Shown here: positions 1 to 64,000 of the stretch, piece after piece | How the letters are laid out: every line of letters starts with the position of its first letter | Numbering within the stretch: position 1 is the first letter of the stretch | Source of the DNA: Clostridia bacterium | Lineage (GTDB): Bacteria > Bacillota > Clostridia > Oscillospirales > Acutalibacteraceae | Reading direction: 5' to 3' | Assembly (NCBI GenBank): GCA_017516965.1 | Contig: JAFXAP010000008.1 | Location: forward strand, 186,001 to 250,000 | DNA: 64,000 bases | Notes under the pieces: model-generated | Databases searched by the model: none | The model's input: the letters and a program-made list of their open reading frames with translations, nothing else | What the model was told of the DNA's origin: nothing | Translations under genes and position numbers: made by a program

Positions 1-932
1 TTGGAACTGTTTTTTGTATTTGCGGTGTAATCGCCGCTTTTGGCGTTGGCAATATGACACAAATCAACACCATGTCGGCAAGTGTGAGCGCGCTTGCTAG
101 AACGGTTTTTGACCTTTCACCAAAGTCCGATTTTTTTGTAAAATTTTCTGTTGGTGTGCTTTGCGCTTTTTGTTGTTGTCTAATACTTAAGAACGACCGT
201 TCTATAGGTAAATTCTGCGAAAAAATATTCCCCGTTATGACACTTTTGTATATCGTTGTTACAACACTTGCCATAGCGCTTAACTATCAAAAAATACCCC
301 TCGCGTTTTATGATATTTTTGTCGGCGCCTTTAACCCAAAGGGAGTAACGGGCGGCGCTGTGGGGTCGGCTTTTGTTGCTTTGCGTTTTGGTATGTCGCG
401 CGGCGTTTTTTCTAACGAGGCAGGGCTTGGCACTGCGCCGACTGTATATGCCTGTAGTAAAGGTGACGAAGTAAGCCTTGGATTTTTAGGAATTATGGAA
501 GTTTTCATTGACACCATTGTTGTATGCACACTTACTGCGCTCACGGTGCTTTGCGCGGGTGATATCACCTTTGGTATCGACTATGCGGCAGACATTACCT
601 TTAATGCTCTGTCTTCGGTTTTTGGCAAAAATATTATCTTTATTTTTTGTCCTGTTGTTTGTTTTTTTGCATTTTCCTCGGTAATAGGTTGGGGGCTTTA
701 CGGCAGTAAGTTTGCGGCCTTTTTATTGGGTAACAATTTTAAAAGGGTATTTCTTGTAATTTTTGTTTTGGCGCAAATCCCTGCCGCCGTTTTTCGCGCC
801 GAGGTCATTTGGCTTTTGGCCGAAATTTTAAACGGGTTTATGATTTTACCCAACATAACAGCCCTGCTTTTTTTGACAAATAAGGTTGCCGATATAACCT
901 GTGAATATAAAAGAAAACTCCAAGACAAATAG
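1..932 (+). CDS. AGCS-family Na+/H+:alanine/glycine symporter, 5'-truncated
   Basis: An open frame runs from base 3 to the TAG at 930-932, giving 309 residues; the true start lies upstream of the window. The GVGNMTQIN motif near the visible N-terminus corresponds to the GNMVQAN signature of the alanine:cation symporter family, and the GMSRGVFSNEAGLGTAP stretch is also typical of these proteins. Roughly seven or eight hydrophobic segments remain. Family members are about 450 residues, so about a third is missing. Known members import alanine or glycine with sodium or protons. The stop codon lies inside the following terminator hairpin. Substrate cannot be told from sequence. Confidence 0.92.
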   Translation, partial: GTVFCICGVIAAFGVGNMTQINTMSASVSALARTVFDLSPKSDFFVKFSVGVLCAFCCCLILKNDRSIGKFCEKIFPVMTLLYIVVTTLAIALNYQKIPLAFYDIFVGAFNPKGVTGGAVGSAFVALRFGMSRGVFSNEAGLGTAPTVYACSKGDEVSLGFLGIMEVFIDTIVVCTLTALTVLCAGDITFGIDYAADITFNALSSVFGKNIIFIFCPVVCFFAFSSVIGWGLYGSKFAAFLLGNNFKRVFLVIFVLAQIPAAVFRAEVIWLLAEILNGFMILPNITALLFLTNKVADITCEYKRKLQDK

Positions 933-944
933 TCTTGGAGTTTT
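914..944. terminator. Bidirectional intrinsic terminator
   Basis: A 13-bp perfect inverted repeat (914-926 with 932-944) encloses a 5-nt loop and ends in TTTT on the plus strand and, by symmetry, on the minus strand. It lies between convergent genes and overlaps the symporter stop codon. Confidence 0.85.
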
Positions 945-959
945 AAATTTTAAGTAATT

Positions 960-1367
960 TTAGATTTTTTCAGCAACGTCGAAAACAGCAGCAGGAAGTT
1001 CGGCTTCATCACAAGAAATTGTGAAAACAAATTCAACGTCTTCAATTTTTGAAAGTCTTAGAAGAAATGCTGCGAGTTCATCATAGTTGCGTGAACCAAT
1101 ACGTAAAGTAGCATCGCCAAAAATGTGGGTTATGTCGTTATTGCCTGCTTTAACGCCTGCAAGAAGACCATAATATTCATCATAACCACAAATTGAAAAA
1201 TCATCTGCATAAATCAAACGAGCCTTATGACTAACGGAAAATGTAAGTGTACCGCCCTTTTCAATGCAAACAACGTTGCCAAGACTGGTTTCAGCCGCAG
1301 AATTCACGAGCTCTACCAAGCGCTTGGTTTTACCTGCACCTTTTTTTCCGATAATAAGTTTAATCAT
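960..1367 (-). CDS. Small P-loop NTPase-like protein of unknown function
   Basis: The 135-residue product begins MIKLII followed by a Walker A motif, GKKGAGKT, at residues 7-14. The ATG at 1365-1367 is preferred because AAAGGAG lies nine bases upstream; the TTG three codons earlier abuts the ribosome binding site directly. No clear Walker B or partner domain is recognisable, so only nucleotide binding can be inferred. It is downstream of pgi in the same direction, with a short CCGTG/CACGG hairpin between them. Small clostridial proteins of this type are sometimes labelled PilT-like, but nothing here supports a pilus role. Confidence 0.75.
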   Translation of the reverse strand: MIKLIIGKKGAGKTKRLVELVNSAAETSLGNVVCIEKGGTLTFSVSHKARLIYADDFSICGYDEYYGLLAGVKAGNNDITHIFGDATLRIGSRNYDELAAFLLRLSKIEDVEFVFTISCDEAELPAAVFDVAEKI

Positions 1368-1428
1368 ATAAAACAACTCCTTTATATTTACCGTGCGTAC
1401 ACGGTTATTTTACATTTTTAATAATTTT

Positions 1429-2769
1429 TTATTTTGAAAGTCTTGCTTCAAGCTCAGCCTTCATATCTTCATAACCAGGTTTGCCAAGTAAAGCAAACAT
1501 ATTCTTTTTATAGCTTTCAACACCGGGTTGGTCAAATGGATTTACACCCAACATATAACCTGATATAGCGCAAGCCTTTTCAAAGAAATAGATAAGACGG
1601 CCAAGATGTTCTTCGTCAGCCTTATCAACCGATATTACAAGATTAGGCACACCGCCGTCGGTATGGGCAAGAACTGTACCCTGGAATGCCTTTTCATTAA
1701 CAAAAGACATGGTTTTACCTGCAAGGAAGTTAAGACCGTCGCCATCGTTTTCTTCTTTTTCAATAACAACGTCGCTACCGTTATCACCTATTGTAACAAC
1801 AGTTTCAAACATAAGACGCGCGCCGTCTTGTACAAACTGACCCATAGAGTGAAGGTCGGTTGAGAAGGTAACAGATGCAGGGAATAGACCCTTGTTGTCT
1901 TTGCCTTCGCTTTCGCCGAACAACTGCTTAAACCACTCTGCCATCATTGTAAAGCGCGGCTCGTAAGACACAAGCAGTTCAATTGACTTGCCCTTGCGAT
2001 AAAACGCGTTGCGAAGCGCCGCATATTGATAACACGGATTTTGCTCGATATTTTCTACATTATAATCTTTTGCAGCTGCCTGAGCGCCTGACATTAAAGC
2101 GTCAATATCGCAACCTGCCGCAGCAATTGGCAAAAGACCAACTGCGGTAAGAACCGAAAATCTACCGCCGACATCATCGGGCACTACAAAGCACTCATAA
2201 CCCTTTTCATCGGCCAAGGCTTTAAGTGTGCCTCTGGCTTTGTCGGTTGTGCAATAGATACGGCGCGCCGCTTCTTCTTCGCCATAGCGCTCTTCAAGAA
2301 GTTTTCTGAACACGCGGAATGCAACTGCAGGTTCGGTGGTTGTACCTGATTTTGAAATGATGTTTACCGATACGCGTTTGCCCTCGCAAATTTTGAGCAG
2401 GTCAGCAAGATTTGAACCGCTGATGCTATTGCCTGAAAAATAAACCTCGGGAACGCCCTGTCTTATGGTGTTGTAGTAAGGACCTTTCAAAAACTCGATA
2501 GCTGCGCGAGCACCAAGATATGAACCGCCTATACCTATAACTATAAGAACGTCTGTATCAGATTGAATTTTTTTAGCCGCCGCTTTAATGCGGTCAAACT
2601 CTTGCTTATCATAATTAAAGGGAAGGTCAACCCAGCCTAAAAAGTCATTACCAAGACCGCTTTTTTGGTTTACGGTCTTATGAGCATCGGCAACCTGACC
2701 CCAAAGCCCTGTTATGTCATTTTCACGTATAAAATCTTTAGCGTATGCACTACTAAATCCTAGTGACAT
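1429..2769 (-). CDS. pgi: Glucose-6-phosphate isomerase
   Basis: This 446-residue cytoplasmic enzyme interconverts glucose-6-phosphate and fructose-6-phosphate in glycolysis. It aligns along its length, as I recall the family, with the Bacillus/Thermotoga-type Pgi: the SIS-domain signature [11 protein letters not shown], the SKSGTTTEP phosphate-binding loop near residue 150, the GESEGKD loop near 295 and the LAHTDGG segment near 375. The start MSLGFSS was chosen because AAAGGA sits eight bases upstream; an in-frame alternative start 15 codons earlier adds residues absent from homologues. Length matches the roughly 450-residue norm. It appears to be a single-gene unit with the small P-loop gene behind it. 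Confidence 0.97.
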
Positions 2770-2890
2770 AAAAATCAATCCTTTGCTGTTTTCAGGTAGA
2801 GTATATCGCCCCACCTTGTTAGGTTTATTTTACATTATTTTCTGCCGATTTGCAAGTATATTGCACAAATTTTCACAAAAAACTTTAATT

Positions 2891-4099
2891 TTAAGCCAAC
2901 AATCCGTCTAAAATCCACAAAAAAACGGTTAAAAAGCTCTTCTTATCAACCTTTTCGACATTTGTTATATCAACACTTCCTATCAGTTGGTCTTTTAAAT
3001 AAAAATCAACCCTGCCTACAACCGCCCCTTTTTCGATAGGCGCGGTAAGATTTTCAAGCGTTGTAATCTTTTGAGAAACTTCGGTCGCTTCACTCTTTTT
3101 AAGCAGTGCGCCAAAATCACTTGAAGGCATAATTTTTGCCGCGCGTTCTACTCCGTTTTTTACCGCAACCGCATCAATTTCCAGCTTAGGTTTTATTGTG
3201 ACATATTCGTAATTTGCAAAACCGTAATCCAGAAGTTTTTTTGCACCGTTAAATCGATCAGCTGATGTGTCTCCCGACATTATGACGGCAACAAGTTCCA
3301 AGCCGTTTCGCTCGGCAGTTGCAGAAAGGCAGTAACCTGCGCCGGAGGTGGTTCCCGTTTTAAGCCCTGTGGTGCCCTCGTAAAAACGCACTAATTTGTT
3401 TGTGTTTACAAGTTCGCTCTCGCCGCCGCGCAAAGAATCCATCCAGACGGTTGAATATTTCTTTATAAGGTCATGCTTTATAAGCTCAGCAGACATAACA
3501 GCCACATCGTGCGCAGATGATATGTGACCCTCGGCATCAAGACCTGTCGCATTTGCGAAATGAGTATTGTTCATACCGAGCTCTTTTGCTTTCTGGTTCA
3601 TCATAGCAACAAAGCCCTCTTCGCTGCCTGCAATTTGTTCGCCCAGCGCTACCGTTGCATCATTTGCCGAGGCAATAACCGCGGCTTTAAGCAAATCGTC
3701 AACCGTCATAGCCTCGCCCGGTTCAAGCCAGATTTGAGAACCTCCCATACTGCAGGCGTGTTCGCTTGCGGTTACAACATCTTCTACCGACATTTTTCCA
3801 TTTGATATAGCCTCCATAACAAGTAGTAGAGACATTATTTTGGTTATTGAAGCCGGGGGAAGTTTTTGGTCAGAGTTTTGTTCATATAAAATTTTACCCG
3901 AATTAACCTCCATCAGTACTGCCGATTTTGCCTTTATGTCAAGTTTAGTACCAATTGCCGCGTCGGTCACTGCGCTGTCGATTGGTACCGCTATATCAGA
4001 AATATCACACTCACTTGAAACGGTTGTCGCCGATATTGTTACCATAGAACAAAGTAATGCGCAACACAAAAACACAGATATTATTTTGATTATTTTCAT
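2891..4099 (-). CDS. D-alanyl-D-alanine carboxypeptidase, S11 family (PBP5/DacF-like)
   Basis: The 402-residue product has a hydrophobic signal peptide (about residues 1-26) and the three penicillin-binding motifs: SITK at 84-87, SAN at 143-145 and KTG at 246-248. These are followed by the usual beta-rich PBP5 C-terminal domain and a hydrophobic tail that probably anchors it to the outer face of the membrane. It removes the terminal D-Ala of the peptidoglycan stem peptide. The start is the ATG after AGGGGGTAAAAAT; the longer in-frame extension upstream reads into the promoter region and is rejected. Sporulation-specific DacF and vegetative DacA cannot be separated from this alone. Confidence 0.94.
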   Translation of the reverse strand: MKIIKIISVFLCCALLCSMVTISATTVSSECDISDIAVPIDSAVTDAAIGTKLDIKAKSAVLMEVNSGKILYEQNSDQKLPPASITKIMSLLLVMEAISNGKMSVEDVVTASEHACSMGGSQIWLEPGEAMTVDDLLKAAVIASANDATVALGEQIAGSEEGFVAMMNQKAKELGMNNTHFANATGLDAEGHISSAHDVAVMSAELIKHDLIKKYSTVWMDSLRGGESELVNTNKLVRFYEGTTGLKTGTTSGAGYCLSATAERNGLELVAVIMSGDTSADRFNGAKKLLDYGFANYEYVTIKPKLEIDAVAVKNGVERAAKIMPSSDFGALLKKSEATEVSQKITTLENLTAPIEKGAVVGRVDFYLKDQLIGSVDITNVEKVDKKSFLTVFLWILDGLLA

Positions 4100-4147
4100 A
4101 TTTTTACCCCCTACACGTATTATATATATGTATAGAGCGTTAAAAAT

Positions 4148-4180
4148 AAACCTCTTTTGCCTTTTTGACAAAAGAGGTTT
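4148..4180 (-). terminator. Intrinsic terminator ending the lepA-to-YwaF gene run
   Basis: A 12-bp inverted repeat (4148-4159 with 4169-4180) with a 9-nt loop is followed on the minus strand by ATTTTTA. It lies five bases after the stop codon of the YwaF-like gene and is the first convincing terminator after lepA. Confidence 0.85.
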
Positions 4181-4185
4181 GTAAT

Positions 4186-4980
4186 TTATGCCAATGCTTC
4201 TTCGGGGGTTTTTGATGTCTGAGATTTTTTCTTGAGTGCGATATCTTTTACAAGCCAAGGAAGATATGCTACAAAATATAGGAAGGTTATTGCCGAAGCC
4301 ATAATAATTATTCTTATAGCGAAGTTTGAGGGCAATATATCAAGTATTGACGGGGTGTCTTCAGGTTTTGCCATAAACAAATAATTGGCGCCCGGTCCTA
4401 AGATGCTGTTGGTAAAATATGCGACTATTGCCATTATAACAAAGCCTATGTATGATTTTATTGCCGATTTTACCGTTGGGCGCATCTTGTAAACAAAAAT
4501 CATATAAAATAGCGCAATATAAATCAGCAAATGCTCTGTCCAAAACTGATAATATCTAAAGCGGGTTGGCCCTGTATATGTGATAACAGTAGGGGTCAAA
4601 AGCGCAAAAATTGTGCCCGAAAAAGACCAGAAATAAGAAAAATCAAAAAGCGTTTGTGATTTGCCGATAAGCATATAACTGCAAAAAACCGCGCCCCAAC
4701 CGCAAACCGTTATGGGAAGATGGTCGATGGGGTTGGGCTTTAGCATTTCTGGTAGCGCTATAAGCCGCCAATAGTAAGCCATTTCAGATATAATAAGCGA
4801 AAAAGCAATTATATATCTTAAACTTTTTTCAAATTTAAAGCCACGGATTTTTTCACCAAATTTTGCAAGCAACAAAATTATTGCAACCGCAACCAAAATT
4901 GGTGCCGCATGGGCAAAAGTAAAGTTTGAAAACTCTTCGGTTTCACCTTTGCCAAAAAAATAAATCAAAAACTCTTTCAT
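4186..4980 (-). CDS. TIGR02206/YwaF-family integral membrane protein
   Basis: The 264-residue protein has about seven transmembrane helices and the features of the TP0381/YwaF family: a helix-rich start, the PEMLKPNPIDHLPITVCGW stretch in the middle and a conserved FWTEHLLIY segment. The biochemical function of the family is unknown. The ATG has AAGGGGA nine bases upstream. It follows the beta-lactamase-like gene by 36 bases and is the last gene before the terminator at 4148-4180. Confidence 0.85.
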   Translation of the reverse strand: MKEFLIYFFGKGETEEFSNFTFAHAAPILVAVAIILLLAKFGEKIRGFKFEKSLRYIIAFSLIISEMAYYWRLIALPEMLKPNPIDHLPITVCGWGAVFCSYMLIGKSQTLFDFSYFWSFSGTIFALLTPTVITYTGPTRFRYYQFWTEHLLIYIALFYMIFVYKMRPTVKSAIKSYIGFVIMAIVAYFTNSILGPGANYLFMAKPEDTPSILDILPSNFAIRIIIMASAITFLYFVAYLPWLVKDIALKKKSQTSKTPEEALA

Positions 4981-5016
4981 AACAAAATCCCCTTAAAAGT
5001 TTTTATAATCGCATTT

Positions 5017-6048
5017 TTACTCCTCGTTTAAACAAATGCGATTGTTTTTTAGCTCACTGTAGAGCATTTTCGCAATATAATGCGCATTAGCAGAGGTCTT
5101 ACCCTTTGCATTGCCTAAAACTGCCACACCAAGCCTTAGTCTTTTATTAAAAATAAGCGAACTACGGAAGGTGCTCACGCCTCCGACGTGCCAAAGCTGG
5201 TTTGATTTTTTATAGGTGTGCCAACCCATACACATAAGGTGATTATCTTTTTTAATTCCCGAAGTTTGACATACACTATGCGCTAAGGTTATATAGGATT
5301 CATCACTTTCAATCTGCAGCGTAAGATATTTGAGAATGTCGCCGATATTGCTTACCACGCCTCCGCCTGCAATATATGGATTACCGCGCTTCCATACCCA
5401 AAATGGTAAAAGTTTTTTGCCCTTTGCGGCGGGTGGGTTTCTTTTTTGTGAACTTAGTTGTATAACGGTTTCTTTAAGACCTAAATCGTTGTTTATAAAA
5501 TCTTCAAACAGCGTAGCAAATGGTGTTTTTGTAACCGCCTCAGCTACTGCGGCAAGAATTGCCGATGCAAAATCAGAGTATCCGTAACGCGCTTTTGCCT
5601 TTTTAAAACGACGACGTTCGAGGCAGTTTATAACCGTTTTTACCGAGCAGTTCTCATAAGGATTTTTTCGAGCATAGCCTCTTGTAATAAGCGGCGGCAA
5701 GGTTACCTCTATCGGAGTTAGGTGGTGGTAGCCTGCCGTATGGGTTAATAGTTGATAAACGGTTGGGTATTTACCTTTTTTAAGGGGTAAATAGTTATCG
5801 ACCGTTTTGTTAATGTCAAGTTTATTGTCTTTATAAAGTTTTAAAACGAGATGAGCCGTTAAGGTTTTTGTTACCGAGCCAATATCGTAAAAAAGACCGT
5901 TATCACCTGAGTTGCCGAGAACGTAACATATTCCTTTTTTATAAAGACCTATTGTCAACCTGTTGTGTTCTGAGAGCGCAAGATATCTGTTTATTTTTTC
6001 GGCAGATTTTGGACGAAGTCGATTTAAATTTATAAAAACAAGCTTCAT
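5017..6048 (-). CDS. Serine beta-lactamase-like hydrolase (class C/PBP4* fold)
   Basis: The 343-residue protein carries SVTK at 58-61 (nucleophile and general base), YSD at 158-160 in the place of YxN, and HVGG near residue 290 in the place of KTG, the pattern of the beta-lactamase (PF00144) family. These enzymes act as esterases, D,D-peptidases or beta-lactamases. There is no clear signal peptide, which argues against a secreted resistance enzyme. ATG is preceded by AGAGG. It follows the second RlmD-like gene by 13 bases in the same run. The substrate is unknown. Confidence 0.85.
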   Translation of the reverse strand: MKLVFINLNRLRPKSAEKINRYLALSEHNRLTIGLYKKGICYVLGNSGDNGLFYDIGSVTKTLTAHLVLKLYKDNKLDINKTVDNYLPLKKGKYPTVYQLLTHTAGYHHLTPIEVTLPPLITRGYARKNPYENCSVKTVINCLERRRFKKAKARYGYSDFASAILAAVAEAVTKTPFATLFEDFINNDLGLKETVIQLSSQKRNPPAAKGKKLLPFWVWKRGNPYIAGGGVVSNIGDILKYLTLQIESDESYITLAHSVCQTSGIKKDNHLMCMGWHTYKKSNQLWHVGGVSTFRSSLIFNKRLRLGVAVLGNAKGKTSANAHYIAKMLYSELKNNRICLNEE

Positions 6049-6061
6049 ACTAATAGCCTCT

Positions 6062-7279
6062 TTATTTTTTTGAAGTTTCTTGCCGACTTAAAAGTACTAC
6101 CGTTTCAACGTGCTCTGTATGAGGGAACATATCAACCGGTTGAATTTTTCTTACCTTGTAGCCTTTGCGCGTTAAAAAGGACAGGTCTCTTGCCTGAGTT
6201 TCGGGATTGCAGGAAATATAGACAACCTTTTTAGGCGCGAGTGTCACAAGCGACCTCAAAAACTCAAGACTCGCCCCCGCGCGTGGCGGATCCATTATTA
6301 CAACGTCATATTCCGCGCCAAAATTTGCCGCTTCAACCATAAATTTACCCGCATCAGCGCAGACGAATTCTATGTTGGCAACATTGTTAAGCCCGGCATT
6401 TATTTCAGCGTCGCTGATAGCATCGGGATTAAGCTCTACGCCTGTAACTTTTTTTGCATTTTTTGAAGCAAAAATTCCTATTGTTCCTGTGCCGCAATAG
6501 GCATCAAGAACCGTCTCGTTTCCTGTAAGGTCGGCATATTCTATTGCCTTTTTATAGAGAACTTCGGTCTGAACCGGATTTATCTGATAAAACGCCTTAG
6601 GCGAAATCCTGAATCTCATTTCGCAAAGGTCTTCTTCTATGTAACCGCTACCGTAAAGCACACGGCTTTGCTCACCTAAGACAAGGCTTGTTCTTTTATT
6701 GTTTATGTTCTGAACAATTGTGGTTATTTCGGGATGCCGGCCAATAAGCGCATTTACAAACTGAGACTGCTTTGGAAAATCGGATACCGCAGTAACCAAT
6801 ACCACCATAATTTCGCCGCTTGAAAAACCTCTTTTAATTAAAACGTGGCGCAAAAAGCCTTTCATTGAAACGTCGTTAAATGCGCGCAGTTTAAAACTTT
6901 TAAGCAGTTTTCTTATTGTCACTATAATCTCGTCAGCCTTTTGGTCTTCTATCATACAGCTGTCAACCGGAACAATGTTGTGGGTAGAGGATTGATACAC
7001 ACCCGAAATTATTTGCCCCTGCCGTTCACCAAATGCCGCTTGAACCTTGTTACGATAATGATACGGGTTTTTCATACCAATAATTTCGCATACGTGATGA
7101 TAACGACCTAAAAGCTTTATAACCTTAACCTGCTTAAAACTTAACTGCCGTTCGTATGATAAATTTTGCAGTTGACAGCCACCGCACTTTTTGCGGTGAG
7201 GGCAACTAATCTTATTTTCGACTGACCGGTTTTGCTGTGACGCAAGTCTTTTTTTAGCAATCGGTTTGCTTTCTTGCAT
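6062..7279 (-). CDS. RlmD-like 23S rRNA (uracil-C5)-methyltransferase lacking the TRAM domain
   Basis: The 405-residue protein starts with a basic tail and goes directly to the iron-sulfur cysteines C26, C32 and C35 (C-x5-C-x2-C), then the SAM-binding motif LDAYCGTGTIG, DPPRAG, and the catalytic cysteine C357 in VYISCNPET. These are the marks of the TrmA/RlmD m5U methyltransferase family. Unlike its upstream neighbour it has no TRAM domain. AAAGGAG lies six bases before the ATG and overlaps the end of the upstream paralog, one base away. One copy may modify U747 and the other U1939 of 23S rRNA, but this cannot be assigned from sequence. Confidence 0.92.
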   Translation of the reverse strand: MQESKPIAKKRLASQQNRSVENKISCPHRKKCGGCQLQNLSYERQLSFKQVKVIKLLGRYHHVCEIIGMKNPYHYRNKVQAAFGERQGQIISGVYQSSTHNIVPVDSCMIEDQKADEIIVTIRKLLKSFKLRAFNDVSMKGFLRHVLIKRGFSSGEIMVVLVTAVSDFPKQSQFVNALIGRHPEITTIVQNINNKRTSLVLGEQSRVLYGSGYIEEDLCEMRFRISPKAFYQINPVQTEVLYKKAIEYADLTGNETVLDAYCGTGTIGIFASKNAKKVTGVELNPDAISDAEINAGLNNVANIEFVCADAGKFMVEAANFGAEYDVVIMDPPRAGASLEFLRSLVTLAPKKVVYISCNPETQARDLSFLTRKGYKVRKIQPVDMFPHTEHVETVVLLSRQETSKK

Positions 7280-7280
7280 A

Positions 7281-8627
7281 TCAAACTCCTTTTGTAAAAA
7301 GCGCTACCGTTTCAACGTGAGCCGTGCGCGGAAACAAATCTACAGGGGTGTACTCTATAAGCTTATACCCCAAAGACTCTAAAACCTGTGTATCACGCGC
7401 AAGCGTTGCAACATCGCAAGACACGTAAACTATTCTTTCAGGCGCAAAATCGTTTGCCACCGTTTTAAGCAAGGCTTCTTCACAGCCTTTTCTGGGAGGG
7501 TCAAGAATTACCACGTCGGCTAAAATGCTTTCTTGCTTTAATTGCTCGGCGGCGCGCGCCGCGTCACCGCATATAAAACGCGCGTTGTCTATTTTGTTTT
7601 CACGCGCATTTATTTGCGCGTCCTTGACTGCCGCTTCAATTATTTCTACACCAATAACGCTCTTTGATTCTTTTGCCATAGAAAGCCCTATTGTTCCTGC
7701 TCCGCAATAAAGGTCGAGTATGTTTTTTCCGCAAGGCTTTGCATATTCCGCCGCCTTTTTATAAAGAAGTTCCGCCATATCGTGATTAACCTGATAAAAA
7801 GAATGGGGAGAGATACGAACTTTTACACCACACAAAACATCTTGTATGTACTCTTTTCCAAAAAGGCAAATGTTTTTATCACCCAGTACAACGTTGGTTT
7901 TTTGAGTATTGACGTTTAAAATAACGCTTTTAAGATTTTCACCAAGTTCTAACTGCAGTTTTTCTATAAGCTTTTCACTATGTGGCAAGCAGTTGCCGTT
8001 TATAACAATGCCCACCATAAGCTCTTGGGTTTTTTTGCCCTGTCGCAAATAAAAATGACGAACAAGACCTGTGTGGGTTTCTTCACTATATATAGAAATT
8101 TTATATTCTTTTAAAAACTTAGTAAATATTTTTCCCGTCCGGTAAAAAACTTCGGGGTGCAGCAGACAATCGCCACAAGGAACACTTCTGTGTGAATGGC
8201 GGGAATAAAACCCTATTTCTCCATCCATTCCAACAGGATAAAGCGCCTTGTTGCGATAGCGATCGGGAGAGTCTGCGTATATTATAGGCTGAGCATCAAT
8301 TTGAACCTTGCCTATTCTTCGCATAGTTTGCGTAACGCGATTTTGCTTTAACTCGGCTTCGTGAGCGTATTGTATGTGACGCAACGAACAACCGCCGCAA
8401 TGAGAAAAAACGCCGCAACGGTCAGCGGCGCGATATTTCGACGGTGTTATAATTTCGTTGCACTTTGCAAAAGCGTAGTGCTTATTCACCTTTAGTATGT
8501 GTGCTTTAATTTTATCACCAACGGCAGTAAGCGGAACAAAAACAGCCATACCATTATATCTGCCAACACCACTGCCTTCGTGTGTTATGTCGGTGATTTC
8601 AAGTTCAATTATATCATTTTTCTTCAT
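7281..8627 (-). CDS. rlmD: 23S rRNA (uracil-C5)-methyltransferase RlmD with TRAM domain
   Basis: The 448-residue protein has an N-terminal TRAM RNA-binding domain (about residues 1-60, with THEGSGVGR), iron-sulfur cysteines C71, C77 and C80, the SAM motif LDLYCGAGTIG, DPPRKG and catalytic C404 in VYVSCDVAT. This is the full RlmD/RlmCD architecture. The ATG start overlaps the end of the upstream small membrane gene by 14 bases; a longer reading through that gene adds 40 residues unlike any TRAM start and is rejected. The ribosome binding site is weak (AGAAGAAAAG), consistent with translational coupling. A second, TRAM-less copy follows immediately. Confidence 0.93.
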   Translation of the reverse strand: MKKNDIIELEITDITHEGSGVGRYNGMAVFVPLTAVGDKIKAHILKVNKHYAFAKCNEIITPSKYRAADRCGVFSHCGGCSLRHIQYAHEAELKQNRVTQTMRRIGKVQIDAQPIIYADSPDRYRNKALYPVGMDGEIGFYSRHSHRSVPCGDCLLHPEVFYRTGKIFTKFLKEYKISIYSEETHTGLVRHFYLRQGKKTQELMVGIVINGNCLPHSEKLIEKLQLELGENLKSVILNVNTQKTNVVLGDKNICLFGKEYIQDVLCGVKVRISPHSFYQVNHDMAELLYKKAAEYAKPCGKNILDLYCGAGTIGLSMAKESKSVIGVEIIEAAVKDAQINARENKIDNARFICGDAARAAEQLKQESILADVVILDPPRKGCEEALLKTVANDFAPERIVYVSCDVATLARDTQVLESLGYKLIEYTPVDLFPRTAHVETVALFTKGV

Positions 8628-9054
8628 GCTTTTCTTCTTGTTCTTCAAAATTTGCAAAATTTTCTTCAAGGGAGCCTTCGTCAAACAAAGAGTATCCTCG
8701 TCTGCAGTCGTATCCAAATCGGTCGTTTGCATCAAGCGGTATGTCATTTATCATAACGGTGTTTTCGTTTGTCCATTTTGCCTTTACCGAATCTATACCG
8801 GTCTGCCAAAAAATATTATAGGCTTCTTCGCCCTGCGCAATTTCGATTCTAATGCCTTCGCCTATATTATTTTCCACAAGATATACATTCATAACCTTTT
8901 CGCCCGTACCGATAGATGGGTACGAAGCCTGAAGCGTTCCAACAGGTAAATCGGCAATGTCTGTAAACAAACTTCCTTTTATTGCGAAGCCTATTTCTAC
9001 AAACATAACCAGCGCCGTAACGATATACAACAATTTAAAACCTATGTCTTTCAT
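8614..9054 (-). CDS. Hypothetical single-span membrane protein
   Basis: The 146-residue protein has one N-terminal transmembrane segment or uncleaved signal (about residues 6-27), an outer domain of about 90 residues and a very acidic EEQEEKHEEK end. I recognise no family. AAAAGGTG precedes the ATG at 9052-9054. It sits between a DUF975-like membrane protein (16 bases upstream) and rlmD (overlapping), so it is very probably cotranscribed with both. Confidence 0.7.
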   Translation of the reverse strand: MKDIGFKLLYIVTALVMFVEIGFAIKGSLFTDIADLPVGTLQASYPSIGTGEKVMNVYLVENNIGEGIRIEIAQGEEAYNIFWQTGIDSVKAKWTNENTVMINDIPLDANDRFGYDCRRGYSLFDEGSLEENFANFEEQEEKHEEK

Positions 9055-9070
9055 AAAAACACCTTTTAAC

Positions 9071-9877
9071 TTAAATTTCGTCTGTGCTAAAACTTGGTGT
9101 AAAACTTGCATTAAAGCGATCAACGTCAATATTATACATCGTTATTGCAAAACGACAATGCACACAATAAGATGTTATAAAATATGGCAAGGTAAAAATC
9201 AGAGGCGCTACAAACAGCGATAACACTATCCAACCTGTAAAGCTTACAACCAAGCCAACAAAATCTGCGCCTGTGCGCTTTGATATGATGGTTGACATAT
9301 TTACCGCTTCGGCGGGGTCCATATCATCGTTAGCAATAAATATGGTAGGCGCAAGATAATATCTTATCATAAAAAACACAAGCGCCATACTTGACAAAAT
9401 CACAAAAAAGGAATTAAGCGCCCACAAATTTGACGTCCATATAGGGAGCGGTATATCAAGCAAAGCATAGATTTTTTCGCTCGAAAGAATGCTTACAAAA
9501 AAACTTGGCAAAAACAAAATTGCCGCAGCTAACGCAAGTCTTATAGTAAGCAAAAACAAAAAGTGTACTGCCCGTTTATATTCTGCAAAATTTGAAAAAT
9601 ATTTAAAAATTATAAGCACGTTGTCGTCTTGTTCCCAAATTAAGCGTCTGAAAAAATATAAAACACCCAAAAGAAGCGGACAAACGGCAAACAGATAAAA
9701 CACAACAGATATTACAAAAAATATAAATTTTCCTGCAAAGATCGAAACCAGCGACGCTGTAAGTTCAGCAATAAAAAATACGAACAGCAACACACAGCAC
9801 ACCGCTACCGATTTTAGTCCTTTACCTTTAAGGGCATTTTTTGCAGTAAGTTTAACAACCGCACTCGGTGCTAACAT
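9071..9877 (-). CDS. DUF975-like multi-span membrane protein
   Basis: The 268-residue product has about five hydrophobic segments. It begins with a basic amphipathic stretch like the family's N-terminal helix. Its C-terminal part (AVNMSTIISKRTGADFVGL, then a membrane span and a final YFITSYCVHCRF) resembles the DUF975 pattern in which a cytoplasmic MSxxxMKG-like segment precedes the last helix. Family function is unknown. AAGGAG lies nine bases before the ATG. It is 43 bases after pcrA. Confidence 0.65.
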   Translation of the reverse strand: MLAPSAVVKLTAKNALKGKGLKSVAVCCVLLFVFFIAELTASLVSIFAGKFIFFVISVVFYLFAVCPLLLGVLYFFRRLIWEQDDNVLIIFKYFSNFAEYKRAVHFLFLLTIRLALAAAILFLPSFFVSILSSEKIYALLDIPLPIWTSNLWALNSFFVILSSMALVFFMIRYYLAPTIFIANDDMDPAEAVNMSTIISKRTGADFVGLVVSFTGWIVLSLFVAPLIFTLPYFITSYCVHCRFAITMYNIDVDRFNASFTPSFSTDEI

Positions 9878-9920
9878 ATAACCACTCCTTTTTTATTTTT
9901 ATAATGGTAACATACAAATA

Positions 9921-12314
9921 TTACAAAACTTTTAATTTTGCGTAAGCGCCCATAAGCTTTTTTGTTCCCACTGTATCAAAAGCGATTTCAAGCAGAGTAT
10001 CGTTACCCATTGGTGACACCGAAAGTATTAGCCCGACACCAAAGGTTTTGTGCTCTACACGCTGACCTGCGCTGTATTGAACGGCGGGAGCGGAATTCGT
10101 CTTTTTAGCGGTAGAAAAACTACCAAAAGATGATGCGCTACCATAACTTTTACCCGTGGAAACATTGCTGGAATAATGCGTTTTGTTGCTCGGGGTATAG
10201 CTACTATATGAACTTTCATATATGCTTTTTGACATATTGCCTGCCTGACGACAAAACTCATCAGGAATTTCTTTTAAAAATCTTGAAGGAAGATTTCGGT
10301 CTGTTCTGCCAAATACCATACGGGTTACCGCGTTACTTATGGTAAGCTCGCGTTTTGCGCGTGTTATTGCAACGTACATAAGACGACGTTCTTCCTCGAT
10401 TTCGCTTTCTCCGCCATATATTGATTGGCTACCGGGAAAGATGTTTTCTTCAAGACCTATTAAAAACACCTTTTCAAACTCAAGCCCTTTTGCCGAATGA
10501 ACCGTCATAAGGGTAACCTTGTCTTCGCTATCATTCATTGAATCGATATCGCTTACAAGCGCAATCTCTTCCAAAAAGGCAGATAGGGTGGGTTCGTCAT
10601 TTTCAAGTTCGTACTGCTTTACTGTGTTGACAAACTCGTCCACGTTTTGAAGCCTGTCGGCGTTTTTTGGGTCGGCATCGCTCATAAGGCTAAGCCTGTA
10701 TCCGCTTTTTTCCAACAATTGTGTAAGCAACTCACTTATTGGTAGTTCGTCAACTACAGCCGATAGCGATTTAATCATATCGCAAAAATCTTTAAGCTTG
10801 TTTGCCGCGCGCGAAAGCGGCGCAAACTGCTCGGCTGTATCAAGTGTTTCAAAAAGGCTGAGTCCTAACTGTGATGCAATATCTGCCGCGTGATTAAGGG
10901 TAGTATCGCCTATGCCACGTTTAGGTTCGTTTATAATACGACGCAGACGAATGTCATCATTATTATTACTTATAAGATTAAGATACGCCAAAACGTCGCG
11001 AATTTCTTTTCGCTCATAGAAACGCATACCGCCTATTACACGATATGAAATACCGCTTCTGGCAAAAACGTTTTCTATTGATGCTGATTGCGCATTCATT
11101 CTGTAAAGCACTGCGTGATCGCTGAATTTTGAACCGCCGCGCACACTCTCTAAAATGCGATCGGCAACGTAACGCGCTTCATCGCGTTCATCTGCCGAGG
11201 TGTAAATATTTATAGGTTCGCCGTCACCCTTATCGGTCCAAAGGTTTTTGCCCTTGCGGCCCTTGTTGTTTTCTATAACAGCATTGGCGGCGTTGAGAAT
11301 GTTACCTACCGAACGATAGTTTTGCTCTAAGCGTATTATTTTTGCGTTTTCGTAATCGTCTTCAAAATTCAGTATGTTTTCAATGGTTGCGCCACGGAAG
11401 CGATATATGCTCTGGTCATCATCACCCACAACACACAAATTGCCGTGAACAGATGCCAACAGGTGTATAAGTTCATACTGCGCGTGGTTGGTGTCCTGAT
11501 ATTCGTCAACCATTATGTACTTAAATTTACTGCCGTAATGTTCTAAAACATCCCTGTTTTCTTTAAAAAGTTTTACGGTATAGTTTATCATATCGTCAAA
11601 ATCCATAGCATCGGCGGATTTAAGCCTTTTTTGATATTGTTCGTAAAGCTTTGCTATAGTTTGATGACGGTAGTCGTTTCCGAATTCCAAAAGATATTCA
11701 CCGGGATTTATCAGCGAATCCTTTGCCGAAGAAATTGCCGACAAAACTCCCCTTATCGGGAACATTTTTTCGTCAATGTTATTATCTTTCATTATATTTT
11801 TTATAAGTCTTTTCTGGTCATCGGTATCATATACCGTAAAATGAGAACTAAAACCTATTCTTTCGGCATTTATTCTTAAAATTTTTCCGCAAATACTGTG
11901 AAACGTACCTGCCCAGAGGCTGTCGCCACCCTCTCCAAGTTTTGCATTTATACGTTCTTTTAGTTCGTTTGCCGCTTTGTTGGTAAAGGTTATTGCCAAA
12001 ATCTCCCACGGGCGAGGCGCGTTTACCGAAAAGACACCTTGCGGTAAGGTTTGGCTTTTATCGTTTATATAGTCTTGCGCGGCAAGTATATCTTCTTCGG
12101 TAAAAAATGGAATATAATCACTTTGGTATGCGTTGCCGTATTTTACAAGATTTGCGATTCGGTTTACCAAAACGGTAGTTTTTCCGCTTCCGGCTCCCGC
12201 AAGAACCAGCACTGCCCCCTCGGTTGTTGTAACCGCCTCAAACTGACGGTCATTCATATTACCAAAGTCTTTTTTTATAAGTTGTTTTCTTATGTTTAAA
12301 AATTCCGTTGACAT
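9921..12314 (-). CDS. pcrA: ATP-dependent DNA helicase PcrA/UvrD
   Basis: The 797-residue superfamily 1A helicase unwinds DNA 3'-5' in nucleotide-excision and replication-coupled repair. Visible motifs are Walker A LAGAGSGKT (38-46), ITFTNKAA (Ia), DEYQDTN (II), GDDDQSIYRFRGA (III), QNYRS (IV), VTLMTVHSAKGLEF (V) and VAITRAKREL (VI). A Ser/Thr-rich linker near 690-735 leads to a C-terminal Tudor-like GQRVEHKTFGVG module. It is longer than the B. subtilis protein (about 740) mainly because of an insertion of some 45 residues between motifs I and Ia (about 58-100). It is preceded by the HPr-like gene at eight bases. Confidence 0.96.
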   Translation of the reverse strand: MSTEFLNIRKQLIKKDFGNMNDRQFEAVTTTEGAVLVLAGAGSGKTTVLVNRIANLVKYGNAYQSDYIPFFTEEDILAAQDYINDKSQTLPQGVFSVNAPRPWEILAITFTNKAANELKERINAKLGEGGDSLWAGTFHSICGKILRINAERIGFSSHFTVYDTDDQKRLIKNIMKDNNIDEKMFPIRGVLSAISSAKDSLINPGEYLLEFGNDYRHQTIAKLYEQYQKRLKSADAMDFDDMINYTVKLFKENRDVLEHYGSKFKYIMVDEYQDTNHAQYELIHLLASVHGNLCVVGDDDQSIYRFRGATIENILNFEDDYENAKIIRLEQNYRSVGNILNAANAVIENNKGRKGKNLWTDKGDGEPINIYTSADERDEARYVADRILESVRGGSKFSDHAVLYRMNAQSASIENVFARSGISYRVIGGMRFYERKEIRDVLAYLNLISNNNDDIRLRRIINEPKRGIGDTTLNHAADIASQLGLSLFETLDTAEQFAPLSRAANKLKDFCDMIKSLSAVVDELPISELLTQLLEKSGYRLSLMSDADPKNADRLQNVDEFVNTVKQYELENDEPTLSAFLEEIALVSDIDSMNDSEDKVTLMTVHSAKGLEFEKVFLIGLEENIFPGSQSIYGGESEIEEERRLMYVAITRAKRELTISNAVTRMVFGRTDRNLPSRFLKEIPDEFCRQAGNMSKSIYESSYSSYTPSNKTHYSSNVSTGKSYGSASSFGSFSTAKKTNSAPAVQYSAGQRVEHKTFGVGLILSVSPMGNDTLLEIAFDTVGTKKLMGAYAKLKVL

Positions 12315-12322
12315 ATTTTTTC

Positions 12323-12565
12323 CTATTTCTTGTTTTGAGTATATTCAAATTGCGCGGTCTGTCTGAGCAGTTCAGCGTGAGAATCGGTGTGCGCCACCAT
12401 AACAAGCGGTTTGGTAAGATCCAGACTAAAAACACCCATTATTGATTTTGCATTAACCACATATTTGCCCGAAAGCAATTCAATATCATATGCTTTTTGG
12501 TTTGCTATATCAACAAAATTTTTAACCGCTTCAAAATCTTTTAAAACTATTGTTTTTTCAAGCAT
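12323..12565 (-). CDS. HPr-like protein lacking the phosphorylatable histidine
   Basis: The 80-residue protein matches the HPr fold in length and in its central part, where AKSIMGVFSLDL corresponds to the HPr Ser46 region (KSIMGVMSLG). The active-site loop with GLHARPA is absent: the N-terminal 25 residues contain no histidine. It therefore cannot accept phosphate from Enzyme I at the usual site; a regulatory or scaffold role is possible. The serine equivalent to Ser46 is present. AAGGAG precedes the ATG, and it lies between the propeller-like gene and pcrA in the long minus-strand run. Confidence 0.75.
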   Translation of the reverse strand: MLEKTIVLKDFEAVKNFVDIANQKAYDIELLSGKYVVNAKSIMGVFSLDLTKPLVMVAHTDSHAELLRQTAQFEYTQNKK

Positions 12566-12576
12566 TTTTATTCTCC

Positions 12577-13236
12577 TTAAATCACATAAAGTCCCGAGTC
12601 GAGCACTACAAATTCATAGTTGCAGGATTTAACGTACGCGTGTATCGGCTCTTCAAAGCCGTAATAATCCTCTACGGCATAGCTGTCAAGGTTTACCCTT
12701 ATTAACTTGTTTTGTCCGCTGTTACAAACATATGCCCACTCACCTTCGACAAACATATTTTCAGGCTCGTCAAAAGGCGACGTTCTTCCACCTATGCGTA
12801 TCTCGGAATTCATATTTTTAACATTAAATCTTATAAGAACGTTGCTGTTTTTAAAGGATGCCCAAATGCTGTTTTTGTAAAAAGCTATATCTGACGGAGC
12901 AGACCCACGATATTTTATTTCACCCGACCAATAAGAAAGACCGTCGGCTCCCAAAATGTTTGCCTGTCCGTCCTCGGTGCATATAAACGTTTCACCATTA
13001 CCAAGAGGCAATATATGGTCTAAAACATAGTTGTTGCAATATTTTACAACTCTATTAGCATTAGTACCCAGTTTGCAACGCACATATGCATAAAGGTCGG
13101 CATCCATTAGTCTGCCATCAGAGGTTGATAACATTTTAACGCAGACATTGTCCTCTTCGCTCTCACGACAAAAAAAGATTATTCCGTCGGATTTTGGAAC
13201 CACGTCATATACTATTCCTTCATATACTTTTTTCAC
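12577..13236 (-). CDS. Hypothetical beta-propeller-like protein
   Basis: The 219-residue protein is beta-rich with recurring aromatic and Gly-Asn turns (SDIAFYKNSIWASFKN, NMFVEGEWAYVCNSGQNKL) resembling NHL/SMP-30-type blade repeats, about four blades. There is no signal peptide or membrane segment. I do not recognise a named family and infer only a propeller-like fold. It lies 18 bases after the methionine gamma-lyase-like gene and 11 bases before the HPr-like gene. Confidence 0.6.
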   Translation of the reverse strand: MKKVYEGIVYDVVPKSDGIIFFCRESEEDNVCVKMLSTSDGRLMDADLYAYVRCKLGTNANRVVKYCNNYVLDHILPLGNGETFICTEDGQANILGADGLSYWSGEIKYRGSAPSDIAFYKNSIWASFKNSNVLIRFNVKNMNSEIRIGGRTSPFDEPENMFVEGEWAYVCNSGQNKLIRVNLDSYAVEDYYGFEEPIHAYVKSCNYEFVVLDSGLYVI

Positions 13237-13254
13237 TTTTTTCAGTCCCTTTTA

Positions 13255-14523
13255 TCAAAACTTTATTTCGCCGCTGTCATACATACTTTGTACTGCAAGT
13301 AATACTCCTGTTTTTGCGCTGTGATAATTAAGACCGCCCTGCATCCACGCAGCATATGGCGCACGAAGTGGTGCGTCGGCCGAAAGTTCTATTGAAGAGC
13401 CAAGCGTAAATGCGCCTGCCGCCATTATAACCTGGTCATCATAACCCGGCATGTCCGAAGGCTCGGGGCGAACAAATGAATCAACAGGAGCGCCTGACTG
13501 CATACCTCTGCAAAAGGCTATTAAGGCTTCGGGGGTGTTAAGTATTACACTTTGTATGATGTCTCCTCGCTTTTCGTCTGGCGCGGGGCTTACCTTATAA
13601 CCCAAAAGTTCCAGCAAAGCAGAGGCAAAAACTGCTGTTTTGAGCGCTTCACCCGTAACGTGAGGTGCTGCAAAAAGACCCATATAAAGCTCTCTGTTGT
13701 GACCAAGTGACGCGCCAACCTCACGGCCAACACCGGGAGCGGTCATACGCCCTGCGCACATTTCAACATATTGGCTTTTACCCGCGATATACCCACCCGT
13801 AGGTGCAATGCCGCCGCCTGCGTTTTTGATAAGTGACCCTGCTATAATATCGGCTCCAACCTCTGTGGGTTCACGTGTTTCTACAAATTCGCCATAGCAG
13901 TTATCTACCATAATAATCGTGTTGGGCGATACGTCACGCACAGTGCTGCACAACTGCTCAATTTTATCTATTGTAAGACTGGGTCTAAGGCTATATCCGC
14001 GCGAACGCTGAATATATGCCATTTTATAATTGCCCCACGAAAGTTCAGAACGAATGGCGTTTATGTCGGGTGTGCCGTCGGGTAGCAGGTCTACCTGATG
14101 GTATTCTACACCAAAATCAGCAAGCGAACCGCTCACGTGACCCTCAAACCCAAACACACCAATAATTGTGTCATATGGTCTGCCGGTAAGTACCAATACC
14201 TTATCGCCCGGGCGCAAGAGCCCAAAAAGCGCCACCGTAAGCGTGTGTGTGCCTGAAGCAAAGCTATGACGCACAATAGCGTCTTCGGCTCCCATACAAT
14301 CGGCGAAAACCTGATCAAGCGTATCGCGACCTACATCTCCGTAACCATACCCCGTAGACATACCAAGGTGCATTTCGCTAACCCTGTTTTTTATAAAAGC
14401 ATTAAGCACCTTTGTCTGATTATATTCGGTAATGCTATCTATTTTTTCAAAGCTTTCTTTTGCCTTTTTTTCGGCAAGAAGGCTGTATTTTTCGAGTTTT
14501 TCATTAAATTTAAAATAATTCAA
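13255..14523 (-). CDS. Methionine gamma-lyase family PLP protein (YnbB/aluminum-resistance family)
   Basis: This 422-residue protein belongs to the PF06838 family of fold-type I PLP enzymes. Visible features are the N-terminal LHLGMSTGYGYGDVGRD-like signature, RHSFASGTHT, DNCYGEF (PLP-binding Asp) and the Schiff-base lysine in SLIKNAGGG. Despite the family name the physiological substrate is not established. The TTG at 14521-14523 is chosen because GGAGG lies eight bases upstream and TTGA overlaps the stop of the preceding gene by three bases, a typical coupled start. Confidence 0.9.
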   Translation of the reverse strand: MNYFKFNEKLEKYSLLAEKKAKESFEKIDSITEYNQTKVLNAFIKNRVSEMHLGMSTGYGYGDVGRDTLDQVFADCMGAEDAIVRHSFASGTHTLTVALFGLLRPGDKVLVLTGRPYDTIIGVFGFEGHVSGSLADFGVEYHQVDLLPDGTPDINAIRSELSWGNYKMAYIQRSRGYSLRPSLTIDKIEQLCSTVRDVSPNTIIMVDNCYGEFVETREPTEVGADIIAGSLIKNAGGGIAPTGGYIAGKSQYVEMCAGRMTAPGVGREVGASLGHNRELYMGLFAAPHVTGEALKTAVFASALLELLGYKVSPAPDEKRGDIIQSVILNTPEALIAFCRGMQSGAPVDSFVRPEPSDMPGYDDQVIMAAGAFTLGSSIELSADAPLRAPYAAWMQGGLNYHSAKTGVLLAVQSMYDSGEIKF

Positions 14524-15194
14524 GGGTTTTTCCTCCAATAGCCTGCGGTATAATCTAGGCTAAATTTGTTTTTTAAGTAAAAAGGCATAATCTGCTTTTC
14601 GCATACAGCAAGGGAAGTAATATTATACTGCGATAAAAGACCGCAAAGCGCTACCCTTCCCATACCTTTTTTATGTGATGCTATTCCATTTACAAGCGCG
14701 GTGTTACCGTCGCTTATGCCTACCGCGGCGCACAAGTCTTTTATGGCAAAATATTTAAGCGCACCGCCGTTTAACCTATGACAAAAATCAACGGCAAAAT
14801 GTTCATACGGTGGCATTTCTAACCCGTTTACGTCAAGCAGTTTATAAATTTCGCTACTGTTTAATGTGTGAGAATTGCAGTCGCAAGAAAAACTGCCCTC
14901 GCTTTTCATAACGTAAACCTTATGAAAATCCTCACCAAAAAGAGCCTTCATTGTCTCGGCGTCTGAAAAAACCGATTGCGGCGATATAACAGATATAAAT
15001 TCACGCAGTTCTTCTATATCGGCGTGCTTGTTATAAACAACCATATTGCCGTCAAGCATAGAGATTACTGCCTGCGAATCATTCTGCAACCAAAAAAGCG
15101 CAACATCACGATAAGAATTATAATTGCAATTTATTTTTACTACTTCGGCAAGCGGTAAAGACAGTTTGGGAATTTCTTTTACCAAACAAATCAT
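14520..15194 (-). CDS. GNAT-like acetyltransferase, putative
   Basis: The 224-residue protein has an uncharacterised N-terminal half and a C-terminal half resembling GNAT enzymes: the segment IASHKKGMGRVAL fits the acetyl-CoA pyrophosphate-binding motif A, and NKFSLDYTAGYW fits the closing strand motif. The acceptor substrate is unknown. Its ATG overlaps the stop of the upstream M42 peptidase (ATGA) and its own stop overlaps the TTG of the PLP enzyme, so it is embedded in a tightly coupled set. Confidence 0.6.
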   Translation of the reverse strand: MICLVKEIPKLSLPLAEVVKINCNYNSYRDVALFWLQNDSQAVISMLDGNMVVYNKHADIEELREFISVISPQSVFSDAETMKALFGEDFHKVYVMKSEGSFSCDCNSHTLNSSEIYKLLDVNGLEMPPYEHFAVDFCHRLNGGALKYFAIKDLCAAVGISDGNTALVNGIASHKKGMGRVALCGLLSQYNITSLAVCEKQIMPFYLKNKFSLDYTAGYWRKNP

Positions 15195-16198
15195 AAACTA
15201 CCGCCTGCGATTTTTTCTATCATATATTTTGCAAGGTCGCGCACAGCGATAACATCATTTATATCGGCAGTAGAACCTGCGGTGTGAATATATCGGCAGG
15301 GCACCGACAAAGCCACCGTGCGAACTCCGCCGCGACTCAGGTGAATTGCCCCTGCGTTGTTGCCACCTGCTACCGCGCATTTGCTTTGCGCCTTTATTCC
15401 GCTTGATAAGGCGGCGTTATAATATTCGCGATCATAGCTGGTAGCGCCATCCATAAACGAAACGACTGCGCCGCGCGACTGATGGCAAACCTTTTTACTG
15501 TCTGCCACACCAGAAATATCGGCGGCAGTAGTGCCGTCAATAACTATTGCGGCGTCAGGATTTACAGAATATGCCACAACTTTTGCTCCGCGAAGTCCTA
15601 CCTCTTCCTGAACGGAAAAGCTTGCGTAGAAATCATAATCAGCATCTTGTTTTAAAAGGTCGATTAAAACCGCGCAACCAACACGATTATCAAGCGCTTT
15701 GCTAAGCACCTTGTCGCCCACTACGGTAAAATCACTGCACATAACAGCGCAGTCACCAACGCTTACGAGTTTTTTTGCCTCGTCGGCATCTTTAGCGCCA
15801 ATGTCGATATATAGGCTGTCTGCCGACGGCAGTTTTTTACGCTCGTCACCATCGCATAGATGCACAGGTTTGCCGCCTATTACACCCGTCACTTTGCCGT
15901 CAATAAGCACTCTACGGAACATAAGCGCAGCAGTGTCAATACCGCCAACAGTTTTAAAACGCAAAAAACCACTATTTTCAATATGCGTTATAATAAGCCC
16001 TACCTCATCAAGATGCGCGTCTATAAGCACCTTTTTTGATGGTGTGTTTTTTCCTTTTTTAAAGGCAATAATATTTCCTAAATTATCAACCGAATATTCA
16101 CAACAGTCTTTAATTTGAGAAATTACAAATTCTCGCACGGCGCCTTCATCACCCGAAGCGCCGTCAAGCATACAAAGTTTCTTTAAAAGTTCGGTCAT
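15191..16198 (-). CDS. M42-family metallo-aminopeptidase (first of tandem pair downstream of murD)
   Basis: The 335-residue enzyme has the M42 (FrvX/PepA/TET) metal-binding set: H and D in DAHLDEVG (about 62-69), bridging D in KALDNRVG (about 168-175), the EE pair in VQEEVGLRGA (about 199-208), D in VIDGTTAAD and the final H in YIHTAGS (about 308). All ligands are present, so it should be an active co-catalytic metallopeptidase, probably forming large cytoplasmic tetrahedral particles. Start and stop overlap neighbours by ATGA. It is a diverged paralog of the next gene upstream. Confidence 0.9.
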   Translation of the reverse strand: MTELLKKLCMLDGASGDEGAVREFVISQIKDCCEYSVDNLGNIIAFKKGKNTPSKKVLIDAHLDEVGLIITHIENSGFLRFKTVGGIDTAALMFRRVLIDGKVTGVIGGKPVHLCDGDERKKLPSADSLYIDIGAKDADEAKKLVSVGDCAVMCSDFTVVGDKVLSKALDNRVGCAVLIDLLKQDADYDFYASFSVQEEVGLRGAKVVAYSVNPDAAIVIDGTTAADISGVADSKKVCHQSRGAVVSFMDGATSYDREYYNAALSSGIKAQSKCAVAGGNNAGAIHLSRGGVRTVALSVPCRYIHTAGSTADINDVIAVRDLAKYMIEKIAGGSL

Positions 16199-17199
16199 TG
16201 TGCGTTACCTCCTTTTAAAATGTAATTTTCAAGAAGGTCGCAAACATTTTCGATATCACTTATATCAACTATCTCAACATCACTGTGCATATTACGAAGC
16301 GGAATAGAAACAAGCCCTGTTTTTACACCGCTTTTTGAAATAGAAATAACGTCGCCGTTGGTACCTGTTCTGCTACCCATAACCTCTGTCTGATAAGTCA
16401 AATTGCAATCCTTTGCAGTCTGCACCAATTTTTTTGAAATTTGTTTATCAAGAACAGGAGACATACCAATCATAGCGCCTCCACCCAATTTGCCGCACTC
16501 ATTGCTTGGCACATCGGGAGCGTCAGCAAAAGAAACGTCCAGCACAATGGCTTCATTGGGGGATGTATCAAACACTACAGTTTTTGCACCTCTATTGCCA
16601 AGTTCTTCCATATCGGTAAAGGCAAATACTATGTTGCAGGGCAAATTTTTACCTTGTAATCTTTGGGCTAATTCGAGTAGACACACAACCCCTGCGCGAT
16701 TATCAAGGCTTTTGCCGGTTATGCGACCGTTTTGCAGTTGGGCCGCCTTTGTGTTAAAGCTTACAAAATCGCCTACCGAAACCACGTCTTGTGCCTCTTT
16801 GCCTAAAAGGGTATCGATTTTTAAAGCCGATATATCATCATATTCTGTAACGCCGCCAAGGTGTGGTGGAGTTGCGCAAAATACGCCTGTGATTTTTTGT
16901 TTGCCGTAAATAGTAACCGTTTTTGCAGGAAGCATTCGCAGATCTATGCCGCCACAATTTTTTACCGTTAAAAAACCTTCCGCATCAACGTCGGTTACAA
17001 TAAATCCGACCTCGTCAATGTGCGCTTCGAGCATAATGGTATAATCGCTCTCACCCTTTATTTTTCCTAAAACGTTACTTGAATTTTTTGTAGTGTCAGC
17101 AAGAGGAGACAGCATATGATATACAATATCGGTAGCCTCGGTTATGTTTCCGATATTTACTGCATCTGATAGTTTTGATAAAGTTTGTTTTATGTTCAT
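16195..17199 (-). CDS. M42-family metallo-aminopeptidase (second member of tandem pair)
   Basis: The 334-residue product carries H and D in EAHIDEVG (about 58-65), D in KSLDNRAG, EE in DMEELGNRGA, D in VLDVSFAD and the final H in NMHSDVEI, so the metal site is complete. Its start ATG shares one base with the murD stop (TAATG), and its stop overlaps the next M42 gene. The two copies are only moderately similar, suggesting an old duplication with different peptide preferences or a mixed oligomer. Confidence 0.9.
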   Translation of the reverse strand: MNIKQTLSKLSDAVNIGNITEATDIVYHMLSPLADTTKNSSNVLGKIKGESDYTIMLEAHIDEVGFIVTDVDAEGFLTVKNCGGIDLRMLPAKTVTIYGKQKITGVFCATPPHLGGVTEYDDISALKIDTLLGKEAQDVVSVGDFVSFNTKAAQLQNGRITGKSLDNRAGVVCLLELAQRLQGKNLPCNIVFAFTDMEELGNRGAKTVVFDTSPNEAIVLDVSFADAPDVPSNECGKLGGGAMIGMSPVLDKQISKKLVQTAKDCNLTYQTEVMGSRTGTNGDVISISKSGVKTGLVSIPLRNMHSDVEIVDISDIENVCDLLENYILKGGNAQ

Positions 17200-18578
17200 T
17201 AAAGTTCATTCACCAATTGTTTAAAATGATTTCCACGCGCTACAAAGTTTGGATATGCATCAAAACTAGCACACGCAGGTGACAGGGTTACAATATCTCC
17301 GCTTTGGGCGTTTTTATGCGCTGTGGCAACCGCCTCGGCAACATCTTTTACCCTTACAATTTCGGGAGTGCCGTTAAAGCCTGCATAATCACGCAAACAT
17401 TTTTCTATCTTATCGGCGGTATCACCGCAAAGATATAAAGTTTTTACCTTTTCTACCAAATAAGGCATCATAGGCTCAAACGGTATGTGTTTGTCATAAC
17501 CGCCTGCAATAAGAATAACCTTTTGGTCGAATGCCTTAAGACCCGCGATGGTTCTTGTGGGACTTGATGCAATAGAGTCGTTATAGTATTTTACACCGTC
17601 TTTTTCTCTTACAAATTCAATTCGGTGCTCAACGCCGCCAAACTCACGCGCCACTTTACAAATGTTATCTACACCCACATAACCCCATACTGCCGCAATG
17701 GCGGTAAGGTAATTTTCTACATTATGGTCGCCTAAAATTCTTATGTCTTTACGGTCAACAACGGGAACGTCTATACCGCGATATGCCATATGAAGCACGC
17801 CGTCATCATCAAGCCACGCGCCGTTGTTAAGACGGCGATTCATACTAAAGCCTAAACTCTGCCCTCTGACATCTTTGCGGAAATTTTCGGTTATATCGTT
17901 ATCACGGTTAAGAATTGTGCGCGAAAAAGCATTTTGATGCAAAAGAATGTTCTTTTTAGCCTCTACATATTCGTCCATATCTTTGTGCACGTCAAGATGA
18001 TTTGGCGCCACGTTGGTAACAACAGCTATATCGGGGCTTTTACGCATAGATATAAGTTGGAAAGAGGAAAGCTCTGCCACAACAAAATCGTCGGCAGTAA
18101 TGTTTTCAATCTCGGGAAGAAGCGGTGTTCCAATATTACCACCCACAAATACTCTTTTGCCCTCGGCCTCAAGCATTTTTGCAATAAGGGTGGTGGTTGT
18201 GGTCTTGCCGTCAGAACCTGTTACCGCAAAAATTGTTGCGGGGCAAAGGTCAAAAAAGACTTCCATTTCACTGGTTACGGCTATTCCGCGTTTACGAGCC
18301 TTTTCGAGTTCGGGCAGGTGAAAATTCATACCTGGGGTGCGGAAGATAATATCTACCTCAAGATTATCAAGATAACCTTCTCCCAGATTGAGTTCTGCGC
18401 CTGCGGCCTCTAACTCATCGGCAATATTGCCAATCTGTTCACGCTCACGGCGGTCACAGGCAATTACACGCGCACCCTGTTTTAAAAAGTTTAAAATTAA
18501 AGGGGTGTTGCTGACACCTATTCCGCACATTGCGATTTTTTTACCGTTTAACTGACTGAAAAACTGCTTAAAATCCAT
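17199..18578 (-). CDS. murD: UDP-N-acetylmuramoylalanine--D-glutamate ligase
   Basis: The 459-residue cytoplasmic ligase adds D-glutamate to UDP-MurNAc-L-Ala in peptidoglycan synthesis. The three Mur ligase domains are visible: an N-terminal Rossmann-like UDP-binding domain, the central ATPase with GSDGKTTTTT and NVAPNHLDVH, and the C-terminal domain beginning at GVEHRIEFV with SIASSPTRT and SPACASFDAY. GGAGG eight bases before the ATG decides the start over a TTG five codons upstream. The murD gene here is away from the usual mur/fts cluster, between a VanY-like peptidase and M42 peptidases. Confidence 0.96.
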   Translation of the reverse strand: MDFKQFFSQLNGKKIAMCGIGVSNTPLILNFLKQGARVIACDRREREQIGNIADELEAAGAELNLGEGYLDNLEVDIIFRTPGMNFHLPELEKARKRGIAVTSEMEVFFDLCPATIFAVTGSDGKTTTTTLIAKMLEAEGKRVFVGGNIGTPLLPEIENITADDFVVAELSSFQLISMRKSPDIAVVTNVAPNHLDVHKDMDEYVEAKKNILLHQNAFSRTILNRDNDITENFRKDVRGQSLGFSMNRRLNNGAWLDDDGVLHMAYRGIDVPVVDRKDIRILGDHNVENYLTAIAAVWGYVGVDNICKVAREFGGVEHRIEFVREKDGVKYYNDSIASSPTRTIAGLKAFDQKVILIAGGYDKHIPFEPMMPYLVEKVKTLYLCGDTADKIEKCLRDYAGFNGTPEIVRVKDVAEAVATAHKNAQSGDIVTLSPACASFDAYPNFVARGNHFKQLVNEL

Positions 18579-18596
18579 AAAGCGTTCCTCCAAAAA

Positions 18597-19469
18597 TTAA
18601 TCTATTATCTGTTCTGGCATACTGCTTGCCGAATCATCACCATACATATCTATCGCAGGGTCATAATCCTTCATTTGTATAAACTCTTCAAGCGTTACAC
18701 CGAGTTCGTTAATTAATTTGGCATTGTTTATACCAACAAATCGCCAATGCCACGATTCATAAATAACGCCTGTTATCTCTTCTTTTTCTTTTGGATAGCG
18801 AAGAATAAACCCGTAGTCCTCGGCATTTTCACGCATCCAAGTGTACATTTCGGTCTGCTCAAATGCGTCGTCCGCCATATTAAAGTCGGCGCACAAGCCT
18901 GTATTGTGTTCACTGGTGCCCGGACGCGCAACAACGGTTGCGGCCTCTTGTTCATCACCGCCGCATCTTTCTACCTGTCTTTGAAAAAGAATATTTTGCG
19001 TAGCATAGTCACGGAAGGGCGACCACACACGCAAATCAACCCCGTCTGCCTGAGCAGCAGCCACCATAGCGGTGATGTATGGGTAAACGTCGCGATGTAT
19101 TTGCGTTACGTTGTTATTGTTACGATATTTCTCATCAATTTCTACTAAATATTCACGAACATTGGTGTCGTAATCATCGGGTAGGGGATTTTTTCCATTT
19201 ATAAGCAACAGTCTGCCAAAGTTTTTGTCAAGCTCTACTCCCGTAGGTGTAACAAACATCTCAGGCTCTTGTGGTGCCTCTACTTTTGAAGAAGATATAT
19301 CTTCACTTGAAACATACCCTGCTTTTACAGATTCGTCCTTTTTGTCAGGTGCGTTTTTAATTGCTATCACCACTACGGCAATCAGCGCCACAACTGCCGC
19401 TAAAAGCGAAGCGATTGTTGCTATAAACACTCTGCGGCGGATTATTGCTTTTCTTCTTTTTTTGGTCAT
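18597..19469 (-). CDS. M15 D-alanyl-D-alanine carboxypeptidase (VanY/DacY-like), membrane anchored
   Basis: The 290-residue protein has a basic N-terminus, one transmembrane helix (about 14-38), a low-complexity linker and an M15B catalytic domain. Zinc ligands H188 and D195 occur in SEHNTGLCAD, and H241 with the catalytic E238 in ESWHW; R153 in SPFRDY is the substrate-binding arginine. It trims the terminal D-Ala of peptidoglycan stems outside the cell. No van regulatory genes adjoin it, so it is a housekeeping homologue rather than evidence of vancomycin resistance. It is 15 bases after lepA and 18 before murD. Confidence 0.92.
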   Translation of the reverse strand: MTKKRRKAIIRRRVFIATIASLLAAVVALIAVVVIAIKNAPDKKDESVKAGYVSSEDISSSKVEAPQEPEMFVTPTGVELDKNFGRLLLINGKNPLPDDYDTNVREYLVEIDEKYRNNNNVTQIHRDVYPYITAMVAAAQADGVDLRVWSPFRDYATQNILFQRQVERCGGDEQEAATVVARPGTSEHNTGLCADFNMADDAFEQTEMYTWMRENAEDYGFILRYPKEKEEITGVIYESWHWRFVGINNAKLINELGVTLEEFIQMKDYDPAIDMYGDDSASSMPEQIID

Positions 19470-19484
19470 ATTTTAACCTCTTTA

Positions 19485-21290
19485 TTATTCGTCTAATTTA
19501 AGCACAGCCATAAACGCATCTTTTGGAACTTCGACTGAACCTAACTTACGCATTTTCTTTTTACCTTCTTTTTGTTTTTCAAGAAGCTTCTTTTTTCGTG
19601 TTATGTCGCCGCCGTAGCACTTTGCAAGAACGTCCTTGCGCATAGCCTTTACGGTTTCACGCGCAATGATTTTTCCGCCTACCGCTACCTGAACGGGAAC
19701 CTCAAAAAGCTGTCTTGGAATATATTCTTTAAGTTTTTCGGCAATACGGCGCGCACGCGCATAAGAGTTTGACGTGTGCACTATAAAGGACAGCGCATCT
19801 ACTGTATCGCCCGCAAGCATAACGTCAAGCTTAACAAGGTCTGATTTTTGGTAACCCGCAGTTTCGTAATCATAGCTTGCGTAACCTTTGGTACGGCTCT
19901 TTAAAGCGTCAAAAAAGTCATAAACAATCTCGCCCATAGGCAGTACATAGTGTATATCTACGCGGTCACCCATATACGTCATACCCTTATAGTCGCCGCG
20001 ACGCTCTTCGCAAAGCTGCATTATTGTGCCAACGTATTCACTGGGTGAATAGATGTGCACGTTTGCCACCGGTTCAAGCGCTTCGCCAATTGTAGCAGGG
20101 TCGGGGTAGTTTGTTGGATTGTCTACAAATATTCTATCCCCGTTTGTCAGCACAAATTCATACTGCACACTGGGGGCTGTCGTAATGATATCAAGGTTAT
20201 ATTCACGCTCAAGTCGCTCTTCTAATATTTCCATATGCAAAAGACCTAAAAATCCGCAACGGAAACCAAAGCCTAACGCCTGAGAGGTTTCAGGCTCAAA
20301 GAGCAGCGACGCGTCATTAAGCTGTAATTTTTCAAGCGCTTCACGAAGGTCGGGGTATTTTGCGCCGTCAGCCGGATAGATACCGCAGAACACAACAGGT
20401 TTTGCCGCGCGATAACCCGGAAGCGCCTCCTCGGCAGGAGTATTTGCCAAAGTGATTGTATCACCAACACGCGCCTCGCTTACCGTCTTAATAGAAGCCG
20501 CAAGGTAACCTACCTCGCCCGCTTGCAGTTCGTCACAGGTTTCGTAATTAGTGGCGCGTTTGCGTCCAAGCTCTACAATGTCAAACTCGGCGCCCGTTGC
20601 CATCATTTTTATGGTATCTCCCGATTTGATTTTGCCCGATACTACCCTAAAATAAACTATAACGCCTTTATATGGGTCGTAGTATGAGTCAAATATCAGC
20701 GCTTTAAGTGGCGCACTACGGTCACCCTTTGGCGCGGGTACACCCTCGACAATTGTTTCTAAAACCTGTTCAACGTTTATACCCGTCTTGGCAGAAATAA
20801 GCGGAGCTTCATCAGCGGGGATGCCGATAATATCTTCTATTTCAGCCTTTATTCTATCGGGTTCGGCTGAAGGCAGGTCAATCTTGTTTATAACAGGCAA
20901 AATCTCAAGCCCGTGGTCAACGGCAAGATAGGTATTTGCCAGGGTTTGCGCTTCGATACCTTGAGACGCGTCAACCACAAGTATTGCGCCCTCGCATGCC
21001 GCGAGCGAACGTGACACTTCGTAGTTAAAGTCAACGTGTCCCGGAGTGTCAATAAGATTAAGTTCGTATTCTTTGCCGTCTTTTGCGGTATAGTAAAGTG
21101 TTACTGCGTGCGCCTTTATGGTAATTCCGCGCTCACGCTCTAGGTCCATACTGTCAAGTATTTGTTCTTCCATATCGCGTTCGGCTACCGACTGGGTAAG
21201 TTCAAGCAAGCGGTCGGCAAGGGTTGACTTGCCGTGGTCGATGTGCGCTACTATGCAAAAATTTCTAATGTTTTCAAGTGGAAATGACAA
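19485..21290 (-). CDS. lepA: Elongation factor 4 (LepA), ribosomal back-translocase
   Basis: The 601-residue GTPase contains AHIDHGKST (G1), RGITI (G2), DTPGH (G3), NKID (G4) and the LepA-specific C-terminal domain with [18 protein letters not shown] and [16 protein letters not shown]. The length equals the family norm. Translation starts at TTG, nine bases after AAGGAG. A sigma-A promoter lies about 45 bases upstream, making lepA the first gene of the long minus-strand run. Confidence 0.97.
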
Positions 21291-21332
21291 GGCTTTTTTC
21301 TCCTTAATATTATATATAATTATACATAGTAG

Positions 21333-21361
21333 ATTATATCATAGCCGCATTGGTTTTTCAA
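21333..21361 (-). promoter_or_regulatory. Sigma-A promoter for lepA and the downstream run
   Basis: On the minus strand TTGAAA (21356-21361) and a perfect TATAAT (21333-21338) are separated by 17 bases, ahead of the lepA TTG start. Confidence 0.8.
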
Positions 21362-21404
21362 GGTTGACTATGCAAAAATATTCGCTCTTATTATTAAGAT
21401 TTTG

Positions 21405-21433
21405 TTGAGGAACTGTTTAAAATAGTTTATAAT
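21405..21433 (+). promoter_or_regulatory. Sigma-A promoter for the radical SAM gene
   Basis: TTGAGG (21405-21410) and TATAAT (21428-21433) have a 17-base spacer and lie 33 bases before the TTG start. Confidence 0.75.
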
Positions 21434-21466
21434 AGATATCATAGGTCTTAAAGGTGGTGATTTTGG

Positions 21467-23104
21467 TTGAAAATAACAATAGGATGCCTTAATTCAAAAT
21501 ATATTCACGCATCACTCTCCCCTTGGTGTTTGCTATCCGGCGTAAAAGCATTTTGCAAAAGCGATATAAACGCCTCAGTGGCAGAAAGCACCATAAACGC
21601 AAACCTTGACGAATTTGTAAATCAAATTGAAAAAGCGGATGTTTACGCCTTTTCGTGCTATATCTGGAACATACAAGAGACGCTTTATGTATGCGAAAAA
21701 TTAAATCAGAAATTCGGCTCAAAAATTATTCTTGGCGGACCGGAAGTTGCCTATCGCGCACAAGACGTTTTAACAAAATTTTGCTACATTGATTTTGTGT
21801 TATCGGGCGAGGGGGAATTTAACTTTCCAAAACTAATTGACGCGCTAAACCAAAACCTACCGCTAAACGAAATTGACGGTCTTACATATCGAGAGCACAG
21901 TAGCATTTTATCTATACCCGAAGCCGTTTACCAAGAAACACCACCCAACCCTTACTGCAAGGAATTTTTTCAAAATTTAGGGGGCAGAATTTGTTATATA
22001 GAAACCAGTCGGGGCTGCCCATATCGTTGTGCTTTTTGCCTGTCGGGACGTTGCTCGCCACTTCGTTTTTTTGATATAGATACAGTAAAAGAAAATATCA
22101 TTTTACTCGCTAATTCAGGCACAAAAACCGTTAAATTTGTTGATAGAACATTTAACGCAAACTACCAAAGAGCCAATGAAATTTTACTGTTTTTAAAGGA
22201 AAATTACGGCGCAAAAATCCCCCGCGGCGTTTGTTTTCATTTTGAAATTGCGGGTGATATTTTACACGAGGAAACGCTTAAAATATTGTCAGAAATGCCA
22301 CGCGGCGCTGTCCAACTTGAAATTGGTATGCAGTCTTTTAACGAGAAAACTTTAAAGGCCATCAACCGCAAAACCGACACCAAAAAACTTGTAAAAAACA
22401 TTAAAACACTTTTAAGTTTTGATAATATGCATATTCATATCGACCTTATCGCAGGGCTTACCGGCGAAGATATGAAAAGTTTTAAAAACAGTTTTAACAC
22501 AGGCTTTAATTTGCACGCTCATATGCTTCAAATGGGGTTTTTAAAGATGCTTTTTGGCTCTGATATGCGTGAAAACCAAGATAAATACCCCTGCACTTTT
22601 AGCAAAAATCCGCCTTATGAGGTAACCTCTACCCCTTGGCTTACAAGCAGTGAAATTTTGTCACTTAAGAAATGCGAGGATGCTCTAGAGCGTCTTTATA
22701 ACAGCGGTCGCTTTTTGCTGACACTTGACTACTTAACACACGAAATCGGCATAGAGCCTTTTGATATTTTCTTTGATTTTGGCAATAAAGTCAGCGGCAA
22801 CAAGCTAAGCCTTTCGCTTTATACCGAAAAGTTTTATGAGTTTTATAAAAATAAATGCGACGCGCAAATTTTGCGTGAAAAATTGGTTTGCGATTTGCTT
22901 AAAAGCGGTTGTGAAAAACACATACCCGAAGCCTTAAAAATAAAAGACCCCCTTTACAAAAAGTTAAAGGCGGAGTTAGCAGAAAAACTTGGTAATAATT
23001 TTAGTTTTGCTATACTTTATAGCGAGAATAAAATTTTTGCGGTAACACCGCAAGAGCCTCGCGACTTTTTTGGCAGAAAAAAAGGAATTTATCTCGATAT
23101 GTAA
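21467..23104 (+). CDS. B12-binding radical SAM protein, DUF4080-type
   Basis: The 545-residue protein has an N-terminal cobalamin-binding-like Rossmann domain (ILGGPEVAYRA and the VLSGEGE loop, residues 1-130), a radical SAM TIM barrel with CxxxCxxC cysteines C184, C188 and C191 in SRGCPYRCAFC, and a C-terminal DUF4080-like region (about 390-545). Family members are mostly uncharacterised methylases or related SAM-radical enzymes. TTG is supported by AAGGTGGTG eight bases upstream. It stands alone between a promoter and a convergent terminator. Confidence 0.9.
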   Translation: MKITIGCLNSKYIHASLSPWCLLSGVKAFCKSDINASVAESTINANLDEFVNQIEKADVYAFSCYIWNIQETLYVCEKLNQKFGSKIILGGPEVAYRAQDVLTKFCYIDFVLSGEGEFNFPKLIDALNQNLPLNEIDGLTYREHSSILSIPEAVYQETPPNPYCKEFFQNLGGRICYIETSRGCPYRCAFCLSGRCSPLRFFDIDTVKENIILLANSGTKTVKFVDRTFNANYQRANEILLFLKENYGAKIPRGVCFHFEIAGDILHEETLKILSEMPRGAVQLEIGMQSFNEKTLKAINRKTDTKKLVKNIKTLLSFDNMHIHIDLIAGLTGEDMKSFKNSFNTGFNLHAHMLQMGFLKMLFGSDMRENQDKYPCTFSKNPPYEVTSTPWLTSSEILSLKKCEDALERLYNSGRFLLTLDYLTHEIGIEPFDIFFDFGNKVSGNKLSLSLYTEKFYEFYKNKCDAQILREKLVCDLLKSGCEKHIPEALKIKDPLYKKLKAELAEKLGNNFSFAILYSENKIFAVTPQEPRDFFGRKKGIYLDM

Positions 23105-23140
23105 AAAACAGGAACGAACATATTGTTCGTTCCTGTTTTT
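23104..23140. terminator. Bidirectional intrinsic terminator
   Basis: A perfect 17-bp inverted repeat (23104-23120 with 23124-23140) with a TAT loop, flanked by A and T runs, lies between the convergent radical SAM and TRAP permease genes. Confidence 0.9.
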
Positions 23141-23142
23141 GT

Positions 23143-25095
23143 TTATGCTGTTTGTAATGTATATTTCTTTTTGGTTATCAATTCAATACCGAGTACTATG
23201 CCAACCAAGGCTATGCCGATAAGATCGGTTACCATTCCCGGGTAAATAAGCAGTAATCCGCCTGCCGCGCACAGTATTCGCTCATACCATTTCATATTAT
23301 GTATAAAATACCCTTCGAGCGATGCCGATACCGCAAATATACCAATGCAAGAGGTTATGCAAATCAAAACAACCTCCCAAACTGTTGTGTCAATAAACAA
23401 CATTGCAGGATTTAGCGCAAATACGTATGGCACTATAAACGCGCCGATTGCGAGTTTTGTTGCCGTAAATGCCGTCTTCATTGGGTTTGCCTGCGCAATA
23501 GCTGCGCCTGCATAAGCCGCCAAGGCTACCGGCGGAGTCAGGTCTGCAACAATGCCGAAATAGAACACAAAGAAGTGGGCGGCCAAATCCGGAACACCCA
23601 TTTTTATAAGAATGGGCGCGCAGGTTGCAGCCATAATGCAATAGTTTGCCGTGGTGGGTACACCCATACCCAAAACAATACAGGTAAGCATTGTTAAGAA
23701 AAGCGCGATAATTACCTTATTGCCGGCGAGTGTCAAAATACCGTTAATAAGCATAGTAGCAAGACCTGTCATGGTGATGGTACCTGCAATAATACCTGCT
23801 ACGCCACAAGCAACGGCTACGGTAATCATACCCTGACCGCCTGCGGCCAACGCTTCCCATATGCGCTTTGGTGTAATGCGGTTTTCTTTGTTAAAGAGGC
23901 CTACAACAATAGCGGCAATGATTGCGATTGCGGCGGCATAGGCAATTGAACGTGAGCCCGAACCAACAAGCGCAATAAGCAAAATTAACGGAAGCAACAA
24001 ATAAGATTGTTTAAGCAAAGGTAAAAATCTGGGTAATTCTTCTTTAGAAAGACCTCTTAGCCCTTCTTTTTTCGCTTCAAGGTGAACTGCGATAAATACA
24101 CCCAAAAAGTAAAGACAAGCGGGCAAAATTGCGCGTACAACAATATTGCTATAAGGTACGCCGATATTTTCCGCCATCAAAAAGGCTGCGGCGCCCATAA
24201 TAGGCGGCATTATTTGTCCGCCCGTAGAAGCCGATGCCTCGGCAGCGGCGGCAAATTCGGGTTTGTAACCGGTCTTTTTCATAAGAGGAATAGTAACCGA
24301 GCCCGAACCTACGGTGTTAGCAACAGATGAGCCCGAAACCATACCCTCAAGCGCGCTTGCCACAACGGCAACCTTTGCAGGACCGCCCGAAAATCCACCA
24401 ACGATTGAGTTAGATATTTTTATAAAGAAATCGGCAATGCCCGTTCTTTCGAGAAAGGCGCCAAAAATTATAAATATAGCAATATACTTAGAGCAGGTAT
24501 TAACCGGTGTTGACAAAATACCCGAAGTAGTGGTGTAAAACAGTTTGCCAACAAGGCCCTCTATTCTACGCAACATATCAGGGTTAGTAAGTCCCCAACT
24601 TAAAGCGTAAACAATAAATGCTCCTGCAACAACAATAATCGGAATACCAACACAACGACGGCAAAGCTCTAAAAGGCAGAGTATTCCTATAGCGCCAATA
24701 ATGATTTGGTGCAACTCAAATTTATTGCCCTGCTGAATAATGGTCACAGCATCAAAGGTATGATAAAAGAACGAACCCGAGCCCACAACCATTAAAATTA
24801 TGTCGTACCACGGAATGTAATTTGTTTTTTGCGCACCTTTTTTGATAGGATATATCAAATAACCTATAAACACTATGCAGCCCACAAAGCTTGAAAGTCT
24901 TACAGAGTCAAGCCAGGTTGCAAAAAATGTTACATAAATACAAAACAAAGCGAAGGCCGCCAAAATGCAGTTAACAATTATTTTTGGTTTGCCTTCCCAG
25001 ACACGAGTATTTGATTCTCGGTCAAATTTTTTCATAACGGCTTCTAAATCCATTGGTTCTTCAACTTTAGGAGCCCTGCTTTTTGAGAAAAACAA
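23143..25095 (-). CDS. TRAP transporter fused permease (4TM/12TM, TAXI type)
   Basis: About 650 residues with some 16-18 transmembrane helices form a fused small/large TRAP permease. Typical segments are GSGSVTIPLMKKTGY with a following SASTGGQIMPPIMGAAAF, and LGMGVPTTANY; the N-terminus has the DLEAVMKKFDRESNTR pattern. Together with the solute-binding protein encoded upstream it imports an organic acid using an ion gradient; the substrate is unknown. I chose the TTG at 25093-25095, five bases after GGAGG; a GTG four codons earlier lacks a spaced ribosome binding site. Confidence 0.93.
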   Translation of the reverse strand: MFFSKSRAPKVEEPMDLEAVMKKFDRESNTRVWEGKPKIIVNCILAAFALFCIYVTFFATWLDSVRLSSFVGCIVFIGYLIYPIKKGAQKTNYIPWYDIILMVVGSGSFFYHTFDAVTIIQQGNKFELHQIIIGAIGILCLLELCRRCVGIPIIVVAGAFIVYALSWGLTNPDMLRRIEGLVGKLFYTTTSGILSTPVNTCSKYIAIFIIFGAFLERTGIADFFIKISNSIVGGFSGGPAKVAVVASALEGMVSGSSVANTVGSGSVTIPLMKKTGYKPEFAAAAEASASTGGQIMPPIMGAAAFLMAENIGVPYSNIVVRAILPACLYFLGVFIAVHLEAKKEGLRGLSKEELPRFLPLLKQSYLLLPLILLIALVGSGSRSIAYAAAIAIIAAIVVGLFNKENRITPKRIWEALAAGGQGMITVAVACGVAGIIAGTITMTGLATMLINGILTLAGNKVIIALFLTMLTCIVLGMGVPTTANYCIMAATCAPILIKMGVPDLAAHFFVFYFGIVADLTPPVALAAYAGAAIAQANPMKTAFTATKLAIGAFIVPYVFALNPAMLFIDTTVWEVVLICITSCIGIFAVSASLEGYFIHNMKWYERILCAAGGLLLIYPGMVTDLIGIALVGIVLGIELITKKKYTLQTA

Positions 25096-25126
25096 CAATT
25101 CCTCCACCTTTCGATAAAAATATTAA

Positions 25127-25155
25127 ATAGCTGCGACAGTTAATGCCGCAGCTAT
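25127..25155 (-). promoter_or_regulatory. Hairpin between TAXI binding protein and permease genes
   Basis: A 9-bp inverted repeat (25127-25135 with 25147-25155) lies in the 90-base gap between the two transporter genes. On the minus strand it is followed by a broken T-rich stretch, so it may act as a leaky terminator or 3'-end stabiliser that keeps the binding protein more abundant than the permease. Confidence 0.5.
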
Positions 25156-25185
25156 CAAATTGTTAAGATTTAAAGTTGGTTTAAA

Positions 25186-26139
25186 TTATTTAACCTCAAC
25201 TTCAATTCCTTTTTCTTTGAAATACTTTGCAGCACCTGCGTGGAAGGGAACGGTAAGACCGTCTGTTGCATTCTGAAGGCTGAGTTCTGCGCCTTTTGCG
25301 TGCTCTTTTGTAATTGCTTCTATGTTATCAAAAATAGCAGCTGTTAATTTGTAAACCTCTTCTTCGCCTGCTGATGCGCTTACAATAAGGGTTGCCTTAA
25401 CTGTAACGGTCAAAACCTCTTCGGTCTGATTTTTATATGTATTTGCGGGGATTTTGTAAACAGAATAGAAGGTGTTGTCCTTCATAAGTTTTTCTGCAAT
25501 ATCGCCATCAATAGGAACAATGCGAACGTTGGCATTGGTCATGCTGAGTTCTGTGATAGCAGGGGTAGGAGCGCCTGCAACTATAAATGCAGCGTCAATC
25601 TTACCGTCTTTAAGAGCGTCGGCGCTTTCGTCAAAGTTCTGATACTGTGGTTTGATATCTTTTTCACTAAGACCTGCAGCCGAGAGAACGTCCATAGCAT
25701 TAAAGTAAACACCTGAACCCGGCGCGCCGATAGAAACCTTTTTATCTTTAAGGTCAGCAACCGACTTGATATCAGCATTAGCAGTAACAAGCTGAACAGC
25801 CTCTGCATAAAGACCTGCAACTGTGCGGAAAGACTCAATCTTGCCGTCTTCTTCAAAAGAACGTGTACCATTCCAAGCGTAGTGCATAACGTCTGACTGA
25901 ACAGTACCTAACTGATAGTCACCAACATCAATACCCTGAATGTTGTCCTTAGAGCCACCGGTTGACACAGCGTTAACGGTAACACCTGCATCGTTTGTGA
26001 TGTATTGACCTATAATGCCACCGTATGCATAGTAGGTACCTGTTGGGCTACCTGTGCCCATGGTCATAGTTGTTGCGCCGCATCCTGCAAGGGAGAAAAC
26101 CAACGCAATCACCATTAAAAAAGCGAGTAGTTTTTTCAT
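25186..26139 (-). CDS. TAXI-family TRAP solute-binding lipoprotein
   Basis: The 317-residue protein begins with a lipoprotein signal ending in SLAGC (cysteine at about residue 20). The mature part shows the TAXI hallmark GSPTGTYYAYGG, followed by the two-lobe binding fold with KKVSIGAPGSGVYF. It captures the substrate outside the membrane for the fused permease encoded downstream. AAGGAGG precedes the ATG. A sigma-A promoter lies at 26171-26199. Confidence 0.95.
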   Translation of the reverse strand: MKKLLAFLMVIALVFSLAGCGATTMTMGTGSPTGTYYAYGGIIGQYITNDAGVTVNAVSTGGSKDNIQGIDVGDYQLGTVQSDVMHYAWNGTRSFEEDGKIESFRTVAGLYAEAVQLVTANADIKSVADLKDKKVSIGAPGSGVYFNAMDVLSAAGLSEKDIKPQYQNFDESADALKDGKIDAAFIVAGAPTPAITELSMTNANVRIVPIDGDIAEKLMKDNTFYSVYKIPANTYKNQTEEVLTVTVKATLIVSASAGEEEVYKLTAAIFDNIEAITKEHAKGAELSLQNATDGLTVPFHAGAAKYFKEKGIEVEVK

Positions 26140-26170
26140 TTAAATATCCTCCTTAAAACAAATTACAATT

Positions 26171-26199
26171 ATTATACCTAAATTTTATAATTTTTGCAA
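26171..26199 (-). promoter_or_regulatory. Sigma-A promoter for the TAXI-TRAP operon
   Basis: TTGCAA (26194-26199) and TATAAT (26171-26176) with a 17-base spacer lie about 30 bases before the start codon on the minus strand. Confidence 0.8.
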
Positions 26200-26253
26200 C
26201 AAAAACTTATAAAACGGTGTAAATTTTAAATATTGAACTTGTTCTATATTTTT

Positions 26254-26299
26254 AAAAAAAGCAAAAGACAGCATTACTAAATACCTGCTGTCTTTTTGC
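26254..26299 (-). terminator. Intrinsic terminator of the lipoprotein/paralog cluster
   Basis: On the minus strand a stem built from GCAAAAAGACAGCA and TGCTGTCTTTTGC is followed by a T-run (TTTTTTT). It ends the gene group 26319-29314. Confidence 0.8.
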
Positions 26300-26318
26300 G
26301 AGAATTACAGAAATTAGT

Positions 26319-26948
26319 TTATCTTAAATACTCGTCAACTAACTTATTGATGTAATAATCGTATTGCTCATCTAAAGTCGTACCTTTTGAAGCGTCAAAA
26401 ATCTTTTCGGCAAAATACCTTTTTAAACTAACACTATTATACTTATAATAAGCCTGCTTTTCGCTAATCTTTAAATAATCCTCTTCTGTAACGGAGTTTT
26501 TATCTAACGCCGATATGATTGCATTGTAATACCTTGATTGACCGGGGTCTTGTTTAAGTAAATCATATTCACCCAAAGCCGTTTTTGTTGTGTCTTCGGC
26601 TGTTAAATGAACACCATATTCCTTGCACTTTTGAGCAACCAGCTTACTTTCTAACAAAGAGACTTCTACCTCTGCTTCGTCTTCGGGTAAAACAACGTTT
26701 TCGTACTGCTTTGATAATTCAGGTTCGGCAAAAGCATAGCTTAAATATTCATAATTTATTTGATTGCTGATTTTATTAAATAAAAGCATATCAGATATTT
26801 CGTTTTCAGCAATGTTAATATCCACCGATACTTTATACAGGTTTTCAGCAATGTTAATATCTGTCGATTCTTCATGCGGTTTTTTAGCGCAAGCGCAAAA
26901 AGACACCGCCATTAAACAAACAAGTAAGAATGTAATAAGTTTTTTCAT
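26319..26948 (-). CDS. Hypothetical lipoprotein with a short internal repeat
   Basis: The 209-residue product has a lipoprotein signal (lipobox FCAC near residue 18) and a helical, lysine/glutamate-rich mature part reminiscent of the SurA/PrsA N-terminal chaperone region, without a PpiC domain. DINIAEN occurs twice, 13 residues apart. The ATG at 26946-26948 follows AGGGGGTC; this leader closely matches the one before the paralog at 29314. It adjoins the first of three related membrane-protein genes. Function unknown. Confidence 0.7.
   Translation of the reverse strand: MKKLITFLLVCLMAVSFCACAKKPHEESTDINIAENLYKVSVDINIAENEISDMLLFNKISNQINYEYLSYAFAEPELSKQYENVVLPEDEAEVEVSLLESKLVAQKCKEYGVHLTAEDTTKTALGEYDLLKQDPGQSRYYNAIISALDKNSVTEEDYLKISEKQAYYKYNSVSLKRYFAEKIFDASKGTTLDEQYDYYINKLVDEYLR
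26802..26861 (-). repeat. Tandem duplication, 21-bp identical core, 39-base period
   Basis: The 21-base sequence beginning GTTTTCAGCAATG occurs at 26802-26822 and again at 26841-26861, exactly 39 bases (13 codons) apart, giving the in-frame repeated DINIAEN peptide of the lipoprotein. Confidence 0.85.
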
Positions 26949-26965
26949 AAAGCGACCCCCTAAAT

Positions 26966-27553
26966 TCATTCCATTTCAAAAAGTTTTTTATTATATGCAA
27001 GAACTATTTTGAGTTCTTTTTTTATAACCATTAAATAAAAACTATCACCAAATTCCGAACTGTCATACACCCTAAAATGATTCATAAAATTGTTAGACCA
27101 ACTATAATTCATGCCAAAAGGTATGCAGTAGCTCTGTTTTAAGTTTTTAAAATACAGTCTGTATCTATAACGTGCAAAAAGTCCACTGTCAAAAATCGCA
27201 GATAAATAGTGTGCTCTATCATCATAACCCAATACTAATTCTTTACGCGGCACTTTTTCAACCAATTGGTCCTCTAATATATCAAAGTTATTTTGTTTGA
27301 TTTTTATCAATAACTTTATGCAATGTATCATTTCCCACAAAAGCCATAAAGACCAACCAAAAATTACTATCGCAATTATAACAATTCCTACTTGTGAGGC
27401 ATCTGTTGTTATTATTAGGTACTCTAAATAAAAAAGAGGAATCAAAACTAAATAACTCAACAAATATCTCTTAATGCTGTTGCCGCATATTTTAATACAC
27501 TCATTTTTTATTATTTCTCTTGTCAAAATTTCTTTTCTTTTCTCTTCTTTCAC
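26966..27553 (-). CDS. Uncharacterised membrane protein, paralog family copy A
   Basis: The 195-residue protein has a basic N-terminal helix (MKEEKRKEILT), two transmembrane segments (about 28-52 and 58-82) and a soluble C-terminal part. It shares with the two other copies the pattern IPxGxNYxWS followed by GDxFYLxVIxxK and the ending AYNKKLFEME. Start GTG follows a GGTGG-like site. It overlaps nothing but lies 11 bases from copy B. No known family recognised. Confidence 0.75.
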   Translation of the reverse strand: MKEEKRKEILTREIIKNECIKICGNSIKRYLLSYLVLIPLFYLEYLIITTDASQVGIVIIAIVIFGWSLWLLWEMIHCIKLLIKIKQNNFDILEDQLVEKVPRKELVLGYDDRAHYLSAIFDSGLFARYRYRLYFKNLKQSYCIPFGMNYSWSNNFMNHFRVYDSSEFGDSFYLMVIKKELKIVLAYNKKLFEME

Positions 27554-27564
27554 AAAACCACCAT

Positions 27565-28143
27565 TTAATCCATTAATTCAAAAAGTTTTTTATTGTAGGC
27601 GAATGCTATTTTATTATCAATTACTGCTAAATAAAATTCGTCACCAATTGTAGAATAGTTGTATACACCTTTGTCATCCATACAGTACATATCTGACCAT
27701 CTGTAATTCTTTCCTTTAGGGATAAGATATTTATTATATGAATTAAAGCTCAAACGATATGGTTTGCTTAACGAATAAATTAACCACCAGTTACTAAAAA
27801 TTAAAATATCTGATAAAGTCATCTCGGTGCTATGTGAAAGTTTGTCCGTTGCAATTTGAAATCCCTTTTTATAAAGACCAAAAAGCAACTTAAAAGGTTT
27901 GTACAAGCAACACACCGTTAAAAATACAATTACTATAGAATATATAGTAATCATTGTTGAAATAGCGGTTGGTATATTAAACGGAGTAAAAACCTTATAT
28001 AAAATTATTGGAGGCAGTACTAAAAATAATAATAAAATCAAAGACGTTCTCAAAACCGCTTTAATATCATCAATACATTTATTTTTTATGTCTGTTTTTA
28101 TTCGTTCCTTTGTCAATTTCTCTTTATTGTTTTCTTCTCTCAT
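27565..28143 (-). CDS. Uncharacterised membrane protein, paralog family copy B
   Basis: The 192-residue protein has the same layout as copies A and C: a charged MREENNKEKLT start, two transmembrane helices, then IPKGKNYRWS, IGDEFYLAVI and the end AYNKKLFELMD. AAGAGGTG lies eight bases before the ATG. A frameshifted small gene lies immediately upstream. Function unknown; a sensor or immunity-type membrane protein is possible but not supported. Confidence 0.75.
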   Translation of the reverse strand: MREENNKEKLTKERIKTDIKNKCIDDIKAVLRTSLILLLFLVLPPIILYKVFTPFNIPTAISTMITIYSIVIVFLTVCCLYKPFKLLFGLYKKGFQIATDKLSHSTEMTLSDILIFSNWWLIYSLSKPYRLSFNSYNKYLIPKGKNYRWSDMYCMDDKGVYNYSTIGDEFYLAVIDNKIAFAYNKKLFELMD

Positions 28144-28194
28144 AAAATGGCACCTCTTATTAACGATCTGTTACAATATTAAAATATTTTGTTA

Positions 28195-28385
28195 TCAATA
28201 CAAAATCCAAACAAGTTTATTATTTTCAATTTTAAAAGTAACAGGTTTTGGATTTTCCCAGTCCAATTCTTGTACTTCTAAAAAATAAGTTGCAGCATCT
28301 ACACACAAAAGCGCAACTCAATCTTAACAGCACCAAGAGCCAAAGCCGCAACGCACGACAATATACTCAAAACTTTCTTTTTCAT
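28195..28385 (-). pseudogene. Frameshifted small secreted/membrane ORF
   Basis: From ATG at 28383-28385, preceded by AGGTGA, the frame reads a signal-like MKKKVLSILSCVAALALGA and stops after 28 codons. A frame shifted by one base continues with CVDAATYFLEVQELDWENP and ends TGA at 28195-28197 as a plausible 35-40 residue tail. The two halves together look like one small gene broken by a single-base indel near 28305-28325. An assembly error or two unrelated frames are the alternatives. Confidence 0.5.
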
Positions 28386-28411
28386 TTAGTCACCTAATTT
28401 TAAACTTTTTA

Positions 28412-28729
28412 TTATATGTAAAATATCACTACGCCCAACAGCAACAGAACCACAAATAAACACAATAAAACATAGGCTGTTTTTTTAATTACTGATTGTT
28501 GCGATAATTTAGCAGTTATAATTGAAAGCGCCAACCCTATCAGCGAAATAACAAACAACCCTAAGCCTAATCCCCAGCCTATGCCAAAATAGTCAATGCC
28601 GCTGGACACCTGTGATATTCTTGAAATATAATTTGAAATATCTATAAGACCATAAATTAAAAAGCAGATATCTAAAACAAATGTAACAACTGTAAGTGAA
28701 AAAAGAATTTTTAAATTTTTCTTTTTCAT
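28412..28729 (-). CDS. Small three-span membrane protein
   Basis: The 105-residue protein has three hydrophobic segments (about 8-30, 48-70 and 84-104) and a lysine-rich N-terminus. GGGTGGG precedes the ATG. It sits between the frameshifted gene and paralog copy C in the same direction, with 18 bases to copy C. No family recognised. Confidence 0.65.
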   Translation of the reverse strand: MKKKNLKILFSLTVVTFVLDICFLIYGLIDISNYISRISQVSSGIDYFGIGWGLGLGLFVISLIGLALSIITAKLSQQSVIKKTAYVLLCLFVVLLLLGVVIFYI

Positions 28730-28747
28730 ATGAAACCCACCCTAAAA

Positions 28748-29314
28748 TTATTCCATTTCAAAAAGTTTTTTATTATATGCACAAATAATTTTATCATTAA
28801 TCATTACTAAGTAAAATTCATCACCAATATTTGACGAATTAAACACACTGTATTCATACATGTGATGTTTTTCTGACCATTTATAATTAATTCCTTCCGG
28901 TATTTTAAAAACCCTATTTTTTTGTGAAAAATACAATCTAAAGGGCTTATAAAAGGCGGTGCGAAAATTAGATGAAACGATTTGACCTGTGCCGGATTTT
29001 GAGTTGATTAACCGGTCGGTTTCTATAATATATGTTTTCTTTTTTATAGAAATCAATCTATTAATACTTTTAATCAAAATAAAAACTAACAATGAAAATA
29101 GTGCAAATAATAAAACAGTGAGCACTACTACTCCAAATGCATCGGAACTAATAGCCCTATTCGTTGCCGAATCTAATACCATTAGAACCAAGATAACTAA
29201 TGCCATGAGCAACGATACAACAAAAACCGATATAATTTCACGTATAGATAGATTTTTCATGTCGCCTTCTATATTACTCAGCGTAAGTTTTTCTTTTCTA
29301 TTCTCTTCTTTCAT
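28748..29314 (-). CDS. Uncharacterised membrane protein, paralog family copy C
   Basis: The 188-residue protein repeats the family plan: MKEENRKEKLT, two transmembrane helices (about 28-48, 60-84), IPEGINYKWS, IGDEFYLVMI and the end AYNKKLFEME. The sequence AGGGGGTCGTTTTATG at its start nearly duplicates that before the lipoprotein gene at 26948, so the duplication probably included the leader. It is the promoter-proximal gene of the accessory patch. Confidence 0.75.
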   Translation of the reverse strand: MKEENRKEKLTLSNIEGDMKNLSIREIISVFVVSLLMALVILVLMVLDSATNRAISSDAFGVVVLTVLLFALFSLLVFILIKSINRLISIKKKTYIIETDRLINSKSGTGQIVSSNFRTAFYKPFRLYFSQKNRVFKIPEGINYKWSEKHHMYEYSVFNSSNIGDEFYLVMINDKIICAYNKKLFEME

Positions 29315-29430
29315 AAAACGACCCCCTATTCATATTATATAATTGTTATTATGCTGTAATTATAGCATATTTTAATTAGATTAGCAAGAATTGACGTACC
29401 TGCCCTTGTTCGAATCCTCACATATTTAAT

Positions 29431-29593
29431 CACACCGCAGGTGTGAATGTAATCAATGCGGAGCATTGTATGTAATTGCAACGAAAGTTGCGTATGTAAT
29501 CAAGCCGAAGAAATACACCTATGGTGATGACATACACGCTATCGCGTGATCACATTCCGCTAACGCGGATTACATACCAAGCCTTCGGCTTGG
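29431..29593. repeat. Array of eight short palindromes with mirrored spacers
   Basis: Seven small perfect or near-perfect hairpins lie at 29431-29445, 29454-29468, 29478-29491, 29516-29526, 29535-29548, 29556-29569 and 29577-29593, with a half hairpin at about 29501-29510. Loops are 3-4 bases. In the left half they are joined by ATGTAAT(C); in the right half by (G)ATTACAT or close variants, its reverse complement, so the array is itself an inverted arrangement. It fills the otherwise gene-free interval between copy C and tRNA-Gln; 29315-29430 before it shows only AT-rich DNA. Confidence 0.75.
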
Positions 29594-29596
29594 ATA

Positions 29597-29632
29597 AAAA
29601 AATAAGACAGTCCGAAGACTGTCTTATTTTTT
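29597..29632 (-). terminator. Intrinsic terminator of tRNA-Gln
   Basis: A 16-bp inverted repeat with a four-base loop reading TTCG on the minus strand directly follows the encoded CCA end of the tRNA, ending in a T-run. Confidence 0.9.
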
Positions 29633-29705
29633 GGCTGGGGAATAGGGATTCGAACCCCAACAAACAGAGTCAGAGTCTGTCGTGCTACCGTTACACAATT
29701 CCCCA
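29632..29705 (-). tRNA. tRNA-Gln (anticodon CUG)
   Basis: The minus strand folds as a standard cloverleaf: acceptor TGGGGAA pairs with TTCCCCA, the anticodon arm ACAGA/TCTGT carries loop CTCTGAC with anticodon CTG, and the T arm is GGGG-TTCGAAT-CCC. Discriminator G and CCA are encoded. A strong promoter lies 22 bases upstream and a terminator directly follows. Confidence 0.95.
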
Positions 29706-29726
29706 ATATTTAATTGAGCAATACAT

Positions 29727-29754
29727 ATTATATCGCAATTTTTTGATAAGTCAA
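29727..29754 (-). promoter_or_regulatory. Promoter of tRNA-Gln
   Basis: TTGACT (29749-29754) and TATAAT (29727-29732) on the minus strand are separated by 16 bases. Confidence 0.85.
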
Positions 29755-29782
29755 GAATTTTTTGACATTTTTTTAAAATCTT

Positions 29783-29980
29783 TCGTTCCGCCTTGCCGTA
29801 ACGGCTTAATGATAACCTGAACTTAATTTCAGGTGGGTTTTCGCCAAACGGTTTCGCGCTCCCTTCTTCCGAACTCGGCACCGCCGCGGGAGGTCTGCAA
29901 ACCCGCCGTCTGAGCAGAAATCCCTTTTTATTATCTTGTAGGGTTATATAAGCCAACGATACACGCACAAGGCAGAACGT
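29783..29980 (-). ncRNA. 6S (SsrS)-like structured RNA, candidate
   Basis: About 195 bases on the minus strand fold into a closed rod. GTTCTGCCTTG (29978-29968) pairs with CAAGGCGGAAC (29795-29785); inside this GGCTTA..TAACC pairs with GGTTA..TAAGCC. There follow a large unpaired bubble containing a small CCTGAA/TTCAGG hairpin on its 3' side, and a long GC-rich terminal arm with CTCCC/GGGAG and CCGA/TCGG. This architecture, the length and the GAAAACCCACC segment fit Firmicute 6S RNA, which binds RNA polymerase. I could not run a covariance model, so another structured RNA remains possible. Confidence 0.55.
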
Positions 29981-29991
29981 AGCAATCGGTA

Positions 29992-30303
29992 TTATTTCTC
30001 GTCTATTTCAAAAAGATCTTGCAATCGGTCTACAAAAGCGTCGGCAATGGTTTCGTACTCATCGTCATCCTCTATTTCATAGAAAAACTCTTCGCCGTTT
30101 TCTTCGCCAACCTTAACAATTACCAATTCGCCCGAGTCGTCAAGCATTGCCTGTGGGTCATCATACTGTGGCAAGAGTGCCAGATATCTTGCGGTATCGG
30201 TTTCGATTGCATCCAAAATTTCAAAGTTATATTCTTTGCCCTCGTCATCACTAAGGGTTACAATATCAGGATTGTATTCTTCGTTTTTAATGTTTTCGCT
30301 CAT
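29992..30303 (-). CDS. DUF1292 domain protein
   Basis: The 103-residue, very acidic soluble protein contains the DUF1292 pattern: DIVTLSDDEGKEYNFEILD, then ARYLALLP and GELVIVKV, ending in FEIDEK. It is a conserved Firmicute family of unknown function often found near yrrK/udk genes, but here it stands alone next to the 6S-like RNA. GGAGG lies nine bases before the ATG. Confidence 0.9.
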   Translation of the reverse strand: MSENIKNEEYNPDIVTLSDDEGKEYNFEILDAIETDTARYLALLPQYDDPQAMLDDSGELVIVKVGEENGEEFFYEIEDDDEYETIADAFVDRLQDLFEIDEK

Positions 30304-30458
30304 TTTTAATTTCCTCCAAAGCGTCAGGCTAACAATATTATTTTACCCTAAAATTTGCTTTCCGTCAATAGAAGACTTTTCCTTTTGTGCAAAACATCAA
30401 AAACAGATTTAAATTTTTAGTTTTTTATACAAAATAAATAAAAGTTATTAACTTTTTG

Positions 30459-30487
30459 TTGACAATTTGTTGATAATTGCTTATAAT
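30459..30487 (+). promoter_or_regulatory. Consensus sigma-A promoter of the repeat RNA
   Basis: A perfect TTGACA (30459-30464) and a perfect TATAAT (30482-30487) are separated by 17 bases. No protein gene of ordinary size follows before the terminator at 30772-30800. Confidence 0.92.
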
Positions 30488-30493
30488 AAAGAC

Positions 30494-30815
30494 GAAGAGA
30501 AAAGAAAGGAGCGGTAAAACGCTATGAGGGAAACTCCACCAGCAATTTCAAAAAAATAAATTGAAAGGCGTGAGTCCAATGTACAGTTAAGGCGTAAACC
30601 CGACAACTATAATATAATAAAGGACTGAGTCCAAAGGTTTAATTAACTTTTAACTTAAAACTATAAAAGAGTAAAGGAATGAGTCCCAAATTTTAGTTAA
30701 GTTTTGATTTATACTAAAATATAAACGGTGAGTCCGATGTACAGTTAAAATATGAAAAAACCAATAATATAAACCCCCACAGGTGAAAGATGTGGGGGTT
30801 CGTCTTTTTGTTTTA
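30494..30815 (+). ncRNA. Promoter-to-terminator RNA with four TGAGTCC repeats, unrecognised
   Basis: A transcript of about 320 nt is defined by a consensus promoter and a strong terminator. TGAGTCC occurs at 30571, 30626, 30680 and 30729 (spacing 55, 54, 49), each preceded by A-rich sequence with AAAGG or AAACGG and followed 6-12 bases later by a (G/A)TTAA. The second copy is the palindrome GGACTGAGTCC, so each may form a tiny hairpin. The 5' end has two more hairpins (AGCG/CGCT, GAG/CTC). Only minute reading frames occur: an 11-codon ATG frame at 30523 and ATGTACAGTTAA at two of the repeats. I recognise no RNA family; sponge-like binding of a protein or RNA is a guess. Confidence 0.7.
30772..30815 (+). 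terminator. Terminator of the repeat RNA
   Basis: A 10-bp stem AACCCCCACA (30772-30781) with TGTGGGGGTT (30791-30800) is followed by CGTCTTTTTGTTTT. Confidence 0.9.
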
Positions 30816-30878
30816 CGTAATTTTTAGTATAATTACTCTTTTACATAAAAATTTTGCGTTGTGATTGCTTTAAGTTTA

Positions 30879-30887
30879 TGGTATAAT
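30879..30887 (+). promoter_or_regulatory. Extended -10 promoter for the isomerase/serine ammonia-lyase pair
   Basis: TGGTATAAT at 30879-30887 is an extended -10 element; no well-spaced -35 is seen. It lies 22 bases before the ATG at 30910. Confidence 0.6.
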
Positions 30888-30909
30888 GACTTATACGGTG
30901 GTGTTTTTT

Positions 30910-31779
30910 ATGAAAATTTCAACAGAAATCGGCTCTATCGCTAAAATAATTGGCGAAGAAAGGGCTGTTGAATATGTTGCAAAGGCGGGTTTTGACGCCT
31001 GGGATTTTTCTATGTTTGCTATGTGCAGATATGACTGGGCAACAAAATCTCTTTTAAAAAACCATCACCCACTTGCAAGTGATAATTATCTGGCATTTGC
31101 CCGAAAGCTTAAACAAATAGGTCTTGATAACGGCATTTGCTGTAATCAATCGCATGCGCCGTTTCCCACCTATTGCAAAGAAATACGTTCTTATTTAAAA
31201 CGCGCTATCGAATGCACCGCCGAAGCAGGTGGCAAAATTTGTGTAATTCATCCCGATAACAACAAGTCACCGCAAGAAAACGCCGAGATGTACCTAGAGC
31301 TTTTGCCCTTTGCAAAACAGCACAATGTAAAAATCGCTACCGAGAATATGTGGAACTGGAACAAAGAACTCGACCAGTCCAGTTTTGCGGCCTGCGCCAC
31401 ACCCAGTAGTTTTTGTGAACATATCGACGTTATAAATGATGACTTTTTTGTTGCCTGTCTTGACATAGGACACGCCGAAATGCGCGGCTCAGACACAACC
31501 GCTGTAGAAATGATAAAGGCTTTAGGCCCCAGACTTAAAGCGCTTCACATTCACGATAATGACCGTTGGCACGATTCGCACCAAATTCCTTTTTCTATGA
31601 ATATTGACTTTTTGCCGATTTTAAAAGCGCTTAAAGCGATAGGATATGACGGTTATTTTACGTTGGAGGCAGATAAATATTTAAACGACTTTACAGCTGA
31701 TAACGTTTTTGACGGCATTAATAATATGGCAAACTCTGCTAAAAAACTTGTAGAAATTTTCAACGATATTAAGGGGTAA
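30910..31779 (+). CDS. Sugar phosphate isomerase/epimerase (xylose isomerase-like TIM barrel)
   Basis: The 289-residue soluble protein shows the AP_endonuc_2 TIM-barrel pattern. Candidate metal residues lie in ATENMWNW (Glu), CLDIGHAEM (Asp, His), HIHDND (His, Asp) and FTLEADKY (Glu). Such enzymes isomerise or epimerise sugars or inositol derivatives; the substrate is not evident. The ATG at 30910 follows GGTGGTG; an upstream in-frame start lies within the promoter. It is followed after four bases by the serine ammonia-lyase gene. Confidence 0.88.
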   Translation: MKISTEIGSIAKIIGEERAVEYVAKAGFDAWDFSMFAMCRYDWATKSLLKNHHPLASDNYLAFARKLKQIGLDNGICCNQSHAPFPTYCKEIRSYLKRAIECTAEAGGKICVIHPDNNKSPQENAEMYLELLPFAKQHNVKIATENMWNWNKELDQSSFAACATPSSFCEHIDVINDDFFVACLDIGHAEMRGSDTTAVEMIKALGPRLKALHIHDNDRWHDSHQIPFSMNIDFLPILKALKAIGYDGYFTLEADKYLNDFTADNVFDGINNMANSAKKLVEIFNDIKG

Positions 31780-31783
31780 TTTT

Positions 31784-32989
31784 ATGTCTGGTATGACTTC
31801 GATAAAAGAAATTTATAAAATAGGTCGCGGACCGTCAAGTTCGCACACCATCGGTCCTGAACGCGCTTGTAAAATTTTTAGCGCACAAAACCCTGATGCC
31901 GACAGTTTTAAGGCAATACTGTTTGGCTCGCTTGCAAAAACGGGTAAGGGTCACGGCACCGATACCGTAATAGTTAAAACCTTTGAGCCTGTAAATTGCG
32001 AAATAGAATTTGATATGACAGAGGACAACATCCCACATCCTAACACTATGGTCCTTATCGCATTTAAAGACGGAAACGAAATTGCCAGAACCCGAGTGTT
32101 CAGCGTTGGCGGCGGTTATATAGAGTTTGAAAATATGTCGCCCGAAAAGTTAGAAACGGTTTATCCGCACGATAAGTTTATTGACATTGCCGCCTATTGC
32201 GACGAGCACTCAATCAAATTGTGGCAGTATGCTTTAAAGTTTGAAGGCGACTCCTTAAAAGAACACATTGCAACCATTTGGGACGCTATGAAACGCTCAA
32301 TTAAAAACGGACTTAACGACGAGGGCGTGTTGCCCGGTGGACTGGGTGTTCAAAAAAAGGCAAAAACGTTATGGGGCAGTCAACACATAGACGAAAGCGC
32401 CGAAACCCGACAAAACCGTATGGTTTGCTCATACGCTTTTGCTGTTAGTGAGCAAAACGCGGCAGGTGAAACCATTGTTACCGCTCCTACCTGTGGCGCG
32501 GCAGGGGTTTTGCCCGCAACGCTTTTTTATCACCAACAAAAATCGGGCTTTAGCGATGAGCAAATTCACCACGCGCTTATGACTGCAGGTCTTATAGGTA
32601 ACCTTATTAAAACCAACGCGTCAATTTCGGGCGCAGAATGTGGTTGTCAAGCCGAAATCGGCTCGGCTTGCGCTATGGCGGCTGCGGCTTTAGCCGAACT
32701 TTTTGACCTTACAATTGATAAGATAGAATATGCCGCCGAGATTGCTATTGAGCACCACCTGGGTCTTACCTGTGACCCCATTTGCGGACTTGTGCAAATT
32801 CCTTGCATAGAGCGCAACGCGGTTGCGGCAATGAGAGCCATTAACGCCGTTAATCTTTCAAGTTTTTTGTGGAACTCGCGCAAAATTTCTTTTGACCACG
32901 TAATACACACTATGAAAGAAACGGGACTTGACCTGTCTTCGCGTTATAAAGAAACGTCTGAAGCGGGACTAGCGAAAATAAAACTATAA
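31784..32989 (+). CDS. sdaA: L-serine ammonia-lyase, iron-sulfur-dependent, single chain
   Basis: The 401-residue enzyme converts L-serine to pyruvate and ammonia. The N-terminal beta-type domain starts with IGRGPSSSHTIGP, a conserved substrate-binding signature. The alpha-type domain has the cluster and active-site cysteines in TAPTCGAAGVLPA, SGAECGCQAEIGSA and CDPICGLVQIPC. Here both domains are in one chain, whereas many Firmicutes encode them separately. AAGGGG precedes the ATG. A bidirectional terminator follows. Confidence 0.93.
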   Translation: MSGMTSIKEIYKIGRGPSSSHTIGPERACKIFSAQNPDADSFKAILFGSLAKTGKGHGTDTVIVKTFEPVNCEIEFDMTEDNIPHPNTMVLIAFKDGNEIARTRVFSVGGGYIEFENMSPEKLETVYPHDKFIDIAAYCDEHSIKLWQYALKFEGDSLKEHIATIWDAMKRSIKNGLNDEGVLPGGLGVQKKAKTLWGSQHIDESAETRQNRMVCSYAFAVSEQNAAGETIVTAPTCGAAGVLPATLFYHQQKSGFSDEQIHHALMTAGLIGNLIKTNASISGAECGCQAEIGSACAMAAAALAELFDLTIDKIEYAAEIAIEHHLGLTCDPICGLVQIPCIERNAVAAMRAINAVNLSSFLWNSRKISFDHVIHTMKETGLDLSSRYKETSEAGLAKIKL

Positions 32990-33017
32990 AAAAGAGAGGC
33001 AAATAGCCTCTCTTTTT
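32989..33017. terminator. Bidirectional intrinsic terminator
   Basis: A 12-bp inverted repeat AAAAAGAGAGGC (32989-33000) with GCCTCTCTTTTT (33006-33017) lies between convergent genes. Confidence 0.9.
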
Positions 33018-34062
33018 ATATTCCTAAAATCTCTTTTAATTTATTACCCATAACATATGCCATGCTTGCAAAACCTGCATCGTTAGGGTGACAGTTTTCT
33101 ACCAAGGCGGTCTCACCCAGCATATCTATAAGCAGGTCCTCACCCTTTATGTAATAAACGTTTTTATCGCCCGCATCTATTGCGTTTTGATAACTTTGCA
33201 TCATAACCTCAACGCGTGCCTCCTCCTCGGTGGTAAGGTGCACTTTGGGTCTTGTGGTCATAATTATTGGTAACTCGGGTTGCGCCGCGCGTATAATTTT
33301 AAAAAACTTTTCGTGGGTGTTTTTATACATTTCTAAGTTGTCTGCATTGTAGTCGTAATCATAAAACAGCGCTGTCATATCAAGGCTTGATATATACTGC
33401 GCTACCTCCGGCTCTCCCTTTGCGCTGCCTGCAAAGCCAAGGCTTATAAAATCACAGTCGAGCGCTCGTGAAATCTGACTGGGATATGTGTTACCAGGTC
33501 TCGACGCGCATCCACCCTGTGTTATTGATGAGCCGTAAAACACAACGGGTTTGGTTATGGCATAATCCCCTGCGCTCTTTAGTGTGCAACCCTCTTTTAT
33601 GCCTACGTATATTTTATGCGTAGTAGCGTAAATCGGCATATTTATTGTGTACTCACGCTCGGCTACATCCGGAATATCAATTACGTTTTCGTATTCTGTG
33701 GTTGTATCAAGCGGTGGAATAATGGTGCCAAAATAGCGTTTGCCCGAGTAAACGTCGCAACCCATAATGCCGGTAACCGAAAAGAAAGAAAAATTACTGG
33801 GACCGCTTATCTGCACTTTAAGAGCAATATACGGGCTGTCAGTAACAAAACGGATTCTGCCGCCTGCACTTACGCCACTGAGCCAGCGAACGCCGTCACT
33901 TATCGGCTCGGCTATGGCACGTGGCATACGGCGATAGCGGTCGCCCTCGCGGAAAACACCGTGAATTTTAAAGGGGGCTTCATCAACATCGTAAAAGGTT
34001 AAACCCTCTCTCTCGATTTTGGTTTCAACCTTCATATTTTTATCAATTTTTGTAAAATCCAT
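33016..34062 (-). CDS. SGNH/GDSL hydrolase with GxDLY-type N-terminal domain (copy 1)
   Basis: The 348-residue protein has a beta-sandwich N-terminal domain (about 1-165; SAGGRIRFVTDSPYIALKV) like those of the GxDLY families, followed by an SGNH esterase domain with nucleophile Ser in YGSSITQGGCASRPGN and the Asp-His pair in CHPNDAGF. These enzymes deacylate carbohydrates or other esters; no signal peptide is visible. Its ATG shares one base with the stop of copy 2 (TAATG). It is about 50-60 percent identical to copy 2 by eye. Confidence 0.88.
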   Translation of the reverse strand: MDFTKIDKNMKVETKIEREGLTFYDVDEAPFKIHGVFREGDRYRRMPRAIAEPISDGVRWLSGVSAGGRIRFVTDSPYIALKVQISGPSNFSFFSVTGIMGCDVYSGKRYFGTIIPPLDTTTEYENVIDIPDVAEREYTINMPIYATTHKIYVGIKEGCTLKSAGDYAITKPVVFYGSSITQGGCASRPGNTYPSQISRALDCDFISLGFAGSAKGEPEVAQYISSLDMTALFYDYDYNADNLEMYKNTHEKFFKIIRAAQPELPIIMTTRPKVHLTTEEEARVEVMMQSYQNAIDAGDKNVYYIKGEDLLIDMLGETALVENCHPNDAGFASMAYVMGNKLKEILGI

Positions 34063-35102
34063 TATTTTAATATCTCTTTCAATTTATTTCCAACTACATT
34101 TGCCATACTTACAAAACCGCTGTCGTTGGGGTGACCACCATCTACAAGCGCCGATTCGCGCACTGCTTCAATAAGGTCGGGGCCTTTTATACAGTAAACA
34201 TTTTTGTCGCCTGCCGATATAGCGTTATTGTATGTGTTAAGCATAACCTGTAAACGCTCCTGCTCCTCTTGATCGAGATAGTATTCGGGTCGTGTCATCA
34301 TAAGTATAGGCAAATTAGGTTGCGCTTTTCTTATAATTTTAAACATACGCTCGTGGGTGTTTTTGTAATGCTCAAGGTCAGGTGCGTTATGGTCATAGTC
34401 GTAAACAAATACGCTCATATCAAGACCTGCTATGTACTCTGCCATTTTATCTTCTGCAAAGGCGCTTCCCGAAAAACCAAGGTTTATAAAGTCAGCGTCG
34501 AGCTCACGTGAAATTATGCTTTGATAAGCATTACCCGGTCTTGACGCGCATCCGCCCTGGGTTATTGATGAGCCGTAATACACAATTGGTTTTTCTGTTT
34601 TATAATCGGGAGCCGCATTTAAAGTGCTGCCCTCTTTTATGCCGATATAAATTTTATCTGTTTCACTGTAAAGCGGCATATTTACAGTGTACTCTCGCTC
34701 ATCATTAAACGGAACGTCTATAATGCCCTCATATTCATTGGTAACGTTGGCAGGTGGCACAATTGTGCCAATATATCTGGTGCCTGAATAAATATCGCAT
34801 CCTATGCTTCCTGTAAAAGCAAAGTGTGACATTTTGTAGGCCTTATTAAGCTTTACACTTATTGCAACGTAAGGGCTATTGGTAACAAAACGCACTCTAC
34901 CGCCCGCAGTATGCGCGTAAAGCGAAAACACTCTATCACTTACACCTTTTGCAATATCGGAAGGCATACGAACATAGCGCTCACCCTCACGGAAAACACC
35001 GTATATTTTAAAGGGAGACTCGTCTATATCATAAAACTTTAAACCATCACGTTCAATTTTAGTTTCTACCTTAAAGTTTTTATCAATTTTTGAAATATCC
35101 AT
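34062..35102 (-). CDS. SGNH/GDSL hydrolase with GxDLY-type N-terminal domain (copy 2)
   Basis: The 346-residue paralog has the same two-domain plan and catalytic motifs: YGSSITQGGCASRPGN and the Asp-His pair in GHPNDSGF. The ATG at 35100-35102 is preferred, eight bases after AAGGCGG; a GTG three codons upstream overlaps that site. It is transcribed first, from a promoter at 35125-35153, and coupled to copy 1. Confidence 0.88.
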   Translation of the reverse strand: MDISKIDKNFKVETKIERDGLKFYDIDESPFKIYGVFREGERYVRMPSDIAKGVSDRVFSLYAHTAGGRVRFVTNSPYVAISVKLNKAYKMSHFAFTGSIGCDIYSGTRYIGTIVPPANVTNEYEGIIDVPFNDEREYTVNMPLYSETDKIYIGIKEGSTLNAAPDYKTEKPIVYYGSSITQGGCASRPGNAYQSIISRELDADFINLGFSGSAFAEDKMAEYIAGLDMSVFVYDYDHNAPDLEHYKNTHERMFKIIRKAQPNLPILMMTRPEYYLDQEEQERLQVMLNTYNNAISAGDKNVYCIKGPDLIEAVRESALVDGGHPNDSGFVSMANVVGNKLKEILK

Positions 35103-35124
35103 AACCGTCACCGCCTTAATTCAA

Positions 35125-35153
35125 ATTTTAGCACAATAAGGTTTAATAATCAA
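35125..35153 (-). promoter_or_regulatory. Promoter of the SGNH hydrolase pair
   Basis: TTGATT (35148-35153) and TAAAAT (35125-35130) on the minus strand with a 17-base spacer. Confidence 0.65.
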
Positions 35154-35155
35154 TA

Positions 35156-35184
35156 TTGTAAATGATAATATTTTTTGATATAAT
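35156..35184 (+). promoter_or_regulatory. Promoter of rsmE operon
   Basis: TTGTAA (35156-35161) and TATAAT (35179-35184) with a 17-base spacer, 22 bases before the rsmE ATG. Confidence 0.75.
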
Positions 35185-35206
35185 ACCTAAAAAGGTGGTT
35201 TTTGGT

Positions 35207-35950
35207 ATGTATAATTTTTTTGTAAAGGCTGACAACAAAAAGAATGATCGCTATTTTATAAGCGGTAACGACTTTAACCATATTAAAAATGTTTTGCGTA
35301 TGGGAATAGGTGAGCAGTTTTTGGTAAGTTGCGACAATGTAAGCGACCTTTGTGAAATCCAGTGCATTGAGTCCGACACCGTTATTGCAAAAATTATTAG
35401 TGAAAACTATCAAGACACCAATCTGCCTATAAAAATACACCTTTTTCAAGGGCTACCAAAATCAGACAAGCTTGAGCTTATTATTCAAAAGGCGGTAGAA
35501 CTTGGTATCACCAGTGTGACCCCCGTTTCTATGAAGCGAAGCATTGTAAAAATAGATGACAAAAAGAAAAACAGCAAACGCGAGCGCTGGCAGGCCATTG
35601 CCGAAGCCGCCGCAAAGCAAAGCAAACGCACAAACGTACCCGAGGTTTGTGAAATTTTGTCGTACAAACAAATGATAAATGTGGCAAAAGACCTTGACCT
35701 GCTTTTAGTGCCTTATGAGTGCGCTGAGGGTATGGCGGCAACAAAAGACGCCCTATCTAAAATAAAGGGCGGTATGAACGTGGGTATTGTTATAGGTCCT
35801 GAGGGTGGATTTGAACCATCGGAAATCGACCTTGCAACCGAGGCAGGCGGCAAAATAATATCACTTGGCAGTCGCATTTTGCGGTGTGAGACCGCCGCAA
35901 TAACAGCCACCGCGATGTGTATGCTTTACAGCGAAATGGAATTAAAATAA
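35207..35950 (+). CDS. rsmE: 16S rRNA (uracil-1498-N3)-methyltransferase
   Basis: The 247-residue SPOUT-class enzyme methylates U1498 of 16S rRNA. It has an N-terminal PUA-like domain (MYNFFVKAD to about 70) and the knotted SAM-binding C-terminal part with KAVELGITSVTPV, IGPEGGFEPSEI and LGSRILRCETAAI, which are family signatures. AAAGGTGG lies eight bases before the ATG. Its stop shares a base with the next start (TAATG). Confidence 0.95.
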   Translation: MYNFFVKADNKKNDRYFISGNDFNHIKNVLRMGIGEQFLVSCDNVSDLCEIQCIESDTVIAKIISENYQDTNLPIKIHLFQGLPKSDKLELIIQKAVELGITSVTPVSMKRSIVKIDDKKKNSKRERWQAIAEAAAKQSKRTNVPEVCEILSYKQMINVAKDLDLLLVPYECAEGMAATKDALSKIKGGMNVGIVIGPEGGFEPSEIDLATEAGGKIISLGSRILRCETAAITATAMCMLYSEMELK

Positions 35951-37308
35951 TGAAACAATTACCAATAGATTTTGTAAACCGAATGAAAAGTTTGCTTGGT
36001 GACGAGTACCCGCTTTATGAAAAAGCGATGAACCAACCACCCGTTAAGGCATTTAGGGTAAACACCAACAAAATTTCTATAAAAGATTTTGAAAAGGTAA
36101 ACCCATTTGGCAGCGAAAAGATACCCTATGTGCAAAATGGGTATTATCTTGACTTTGATAGGGTGGGCAACCACCCATTTCACCACGCAGGTATAATTTA
36201 CGTTCAAGAGCCTGCCGCTATGGCGCCCGCCGAGTGTGTTCAAATTTTGCCCGACGCTTATGTGCTTGATATGTGCGCCGCCCCGGGTGGCAAGAGCACA
36301 CAGTTAAAAATGAAACTAAGTGATGATGGACTGCTTGTTTCTAACGAGATTATACCGTCAAGATGCAAAATATTGACCGGCAACATTGAACGTCTTGGGC
36401 TTAAAAACTGCGTTACCACCTGTATGGACACCTCTCGTCTTGCAGACACGTTTCCGCACACCTTTGACGTTGTTATGGTGGATGCGCCCTGCTCGGGTGA
36501 AGGTATGTTCAGAAAAGAGCAGATTGCCATTGACGAGTGGAGTTTAGAAAACGTGCAAAAATGCGCCGAAAGACAGCAGGAAATTTTAGAAAACGCGGCC
36601 AGATGCCTTGCTGACGGCGGCACAATTATATACGCTACCTGCACCTTTTCTTTAGAAGAAAACGAAATGACGGTTGACACCTTTTTAAAATCGCACCCCG
36701 ATTTCGAGATAATCCCCGTTGCCGAATGTGTGAGGGAGGTTACTGCTCCGGGGATAAAATTTGACGGGTGCGAGTGTGATAACATACATTTTGCTCGTCG
36801 GTTTTACCCACACAAAGCGCGAGGCGAAGGTCAGTTTATGGCTGTGCTTCGTCACACAAGAAAAATTTTTTCTTCAAGAGCAACAAAAATTGAAAAAAAG
36901 AGAGCAACAAATCCCATTTTAAGCAATTTTTTGTCTGAAACTCTTGATTTTTGCAACACAAATGATGTTATTTTTTATGGCGATACACCTGTTTTGTTTA
37001 GCGGAGATATAGAAATAAAAAAAGGCGTCGCCTTTATGTGCGGCGTTACCATTGGTGAAATAAAAAAGAATTACGTTTTGCCTCACCACCAATTTTTTAG
37101 TGCCTTTGGTCGAGATTTTAAACGCAAAATTGAGCTTGAGGTTGATAGTGAGGAGCTTATAAAATACCTGCGCGGCGAAGAGATTAAAACCGATGTCGCA
37201 AACGGCTGGGCTGTAGTTACAGTTTGCGGTGTACCGCTTGGTGGCGCCAAGGTATCAAACGGCGTTGCCAAAAACCATTACCCAAAAGGGCTAAGAATAT
37301 TAAAATGA
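35950..37308 (+). CDS. RsmF/RsmB-type rRNA (cytosine-C5)-methyltransferase
   Basis: The 452-residue enzyme has the NOL1/NOP2/Sun core: LDMCAAPGGKSTQ (SAM binding), VDAPCSGEGMFRK (first catalytic cysteine) and YATCTFSLEENE (second cysteine), then an RsmF-like C-terminal PUA-related region (about 310-452). It modifies a cytosine in 16S rRNA; the exact site cannot be assigned. It is translationally coupled to rsmE (TAATG) and followed by a terminator. Confidence 0.92.
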   Translation: MKQLPIDFVNRMKSLLGDEYPLYEKAMNQPPVKAFRVNTNKISIKDFEKVNPFGSEKIPYVQNGYYLDFDRVGNHPFHHAGIIYVQEPAAMAPAECVQILPDAYVLDMCAAPGGKSTQLKMKLSDDGLLVSNEIIPSRCKILTGNIERLGLKNCVTTCMDTSRLADTFPHTFDVVMVDAPCSGEGMFRKEQIAIDEWSLENVQKCAERQQEILENAARCLADGGTIIYATCTFSLEENEMTVDTFLKSHPDFEIIPVAECVREVTAPGIKFDGCECDNIHFARRFYPHKARGEGQFMAVLRHTRKIFSSRATKIEKKRATNPILSNFLSETLDFCNTNDVIFYGDTPVLFSGDIEIKKGVAFMCGVTIGEIKKNYVLPHHQFFSAFGRDFKRKIELEVDSEELIKYLRGEEIKTDVANGWAVVTVCGVPLGGAKVSNGVAKNHYPKGLRILK

Positions 37309-37331
37309 CCGCAAAAAAGCGGTCGTTTTTT
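37307..37331 (+). terminator. Intrinsic terminator of rsmE operon
   Basis: GACCGC (37307-37312) pairs with GCGGTC (37319-37324) followed by GTTTTTT; the stem overlaps the stop codon. Confidence 0.85.
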
Positions 37332-37400
37332 GTTGACCGAGACACAAAAGGCTTGTGAAGAAATATATATAGATACCGCTGAAACCAAAGAATAAAATTT

Positions 37401-37426
37401 AAGAGCACTGCAAATGCAGTGCTCTT
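37401..37426. terminator. Intrinsic terminator of galT operon
   Basis: An 11-bp perfect stem (37401-37411 with 37416-37426), loop AAAT on the plus strand, lies six bases beyond the galT stop on the minus strand and is followed there by AAATTTTATT. Confidence 0.8.
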
Positions 37427-37431
37427 TTGCC

Positions 37432-38925
37432 TTATTTATTTACATATTCAATAAACTTAATAAATGCTGCCTGACCTTTTTCGTCACGCTTGAAAACGCC
37501 TGCGTCTTCAAGCACCTTTGAAAAGACAATACCAATTTCGTCTTTGATAATCTTTTCGATGTTGTCGGCATTTATGTCTGAATATTTTGCCTTGATTTCA
37601 TCCGCCCAATCGGCGTGCTTTTCGATACTTTCTATCGCGCGAATGTCAGCACCTGAAAGCATTGCCTTTTGAAGCTGGGCCATTTCGTCTTTAAGACGCG
37701 CGGGAAGCACCGCAAGACCCATAACCTCGATAAGACCGATGTTTTCCTTTTTAATGTGGTGCAGTTCATTGTGTGGGTGGAAATAACCTAAGGGGTATTC
37801 CTCGGTAGTGATATTGTTGCGAAGCACCAAATCAAGCTCATACTTGTCGCCGCGCATACGCGCGATTGGTGTTGCGGCATTGTGTGGCTCGCCATCGGTT
37901 TCGGCAAACACAAACACGCTTTCATCAGTATAATCTTGCCAGATTGTAAAGATTTTATCGGCAAGGTCTATAACTCGCTCGGCGCTGTCACCTGTCAGTC
38001 TGATTACCGACATAGGCCACTTAACAATACCTGCGGCAACATCTTCATAACCTTTAAATACTATTGGCTTTTCAATAGGCGCCTTTTCCATAGCGAAGGT
38101 ATAACGACCACCCTGGAAATGCTCGTGGCTTAAAATTGAACCGCCAACAATTGGCAAACCTGCATTAGAACCGATAAAGTAGTGTGGGAACATTTTTACA
38201 AAATCAAACAATTTGCAAAATGCCTTGCGGTCTACAAGCATTGGTGTGTGCTCGGCATTAAACACAATGCAGTGCTCGGGGTAATAAACGTATGGTGAAT
38301 ATTGCATAAACCAATTTTCATCGGTAAGACGAAGCGGTATTATGCGGTGGTTCTGACGCGCAGGAAAATTAACTCTGCCGGCATAACCCTCACACTCTTT
38401 GCAAAGCAAACATTTTGGATAACCCGACTGTGGCGCATTTTTTGCCGCCATAATTTCTTTAAGGCTCTTTTCGGGCTTTGAAAGATTTATGGTAATATCA
38501 AGGTCGCCGTATTCGGTTGGGGAAATCCACTTCATATCTTTTGCGATACGATAGGTACGAATATAGTCGCTGTCACGCGACAGTTTGTGGTAATAATCGG
38601 TTGCCGCCTGCGGTGACACATTATAACGGCTAAAGAATTCAAACTCTACCTCTGAAGGACGCGGCATCATAAGACCCATAAGTTTTGTGTCAAACAAATC
38701 GCGTGAGGTGATATCATCTTCAATAATGCCCTTTTCTACAGCAAAGTCGAGAATTGCGGCGAGTGTGCTTTCTAAATCAACGTTGGTAAATTTTTCTTCG
38801 CAGTCAAATTCATCAAGCCCCAAAGCGCCAATGAGCATATTTGTAACGTAAATTTCATCACGTTCGGTAAACAGACCCTTTTCGAGTCCGTAACAAATAA
38901 GTTTTTTAATTTCGGTTTGTATCAT
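37432..38925 (-). CDS. galT: UDP-glucose--hexose-1-phosphate uridylyltransferase (Firmicute type)
   Basis: The 497-residue protein belongs to the long GalT family of Firmicutes (PF01087/PF02744 variant). It transfers UMP between UDP-glucose and galactose-1-phosphate in the Leloir pathway. SHEHFQGG supplies the His-x-His-x-Gln active site near residue 270, and LRNNITTEEYPLGYFHPHNELHHIKKENIG is a family segment. AAGGAG lies five bases before the ATG. No galK or galE is adjacent; it is instead nine bases behind the DUF3048 lipoprotein gene. Confidence 0.95.
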   Translation of the reverse strand: MIQTEIKKLICYGLEKGLFTERDEIYVTNMLIGALGLDEFDCEEKFTNVDLESTLAAILDFAVEKGIIEDDITSRDLFDTKLMGLMMPRPSEVEFEFFSRYNVSPQAATDYYHKLSRDSDYIRTYRIAKDMKWISPTEYGDLDITINLSKPEKSLKEIMAAKNAPQSGYPKCLLCKECEGYAGRVNFPARQNHRIIPLRLTDENWFMQYSPYVYYPEHCIVFNAEHTPMLVDRKAFCKLFDFVKMFPHYFIGSNAGLPIVGGSILSHEHFQGGRYTFAMEKAPIEKPIVFKGYEDVAAGIVKWPMSVIRLTGDSAERVIDLADKIFTIWQDYTDESVFVFAETDGEPHNAATPIARMRGDKYELDLVLRNNITTEEYPLGYFHPHNELHHIKKENIGLIEVMGLAVLPARLKDEMAQLQKAMLSGADIRAIESIEKHADWADEIKAKYSDINADNIEKIIKDEIGIVFSKVLEDAGVFKRDEKGQAAFIKFIEYVNK

Positions 38926-38934
38926 ATTTTCTCC

Positions 38935-39954
38935 TTACTGGATAACAGGTTTGCAGGTTTCTTTGTTTGCTATGCATACCCAAGAATTACCTGCGCTTAC
39001 CTTTATTTCAGCGCCTGCTTCATCGGTAAACTTTACAGCATTTTGGGCATCGCCCTTTGACCATTTAATTTTTTGCATTGTTCCGTTGGTTATATAATAA
39101 CCTTCGCCTGCTACAAGGTCGATATCGCGGCGGCCTTCTTTGGGGAAGTAGCCCATATCGGTCAAAAGAACAAAAATGTTTTTAACATAGGTTTTTTCTT
39201 CTGTAAAGTAGTCGGTGTGCTCCTTATCACCTACCATTCTTGTGTAAAGGCCGGTTGAATCGTCATAAGCAAACTTGGTTGTGGTAGTTGGGAAAGGAAT
39301 AGAAACGTCTTTTGCGCTACCTCCGTCAAGTGAAAGCTTTTCTTCGGTAAAGTTTTGCCAAGGGGTAACGTTTGTTTGTGTTGTTTCAAACTTGCCCTTT
39401 ATGTTTTCCCACAACTCGTTACCGATAGCATATAGTGTGTGCCAGCTTGCAAGACCGTTTTGTATGCGCACAGCGCCTTGTGAATTGGTGTCTATACTTA
39501 AATCATCAAGGTCTTTAAGATGTGGTTTTGCATAGTGTGGATCCTGTCCGCAATGAACGTAGATTGCGTTATGGCCCATAGCCAAATCAATAAAGTCATA
39601 TCTTGCAGAACGAACATTACCTAACTTTTCAAGAGCAGATATGTCCTGATAAACTGCCATAAGTCGTGTTATGCCACCCTCGGTCTCGGTTTCATAGATA
39701 ACGTCTGCTCTGCAAACGTTGGTCTGAACGTGAACCGATTCGCTCGAGTTTTCTATCATTACGGCGATTGGTCGACGATTTGCAATTTCCTTACCGTTAG
39801 CTACAGCAAGACCTGTAAGCGGATTTTTGTCAAGAAGTGCCGGGTTTATGCTTTCATAACCTGAAAGGTCATCATAAACCACGTTATCTCCGCAACCCAC
39901 TACTGCGAACAACATAAGCACAGCAAGGATTGCCACTAAAATTCTTTTTAACAT
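38935..39954 (-). CDS. DUF3048 domain lipoprotein (YerB-like)
   Basis: The 339-residue product has a lipoprotein signal with VVGC near residue 21. The DUF3048 fold begins with NPLTGLAV, RPIAVMIENS and continues with DVIYETETEGGITRLMAVYQD and GNVRSARYDF; the C-terminal DUF3048_C includes AGNSWVCI. Family members are extracytoplasmic proteins of unknown role. A promoter lies 32 bases upstream. Confidence 0.92.
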   Translation of the reverse strand: MLKRILVAILAVLMLFAVVGCGDNVVYDDLSGYESINPALLDKNPLTGLAVANGKEIANRRPIAVMIENSSESVHVQTNVCRADVIYETETEGGITRLMAVYQDISALEKLGNVRSARYDFIDLAMGHNAIYVHCGQDPHYAKPHLKDLDDLSIDTNSQGAVRIQNGLASWHTLYAIGNELWENIKGKFETTQTNVTPWQNFTEEKLSLDGGSAKDVSIPFPTTTTKFAYDDSTGLYTRMVGDKEHTDYFTEEKTYVKNIFVLLTDMGYFPKEGRRDIDLVAGEGYYITNGTMQKIKWSKGDAQNAVKFTDEAGAEIKVSAGNSWVCIANKETCKPVIQ

Positions 39955-39986
39955 AAAAAATTCCCCCGTGTAAATTTATATCTATC

Positions 39987-40015
39987 ATTATAATCTTTTG
40001 CGTATTTCTTTTCAA
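39987..40015 (-). promoter_or_regulatory. Promoter of DUF3048-galT operon
   Basis: TTGAAA (40010-40015) and TATAAT (39987-39992) on the minus strand, 17-base spacer. Confidence 0.8.
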
Positions 40016-40059
40016 GAGTTTACATAAAAATTTTTATACAAATTTTCGCATATTTGGTA

Positions 40060-40088
40060 TTGTTTATTTTTTTAATATACTGTATAAT
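40060..40088 (+). promoter_or_regulatory. Promoter of the cysteine desulfurase operon
   Basis: TTGTTT (40060-40065) and TATAAT (40083-40088) on the plus strand, 17-base spacer. Confidence 0.75.
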
Positions 40089-40122
40089 GGTAGTGTGTAT
40101 GCTTTGAAAGGAGTGAAGTGTT

Positions 40123-41265
40123 TTGAAAAAAATGGTATATCTTGATAACAGCGCGACAACTATGCCGTGTGAAGCGGCGATTCAAAACATAAATTACGCT
40201 CTTAACAAAGTATGGGGTAACCCGTCAAGCCTATACGACTTTGGTTTTAAGGCTCAGCTGCTTATTGACGATACAAGAAAAACTCTTTCTTCTATGCTTA
40301 AATGCCGTGAAGATGAACTTTATTTTGTGGGTAGCGGTACCGAGGGCAACAATACGGCTATTCTTGGCGCGGCATATGCCCGCAGGAAACGTGGCAAACG
40401 AATTGTCACTACCGCGATTGAGCACCCTTCGGTTTTAGAAACCGTAAAAAGACTTGAAAACGACGGTTTTGAAGTGGTGACAATAAAACCGCAAGAAAAC
40501 GGCGCTGTTGGAATTGACCAACTTAAAAATGCCATTACAAAAGACACAATACTCGTAAGTATTATGCTCGTAAACAACGAGACGGGCGCGGTTCAGCCTG
40601 TAAGGGAAGCGTCAAGGATTATTAAAGACGTGGGCGCTCCCGCTCTGCTTCACTGTGACGGTGTTCAGGCTTTTGGTAAAATGCCGATAAATCTTAGTGA
40701 ACTGGGTGTTGATTTATTTACCGCAAGCGGTCACAAAATTCACGGACCTAAGGGTATTGGCATTCTTTATATAAAAAAGGGCGTTACCATAAAGCCGCTG
40801 ATTACAGGCGGTGGGCAAGAGAAAAATATGCGCTCAGGCACCGAATCTGTTCCGCTGATTTACGGACTCAAGGGTGCGCTTGACAGTCTTGGTAACATAA
40901 ATGAAAATCTTAAGTCACAGCGTGAACTTTGGCAATATGCCAAAGACACTTTGCTTGACACATCTTTTGTAACCATAAACTCAAGCGACGACGCTCTGCC
41001 CTATATTTTAAACGTTTCTGTACAGGGTTACCGCTCTGAGACGCTACTGCACTTTTTGGAATCCCTTGGGGTTTACGTTTCGTCGGGTAGCGCTTGTGCT
41101 AAGGGCGAGGGAAGCTACGTTCTCAGAGAGATGGGGCTTTCAAACCCTCGCGTTGACTCGGCATTGAGAATAAGTTTTTCAAGGTTTAACACCAAAGAAG
41201 ATGTCGACCAATTAAAACAGGCACTAATCACAGCAACTCAAAAATTAAGAAGGTCTATAAAATGA
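40123..41265 (+). CDS. Cysteine desulfurase, IscS/NifS family
   Basis: The 380-residue PLP enzyme removes sulfur from cysteine as a persulfide. MVYLDNSATT starts the family pattern, SGHKIHGPKG contains the PLP lysine and SSGSACAKGEGS the persulfide cysteine. TTG is chosen because GGAG lies nine bases upstream; an ATG three codons later is too far. It overlaps thiI (ATGA), which marks it as the dedicated sulfur donor for 4-thiouridine in tRNA, like NifZ of Bacillus. Confidence 0.95.
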   Translation: MKKMVYLDNSATTMPCEAAIQNINYALNKVWGNPSSLYDFGFKAQLLIDDTRKTLSSMLKCREDELYFVGSGTEGNNTAILGAAYARRKRGKRIVTTAIEHPSVLETVKRLENDGFEVVTIKPQENGAVGIDQLKNAITKDTILVSIMLVNNETGAVQPVREASRIIKDVGAPALLHCDGVQAFGKMPINLSELGVDLFTASGHKIHGPKGIGILYIKKGVTIKPLITGGGQEKNMRSGTESVPLIYGLKGALDSLGNINENLKSQRELWQYAKDTLLDTSFVTINSSDDALPYILNVSVQGYRSETLLHFLESLGVYVSSGSACAKGEGSYVLREMGLSNPRVDSALRISFSRFNTKEDVDQLKQALITATQKLRRSIK

Positions 41266-42431
41266 AAGAAATTATACTTATAAAGGACGGCGAACTGTCA
41301 CTTAAAGGACTAAACCGCCGTCAGTTTGAAGATAAAATGGTGGCAACCATTCGTCGCAGACTAAAGGATTTGGGCAAGGTTAGCGTTGAACGCGCGCAAT
41401 CCACTATATATATAAAACCGCAGGATGACGATTTTGATTTTAACGAAGCGCTCGATCGTATGGGTAGAATTTTTGGCATTGCGGCATTCAGTCGCGCGTG
41501 CGTTTGCGAAAAAAATATGGATGATATTTTAGCGCGCGCTCCCGAATATCTTGAAGACACACTAAGGAGCATTAAAACCTTTAAGGTCGAAGCAAAACGC
41601 GCCGATAAGGCATTCCCGCTGAAATCTCCCGAAATTTGTCGTGAGGTTGGCGGAGCAATTCTTCGCGCGTTTCCACACCTTCGTGTAGATGTTCACAACC
41701 CCGACGAAGTCATAACTGTAGAGGTTCGCGACTATGCAGCCTATGTCCGCGCAGGGCAAATAAAGGGCGCCGGCGGTCTACCTGTTGGAACAGCTGGTCG
41801 CGCGCAGGTGCTGATTTCGGGCGGTATAGACAGTCCCGTTGCGGCATATACAATGGCAAAACGCGGTCTTGTGCTAAATGCTATTCATTTTGCCTCTCCG
41901 CCATATACAAGTGTTCGCGCCGAGCAAAAGGTTCGTGACCTGCTTGGTCGTGTTGCGCGTTATAGCGGCGTTATTAAACTCGCTATCGTGCCCTTTACCG
42001 AAATTCAGGAAGAGATTGGCAAACATTGCCCCGAGGACTATTTTACCCTTATAATGCGCCGTATGATGATGCGCATTGCGTGTCGCGTTTCTGAAAGCGA
42101 CGGCTGTTTAGGTCTTATTACCGGTGAAAGTCTCGGTCAGGTGGCAAGTCAGACTATGCCCGCTATTGCCGCTACTGATGAGGTTTGCACTATGCCGGTG
42201 CTTCGTCCGCTGATTGGTATGGACAAGGAAGAAATTATTGCGATATCTAAAAAAATAGATGCTTTTGATATTTCGATACTGCCTTACGAGGACTGTTGCA
42301 CAGTGTTTACTCCAAAACACCCACACACAAAACCCAAGAAAGGTCAGTGTGAACTGGCAGAACAAAATCTTGATATAGAACCGCTTATAGAACGCGCTAT
42401 TGCAGGAATAGAATATTCATATATTGAATAA
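41262..42431 (+). CDS. thiI: tRNA 4-thiouridine synthetase ThiI, without rhodanese domain
   Basis: The 389-residue protein has a ferredoxin-like N-terminal domain with LIKDGELSLKGLNRRQFE, a THUMP domain (about 60-165) and an adenylating PP-loop domain with LISGGIDSPVAAY. It activates U8 of tRNA and inserts sulfur. The C-terminal rhodanese domain of E. coli ThiI is absent, as in most Firmicutes. Start overlaps the cysteine desulfurase stop. Confidence 0.96.
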   Translation: MKEIILIKDGELSLKGLNRRQFEDKMVATIRRRLKDLGKVSVERAQSTIYIKPQDDDFDFNEALDRMGRIFGIAAFSRACVCEKNMDDILARAPEYLEDTLRSIKTFKVEAKRADKAFPLKSPEICREVGGAILRAFPHLRVDVHNPDEVITVEVRDYAAYVRAGQIKGAGGLPVGTAGRAQVLISGGIDSPVAAYTMAKRGLVLNAIHFASPPYTSVRAEQKVRDLLGRVARYSGVIKLAIVPFTEIQEEIGKHCPEDYFTLIMRRMMMRIACRVSESDGCLGLITGESLGQVASQTMPAIAATDEVCTMPVLRPLIGMDKEEIIAISKKIDAFDISILPYEDCCTVFTPKHPHTKPKKGQCELAEQNLDIEPLIERAIAGIEYSYIE

Positions 42432-42454
42432 ATAATTTATAGATTGGGATAAAT

Positions 42455-43363
42455 ATGGCAGGAAAACATTCAAAAAGTTTTTTTGATTTTAGAAAAAATG
42501 TTCTTGTTACTGAACCAAAAACAAAAGAACAGGCACCAATTTCGTTACCCTTTAAAATAATAATTGTTTTTTTGATAGCGTCACTATCGTTATCGCTTGT
42601 CTTTGTGGGTACAGAATTTTTACCGAGTGTATTACACAAAAATATGTTAAGAAAAGCCGCAAGAACTTTTTCTACAAACAAAAGCCACGTAGGGCTTGAG
42701 CTGCTCTCGCAACAAAATCCGGATATTAAAGCCTGGCTCAAAATTGATAAGACTAACATAAACTACGCAGTTTGTCAAAATGCGGATGATTCATATTATA
42801 CAAACCATAATCAGCGCGGCAAAAAAAGTCGCTACGGTGCGCTTACAATGTCTTCAAACGATGATATAACCCGTCAAAACGGAGATAAAAACATTGTGAT
42901 TTTTGGCAACAATATGCGAGACGGCTCAATGTTTGGTTCGCTGAAAGAATACCGCAAACTCGATTTTTACAAACAGCATCCTTTAATAAGACTTTATCAC
43001 GATGACATCTGGGAAAATTACGTTGTTTTTTCTGTTATGTTGTTATCTGCCTCTGCTGATGACAGCGCAGCATTTAAACCCTATAAAAGCCATTTTGCCG
43101 ATGAACAGGAATTTAACGACTGGTATAGCGAAACTGTTGCGCGCAGTCTTATTAACACCACCGTTGATATAAAGCACGGCGACGACCTCTTAACGTTGGT
43201 TACCGTAGCAAAAGATTTTGACGGCGCACGACTTGTAGTAATGGCAAAAAAGGTTGATGATTGGACTGCCGAGCGCATCGATGTTTCAAACGCTTCGGTA
43301 AATGCAAAAATCAAATATCCTCAAGTGTGGTACACCCAAAGAGGTTTGCAGTATCCGTATTAA
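42455..43363 (+). CDS. Class B sortase-like protein with both catalytic residues lost
   Basis: The 302-residue protein has one N-terminal transmembrane helix (about 33-57) and a sortase B fold: NPDIKAWLKIDKTNINYAVCQ, YYTNHN, then NIVIFGNNMRDGSMFGSL and LLTLVTVAKDFDGARLVV. In active class B sortases these read GHNM and TLxTC. Here the catalytic His is Asn (about residue 151) and the catalytic Cys is Val (about 250); the Arg in GARLVV remains. It should therefore not transpeptidate. It is 23 bases after thiI and 16 bases before the next gene. A recent decay or a ligand-binding role are both possible; the frame is intact. Confidence 0.85.
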   Translation: MAGKHSKSFFDFRKNVLVTEPKTKEQAPISLPFKIIIVFLIASLSLSLVFVGTEFLPSVLHKNMLRKAARTFSTNKSHVGLELLSQQNPDIKAWLKIDKTNINYAVCQNADDSYYTNHNQRGKKSRYGALTMSSNDDITRQNGDKNIVIFGNNMRDGSMFGSLKEYRKLDFYKQHPLIRLYHDDIWENYVVFSVMLLSASADDSAAFKPYKSHFADEQEFNDWYSETVARSLINTTVDIKHGDDLLTLVTVAKDFDGARLVVMAKKVDDWTAERIDVSNASVNAKIKYPQVWYTQRGLQYPY

Positions 43364-43379
43364 ACAACAAGGAAAGGGA

Positions 43380-44411
43380 ATGAAAATGGTACAAAACTTA
43401 AGAGTCGATATTATTTATCATATGTCTCCATCCGATTTTGAGATGGAATTTAATCTTAGCGGATGTTGTCGTATGAGATTGCTCAGCGATAAAACAACCG
43501 ACAAAAAAAGCTTTGTAAAGGCTCTTGCCCGCGACGTATCGCGTAGCAGGGTTATTATTGCGTGTGGTCCTCTTTTTGGAGTCGACGGTCTCATAAACAC
43601 CGTTGCTACGGCAATCGGCAACGGCACCGCCGTTTGCAATAACAAAACCTATGGCATAAACGGCGACGAAACCATACATATAATTAACGGCTCAACCCCA
43701 CTTGTAACTACCGACGGATATTTTTGCGGTTGCATAATAGAAAGCGGTCCTCAAACCATTATTTTGCTTACCGAAAACAAAACCTTCAGAAAATCGGTAA
43801 TGCAGACACTTATTCACCCTTATATTGAAGAAATTAGTTATATTCCTTCTAATAATTCATCTCCCGTGGCACCACCCACACCAAAAATTGAGTCTGAATT
43901 TGAAACCGCAGTAAACGAGGACGAAGACTATATCACTCAGGTTGACGAAGAATATAAAGAAACCGCTCAAGAAGAGGTTGAAATCAGCCCCACAAATGAC
44001 GATGAACACAATATAGAATTTATTATGGATGATGTCGAAGCGCAAGAAGATGAAACTCAGGACGAAACCCTGCCCATTGCCGACTCTGCCTATGACAACC
44101 TCTATACAGAGGTAGAATCCCCCGAAGAGATAAAATCCCGTTATGACGAGCCATATACCACAAGCGAGAGCGATAATATGTTTATTGCCCAGTCACTAAC
44201 CGACGACGAAGAGGGCGAAAATGCTCTATTGGCAGAAAATAAAAAAACCACTCTGGGTCTTGATATTACCATTGTTATTTTGGTTCTTTTATTGTTACTT
44301 GCCGTCTTAGCATTGGTTTTTCTTGTTATAGTAAAACCAATGTCTATGGGTGTTGGCGTAATGGAATATTTAAGAGATATTTTCGGTGTAGCAAACAATA
44401 CGCTTGTTTAG
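43380..44411 (+). CDS. Unknown protein with acidic linker and C-terminal membrane anchor
   Basis: About 343 residues. The N-terminal domain (1-170) contains SRSRVIIACGPLFGVDGLINTVA, which faintly recalls molybdopterin-binding (MoCF/CinA) folds, followed by a long strongly acidic, low-complexity region (about 175-300) and one transmembrane helix (about 305-327) near the C-terminus with a short tail. The orientation suggests a large cytoplasmic part. AAGGAAAGGGA precedes the ATG; the ATG two codons later is equally possible. It is in an operon with the dead sortase and DUF368. Confidence 0.65.
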   Translation: MKMVQNLRVDIIYHMSPSDFEMEFNLSGCCRMRLLSDKTTDKKSFVKALARDVSRSRVIIACGPLFGVDGLINTVATAIGNGTAVCNNKTYGINGDETIHIINGSTPLVTTDGYFCGCIIESGPQTIILLTENKTFRKSVMQTLIHPYIEEISYIPSNNSSPVAPPTPKIESEFETAVNEDEDYITQVDEEYKETAQEEVEISPTNDDEHNIEFIMDDVEAQEDETQDETLPIADSAYDNLYTEVESPEEIKSRYDEPYTTSESDNMFIAQSLTDDEEGENALLAENKKTTLGLDITIVILVLLLLLAVLALVFLVIVKPMSMGVGVMEYLRDIFGVANNTLV

Positions 44412-44421
44412 AGGTATTAGT

Positions 44422-45306
44422 ATGAGCAAAAAGTCTGCAAACAATTTTTTCTACCGTATGCTGTGTGGTGCTTTTTTGGGCATAAGCGTTATCGCCCCCG
44501 GTATCAGCGGTAGTATAATGGCAGTAATGATGGGCATATATGATGATTTAATAACCATCATTTCAAACCCGTTCAAAAAATTTAAAAATAATTTTTTCTT
44601 TCTGTTGCCTATGGCAATCGGCGCCGTAGTAAGTATGTTATTGCTGCTCAAAGTGCTCGATTTTCTCTTTGCAAATTATACCGTACCGGCATATCTGCTT
44701 TTTATGAGCCTTATCGCAGGAAGCATACCTTCGGTTGTAGACGAAGCCCGACAAACACCTATTAAAAAGAAATATTTTATAGGCACAGTCCTCGCCTTTG
44801 CCTTTGCGCTTACGATAGGTATTTTAGCAAAAACCGACTTTTCGATTGCCTCTAATACGGCAAGCATACCTATGGAAATATATTTTCCTGTTTGTGGCGC
44901 AATTTCAGGTATGATGAGTATGGTGCCCGGTATGAGCATATCAATGCTACTTATGATGTTTGGCATTTATGAACCACTGCTGACACTTGCCACAAGCCTT
45001 ATGTCACCTGACGGGTGGTTTACAGCAGAGTGGTTTGGCGGTGTGTTTACAGTTGCCACAGTAGTTATTGCATTTTTAATCGGTATGGTACTTTTTTCAA
45101 ACATTACTAAAAGAGTGTTTGAAAAATATCACAGTCTTGGTTTTTTGATGGTGTTAGGGTTTATGTCAGGATCGCTTGTCAGCATTTTTCCCGGACTGCC
45201 GTCAGGTTGGCTTAATTGGGTACTAAGCATAGTTGCTATTGCTGTTGGACTTTCCATATCTTATCTGTTTAAGATTTTGGGTAAAAAATTCAATATAAAA
45301 GAATAA
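44422..45306 (+). CDS. DUF368 membrane protein (PopT-type undecaprenyl-phosphate translocase family)
   Basis: The 294-residue protein has about eight transmembrane segments and the two DUF368 half-repeats: GISVIAPGISGSIMAVMMGIYDDL and GMMSMVPGMSISMLLMMFGIYEPL. DUF368 proteins have been shown elsewhere to recycle undecaprenyl phosphate across the membrane. ATG follows AGAGG by seven bases. It ends the operon, 15 bases before a terminator. Confidence 0.92.
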   Translation: MSKKSANNFFYRMLCGAFLGISVIAPGISGSIMAVMMGIYDDLITIISNPFKKFKNNFFFLLPMAIGAVVSMLLLLKVLDFLFANYTVPAYLLFMSLIAGSIPSVVDEARQTPIKKKYFIGTVLAFAFALTIGILAKTDFSIASNTASIPMEIYFPVCGAISGMMSMVPGMSISMLLMMFGIYEPLLTLATSLMSPDGWFTAEWFGGVFTVATVVIAFLIGMVLFSNITKRVFEKYHSLGFLMVLGFMSGSLVSIFPGLPSGWLNWVLSIVAIAVGLSISYLFKILGKKFNIKE

Positions 45307-45320
45307 AATTTAAACAAACT

Positions 45321-45352
45321 AAAAGAGTTGCAACTTTTGTTGCAACTCTTTT
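45321..45352 (+). terminator. Intrinsic terminator after DUF368 gene
   Basis: AAAAGAGTTGCAA (45321-45333) pairs with TTGCAACTCTTTT (45340-45352) followed by more T residues. Confidence 0.9.
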
Positions 45353-45398
45353 TACTTTTGCGCATAAACATATATTAAAAATATATTAGGGTGATATT

Positions 45399-45929
45399 AT
45401 GCGTAAAAAAACTGCACAAGACTATGCCGATGAACTATTAAAAATGTATCGCGAAAACGCGCGCGAACTTGACAAAACAGAGCAACCGCCTGTCGCTGTT
45501 CCCACTATATCGGAAGAGCTGACTCCCCCTGTTTTTGAAGATGGTACGGGTGGACTTCAGGTAAATGTTACCACTTTGGGCAGACTTTACCCTGTAAAAG
45601 ATGCGCTTGTAACTATTTTTACGGGCGACGTTCAAAATATGACCGTGATTGAAACCGACACCACCGACGAAAGTGGCAAAAGCGGTGTGTTTAACCTTAA
45701 AACTCCGCCCGCCTCAGATTCACAAACGGCTGAAAACGGAGGAGTTTTGCCCTATTCAAAATACAATGTTTCGGTGCGCAGTGACGGTTACGTCCAGCAA
45801 TTTGCAATGAATGTTCCCGTTTTTTCAGGGGTTATATCGGTGCAAGGAATTGACCTGTTGCCAATTTCTGCCGCAGGCAAAAACACAAAGCCTCAAATAA
45901 TTAACGAAGATAACGACTATAATTTGTAA
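45399..45929 (+). CDS. Hypothetical protein with carboxypeptidase-regulatory-like fold
   Basis: The 176-residue protein has a helical charged N-terminus and, from about residue 50, a beta-rich segment (GGLQVNVTTLGRLYPVKDALVTIF, TTDESGKSGVFNL, YNVSVRSDGYVQQ) typical of transthyretin-like/CarboxypepD_reg domains. There is no signal peptide. It precedes the peptidoglycan-binding gene by 12 bases and is likely part of the same spore-associated operon, with an unknown role. Confidence 0.65.
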   Translation: MRKKTAQDYADELLKMYRENARELDKTEQPPVAVPTISEELTPPVFEDGTGGLQVNVTTLGRLYPVKDALVTIFTGDVQNMTVIETDTTDESGKSGVFNLKTPPASDSQTAENGGVLPYSKYNVSVRSDGYVQQFAMNVPVFSGVISVQGIDLLPISAAGKNTKPQIINEDNDYNL

Positions 45930-45941
45930 AGGAGGGGTTTT

Positions 45942-47303
45942 ATGCCCGAAGTTTTAACACCCGTAATACCTCAAAATATAACGGTGCATCTTGGCTCTCC
46001 CGATTCCAATGCGCAAAATGTGACTGTGAATTTTGTTGATTACATAAAAAATGTTGCCTCAAGTGAAATCTACCCCACCTGGCCCGAGGAGGCGCTCAGG
46101 GCAAATATTTATGCCATTATCAGTTATGCGCTTAATAGAATTTATACCGAGTGGTACCCATCGCGTGGCTATAACTTTGACATAACAAACTCAACTGCGT
46201 TTGACCAGGCGTTTGTACCCGACCGCGAAATCTTTGAAAACATAAGTCTTATTGTTGATGATATTTTTAATGACTACGTTGTGCGACAGGGTGAAATACA
46301 ACCGCTTTTTACCCAGTTTTGCAACGGCACCACCTCTCGTTGCGACGGGCTTTCACAATGGGGTTCGGTAGATCTTGCAAGAGCAGGGCTAAGCCCTTAT
46401 GAGATTTTGCAGAGTTATTATGGGCAGGACATAGGAATTGTGGAAAACGCCCCCGTCGCCGATATAGAGGAATCATACCCCGGTGTGCCGCTACGTGTTG
46501 GCGATTCGGGAAATAATGTAAAGATTATTCAAACCGAACTTAATCGCATTGCGCGAAATTACCCCGCCATACCCAAAATTCAACAAGAAAACGGAATCTT
46601 TGGTGTTGATACGCAAAACGCTGTGCAAAAATTTCAACAAATTTTTGGTCTTTCGCCAACAGGCGAGGTCGATAAATCGACCTGGTACAGAATAAAGCAA
46701 TATTATGTTGGGGTAAAAGGGCTTTCCGAGCTTGTGAGCGAAGGCGTAACCATCAGCGAAGCGCAAATTCCTTTTTCTACCGTTCTTCGCGAAGGCTCTC
46801 AGGGTATTGGTGTTAAAACAATTCAATACTATCTTAATATTTTAGCCTATTTTAACCCCGCGCTTACCGCGCCACCGCTTGACAGCGTTTACGGACCGTC
46901 TACCACAAATGCCGTGCGGATTTTTCAGCAGTATTACGGTCTTCCCGTTACGGGAATTGTTAACACAGCCACCTGGAACGTGCTTAACAGAATTTATTCC
47001 GAGACGGTTGAATTTTTACCGCAAGGGTATTCGGGCGGATTTGCCAAGCTATACCCCGGTTATCTTTTAAGCGAAGGTATGAGCGGTGAAAACGTTAGGG
47101 ATTTGCAAAGTTATTTATCGCTTATAGGGCAAAATCTTGAGGCGGTACCTATAATTCCCGTAACGGGGTATTTTGGCACCCAGACACGCGAAGCGGTAAC
47201 GGCTTTTCAAAACGCTTTTGGCATAGAACCCACAGGCGCTGTGGGCGCTGTTACCTGGAACACCATAGCTAGTCAATATGATTTTTTAATCGGAAACAAC
47301 TAA
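45942..47303 (+). CDS. SpoIID-like protein with three peptidoglycan-binding repeats
   Basis: The 453-residue protein starts with a region (about 30-165) resembling the SpoIID/LytB domain (YIKNVASSEIYPTWPEEALRAN, RCDGLSQWGSVDLARAG). Three PG_binding_1 repeats follow at about 180-255, 283-355 and 378-450, each ending with TxTW-type motifs. Such proteins bind and probably cleave spore or cell-wall peptidoglycan. No signal peptide is apparent, suggesting action in the mother cell. AAAGGAGGGG precedes the ATG. Confidence 0.85.
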   Translation: MPEVLTPVIPQNITVHLGSPDSNAQNVTVNFVDYIKNVASSEIYPTWPEEALRANIYAIISYALNRIYTEWYPSRGYNFDITNSTAFDQAFVPDREIFENISLIVDDIFNDYVVRQGEIQPLFTQFCNGTTSRCDGLSQWGSVDLARAGLSPYEILQSYYGQDIGIVENAPVADIEESYPGVPLRVGDSGNNVKIIQTELNRIARNYPAIPKIQQENGIFGVDTQNAVQKFQQIFGLSPTGEVDKSTWYRIKQYYVGVKGLSELVSEGVTISEAQIPFSTVLREGSQGIGVKTIQYYLNILAYFNPALTAPPLDSVYGPSTTNAVRIFQQYYGLPVTGIVNTATWNVLNRIYSETVEFLPQGYSGGFAKLYPGYLLSEGMSGENVRDLQSYLSLIGQNLEAVPIIPVTGYFGTQTREAVTAFQNAFGIEPTGAVGAVTWNTIASQYDFLIGNN

Positions 47304-47317
47304 TAAACTCGGGCTAT

Positions 47318-48829
47318 TTGCAAAAGATAATACAAAAAGCTTTTGGAGTGACTGCTTTGCCAGGAAGTGTAAACGATTATAAAGACACACATTTAAGCGG
47401 CAATATTGATTGGGATATTGCCGTTTTTAAATCTATATTCAGCCGTGATGCAGTCTTGCGCACACGCGAGGTTTTAATAGGCGGCGCGACGCGATGCTAC
47501 CTTATTTATATGGACGGCATGGTAAACTCTGCAAGTCAGGGGGAAACGGTGGTTGAAGCTTTGGTAGAAAGTATTTTACCCGACGGCTTTATACCTAGCA
47601 GCAAATATATTGCAAAAAATATTTTGTTTGCAAACGAGGTGGGCGAAAGCGGATATATGCCCGATTTGTTGCGCGCCATACTTTATGGTGACACCGTACT
47701 GATTTCAGACGGTAACCAAACGGCGCTTACCATTAACACTAAGGGTTGGCGAACCAGAGGTATACAAGAACCAACCTCTGAACGTGTGCTTCAAGGTCCG
47801 CGCGAGGGTTTTGACGAAGCGGCAATGTTTAACCTTGCTATGATTCGTCGAAAACTGCTCACCCCCGACCTTTGTATAGAAATGTTGCGTATTGGTCGCC
47901 GCAGTGACACACCCACCTTTATTTGTTATCTTGGCTCACTTGTAAACAAGGACACCTTAAAAGAACTGAAGCGTCGCCTTGGTAAAATAGATATAGACGG
48001 CATTCTCGACAGTAATTATATTGCTGAAAATATTTGCGACAATAAATACAGTTTGCTTAAAACAATCGGTAGCACCGAACGCCCCGACATTGTGGCGGCA
48101 CGTTTGCTAGAAGGTAGAATTGCGCTTGTAGTAGACGGAACGCCCGTTGTGCTGACACTACCCTATCTGTTTTCAGAAAACTTTCAGTCAGACGAAGACT
48201 ATTATATCAACTTTTTACTCGCCTCTTTTTCGCGAATGCTTAGGTGGTTTTGCTTTTTTATAACGGTTAGTGTACCTGGGGTTTTTGTATCACTTGTAAC
48301 GCACCATTTTGAACTATTGCCTACGCATTTTGCACTTACAGTATCTCGACTTAGGGCGGGTGTTCCCATAGCCTCGGCTGCAGAATGCATAGCGCTGATT
48401 TTGGCATTTGAAATTTTAAAAGAGGCGGGACTGCGTATGCAACAAAACCTTGGTCACGCACTTAGTGTTGTAGGGGGCTTGGTGGTTGGACAAGCTGCCG
48501 TTGAGGCTGGTATTATCAGCGCGCCAATGCTTATTGCGGTAGCCTTCAGCGCTATAGCCGGTCTTATGATACCGCGACTTGAGGGTGCTGTTTTTTACTG
48601 GCGACTTCTTATTGTTGTGGTGTGCTCGGTCTTTGGTCTATGGGGATTTTTTGCGGCGGCTTCAATTTTTGTCTTAAGGGTGTTTGGCATTACCTCTTTT
48701 GGTGTGGATTATACATCTTCTTTTGCCCTACCGCGAGCCGACACGCTAAAAGACGCCTTTGTTCGTGTTAGTTGGAAAGATATGAAAACCCGACCTCTTT
48801 TTAACAAAAACAAAATCAGAAAAGGTTGA
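47318..48829 (+). CDS. Spore germination protein, GerA family (GerAA/GerKA-type)
   Basis: The 503-residue protein has the N-terminal soluble domain of GerAA proteins (VLIGGATRCYLIYMDGMVN, DTVLISDG, REGFDEAAMFNLAMIRRKL) and a C-terminal membrane domain with about five helices starting near residue 305 (including RAGVPIASAAECI and GGLVVGQAAVEAGI). It is the A subunit of a germinant receptor in the spore inner membrane. The TTG start has only a weak GGGC site, so the exact start is uncertain. Confidence 0.92.
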   Translation: MQKIIQKAFGVTALPGSVNDYKDTHLSGNIDWDIAVFKSIFSRDAVLRTREVLIGGATRCYLIYMDGMVNSASQGETVVEALVESILPDGFIPSSKYIAKNILFANEVGESGYMPDLLRAILYGDTVLISDGNQTALTINTKGWRTRGIQEPTSERVLQGPREGFDEAAMFNLAMIRRKLLTPDLCIEMLRIGRRSDTPTFICYLGSLVNKDTLKELKRRLGKIDIDGILDSNYIAENICDNKYSLLKTIGSTERPDIVAARLLEGRIALVVDGTPVVLTLPYLFSENFQSDEDYYINFLLASFSRMLRWFCFFITVSVPGVFVSLVTHHFELLPTHFALTVSRLRAGVPIASAAECIALILAFEILKEAGLRMQQNLGHALSVVGGLVVGQAAVEAGIISAPMLIAVAFSAIAGLMIPRLEGAVFYWRLLIVVVCSVFGLWGFFAAASIFVLRVFGITSFGVDYTSSFALPRADTLKDAFVRVSWKDMKTRPLFNKNKIRKG

Positions 48830-48834
48830 TTTTT

Positions 48835-49389
48835 TTGAAAAAATTACTTCTTTTACTGCCCATTACTTTGATTTTTTTGCTTTGCGGTTGCGCTTCACGT
48901 GAAATCGACCGCGGTTATCTTGTAAGCGCCATAGGCTTTTCCAAAGAAAAAGACGTTATAAATTTATATATAGAAGCGCTTTCTTCCTCCGATACTACCG
49001 ACAAACCATCTGAAAAAGTGACGCTGACTGCAAGTGGAACTTCACCGCAAATTGCATTTGAAAATTTAAGTGGCACACTTGTAAAACCCCTCTATTTTGA
49101 GCAACTGGGCGCGGTAGTTTTTGAAAAAGAGATAAACCGCCAAGCGCTTAACTTTTTAAAAGATATACCCGATATAAACTATGGCGTTTTTTTGGTAAAA
49201 ACCAATGATATAGATAAACTTTTCAAAGCCCAAACGCCAAACGGACTACTCGGGTATGACATTATAGGACTGCTTAAAACAAACGGCAAAACTAAAAGCT
49301 CGCTTTATGCAATAAGTCGCGAGTATTTTGATGCGCCAACAATAAATATAGAAAACGGGCGACTGCATTTTTTAGCAAAGGAGAATTGA
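48835..49389 (+). CDS. Short GerC-type germination lipoprotein (N-terminal domain only)
   Basis: The 184-residue lipoprotein (lipobox LCGC near residue 18) begins with the GerC hallmark REIDRGYLVSAIGFSKEKD and covers the first domain (QLGAVVFEKEI...). Typical GerC subunits have 370-400 residues with a second domain, which is absent although the frame ends cleanly two bases before the next gene. TTG at 48835 follows AAAGG by eight bases; the TTG three codons earlier overlaps the gerA stop. Confidence 0.8.
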   Translation: MKKLLLLLPITLIFLLCGCASREIDRGYLVSAIGFSKEKDVINLYIEALSSSDTTDKPSEKVTLTASGTSPQIAFENLSGTLVKPLYFEQLGAVVFEKEINRQALNFLKDIPDINYGVFLVKTNDIDKLFKAQTPNGLLGYDIIGLLKTNGKTKSSLYAISREYFDAPTINIENGRLHFLAKEN

Positions 49390-49390
49390 T

Positions 49391-50206
49391 ATGCCAAAAA
49401 AATATTCTTTGCACAAGTTTTCTCTTTGTTTTTTATTTGTTTTAGCAACCCTCGCGGCAAACTCACCCATTTACCACATAGGGCTCTTTTCACTTATATT
49501 ATGTGGCGCAATATCGTTAGTGTTAATTTTTTTGCTCTGCATTTTATTAAACTTAGGGCAAAAAAATAAAACCGTTTTTTATATTACGACCTGTTGCGTC
49601 GCTCTTGCGGCCGCCTTGGGAGCCGTAACCGGTTTTTTAGATTTTTTTACCTTTTTAAAAACGGTGCTTTTACCACAAAGCAGTGACATTTTACTTTTTG
49701 TGGCATTGGTTTTACTTGTTTTGTTTTTCTTAAAAACACCTTTTGATGCACTTTTTAAATACAGCCTTTTTACAGCGCTGATATGCGCACTTATAATCGC
49801 TCTTTGTTTTATAAGCGGTATTAAAACTTTTGATTTTAATGCACTTAACACTGCTTTAACACCTGACTTTCAGTTTGATACGGCGCTTTATTTCTTACCG
49901 ATTATTGTGTTGCCTTTTTTTATAAAGTGCGAAGCGGGTAATACAAAACCTATGTTTTTAGGTACAGGCGCGGGTGTTGCAGGTGTGCTTTTATGCTCAC
50001 TTCAAAGCATTTTAATTCTTGGCGCAGATAATGATATAACCTTTCCTTATTTAAAGGCTGTGGGGGTAATATCATCGGGCAGTCTTTTTACACGTCTTGA
50101 CGGGCTTGTGTATTTTTTGTTTTTTGTAACAACTATTATAAGAATTACGGTTTGCATAAAGGCTATAGCAAAAATTGTATTTCAAAAAGGTGTAAAAGTA
50201 CAATAA
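49391..50206 (+). CDS. Shortened GerB-like membrane protein
   Basis: The 271-residue protein has about eight transmembrane helices. The ending TRLDGLVYFLFFVTTIIRITV matches the C-terminal part of the GerAB/APC-type subunit (ERLEALF...), and FYFLPI..IKCEAG-like segments also fit. Usual GerB subunits have about 365 residues and ten helices, so two helices appear missing at the N-terminal side. AAAGGAG precedes the ATG by seven bases. It completes the A-C-B set. Confidence 0.72.
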   Translation: MPKKYSLHKFSLCFLFVLATLAANSPIYHIGLFSLILCGAISLVLIFLLCILLNLGQKNKTVFYITTCCVALAAALGAVTGFLDFFTFLKTVLLPQSSDILLFVALVLLVLFFLKTPFDALFKYSLFTALICALIIALCFISGIKTFDFNALNTALTPDFQFDTALYFLPIIVLPFFIKCEAGNTKPMFLGTGAGVAGVLLCSLQSILILGADNDITFPYLKAVGVISSGSLFTRLDGLVYFLFFVTTIIRITVCIKAIAKIVFQKGVKVQ

Positions 50207-50231
50207 AATGCATTAAAAGTACAACAACCCG

Positions 50232-50261
50232 TAATTGAAACGTGCGCTACGGCTATGCTAT
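50232..50261 (+). promoter_or_regulatory. Promoter of the glycoside hydrolase gene
   Basis: TTGAAA (50232-50237) and TATACT (50256-50261) with an 18-base spacer, 28 bases before the ATG. Confidence 0.7.
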
Positions 50262-50289
50262 ACTTACAAATGTAAGAGGTGTTGCTTTA

Positions 50290-51534
50290 ATGAAATATTC
50301 CGCGCTTAAAGAATATATGCTCAATTTATCAAGCATTTTATGGGCTGAACCATATGGAGATTTTGAGCATCCTTGCATTGTTGTAACGGGAAATAGCAGT
50401 TACCCTTCACAGCTTTGGGATTGGGGCAACTGGGTAAACAATATTGCGCTTCGACAAATTGCTACCTATCAAAACAAGCAAGATGAATTGTTAAAATACG
50501 AAAAAGGCTCTGTGATGAACTTTTTAAACGAGCAAAAAGCGGATGGTAGCATTGAAATTGTGGTTTTTGCTGACAAGAGCAAAAATTTTTGCACATTTGT
50601 TCCACATCGCAATATTCATAAGCCTGTTCTTGCACAACACGTTGCATTTATAAATAAATATAACGAAGATAAAGAATGGGTAAAAGAAATCTTCCCAAAG
50701 CTTAAAAAATTTGTCAACTTTTATGAGCAAAACGCCAAACACGAAAGCGGACTTTTTTATTTCTTTGACGATTTTGCTATCGGTGTTGATAATGATCCTG
50801 CAACCTTTTACCGTCCTGACAATAGTTCGGCATCAATTTATCTAAATACTTTAATGTATTGCGAACTTGGTTCTATGGCGCATTTGGCGCAACTTATCGG
50901 TAATGTTGATGATGCCCAATATTACAAGCAAAAACAAACAGAACTTAAACACGCTATAAATGAACACTGCTATGACCAAAAAGACGGTATGTATTACAGC
51001 TGTGATATAAACCTTCGTCCTATTGACAAAGACGTGTGGTTGCATTCAGGCGCACCAAGACATTATTCAACCCTTATTCAGCGTCTCGGTTGTTGGAGTT
51101 CGTTTTTACCTCTTTGGGCAGGCATTGCGACCAAGGAACAAGCCGAAAGAATAGTTAAAGAAAATCTTTTAGACGAGGGCGCGTTCTGGGCGCCTTACGG
51201 GGTGCGCTCACTCTCAAAACATGAAAAAATGTACCGATTAGTCGGCACAGGTAACCCTTCTAGCTGGCAAGGCGGCGTGTGGATTTTGTCAAACTACTTT
51301 GTGTTTAAAGCGCTTGAAAGATATGGCTACACCGCCGAAGCAAAAGAACTTGCCACTAAAACCCTTGACCTATTGGCGCTTGACTTTGAAAAAAACGGCG
51401 CTTTTCACGAATATTATAACCCCGAAACAGGCGACGGCATTTTTAACAAAGGCTTTTCAAGTTGGAATTTACTTGGTTTTAATATGATGGAATATCTTGA
51501 CGGAAAAGAAGTTATAGAAGAATTTTTTATGTAA
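50290..51534 (+). CDS. (alpha/alpha)6-barrel glycoside hydrolase, GH63/trehalase-like
   Basis: The 414-residue soluble protein resembles the mannosylglycerate-hydrolase/GH63 C-terminal group: PSQLWDWGNWVNNIAL near the start, then GVDNDPATFYRP, LNTLMYCELGSMAHLAQLIG and, towards the end, GNPSSWQGGVWILSNYFVFKALERYGY and EYYNPETGDGI. These match conserved barrel loops that carry the acid/base. There is no signal peptide, so the substrate is probably an imported or intracellular oligosaccharide. ATG follows AGAGGTG by eight bases; an in-frame start upstream would overlap the promoter. Confidence 0.82.
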   Translation: MKYSALKEYMLNLSSILWAEPYGDFEHPCIVVTGNSSYPSQLWDWGNWVNNIALRQIATYQNKQDELLKYEKGSVMNFLNEQKADGSIEIVVFADKSKNFCTFVPHRNIHKPVLAQHVAFINKYNEDKEWVKEIFPKLKKFVNFYEQNAKHESGLFYFFDDFAIGVDNDPATFYRPDNSSASIYLNTLMYCELGSMAHLAQLIGNVDDAQYYKQKQTELKHAINEHCYDQKDGMYYSCDINLRPIDKDVWLHSGAPRHYSTLIQRLGCWSSFLPLWAGIATKEQAERIVKENLLDEGAFWAPYGVRSLSKHEKMYRLVGTGNPSSWQGGVWILSNYFVFKALERYGYTAEAKELATKTLDLLALDFEKNGAFHEYYNPETGDGIFNKGFSSWNLLGFNMMEYLDGKEVIEEFFM

Positions 51535-51552
51535 AAACACAAACTATAACAA

Positions 51553-51578
51553 ATCCCCTCGGCTTAAACCGAGGGGAT
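51553..51578. terminator. Bidirectional intrinsic terminator
   Basis: ATCCCCTCGG (51553-51562) pairs with CCGAGGGGAT (51569-51578) between convergent hydrolase and rubrerythrin genes. Confidence 0.85.
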
Positions 51579-51593
51579 AATTTTGTTTTACTA

Positions 51594-52142
51594 TTAATAA
51601 TTTTCTGCGTGGATTTCAAAGTATGCCTTTGGATGTGCGCAAACGGGGCACATCTCTGGCGCTTTTGTGCCAACTACTATATGACCGCAGTTTCGGCATT
51701 CCCAAACCTTAACCTCGCTACGCTCAAAAACCTGTGCGGTTTCAACGTTGTTAAGCAATGCGCGATAGCGTTCTTCGTGATGCTTTTCAATTTGAGCCAC
51801 CATTCTGAATTTTGCGGCTAATTCCTTAAAGCCTTCCTTTTCGGCGGTTTCGGCAAAGCCTGCGTACATATCGGTCCATTCATAATTTTCGCCCTCGGCG
51901 GCTGAAAGCAGGTTTTCAGCGGTATCGCCAAGACCTTCTAACTCTTTAAACCACATTTTTGCGTGTTCTTTTTCGTTGTCAGCAGTCTTTTGGAAAAGTG
52001 CTGCAATCTGCTCAAAGCCTTCTTTTTTTGCCTTTGATGCAAAATAGGTGTATTTATTGCGCGCTTCACTTTCGCCGCTGAATGCTGCCATTAAATTTTT
52101 TTCGGTTTGTGTGCCTGAATACTTGTTTGTCTTTACTCCCAT
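51594..52142 (-). CDS. rbr: Rubrerythrin
   Basis: The 182-residue protein has a ferritin-like diiron domain with [14 protein letters not shown] and EKHHEERY (residues about 25-135) and a C-terminal rubredoxin-like iron site with C-x2-C (ECRNCGH) and C-x2-C (MCPVCAHP). It reduces hydrogen peroxide in anaerobes. AAAGGAGGT lies nine bases before the ATG. Confidence 0.96.
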
Positions 52143-52173
52143 TGGTAAAAACCTCCTTTTAGTTCTTTAACTT

Positions 52174-52202
52174 AGTATATATCTTTTTTTGCAAATTATC
52201 AA
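52174..52202 (-). promoter_or_regulatory. Promoter of rubrerythrin
   Basis: TTGATA (52197-52202) and TATACT (52174-52179), 17-base spacer, minus strand. No PerR-box was convincingly identified. Confidence 0.75.
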
Positions 52203-52214
52203 GTATAATTATTC

Positions 52215-52243
52215 TTGAATAAATTTATTTAATGTGTTAATAT
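52215..52243 (+). promoter_or_regulatory. Promoter of pth-mfd
   Basis: TTGAAT (52215-52220) and TAATAT (52238-52243), 17-base spacer. Confidence 0.6.
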
Positions 52244-52277
52244 AACCTGTGGTAAAACTATTAGGAGGAATTTCCTT

Positions 52278-52874
52278 ATGTTTTTTAAAAAAGACAAAGG
52301 CGGCTCTTTTGAATATTTGATTGCGGGCCTTGGTAACCCCGGTCGCGAATATGAAAACACCCGTCACAACGCAGGCTTTGTTGCCGCAGATATTATATCA
52401 GACAAATTCAATATAAGTTTTAATAAATCGAAGTTTGACGCGCTTTATGGTGACGGCACCATAGGTGGCGCGCGTGTGCTCGTGGTAAAACCGCAAACCT
52501 ATATGAACCTGTCGGGTACTGCCGTGCAAAAGCTGTCGGCGTTTTACAAAATTCCTGCAAGTCGCATTATTGTTATGCACGACGACGTCTCGCTCGACGT
52601 TGGCAAAATTCGCATCCGCCGCAAAGGTAGCTCGGGTGGGCAAAAGGGACTTGCTAACATAATCGAGCTTTTGGGCACCGAGGAAATACCCCGCATAAAA
52701 ATAGGAGTTGGCTCAAAACCCCACCCCGATTATGATATGAAAGACTGGGTTTTAGGTCGCATACCCGCTGAACAACAAACCGATTTTAAATTGTCTTGTG
52801 AAAATGCGGCAAAGGCTGTAGCCGAGATTATCTCACGCGGTATTGACTCTGCTATGAACAAATACAGCAAATAA
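52278..52874 (+). CDS. pth: Peptidyl-tRNA hydrolase
   Basis: The 198-residue enzyme frees tRNA from prematurely released peptides. It has LIAGLGNPGREYENTRHNAGF with catalytic His, VVKPQTYMNLSG and HDDVSLDVGKIRIRRKGSSGGQKG, all Pth signatures. A ten-residue lysine-rich N-terminal extension precedes the usual start. AGGAGG precedes the ATG. It is six bases before mfd, a common Firmicute gene pair. Confidence 0.97.
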   Translation: MFFKKDKGGSFEYLIAGLGNPGREYENTRHNAGFVAADIISDKFNISFNKSKFDALYGDGTIGGARVLVVKPQTYMNLSGTAVQKLSAFYKIPASRIIVMHDDVSLDVGKIRIRRKGSSGGQKGLANIIELLGTEEIPRIKIGVGSKPHPDYDMKDWVLGRIPAEQQTDFKLSCENAAKAVAEIISRGIDSAMNKYSK

Positions 52875-52880
52875 TTTTGT

Positions 52881-55800
52881 ATGAAATGTTTATTTGATAT
52901 ACTTAAAACCGAACCTGATTACGCGCGAATGTTGCTTAGTGTGCAAAAGGGCAATCTACCGCTTGCGACAAGTGGACTTTCAAACGTACACAAGGCGCTT
53001 GTGTGCGCCGCGCTTAACGCTCACACTGGTAAAAAGATTTCGCTTATAACCCCTGATGAGCAAACCGCCACCGCAATTAAAGGTGACCTTGAGTCTATGG
53101 GGATTGATTGTCTGCTTTTTTGCTCACGCGATTACAACACCGAGCGTATGACGGGCTACTCAAAAGAATATGAACACAAGCGTGTTGACACCCTATCAAG
53201 AGTTCTTGATGGGGCTTTTGACGTGCTGCTAATTCCTGTGGACGCGGCTGTGCAGTACACCCTGCCACCCGATAATTTAAAACAAAACATTATAAACGTA
53301 AGCTCTACCGACACGCTTGATATTGCCGCTTTTTGCGACGCCTTAGTGTCGGCAGGTTACGTAAGAAGTGAGCTTTGCGAGGGTGTTGGTCAATTTGCGG
53401 TGCGCGGTGGAATAATCGACGTTTTTGCTACAGGCAACGACCACCCTGTAAGAATCGAACTATGGGGCGACGAGGTTGACAGCCTTTCATTTTTTGACGT
53501 TGAGTCACAGCGCCGCACCGAAAATATTGACAGCATTAAAATTTACCCTGCAAACGAATTCACATTTAATCGGCAAGAGCTTTCCCTTAAACTTGGGGAT
53601 TATTTGCAAAAAACAAAAAAGCTTACCGACGCTCAGCGCACATTTATAAATCAGGACATTTTAGCGCTTGACGCAAGTCTTTCGGTTTCGCCCGATTTAT
53701 ATATTCCCTTTTTATATGAAAAACCCGCTACTATTTTTGAATATACCGCCGACTGCATAACGGCAGTTTGCGAGTCGGGCAATATAAACGAGCGTTTAAA
53801 GAGCATATTCACCCTTTATAAAGAAGATGTCTCAGCCTTACTTGAAAGCGGAAAACTGTGCCCCAAAAGCGCAAAAATGCGACTAGACAGCGCCGAGCTT
53901 TACTCGCATTTTGAAAATGCCGTTTACCTTGAAAACTTTCCGCGTTCTTCTTACGAAATTTCTCTTAAAGAACTTATATCGTTTAACTTTAAGCGTTCTA
54001 CCGCTTGGGGCGGCGATATAGCCGTGCTCACCGAAGATATAGCCTATACCCTGCACATAAAAGGCACGGTGATTATTTTGGCGGGCGAGCAAAAGGCGGC
54101 GCGTGTGCTTACCGCAGAGCTGTGCGACCGCGGTATCAATGCGCAGTTTGTCGAAAATCCCAACTCTTTACAATCGGGCGGAGTATATGTGCTCACGGGT
54201 GGGCTTTCCAGCGGATTTGAAATTCCTATGTGCAAACTGTGTCTTATAACCCACCGTCACATCTGCGCCGAGGGCAAGCTTGTGCGCCGTAAATACAAAG
54301 ACGGAAAGCAGATAAACTCGCTTGAAGAACTTACCCGTGGCGACTATGTAGTACACGCTACACACGGCATCGGTATTTTTGACGGTATAAATCAGATTAA
54401 AAACGGACTTGTCACCAAGGATTATATAAAAATCAAATATGCCGGTAACGATACCTTATATGTTCCCGTAACACAGCTTGATTTGGTGTCAAAATATATA
54501 GGCGCCGCCGAAGACAGCGGTATAAAACTTAACAAGCTTGGCGGTAACGAGTGGCAACGAACACGCGCCCGTGTTAAAAAGGCTGTTCGCGATATGGCAA
54601 AACAGCTTACCGCGCTTTATGCCAAACGTATGTCTACAAAGGGCTATGCCTTTTCAGAAGACACCGATTTGCAAAGCGGTTTTGAAGCCAGGTTTGAATA
54701 TGAAGAAACCGAAGACCAGTTGCGCTCTATAAACGAGATAAAACGCGATATGCAACGTGACGTACCAATGGACCGTCTGCTTTGCGGTGACGTTGGTTTT
54801 GGCAAAACCGAGGTGGCTTTGCGCGCCGCGTTTAAATGTGTGAGCGAGGGTAAACAATGCGCAATGCTGGTGCCTACCACCATTCTTGCAATGCAACACT
54901 ACAACACCATTTTGCGCCGTTTTGGCGAACTGCCTCTTACCGTTAAACTACTCAACCGCTTTGTGTCAAAACGTGAGCAAGAAAAAACCATTGCCGGACT
55001 AAAATCAGGCAGAGTAGATATGGTTGTGGGCACACACCGACTTATTTCAAAAGATGTAAAATTTAAAGACATTGGTCTTGTAATAATTGATGAAGAGCAA
55101 CGCTTTGGCGTGGCTCAAAAAGAAAGGCTTAAAGAACTTTACCCGTTTGTTGACATTCTTACCCTTTCTGCAACCCCGATTCCACGCACACTTAATATGG
55201 CGATGTCGGGACTGCGAGATATGTCAAGCATAGATGAAGCCCCCGGTGACCGTCACCCTGTGCAGACCTATGTTTTAGAGCAAAACGACGGCGTTTTGCT
55301 TGATGCTATCAATCGTGAACTGCGCCGCGGAGGTCAGGTTTATTATTTGCACAACCGTGTCGACACCATTACCCGACGCGCCGCAAAGCTTAAAGAACTT
55401 TTGCCCAATGCGCGCATAGGTATAGCCCACGGCAAAATGAGTGAGGACGAACTCGGCGACGTTTGGCAAAGATTGCTTGAACACGAAATTGATATACTTG
55501 TTTGCACCACCATTATCGAAACGGGTGTTGACGTGCCCAATGCAAACACCCTTATTATAGAAGACGCCGACCGAATGGGTCTTGCGCAACTGCATCAGTT
55601 GCGCGGTCGTGTGGGGCGTTCACCCCGACGCGCATATGCTTATTTTTGCTTTAAGCGCAACCGAGAGCTTAGCGAGACCGCATCAAAACGGCTTGAAGCC
55701 ATACGTCAGTTTACCGAATTTGGCTCAGGCTTTAAGATTGCCATGCGCGACCTTGAAATAAGGGGCGCCGGTAGTATCTTGGGCGGAGAACAACACGGCA

Positions 55801-56309
55801 ATATGGAGGCGGTGGGTTACGATATGTACCTTAAGCTACTTGCCGATGCCGTAAACGAAGAAAAGGGCATTGAATCACACGAAGAGCTTAGTTGTGTAAT
55901 CGACCTTAACATATCGGCGCACATACCCGAGCGTTATATATCTTCGTTGCCTGCGCGTCTTGGTATATACCGACGTATTGCCGACATTCGCGACCAGTCA
56001 GACGCTCATGACGTTATCGACGAGTTGTGCGACCGCTTTGGCGAGCCACCGCGCGCGGTGATGGGTCTTATCGAGATTTCTTTGCTTCGCAGTAAAGCGG
56101 CGGCGGCATATATAACCGAAATAAACGGCACACCCACAAGCGCCGTTTTGCGCACCGCAAAAATCGACAACGGCGTTGCCGCAAAACTTGCCGATGAGTT
56201 TAAATCGGCGTTTACACTCTCTACCACGGGTGAGCCTGCATATATCATAAGGCTTATAGGTGGACTCAAACTCACCGAGGTTGTGTCACGTCTTTCAAAA
56301 ATTTTGTAA
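52881..56309 (+). CDS. mfd: Transcription-repair coupling factor
   Basis: The 1142-residue protein displaces RNA polymerase stalled at lesions and recruits UvrA. It contains the UvrB-homology N-terminus, the CarD-like RNA polymerase interaction domain (GDYVVHATHGIGIFDGI near 490), RecG-like helicase motifs (LLCGDVGFGKTEVALRAAF, LVPTTILA, IIDEEQRFG, LSATPIPRTL, IETGVDVPNANT, QLRGRVGR) and the TRCF domain (about 990-1090). Length fits the family. Confidence 0.97.
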   Translation: MKCLFDILKTEPDYARMLLSVQKGNLPLATSGLSNVHKALVCAALNAHTGKKISLITPDEQTATAIKGDLESMGIDCLLFCSRDYNTERMTGYSKEYEHKRVDTLSRVLDGAFDVLLIPVDAAVQYTLPPDNLKQNIINVSSTDTLDIAAFCDALVSAGYVRSELCEGVGQFAVRGGIIDVFATGNDHPVRIELWGDEVDSLSFFDVESQRRTENIDSIKIYPANEFTFNRQELSLKLGDYLQKTKKLTDAQRTFINQDILALDASLSVSPDLYIPFLYEKPATIFEYTADCITAVCESGNINERLKSIFTLYKEDVSALLESGKLCPKSAKMRLDSAELYSHFENAVYLENFPRSSYEISLKELISFNFKRSTAWGGDIAVLTEDIAYTLHIKGTVIILAGEQKAARVLTAELCDRGINAQFVENPNSLQSGGVYVLTGGLSSGFEIPMCKLCLITHRHICAEGKLVRRKYKDGKQINSLEELTRGDYVVHATHGIGIFDGINQIKNGLVTKDYIKIKYAGNDTLYVPVTQLDLVSKYIGAAEDSGIKLNKLGGNEWQRTRARVKKAVRDMAKQLTALYAKRMSTKGYAFSEDTDLQSGFEARFEYEETEDQLRSINEIKRDMQRDVPMDRLLCGDVGFGKTEVALRAAFKCVSEGKQCAMLVPTTILAMQHYNTILRRFGELPLTVKLLNRFVSKREQEKTIAGLKSGRVDMVVGTHRLISKDVKFKDIGLVIIDEEQRFGVAQKERLKELYPFVDILTLSATPIPRTLNMAMSGLRDMSSIDEAPGDRHPVQTYVLEQNDGVLLDAINRELRRGGQVYYLHNRVDTITRRAAKLKELLPNARIGIAHGKMSEDELGDVWQRLLEHEIDILVCTTIIETGVDVPNANTLIIEDADRMGLAQLHQLRGRVGRSPRRAYAYFCFKRNRELSETASKRLEAIRQFTEFGSGFKIAMRDLEIRGAGSILGGEQHGNMEAVGYDMYLKLLADAVNEEKGIESHEELSCVIDLNISAHIPERYISSLPARLGIYRRIADIRDQSDAHDVIDELCDRFGEPPRAVMGLIEISLLRSKAAAAYITEINGTPTSAVLRTAKIDNGVAAKLADEFKSAFTLSTTGEPAYIIRLIGGLKLTEVVSRLSKIL

Positions 56310-56391
56310 AATCGTTTACAATTTCGTATAGACTTTTTTGAAGTAATGGTATATAATTACTTTAATACAATAAAATTCAAGGAGAAAAAAA

Positions 56392-57522
56392 ATGAATACC
56401 TTAAAAAAGATTTTTGCAATAACTCTTTGTTTGTTGCTAAGTTTTACCTGTCTTGCAGGTTGTCACGAAAAGGGCGAAATCGCAGTAACAGTAGGCGATT
56501 ATACCTTTACCTCAGGCTACTATGCATGTGCACTTGTTTACGCTGATATGGAGGCTCGCGCACTTGTTGATGCCGAACTTTCTATGCAAGACGCTTCTGA
56601 AGAAGATGCGCAAGACGCAACCGAAAGCACAACCGAAAGCGCGCCCGAAGAGGTTGTTTATCACGAACACAAGGTTGAAGACACCGACTATGTTAAATGG
56701 GTAGAAGATACCGCGCTTGCCACACTTAAAAAGGTTGCCGCTGCAAAAACCCTTTGCGCAAAAGCAGGTGTTACACTCAGCGCTGAAGACGAATCTTTAG
56801 CAAAAGAAAACGTTAACCTTATCTGGAATGAATATGGCTATTCAGAATTGATGGAAAACAACGGCGTCAGCAAAGAAACCTTTATTGAGTATATGAAAGA
56901 CGGCTTCCTTACCGACTCTTACTTTGACCATCTTTATGGCAAGGGCGGCGAAAAGGAAGTAAATGCTAAAAAGATTAACAAACAGCTTTCTGACAACTAT
57001 GCTTTGGTAAACACTATCGACGTTGATTTTTCAGAATTTTCAGAAGATCAAATAAAGCAGGAAACCGAAAAGTTCCAGGCATATGAAAAGGATCTTAAAG
57101 ACGGCAAAAAAACCTTTGAACAGGTTTTGCTTGATTACACAAACACCTCTGCCGAGGACCACAAGCACGAAGAGGCACACGAGGGCGAACCCAAAGACCC
57201 CCACGCAACCATTTTAGGTTCGGAAGAAACCGAGTACTTCTCTGAAAACTTTGAAAAAGCAAAGGAAATGAAGGTAGGAGAGGTTAAGCTCTTAACCCTT
57301 GAAGATCAGGCAGGTCTTTCTTTGGTTGTAAAACAAGATATTATGGATGACCCCTATTATCTTAACACCCTCGATTCTGAACTTCGCCACGGTGTAATAG
57401 GCGACGCTTTTGAAGAAGATATTGTTAAATTCGCCGAGGGCTTAGCAGTAGAAATTAACAAATCATCTACCAAACAGTTTAATGTTAAAAAGATGGAATA
57501 CCCTGAAACTGCAGCATATTAA
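56392..57522 (+). CDS. Lipoprotein with SurA/PrsA-like N-terminal region, foldase-like
   Basis: The 376-residue protein has a lipobox LAGC (cysteine at about 23), then a helical region (VTVGDYTFTSGYYACALVYADMEA) similar to SurA_N, a Glu/Ser/Thr-rich insert (about 65-90), and a C-terminal region with MKVGEVKLLTLEDQAGLSLVVK, which resembles the end of parvulin domains. A full PpiC core is not clear and a His/Glu-rich stretch lies where it would be. It follows mfd, and ends at a strong terminator. Confidence 0.7.
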   Translation: MNTLKKIFAITLCLLLSFTCLAGCHEKGEIAVTVGDYTFTSGYYACALVYADMEARALVDAELSMQDASEEDAQDATESTTESAPEEVVYHEHKVEDTDYVKWVEDTALATLKKVAAAKTLCAKAGVTLSAEDESLAKENVNLIWNEYGYSELMENNGVSKETFIEYMKDGFLTDSYFDHLYGKGGEKEVNAKKINKQLSDNYALVNTIDVDFSEFSEDQIKQETEKFQAYEKDLKDGKKTFEQVLLDYTNTSAEDHKHEEAHEGEPKDPHATILGSEETEYFSENFEKAKEMKVGEVKLLTLEDQAGLSLVVKQDIMDDPYYLNTLDSELRHGVIGDAFEEDIVKFAEGLAVEINKSSTKQFNVKKMEYPETAAY

Positions 57523-57540
57523 ACAATAAAGCTTTACTTA

Positions 57541-57571
57541 AAATCCCAAAACCGTTTTGGTTTTGGGATTT
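57541..57571 (+). terminator. Intrinsic terminator of the foldase-like lipoprotein
   Basis: A 13-bp perfect stem (57541-57553 with 57559-57571) has loop GTTTT and is followed by TTTATTT. Confidence 0.9.
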
Positions 57572-57628
57572 TTTATTTGCAAAAATTGTTGGTACTATTC
57601 CTTTAAATACACAAAGAACATAAAATTA

Positions 57629-57657
57629 TTGCTAATTGATTTTTCTCGTGGTATAAT
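57629..57657 (+). promoter_or_regulatory. Promoter of the structured leader RNA/ligase
   Basis: TTGCTA (57629-57634) and TATAAT (57652-57657) with a 17-base spacer. The expected start near 57664 coincides with the first base of the leader's closing stem. Confidence 0.8.
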
Positions 57658-57663
57658 ACAAGT

Positions 57664-57881
57664 GCCAAACAAATTACATAAATTTAAGGAGGATTTTTAT
57701 ATTTTTAACACAAGGGGGTATTATACCCTTTTTTATTCATACAATAATTTGGTGAATTTGGCAAAAGCGCAAATTCCCCCAAGTTGTTGTATGGTAAATC
57801 CTCCACTTCTTGTAGTTTGTTTGGCGACAATTGGAGTTTGCGTTTTTCGGTGCGGGAACTTCGGTTGCCGCACTTTTTTTT
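57664..57881 (+). ncRNA. Highly structured RNA with three-way junction and intrinsic terminator, upstream of adenylate-forming ligase
   Basis: P1: 57664-57677 pairs with 57812-57825 over 14 bp with one G-U. P2: 57688-57696 pairs with 57796-57804 (9 bp). Inside lie P3, a small GGGTA/TACCC hairpin (57716-57728) followed by T6, and P4, a long arm where 57738-57752 pairs with 57779-57793 (15 bp, two G-U) capped by 57754-57760/57770-57776. A terminator (57850-57859 with 57864-57873, TTCG loop, T8) ends 14 bases before the ligase ATG. The G-U changes that keep pairing point to RNA. It may be a riboswitch/attenuator or an independent RNA; I recognise no family. Confidence 0.72.
57850..57881 (+). terminator. 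Intrinsic terminator within the ligase leader
   Basis: GTGCGGGAAC (57850-57859) pairs, with one mismatch, with GTTGCCGCAC (57864-57873) around TTCG, and eight T residues follow. The ligase ribosome binding site GGGGGA lies just downstream. Confidence 0.85.
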
Positions 57882-57895
57882 ATTGGGGGATTTAA

Positions 57896-59611
57896 ATGGA
57901 AGAAAAACAAATTACGGGCTATCCGTCAATAGACAAGCCTTGGTTAAAATACTATACTGAAGAAGCCATTAATGCTACTTTGCCCGAATGTTCTGTGTAT
58001 GATTATCTTGTAGAGTGCAACAAAAACCATTTGGATGATGTTGCAATAAACTACTTTGACCGAAAAATTACTTTTAGAGAGTTGTTTGACAACATTGAGA
58101 GAGCAACAAAGGGGTTTGCCTCTATTGGTCTTAATAAGGGTGATATTATTGTTATGGCAACAGTAACAACACCCGAAACGATATATAGTTTTTATGCCCT
58201 TAATCGTTTAGGTGTGGTCGCTAATATGGTTGACCCTCGTACAAGCACCGAAGGAATCAAAGACTATATTGAGGAAGTTAATGCAACCTGTGTTTTGACG
58301 ATTGATGTTGCTTTACCCAAAATTGAAAAAGCAATCATTGGAACAAATGTCAATCAAATTGTTGTCGTTTCTCCTGCCGACTCACTTGCACAACCCAAAA
58401 AACTACTTTTTAAGATTTTTAACCGTTCTCCAAAGTTGTCAGAGAAATGCCTTGTATGGCCCAAGATTTTGAAAAACAGCACCAATCAAACATTTACTAT
58501 TGCACCGTATGAGAAAGATGTTTGTTGTGCCATTGAGCATACAGGTGGTACTACAGGTATGCCAAAGGGTGTAATGCTCACAAATGACAATTTTAATGCT
58601 GCAACCTCACAAATTAAATATTCGCCATTGAGAATGGAAAGAAAAGATAGATTCTTGAATATTATGCCACCTTTTATTGCTTATGGTATGGTTTTGGGAA
58701 TCCATACAGCCCTCACTCACGGTTGGGAATCAATTTTAATTCCCAAGTTTGACCCTAAAGATTTTAGCGATTTGATTTTGAAATATCGCCCTTCGGGTAT
58801 AATGGGTGTACCTACATATTTTGAAGGCCTTATGGATGACCCGAAACTGAAAGGTGCAGACCTTTCCTGTATCAAGGTAGTTCTTGTTGGCGGTGATAAA
58901 ACACAGGTTGAGTTTGAAAAGCGAGTAAACACCTTCTTTGCAGAGCATAATGCCAACATCCATTTGAGCAAAGGTTATAGTATGACTGAAGCAAGTTCAA
59001 CCGCAACATTTGCCTTTGAAGAAATTAACAAACTCGGTAGCAATGGTATTCCTTTTACCGAAACAATCGTATCTGCATTTGAACCCGACACAGATAAGGA
59101 ATTAAAAGTCAATGAATCGGGAGAGATTTGCATTTTCACACCCACAATGATGCTTGGGTACTATGGAAAGCCCAACGAAACAAACAAGGTTTTGAAAAAG
59201 CATTCAGACGGCAGAATATGGATTCATTCGGGCGATTTAGGACACATTGATGAAGATGGTTGTGTTTACATTGATGGTCGCCTGAAAAGAATGATTATTC
59301 GCTTTGACGGATTTAAGGTATTTCCTCCATTCATTGAAAATGTCTTAACAACTCACAAGGCAGTTGAATCCTGCTGTGCAGTCGGCACTCCCGATAAATC
59401 TCATAGTCAAGGACAATTACCAATTGCTCATATCGTTTTAAAACCCGAATACAAAGGGAGAGAAACAGTGGTTGAATTTGAATTAGTAGAGTTATGCAAA
59501 AACGAACTTCCCGAATATGCACAACCCTCGGCATATAAGTTCCGTGAAACATTACCTGTAACACCCATTGGCAAAGTTGATTTTAAAGCACTTGAACAAG
59601 AGAATGATTAA
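57896..59611 (+). CDS. Class I adenylate-forming enzyme (acyl-CoA synthetase/AMP ligase type)
   Basis: The 571-residue ANL-superfamily enzyme activates a carboxylate as acyl-AMP. Motifs are the P-loop-like EHTGGTTGMPKGVMLT (A3), KGYSMTEASS (A5), HSGDLGHIDEDG (A7), DGRLKRMIIRFDGFKVFPPFIE (A8) and the C-terminal lysine in PIGKVDF (A10). Whether CoA, carrier protein or another acceptor follows is unknown. GGGGGA precedes the ATG. It is separated from upstream genes by the structured leader and from the integrative element by a terminator. Confidence 0.9.
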   Translation: MEEKQITGYPSIDKPWLKYYTEEAINATLPECSVYDYLVECNKNHLDDVAINYFDRKITFRELFDNIERATKGFASIGLNKGDIIVMATVTTPETIYSFYALNRLGVVANMVDPRTSTEGIKDYIEEVNATCVLTIDVALPKIEKAIIGTNVNQIVVVSPADSLAQPKKLLFKIFNRSPKLSEKCLVWPKILKNSTNQTFTIAPYEKDVCCAIEHTGGTTGMPKGVMLTNDNFNAATSQIKYSPLRMERKDRFLNIMPPFIAYGMVLGIHTALTHGWESILIPKFDPKDFSDLILKYRPSGIMGVPTYFEGLMDDPKLKGADLSCIKVVLVGGDKTQVEFEKRVNTFFAEHNANIHLSKGYSMTEASSTATFAFEEINKLGSNGIPFTETIVSAFEPDTDKELKVNESGEICIFTPTMMLGYYGKPNETNKVLKKHSDGRIWIHSGDLGHIDEDGCVYIDGRLKRMIIRFDGFKVFPPFIENVLTTHKAVESCCAVGTPDKSHSQGQLPIAHIVLKPEYKGRETVVEFELVELCKNELPEYAQPSAYKFRETLPVTPIGKVDFKALEQEND

Positions 59612-59613
59612 AA

Positions 59614-59650
59614 AAAAGGACTATGACATTTCGCGTGTCATAGTCCTTTT
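59614..59650 (+). terminator. Intrinsic terminator of the AMP ligase gene
   Basis: A perfect 15-bp stem (59614-59628 with 59636-59650), 7-nt loop, ending in TTTT, directly behind the stop codon. Confidence 0.9.
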
Positions 59651-59658
59651 AAAATAAC

Positions 59659-59678
59659 TTGCACCAAGTTTGCACCAA
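59659..59678. repeat. Direct repeat TTGCACCAA near the element end
   Basis: TTGCACCAA occurs at 59659-59667 and 59670-59678, period 11. The spacing fits recombinase arm or core binding; it lies between two terminators at the presumed element edge. Confidence 0.5.
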
Positions 59679-59699
59679 AGCGAAAATCAAGGCAAAAAG

Positions 59700-59734
59700 A
59701 AAACCCCGAAAACCGTGATGGTTTCGGGGTTTTT
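59700..59734. terminator. Second terminator-like hairpin at element edge
   Basis: 59700-59714 pairs with 59720-59733 (one bulged A), loop GTGAT, followed by TTTTT on the plus strand. The 180 bases beyond it to the integrase gene hold no gene. Confidence 0.75.
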
Positions 59735-59888
59735 GTAATCTTCGAAAAATATAAGATTATCTCTTTGAGTTATAAGAACGGTGTTTTGTACCGTTTTGAA
59801 CTGTTTTGAAAAGTCCTTTATTATAGCGGTTTACTTGCTTTATTGTATCATATCGTTTCGTAAATTTCAAGACCGTTTTATATTTTGG

Positions 59889-59916
59889 GACATCAAACAG
59901 ACATCAGCAGACATCA
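59889..59916. repeat. Triple direct repeat AGACATCA-type, probable integrase arm sites
   Basis: GACATCA occurs at 59889-59895, 59900-59906 and 59910-59916, spaced 11 and 10 bases (one helical turn), immediately beyond the integrase stop codon. This is the usual place and phasing for integrase arm-type sites of an attachment region. Confidence 0.6.
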
Positions 59917-59921
59917 AAATA

Positions 59922-61055
59922 CTATTGCAATTTTAAGGAAATCAAGTCTGCAACCTTTGCCTTTGCACTGTCAAGAACATCTGCATACACATTCGCAGTT
60001 GTTGATACATCAGAATGACCGAGCAATTCAGAAACTATTTTCAAGTCGATACCGCTATTTATTAAAAGTGTGGCGTTGCAGTGCCTTAAACTATGTAATG
60101 TTATAAAGTCAAAGTCCGTACCTTTAACAAAACGCCTGAATTGTGTATTGAGTCCTGACCTGTCAACATAATTGCCGCTATCGGTTGTAAAGACCATTTC
60201 AGGATATTTATAATCTTTTCCGAGTTTTGCTATCTTTTCATCATTGTATTGTTTCTGCTCTAAAAAGATTTTTGCCAATATATCCGATAATGCAATATAT
60301 CTATTACTTGTTTTAGTTTTCGGCGGTTGTAACCAATGCTTACCGCCTACATCTGTTAGTGTGTTTTCAATGTGAATAGTTTTATTTTCAAAGTCTATAT
60401 CTTGCCAACGCAGAGCCAAACATTCACCCGAACGCATACCTGTATATAACAAAACTTTAATAATACGGTTGAACTGTGTGCTATCTTCAACCATTTTCAA
60501 TAAGTCTTTCGCTTGATGTTCATTAAGGAAAGGCTTTTTTTCTTTTGGTTGCTTTGCCTTTGGTAATATAACCGCTTTTGTGCAAGGTGTTTCTTTTATG
60601 AAACCCTGTTCAACAGCACGAGCGAAAATACTTTGAAGAATAACATATACTTTTCTGCAAGTCGCAGGGGCGTATGTGCGAGTCTTAAAAAAGGCGGTTA
60701 TCTTTGCAGGGGTAAAGTCTTTTAGTTTGATATTTCCGAGTTCGGGCAATAAGTGGTTTTTTATCTGACTTTCATAATTATATGCTGTAATCTCTTTTAG
60801 TTCATTTTTTGCATAGTTATCAATAAACCATTCAGCCATATCACAGAAACGCATATTTTCATTTAATGAAGTCATACCCTTGCATTTTCTTTCAAATTCA
60901 ATAGCGAATTCGTGAGCAAGTTTCTCAGCCTTTTTCGGTGTAGTATTTTCAGGTGGTTTATATGTGGTTGTTTTTCGTATCTTTTTACCGTTCACATCAA
61001 GACCAAGAGAAACGACAATCTGAAAAGTGTTTCCACGCTTATTTACTGTTGCCAC
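59922..61055 (-). CDS. int: Tyrosine recombinase/integrase
   Basis: The 377-residue site-specific recombinase has an N-terminal arm-binding domain, a SAM-like core-binding domain (about 70-165) and a catalytic domain with Arg in YTGMRSGE, Lys in PKTKTSNR, HSLRH (His and second Arg), LLGHSDV and nucleophile Tyr in TTANVYADV. It integrates and excises the element that begins near 59.65 kb. It is the type common to Gram-positive phages and Tn916-like elements. Its start overlaps the repressor gene by 17 bases. Confidence 0.95.
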   Translation of the reverse strand: MATVNKRGNTFQIVVSLGLDVNGKKIRKTTTYKPPENTTPKKAEKLAHEFAIEFERKCKGMTSLNENMRFCDMAEWFIDNYAKNELKEITAYNYESQIKNHLLPELGNIKLKDFTPAKITAFFKTRTYAPATCRKVYVILQSIFARAVEQGFIKETPCTKAVILPKAKQPKEKKPFLNEHQAKDLLKMVEDSTQFNRIIKVLLYTGMRSGECLALRWQDIDFENKTIHIENTLTDVGGKHWLQPPKTKTSNRYIALSDILAKIFLEQKQYNDEKIAKLGKDYKYPEMVFTTDSGNYVDRSGLNTQFRRFVKGTDFDFITLHSLRHCNATLLINSGIDLKIVSELLGHSDVSTTANVYADVLDSAKAKVADLISLKLQ

Positions 61056-61638
61056 TGTTTACGCCTGCCTTTTCTTTAAATAAATGAATTAATTTTAATT
61101 CAACAAAATCGCATATTTCATTTTCAAAACGGTTCATTTCTCCAAGTGATAGAACAACTGTTTGATTGTCTTTTCTGATTTTATATCCATTGTTCAATTC
61201 ATCAAAATAGTCTTGAATCGAACTTGCATTTGATAAATTTGGCGGTGTTATTTCGTAATTTGTTAACATAGCAAAAGCACATAGTCCAGAATACAACAAA
61301 TCGCCCTCTTTATTCATATTATCAATGGCACTATAAAATCGGGCAGCTTCCGTTTCATAATCTGTCTCTCCAAGTAAATAAGAAGCCTGCACGCCTAAAA
61401 CCTTTCCAAAAAGTCGAGCATATTCAGCTGATATTTGTCTTGTCCCATTTTCAATATAACTAACTTGCTTTTCATTTCGTGATTTTCCGTTATTTTCGGG
61501 AAGTGCCTCTACCTCCATTATAAGTTCTTCCTGTGTTAACCCCTTTTTCTCTCTACAAGCCCTCAATCTTTCACCACAAATTTTTTTCTTGTTTTCAGAG
61601 GTAACACTTTCAGTTAATGTTTTTGTTACTTTTCCCAT
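61039..61638 (-). CDS. XRE-family repressor of the element
   Basis: The 199-residue protein has an N-terminal helix-turn-helix of the XRE/Cro-CI type (ERLRACREKKGLTQEELI and KQVSYIENGTRQISAEYARLFGKVLG, about 20-90) and an uncharacterised C-terminal part, without RecA-type autocleavage motifs. The ATG at 61636-61638 follows TTGGAG by eight bases. It faces the small helix-turn-helix gene divergently across an operator-rich gap, so it likely controls lysogeny-like maintenance. Confidence 0.9.
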   Translation of the reverse strand: MGKVTKTLTESVTSENKKKICGERLRACREKKGLTQEELIMEVEALPENNGKSRNEKQVSYIENGTRQISAEYARLFGKVLGVQASYLLGETDYETEAARFYSAIDNMNKEGDLLYSGLCAFAMLTNYEITPPNLSNASSIQDYFDELNNGYKIRKDNQTVVLSLGEMNRFENEICDFVELKLIHLFKEKAGVNSGNSK

Positions 61639-61664
61639 TGTATCAACTCCAATATATGATATTT

Positions 61665-61741
61665 GTAACACAAACAAATGTAACCTTGTTGTTCTGTTTA
61701 CGTAACATTTATGTTACAATAAGTATACAACAACTTGTTGT
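61665..61741. promoter_or_regulatory. Operator region with GTAAC boxes and a second palindrome
   Basis: GTAAC/GTTAC boxes lie at 61665-61669, 61680-61684, 61702-61706 and 61713-61717; the last two form the palindrome GTAACATTTATGTTAC. A separate 15-base palindrome ACAACAACTTGTTGT lies at 61727-61741. On the minus strand GTTACA and TATCAT spaced 17 bases make a plausible repressor promoter overlapping the boxes. This is the layout of a divergent repressor/antirepressor switch. Confidence 0.7.
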
Positions 61742-61775
61742 AGATGTCAATAGTAAAATAAAAGGTGGTGAAAAA

Positions 61776-61982
61776 ATGAAGGCAAATAAAGATATTCGAG
61801 ATATGGTTGAAGAAAAAGGGTTTTGCCTGTGGGAACTTGCAGAAGCATTAAAATTAAGTAGTGATTCTGCGTTATCAAGAAAGCTTCGCCGTGAACTATC
61901 AAATGAAGAAAAGCAACTTATTTTCAAAACACTTGACCGAATGGTAGAGCAACGTTCGAACAAAGAACTCAAAAAGAAATAA
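61776..61982 (+). CDS. Small helix-turn-helix protein (Cro-like)
   Basis: The 68-residue protein (KDIRDMVEEKGFCLWELAEALKLSSDSALSRKLRRELS) fits a short lambda-repressor-like DNA-binding domain. ATG follows AAAAGGTGGTG by five bases; longer in-frame readings run through the operator and are rejected. It is the first rightward gene of the element and probably the counter-regulator. Confidence 0.8.
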   Translation: MKANKDIRDMVEEKGFCLWELAEALKLSSDSALSRKLRRELSNEEKQLIFKTLDRMVEQRSNKELKKK

Positions 61983-62003
61983 TAACATCGTGAAAGGATA
62001 TTT

Positions 62004-62198
62004 ATGAGCAAAACATTTTATACCGTGCGAGAGGTTGCACACACAGGAATATTAAGCGAATATGCTTTAAGGTTAATGCTGAAATCGGACAACCCTCCCC
62101 CACATATTAAAATTAACAAAAAGGTAAAGATAAACTATCCCCTTTTTATTGAATGGCTTGATATTGAAAGCAAAAAAGGCGGTGTGTTAATTGAGTGA
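62004..62198 (+). CDS. Excisionase-like small DNA-binding protein
   Basis: The 64-residue protein starts FYTVREVAHTGILSEYALRLML, a MerR/excisionase-like winged helix pattern, followed by the short wing IKINKKVKINYPLFIEWLD. AAAGGAT precedes the ATG. Its place between the regulator and the replication gene fits an excisionase (Xis) partner of the integrase. Confidence 0.75.
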   Translation: MSKTFYTVREVAHTGILSEYALRLMLKSDNPPPHIKINKKVKINYPLFIEWLDIESKKGGVLIE

Positions 62199-63411
62199 TA
62201 ACGAATATATAAATAAATTGCTCAATTATGGTATGAGTATTGAAGAACTTGAACACTACAAACAAAATGGTTTCACTATGCAAGAAGTATATGAAAGTTT
62301 CTTAAACGTCAAACGCATAGCAAAAACTGCTGCCGAATTCGGAGAAGATAACACCTCTTTTGTATGGACTCCGTATATACCTATCGGAGATTATACAGTT
62401 CTTATGGCTGACGGTGGCACAGGAAAAACTATTTTCTGCTGTGGTATTGCGGCGACAATAAGCCGTGGTGAATGTTTACCAAGTAATAGCACAATAAAAG
62501 AAAAGTCCACGCCTGCAAATACGCTTATTATATCGGCAGAAGATAGAGGCGAGTTGTTAAAAAAGAGACTTGTTTCTTCAGGTGCAGATTTGCACAAAGT
62601 CTATATATTGGACTGTATGGACTCCGAGGGAATGAATTTTACAAATGATTATGACGACTTTATGGAAACAATTAAGCGTTACAATCCTAAACTTGTAATA
62701 ATTGACCCGTGGCACGCTTTTTTGGGTGCTGACGTGGATATTAACCGAGTTAATGCTGTACGCCCTGTATTTCAAAGACTTGCAAATATGGCAAAAGTTT
62801 GTAATTGTGGTATGGTTCTTGTTTCTCACGTCAACAAAAGGGCACAGGGCGAAAACGCCAATAATGCCGCAACAGGTTCAACGGATTTTATAAACGCCGC
62901 TCGTTCTGCTATGCGTGTTATTTTCAACGATAATCCTACTGAAAAAGATACCCGAATTATTGTACACACAAAATCAAACTATGCAGAATTAGGTACATCA
63001 ATAAAATTCAGAATTACAAAAGACGGCGGCTGTCAATGGGCAGGTTTTAGTGATATAACAAGAAAAACGCTTGAAGATGCCGCAAGGTTTCACAAAACAC
63101 CAACGGAAATGCTTAACCAACAAAACGCCCAAGATACCACAAACTATGCACTGATAGAAGCAATTAAAGAAAAAGCAATCAAGGGAAAAATTGTAAATAT
63201 CAGTTATGAAGAAATGAAACAATCCAACGGTTCAGATATTTTCGGTATCAGCCAACCTAAACGAGCATTAGAAAGTGTAATCCCAAGTTTACAAGATTAT
63301 GGTATATCTATTCAGACAGGAAAAACAGTTAAATACAACGGCAGAACTCACAACGGTTTTAGTATTTATCAAAACGAAAGCATTGAAGACCTTGAGGCAG
63401 ATTTACCCTGA
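62191..63411 (+). CDS. RepA-like AAA ATPase (AAA_25), replication/DNA-binding
   Basis: The 406-residue protein has a Walker A DGGTGKT (about residues 74-80), Walker B PKLVIIDPWHAFL (about 170-182) and the VLVSHVNKRA sensor segment, the hallmarks of RecA-like hexameric RepA helicases of plasmids and phage islands. The C-terminal 120 residues look like a winged DNA-binding region. TTG is supported by GGCGGTG six bases upstream; it overlaps the stop of the excisionase-like gene. It probably drives replication of the excised element. Confidence 0.88.
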   Translation: MSDNEYINKLLNYGMSIEELEHYKQNGFTMQEVYESFLNVKRIAKTAAEFGEDNTSFVWTPYIPIGDYTVLMADGGTGKTIFCCGIAATISRGECLPSNSTIKEKSTPANTLIISAEDRGELLKKRLVSSGADLHKVYILDCMDSEGMNFTNDYDDFMETIKRYNPKLVIIDPWHAFLGADVDINRVNAVRPVFQRLANMAKVCNCGMVLVSHVNKRAQGENANNAATGSTDFINAARSAMRVIFNDNPTEKDTRIIVHTKSNYAELGTSIKFRITKDGGCQWAGFSDITRKTLEDAARFHKTPTEMLNQQNAQDTTNYALIEAIKEKAIKGKIVNISYEEMKQSNGSDIFGISQPKRALESVIPSLQDYGISIQTGKTVKYNGRTHNGFSIYQNESIEDLEADLP

Positions 63412-63538
63412 TAAGTCAATAATATTTTCTTATTCTCTGTTAGGGTATAGTTTTATATACTTTATTGTCTTTTCTATTAAAAATACATTAAGTCTGTAAA
63501 GTCTATAAATACACACACAACAAAAGGCAGGTGATAAT

Positions 63539-63697
63539 ATGGCTGACTATAATAAAATGCTTATTGATTTATTGAATGAAAAAATTTTGCATTTAACCAA
63601 TTTGAATGACGCAAAACGGCGTGAAATCAATAGGTTAAAAAAGCGTATAAGGGAGTTGGAAAAACTAAATGATAAAAACACTCAAGAAACATATTAA
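63539..63697 (+). CDS. Small coiled-coil protein of the element
   Basis: A 52-codon frame (ATG at 63539, TAA at 63695-63697) encodes a strongly helical, charged protein (MADYNKMLIDLLNEK ... REINRLKKRIRELEKLN) with heptad spacing. AAAGGCAGGTGAT lies upstream of the ATG. No family recognised; small DUF-type coiled-coil genes are frequent in such elements. The 127 bases before it are AT-rich and hold no gene. Confidence 0.7.
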   Translation: MADYNKMLIDLLNEKILHLTNLNDAKRREINRLKKRIRELEKLNDKNTQETY

Positions 63698-63741
63698 ACG
63701 ATTATTTGCGAAATTTGCTACAAATAAAGGGGGTGTAATGT

Positions 63742-64000
63742 GTGCAAAGAAAGAACGACGAGATAATTCTATCTGCCTTAATTGCCGCAGGTTCAATTCG
63801 TGCCGCTGCCAAAATCGCAGACGTTTCAGAAACGACAATCAGAACGAGGCTGAATGATGATGATTTTCGGCAAAGGTATGAGCAAGCAAAAGGGGCGATT
63901 TTAACCGAGGCTTGCGACGCTCTTTCCGCTCGTTTAACCCTTGCTGTTGATACATTGTGCGAGGTGTTAGAAGATACCAAAAACGCCGCTACAGTTAGAG
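63742..64000 (+). CDS. Helix-turn-helix protein, small-terminase-like, 3'-truncated by window
   Basis: From GTG at 63742 (six bases after GGGGGTG) 86 codons run to the window edge. The start VQRKNDEIILSALIAAGSIRAAAKIADVS-type sequence is a helix-turn-helix like those at the N-terminus of phage small terminase subunits and similar clostridial element proteins, followed by FRQRYEQAKGAILTEACDALSARLTLAVDTL helices. If it is a terminase subunit the element could redirect phage packaging, but this is inferred from family resemblance only. Confidence 0.75.
   Translation, partial: MQRKNDEIILSALIAAGSIRAAAKIADVSETTIRTRLNDDDFRQRYEQAKGAILTEACDALSARLTLAVDTLCEVLEDTKNAATVR

Follow-up and report, generated by a model that had tools for sequence, protein, structure and literature searches.

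The leader that precedes an adenylate-forming ligase gene in the window, by which we mean the whole 64,000-nucleotide stretch of DNA analysed here, is likely to be a cis-acting transcription attenuator, and most probably it is a riboswitch that represents an undescribed class. Comparison with its many relatives suggests that it belongs to a real and large family of transcription attenuators in Clostridia, apparently undescribed and probably a riboswitch class. The preliminary description of this DNA had proposed a novel riboswitch or attenuator, a proposal supported by the recurrence of the element, by covariation and by the competition between terminator and antiterminator. The conserved module reaches from an extended -10 promoter through a terminator and is placed before a ribosome binding site. 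Its parts in the window, and the gene behind it, are as follows.

57629..57657, + strand: promoter, with a -35-like TTGCTA at 57629, a 17-nt spacer and an extended -10 TATAAT at 57652-57657
57663..57678, + strand: 5′ strand of the closing stem P1 and probable transcript start; pairs with 57811-57826
57688..57696, + strand: 5′ strand of P2, a 9-bp stem with 57796-57804 (fold)
57712..57734, + strand: small side hairpin (57712-57732) ending in U6 (57729-57734) (fold); majority consensus in the family alignment A1 GGnnTAnTATACnCTTTTTT
57737..57794, + strand: long arm P4 with apical loop L4 (fold)
57763..57777, + strand: L4 strand, in the tail pairing (pseudoknot) or part of the local hairpin 57754-57776
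57796..57804, + strand: 3′ strand of P2 (fold)
57811..57826, + strand: 3′ strand of P1 (pairing and family alignment)
57830..57847, + strand: tail (switching strand), 57833-57847 pairing with L4 and 57830-57843 with the 5′ arm and loop of the terminator (swap tests)
57850..57873, + strand: intrinsic terminator hairpin with UUCG loop, of which 57852-57865 doubles as the 3′ strand of the antiterminator
57874..57881, + strand: T8 tract of the terminator (sequence)
57885..57889, + strand: Shine-Dalgarno sequence of the ligase gene (sequence)
57896..59611, + strand: AMP-binding (adenylate-forming) ligase gene, 571 aa, ATG at 57896 (Pfam)

Folded as a whole, 57629-57895 reaches a minimum free energy of -91.8 kcal/mol against -57.1 +/- 4.3 for 200 dinucleotide shuffles (z = -8.0), none of which was as good, and the helices of the preliminary description (closing stem, 9-bp stem, small hairpin with T6, long arm, terminator with T8) are all present. 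Its placing of the transcription start on the first base of the closing stem also fits, since P1 begins at 57663, 5 bases after the -10 box, but the position that it gave for the start, 57629, is the beginning of the -35 box; the RNA proper begins near 57663, and the leader spans 57663-57881. A profile of 186 copies reads TGTGnTATAAT upstream of P1, at -16 to -6. Beyond the helices already described, a 15-bp pseudoknot joins 57763-57777 to 57833-57847 and an antiterminator joins 57830-57843 to 57852-57865, and the two use one common 3′ tail. The minimum free energy fold displays the antiterminator and lacks the terminator. On the 5′ side of the leader a terminator-like hairpin (57540-57572) lies behind the upstream gene. 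The ligase matches the Pfam families AMP-binding (5.7e-64) and AMP-binding_C (6.3e-15), and the best 25 of its 105 NCBIfam matches are all under their cut-offs.

The following mechanism would be consistent with these pairings. Transcription would start at P1, and the sensing domain would consist of P1, the apical loop L4 and an inner arm that varies between copies. Pairing of L4 with the tail in the pseudoknot would bar the tail from the 5′ arm of the terminator, so that the terminator forms and an RNA of about 219 nt is released (OFF). With L4 tied up in its local hairpin, by contrast, the tail would pair with the 5′ arm and loop of the terminator, and with this antiterminator formed RNA polymerase would read into the gene (ON). 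We infer that the pairings exclude each other in time, and likewise which of the two states is OFF. In the window the terminator (-14.9 kcal/mol) and the antiterminator (-14.1 kcal/mol) are near balance, as expected if the pseudoknot decides between them.

Covariation was assessed in the alignment A1, which holds 49 of 77 extracted copies; most of these were fetched by an exact 28-base pattern in the tail, and the conservation of the tail in A1 is therefore partly by construction. Over P1, the pseudoknot and the terminator together 98.5% of the cells are paired; shuffling lowers this to 91.4%, and slid controls do not exceed 48.3%. Twelve pairs have changes on both sides, and only 2 of these fall in the pseudoknot, where they amount to 2 of 15 pairs, compared with 6 of 13 pairs in P1 (49 sequences). 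The complementarity of the 15-bp pseudoknot of the window is retained in 99.2% of the A1 cells. P1 and L4 are conserved both in the 49 aligned long copies and in 42 short copies. Lack of covariation and lack of recurrence, which the preliminary description had regarded as fatal to a regulatory RNA, are both excluded.

The competing pairings were further assayed by exchanging strands between copies. Out of 268 matches 192 were kept by hand, leaving out those cut at the end of a locus, opposite-strand echoes and repeats of one record; removal of three without a callable terminator and of one duplicate gave 188 copies, of which 180 (terminator call below 34 nt) entered the swap tests. The native antiterminator is stronger than that formed with swapped tails (-13.0 versus -11.2 kcal/mol; z = -11.9, 145 unique copies), and this holds for the long type (z = -5.4) as well as the short type (z = -8.6) of the element, with 0 of 2000 permutations as good. 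For the pseudoknot with free choice of site the values are -18.1 versus -16.45 kcal/mol (z = -12.2, 180 copies). A fair swap of the pseudoknot is clear in the short type (z = -8.5, 45 copies, 0 of 2000 permutations as good) and not significant in the long type (z = -1.5; 136 of 2000 permutations as good; 90 of 135 copies), where both strands are nearly invariant. With an L4 strand that is picked by its own tail, which favours the native pairing, the long-type pseudoknot gives z = -6.7 and the pseudoknot comparison within genomes 35 of 45. The local L4 hairpin reaches z = -4.6 in the long and -5.5 in the short type. In L285, L262 and one unit of L176 the terminator loop deviates from CUUCGG, and the antiterminator helices are still long and uninterrupted. 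Terminator and competing antiterminator are both conserved across copies, and alignment and swaps together show a pattern of coevolution for P1, the antiterminator and the terminator, plus the pseudoknot of the short type. For the pseudoknot of the window, coevolution is carried over from the short type on account of homology and the 15-bp complementarity. Such coevolving pairings open the proposed mechanism to a direct test in vitro, for which one DNA template would do.

The long and short types were divided at a fixed length, the distance from P1 to the T-run being 179-245 nt in the long type, which includes the window copy, and 128-175 nt in the short type. Both open with P1 at the probable transcription start. 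By a crude test, 51 of 135 long-type copies contain a hairpin ending at a run of at least four T. The genome from which the window derives has three places by blastn and four by covariance models. Besides the window copy ahead of the ligase, L002 has a copy in front of a ligase paralogue and L003 one in front of a peptidoglycan-binding protein whose N-terminus is signal-like, and in L283 a shorter copy precedes a lipoprotein-like gene.

A covariance model built from 49 copies (R1) matched 37 of 60 relatives and, across the class, 53 of 293 genomes and 38 of 180 genera; since only 8 candidates were scored per genome in the class search, copy numbers there are lower bounds. A second model (R2) drew on 85 matches in which both types are represented, one of the 85 being an opposite-strand echo. 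Within the window's genus it matched 59 of 70 genomes, the largest number of copies in a single genome being 14. In a phylum sample searched at a stricter E-value with 6 candidates scored per genome, R2 matched 2 of 398 genomes, both of the window's genus; as the 15 genomes listed there from the same family, order or class are also without matches, this sample tells little about the edge of the class. The exact 28-base pattern occurs in at least 119 stretches, and among the 80 matches listed 79 bear the titles of metagenome-assembled genomes (Oscillospiraceae, Clostridia, Ruminococcus and similar labels), the remaining one being a named strain, Pumilibacter intestinalis. In the viral collection and among plasmids the exact long-type pattern was without matches, and the phage matches came down to one bacterial-looking record. 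This record, MT835503.1 (L286, 468-533), is labelled bacteriophage, is unannotated and unverified, and is probably bacterial in origin; in it the element precedes an EcoRI-type methylase, behind which come a GmrSD/HNH nuclease and then a MATE-like transporter (judged by eye). A methylase of this family also lies 3′ of the element in L132.

How the module is bounded was seen in 52 pairs of copies with at least 84% identity: homology starts no more than 24 nt before P1 in 38 of them and ends no more than 12 nt after the T-run in 44. Between the G019 and G007 loci a block of 318 bp at 92% identity is the sole match in 16-17 kb, whereas G007:C1 and G031:C25 share their upstream flank and differ in the downstream genes. 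These limits, together with the differing genes of the latter pair, suggest that promoter and switch are re-used before different genes, as they appear to be from the loci compared. Tandem units with a promoter and terminator of their own occur in L062, L176 (four), L177, L178 and L229. The four units of L176 (887-1667) have near-identical spacers and very different inner stems, a pattern in which the interior is fast-changing and the predicted pairing is kept. A colinear region in two species (L175 and L185) is 84.5% identical from upstream through the element and 98.4% identical over the ligase behind it, one of the two having a 55-aa gene in between; this suggests that the ligase gene following the switch was exchanged recently.

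Placement of the element relative to genes is regular. Of 179 copies whose downstream sequence is long enough, 110 have a start codon with a Shine-Dalgarno sequence of at least four bases no more than 40 nt from the T-run, compared with 3 of 128 in a control on the opposite side and strand; about 39% of copies lack this combination over that distance. An N-terminal hydrophobic segment was found in 79 of 128 downstream proteins of at least 100 aa versus 83 of 449 other ORFs (odds ratio 7), by regular expressions of our own and against background ORFs of the same loci, some perhaps spurious. Largely, then, the targets look exported, as far as can be predicted from their N-termini. Pfam was searched with 145 of 154 proteins (at most 130 nt away and at least 50 aa long; the first 148 minus three by hand). 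Among the 25 of 94 families listed, BspA-type leucine-rich repeats (18) and AMP-binding enzymes (8 of the 145 proteins) were followed by zinc ribbon (6), dockerin (5), SLH (2), CHAP (2) and EcoRI-type methylase (1), and the regulon also includes lipoproteins. Short cysteine-rich proteins of two recurring kinds lie 3′ of the element at nine loci (L047, L062, L071, L081, L177, L178, L221, L228, L266); two of them searched singly against Pfam, and three against NCBIfam, gave no match.

It had been suggested that the same leader be looked for before ligase homologues, and it was found at five of the six places with at least 38% identity to the window ligase, the query included, which makes the association a real one (compared by eye). 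These five, each with a same-strand upstream leader, are two in the window's own genome (G000) and one each in G034, G019 (with a small gene between) and G020; the sixth, in G035:C70, is a broken gene matched in two pieces and without leader. Among eight relatives at 32-36% identity, matched over most of the protein, seven are without leader and the eighth begins at the edge of a contig. In G035:C63 a relative matched in part likewise starts near such an edge, and a ligase of only 28% identity in G055 does have the leader. The preliminary description further proposed that the RNA senses a substrate or product of the ligase. As AMP-binding enzymes make up only 8 of the 145 targets, a ligase-specific ligand is unlikely and the general signal is something other than a ligase substrate; with ligases a minority among targets that mostly look exported, ligase-specific sensing was rejected as a general function.

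The targets are too varied to name the ligand. Distribution of the switch over many genera of Clostridia, in up to 14 copies per genome, would point to a common signal controlling the cell surface in mostly uncultured bacteria of gut and rumen, and the regulon, with its BspA-type surface proteins, lipoproteins, ligases, zinc ribbons and a DNA methylase, offers a route to that signal. A short ORF with a Shine-Dalgarno sequence, as a conserved leader peptide would require, was found in only 14 of 188 copies and at scattered positions, which leaves a leader-peptide attenuator unsupported. In 35 of 188 copies one frame is open from end to end of the element, compared with about 9 expected from mononucleotide shuffles, an excess that may come from the relatedness of the copies; a coding element is likewise unsupported. 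In the window, a frame of 112 codons (57557-57895, + strand) is open over the whole element. Since no conserved leader peptide was found and, in the genus, no LoaP, our first guess at the signal is a small molecule or ion.

Several readings of these data must be weighed. Quite possible, if short of probable, is a new riboswitch class in the form of a portable cassette of promoter and switch that responds to one signal other than c-di-GMP, uses the pseudoknot as an anti-antiterminator and precedes many unrelated genes for exported proteins and accessory functions, mostly in uncultured Clostridia of gut and rumen. An attenuator switched by an RNA-binding protein (an antiterminator or terminator protein) instead of a small molecule is rather unlikely: the large and varied regulon would suit it, as would the A/U-rich strands of L4 and tail, which are conserved in sequence beyond their pairing, but LoaP, the sole specific candidate tested, exceeds its cut-off in none of the genus's 70 genomes. 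LoaP achieves antitermination via leader RNA in Firmicutes, a feature which the present element has in common with its leaders, and a LoaP leader was rejected on the same count. It seems improbable that the copies regulate one another, released leaders pairing through L4 or tail with nascent leaders elsewhere so that surface genes are coordinated or mutually exclusive. Many copies per genome with common L4 and tail sequences, tandem units that each have a promoter and a terminator, and cross pairs as strong as -23.9 kcal/mol (in G025) would agree with such a network, but in 33 of 45 cases (14 genomes) the pseudoknot partner within a copy outdoes the average of the other copies in that genome, which favours pairing within one molecule, and genomes with a single match exist, such as G750, which is 98% complete. 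For the antiterminator the corresponding figure is 34 of 45 (14 genomes); own and foreign partners are equal in G028, G034 and G035, and in G031 the foreign antiterminator is better.

That the element is a mobile MITE-like repeat which folds by chance is very improbable. The preliminary description had taken many genomic copies as the mark of such a repeat, and many copies were indeed found, with near-identical modules in unrelated loci across species and the sharp homology limits described above, but compensatory changes in P1, terminator and antiterminator, and a strand and position fixed relative to the Shine-Dalgarno sequence ahead of ribosome binding sites, would not be expected of a MITE. 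A functional element could also have been dispersed as a regulatory cassette. A retron msr-msd or other stand-alone non-coding RNA, also envisaged in the preliminary description, is hardly credible in spite of inverted end repeats, an own promoter and terminator, and tandem units: no reverse transcriptase was found on the contigs that are home to the four copies of this genome (C5, C15 and C3), the two RVT_1 matches of the genome (85% complete) being on C12 and C1, while the copies precede unrelated genes, with a Shine-Dalgarno sequence and start codon behind a terminator whose antiterminator coevolves.

A riboswitch of an undescribed class, which we prefer, may be compared with known leaders. 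The preQ1, fluoride and ZTP riboswitches are 5′ leaders acting on termination in which a pseudoknot decides between antiterminator and terminator. Our element is like them in being a 5′ leader with such a pseudoknot, but it is longer, has P1 at the transcription start, precedes many unrelated targets and, in the loci scanned, has no Rfam match at gathering score. Riboswitches for c-di-GMP control a regulon of surface and exported proteins in Clostridia, and many copies per genome, a surface-type regulon and terminators are shared with them. In contrast, the element is without their Rfam match, and within the genus 41 of 59 genomes that carry it, many of them incomplete, have no GGDEF match, which makes c-di-GMP an unlikely signal; carriers lacking GGDEF include G011 (98% complete, 5 copies), G025 (97%, 5) and G741 (96%, 6). 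T-box leaders also have a terminator and an antiterminator, but the element has no T-box match in the Rfam scans, and no amino-acid pathway family is found among the 25 of 94 target families listed.

In a scan of the window no family of Rfam 15 reached its gathering score over the element. Relaxed scans of 6 and 12 loci (E up to 5 and 1, respectively) gave only sub-threshold, chance-like matches, a few of which overlap an element (e.g. SorX, MIR5638), plus a real tRNA beside one element. A survey of human microbiomes lists 3161 candidate structured RNAs, intergenic and uncharacterised (PMC8040213). Its main text contains no word beginning with oscillospir, ruminococc, christensenell or pseudoknot, and the element may be among its candidates, unnamed. 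No description of the element was found in the literature searched, and a bare list entry elsewhere is possible.

Two other features of the window were observed. Just 3′ of the ligase, genes for a tyrosine integrase, an HTH protein and an AAA-domain ATPase (59922-63411) have the look of an integrated mobile element adjoining the gene under putative control of the switch. At 29781-29981 on the minus strand an ordinary 6S RNA, over Rfam gathering scores, adjoins a tRNA gene.
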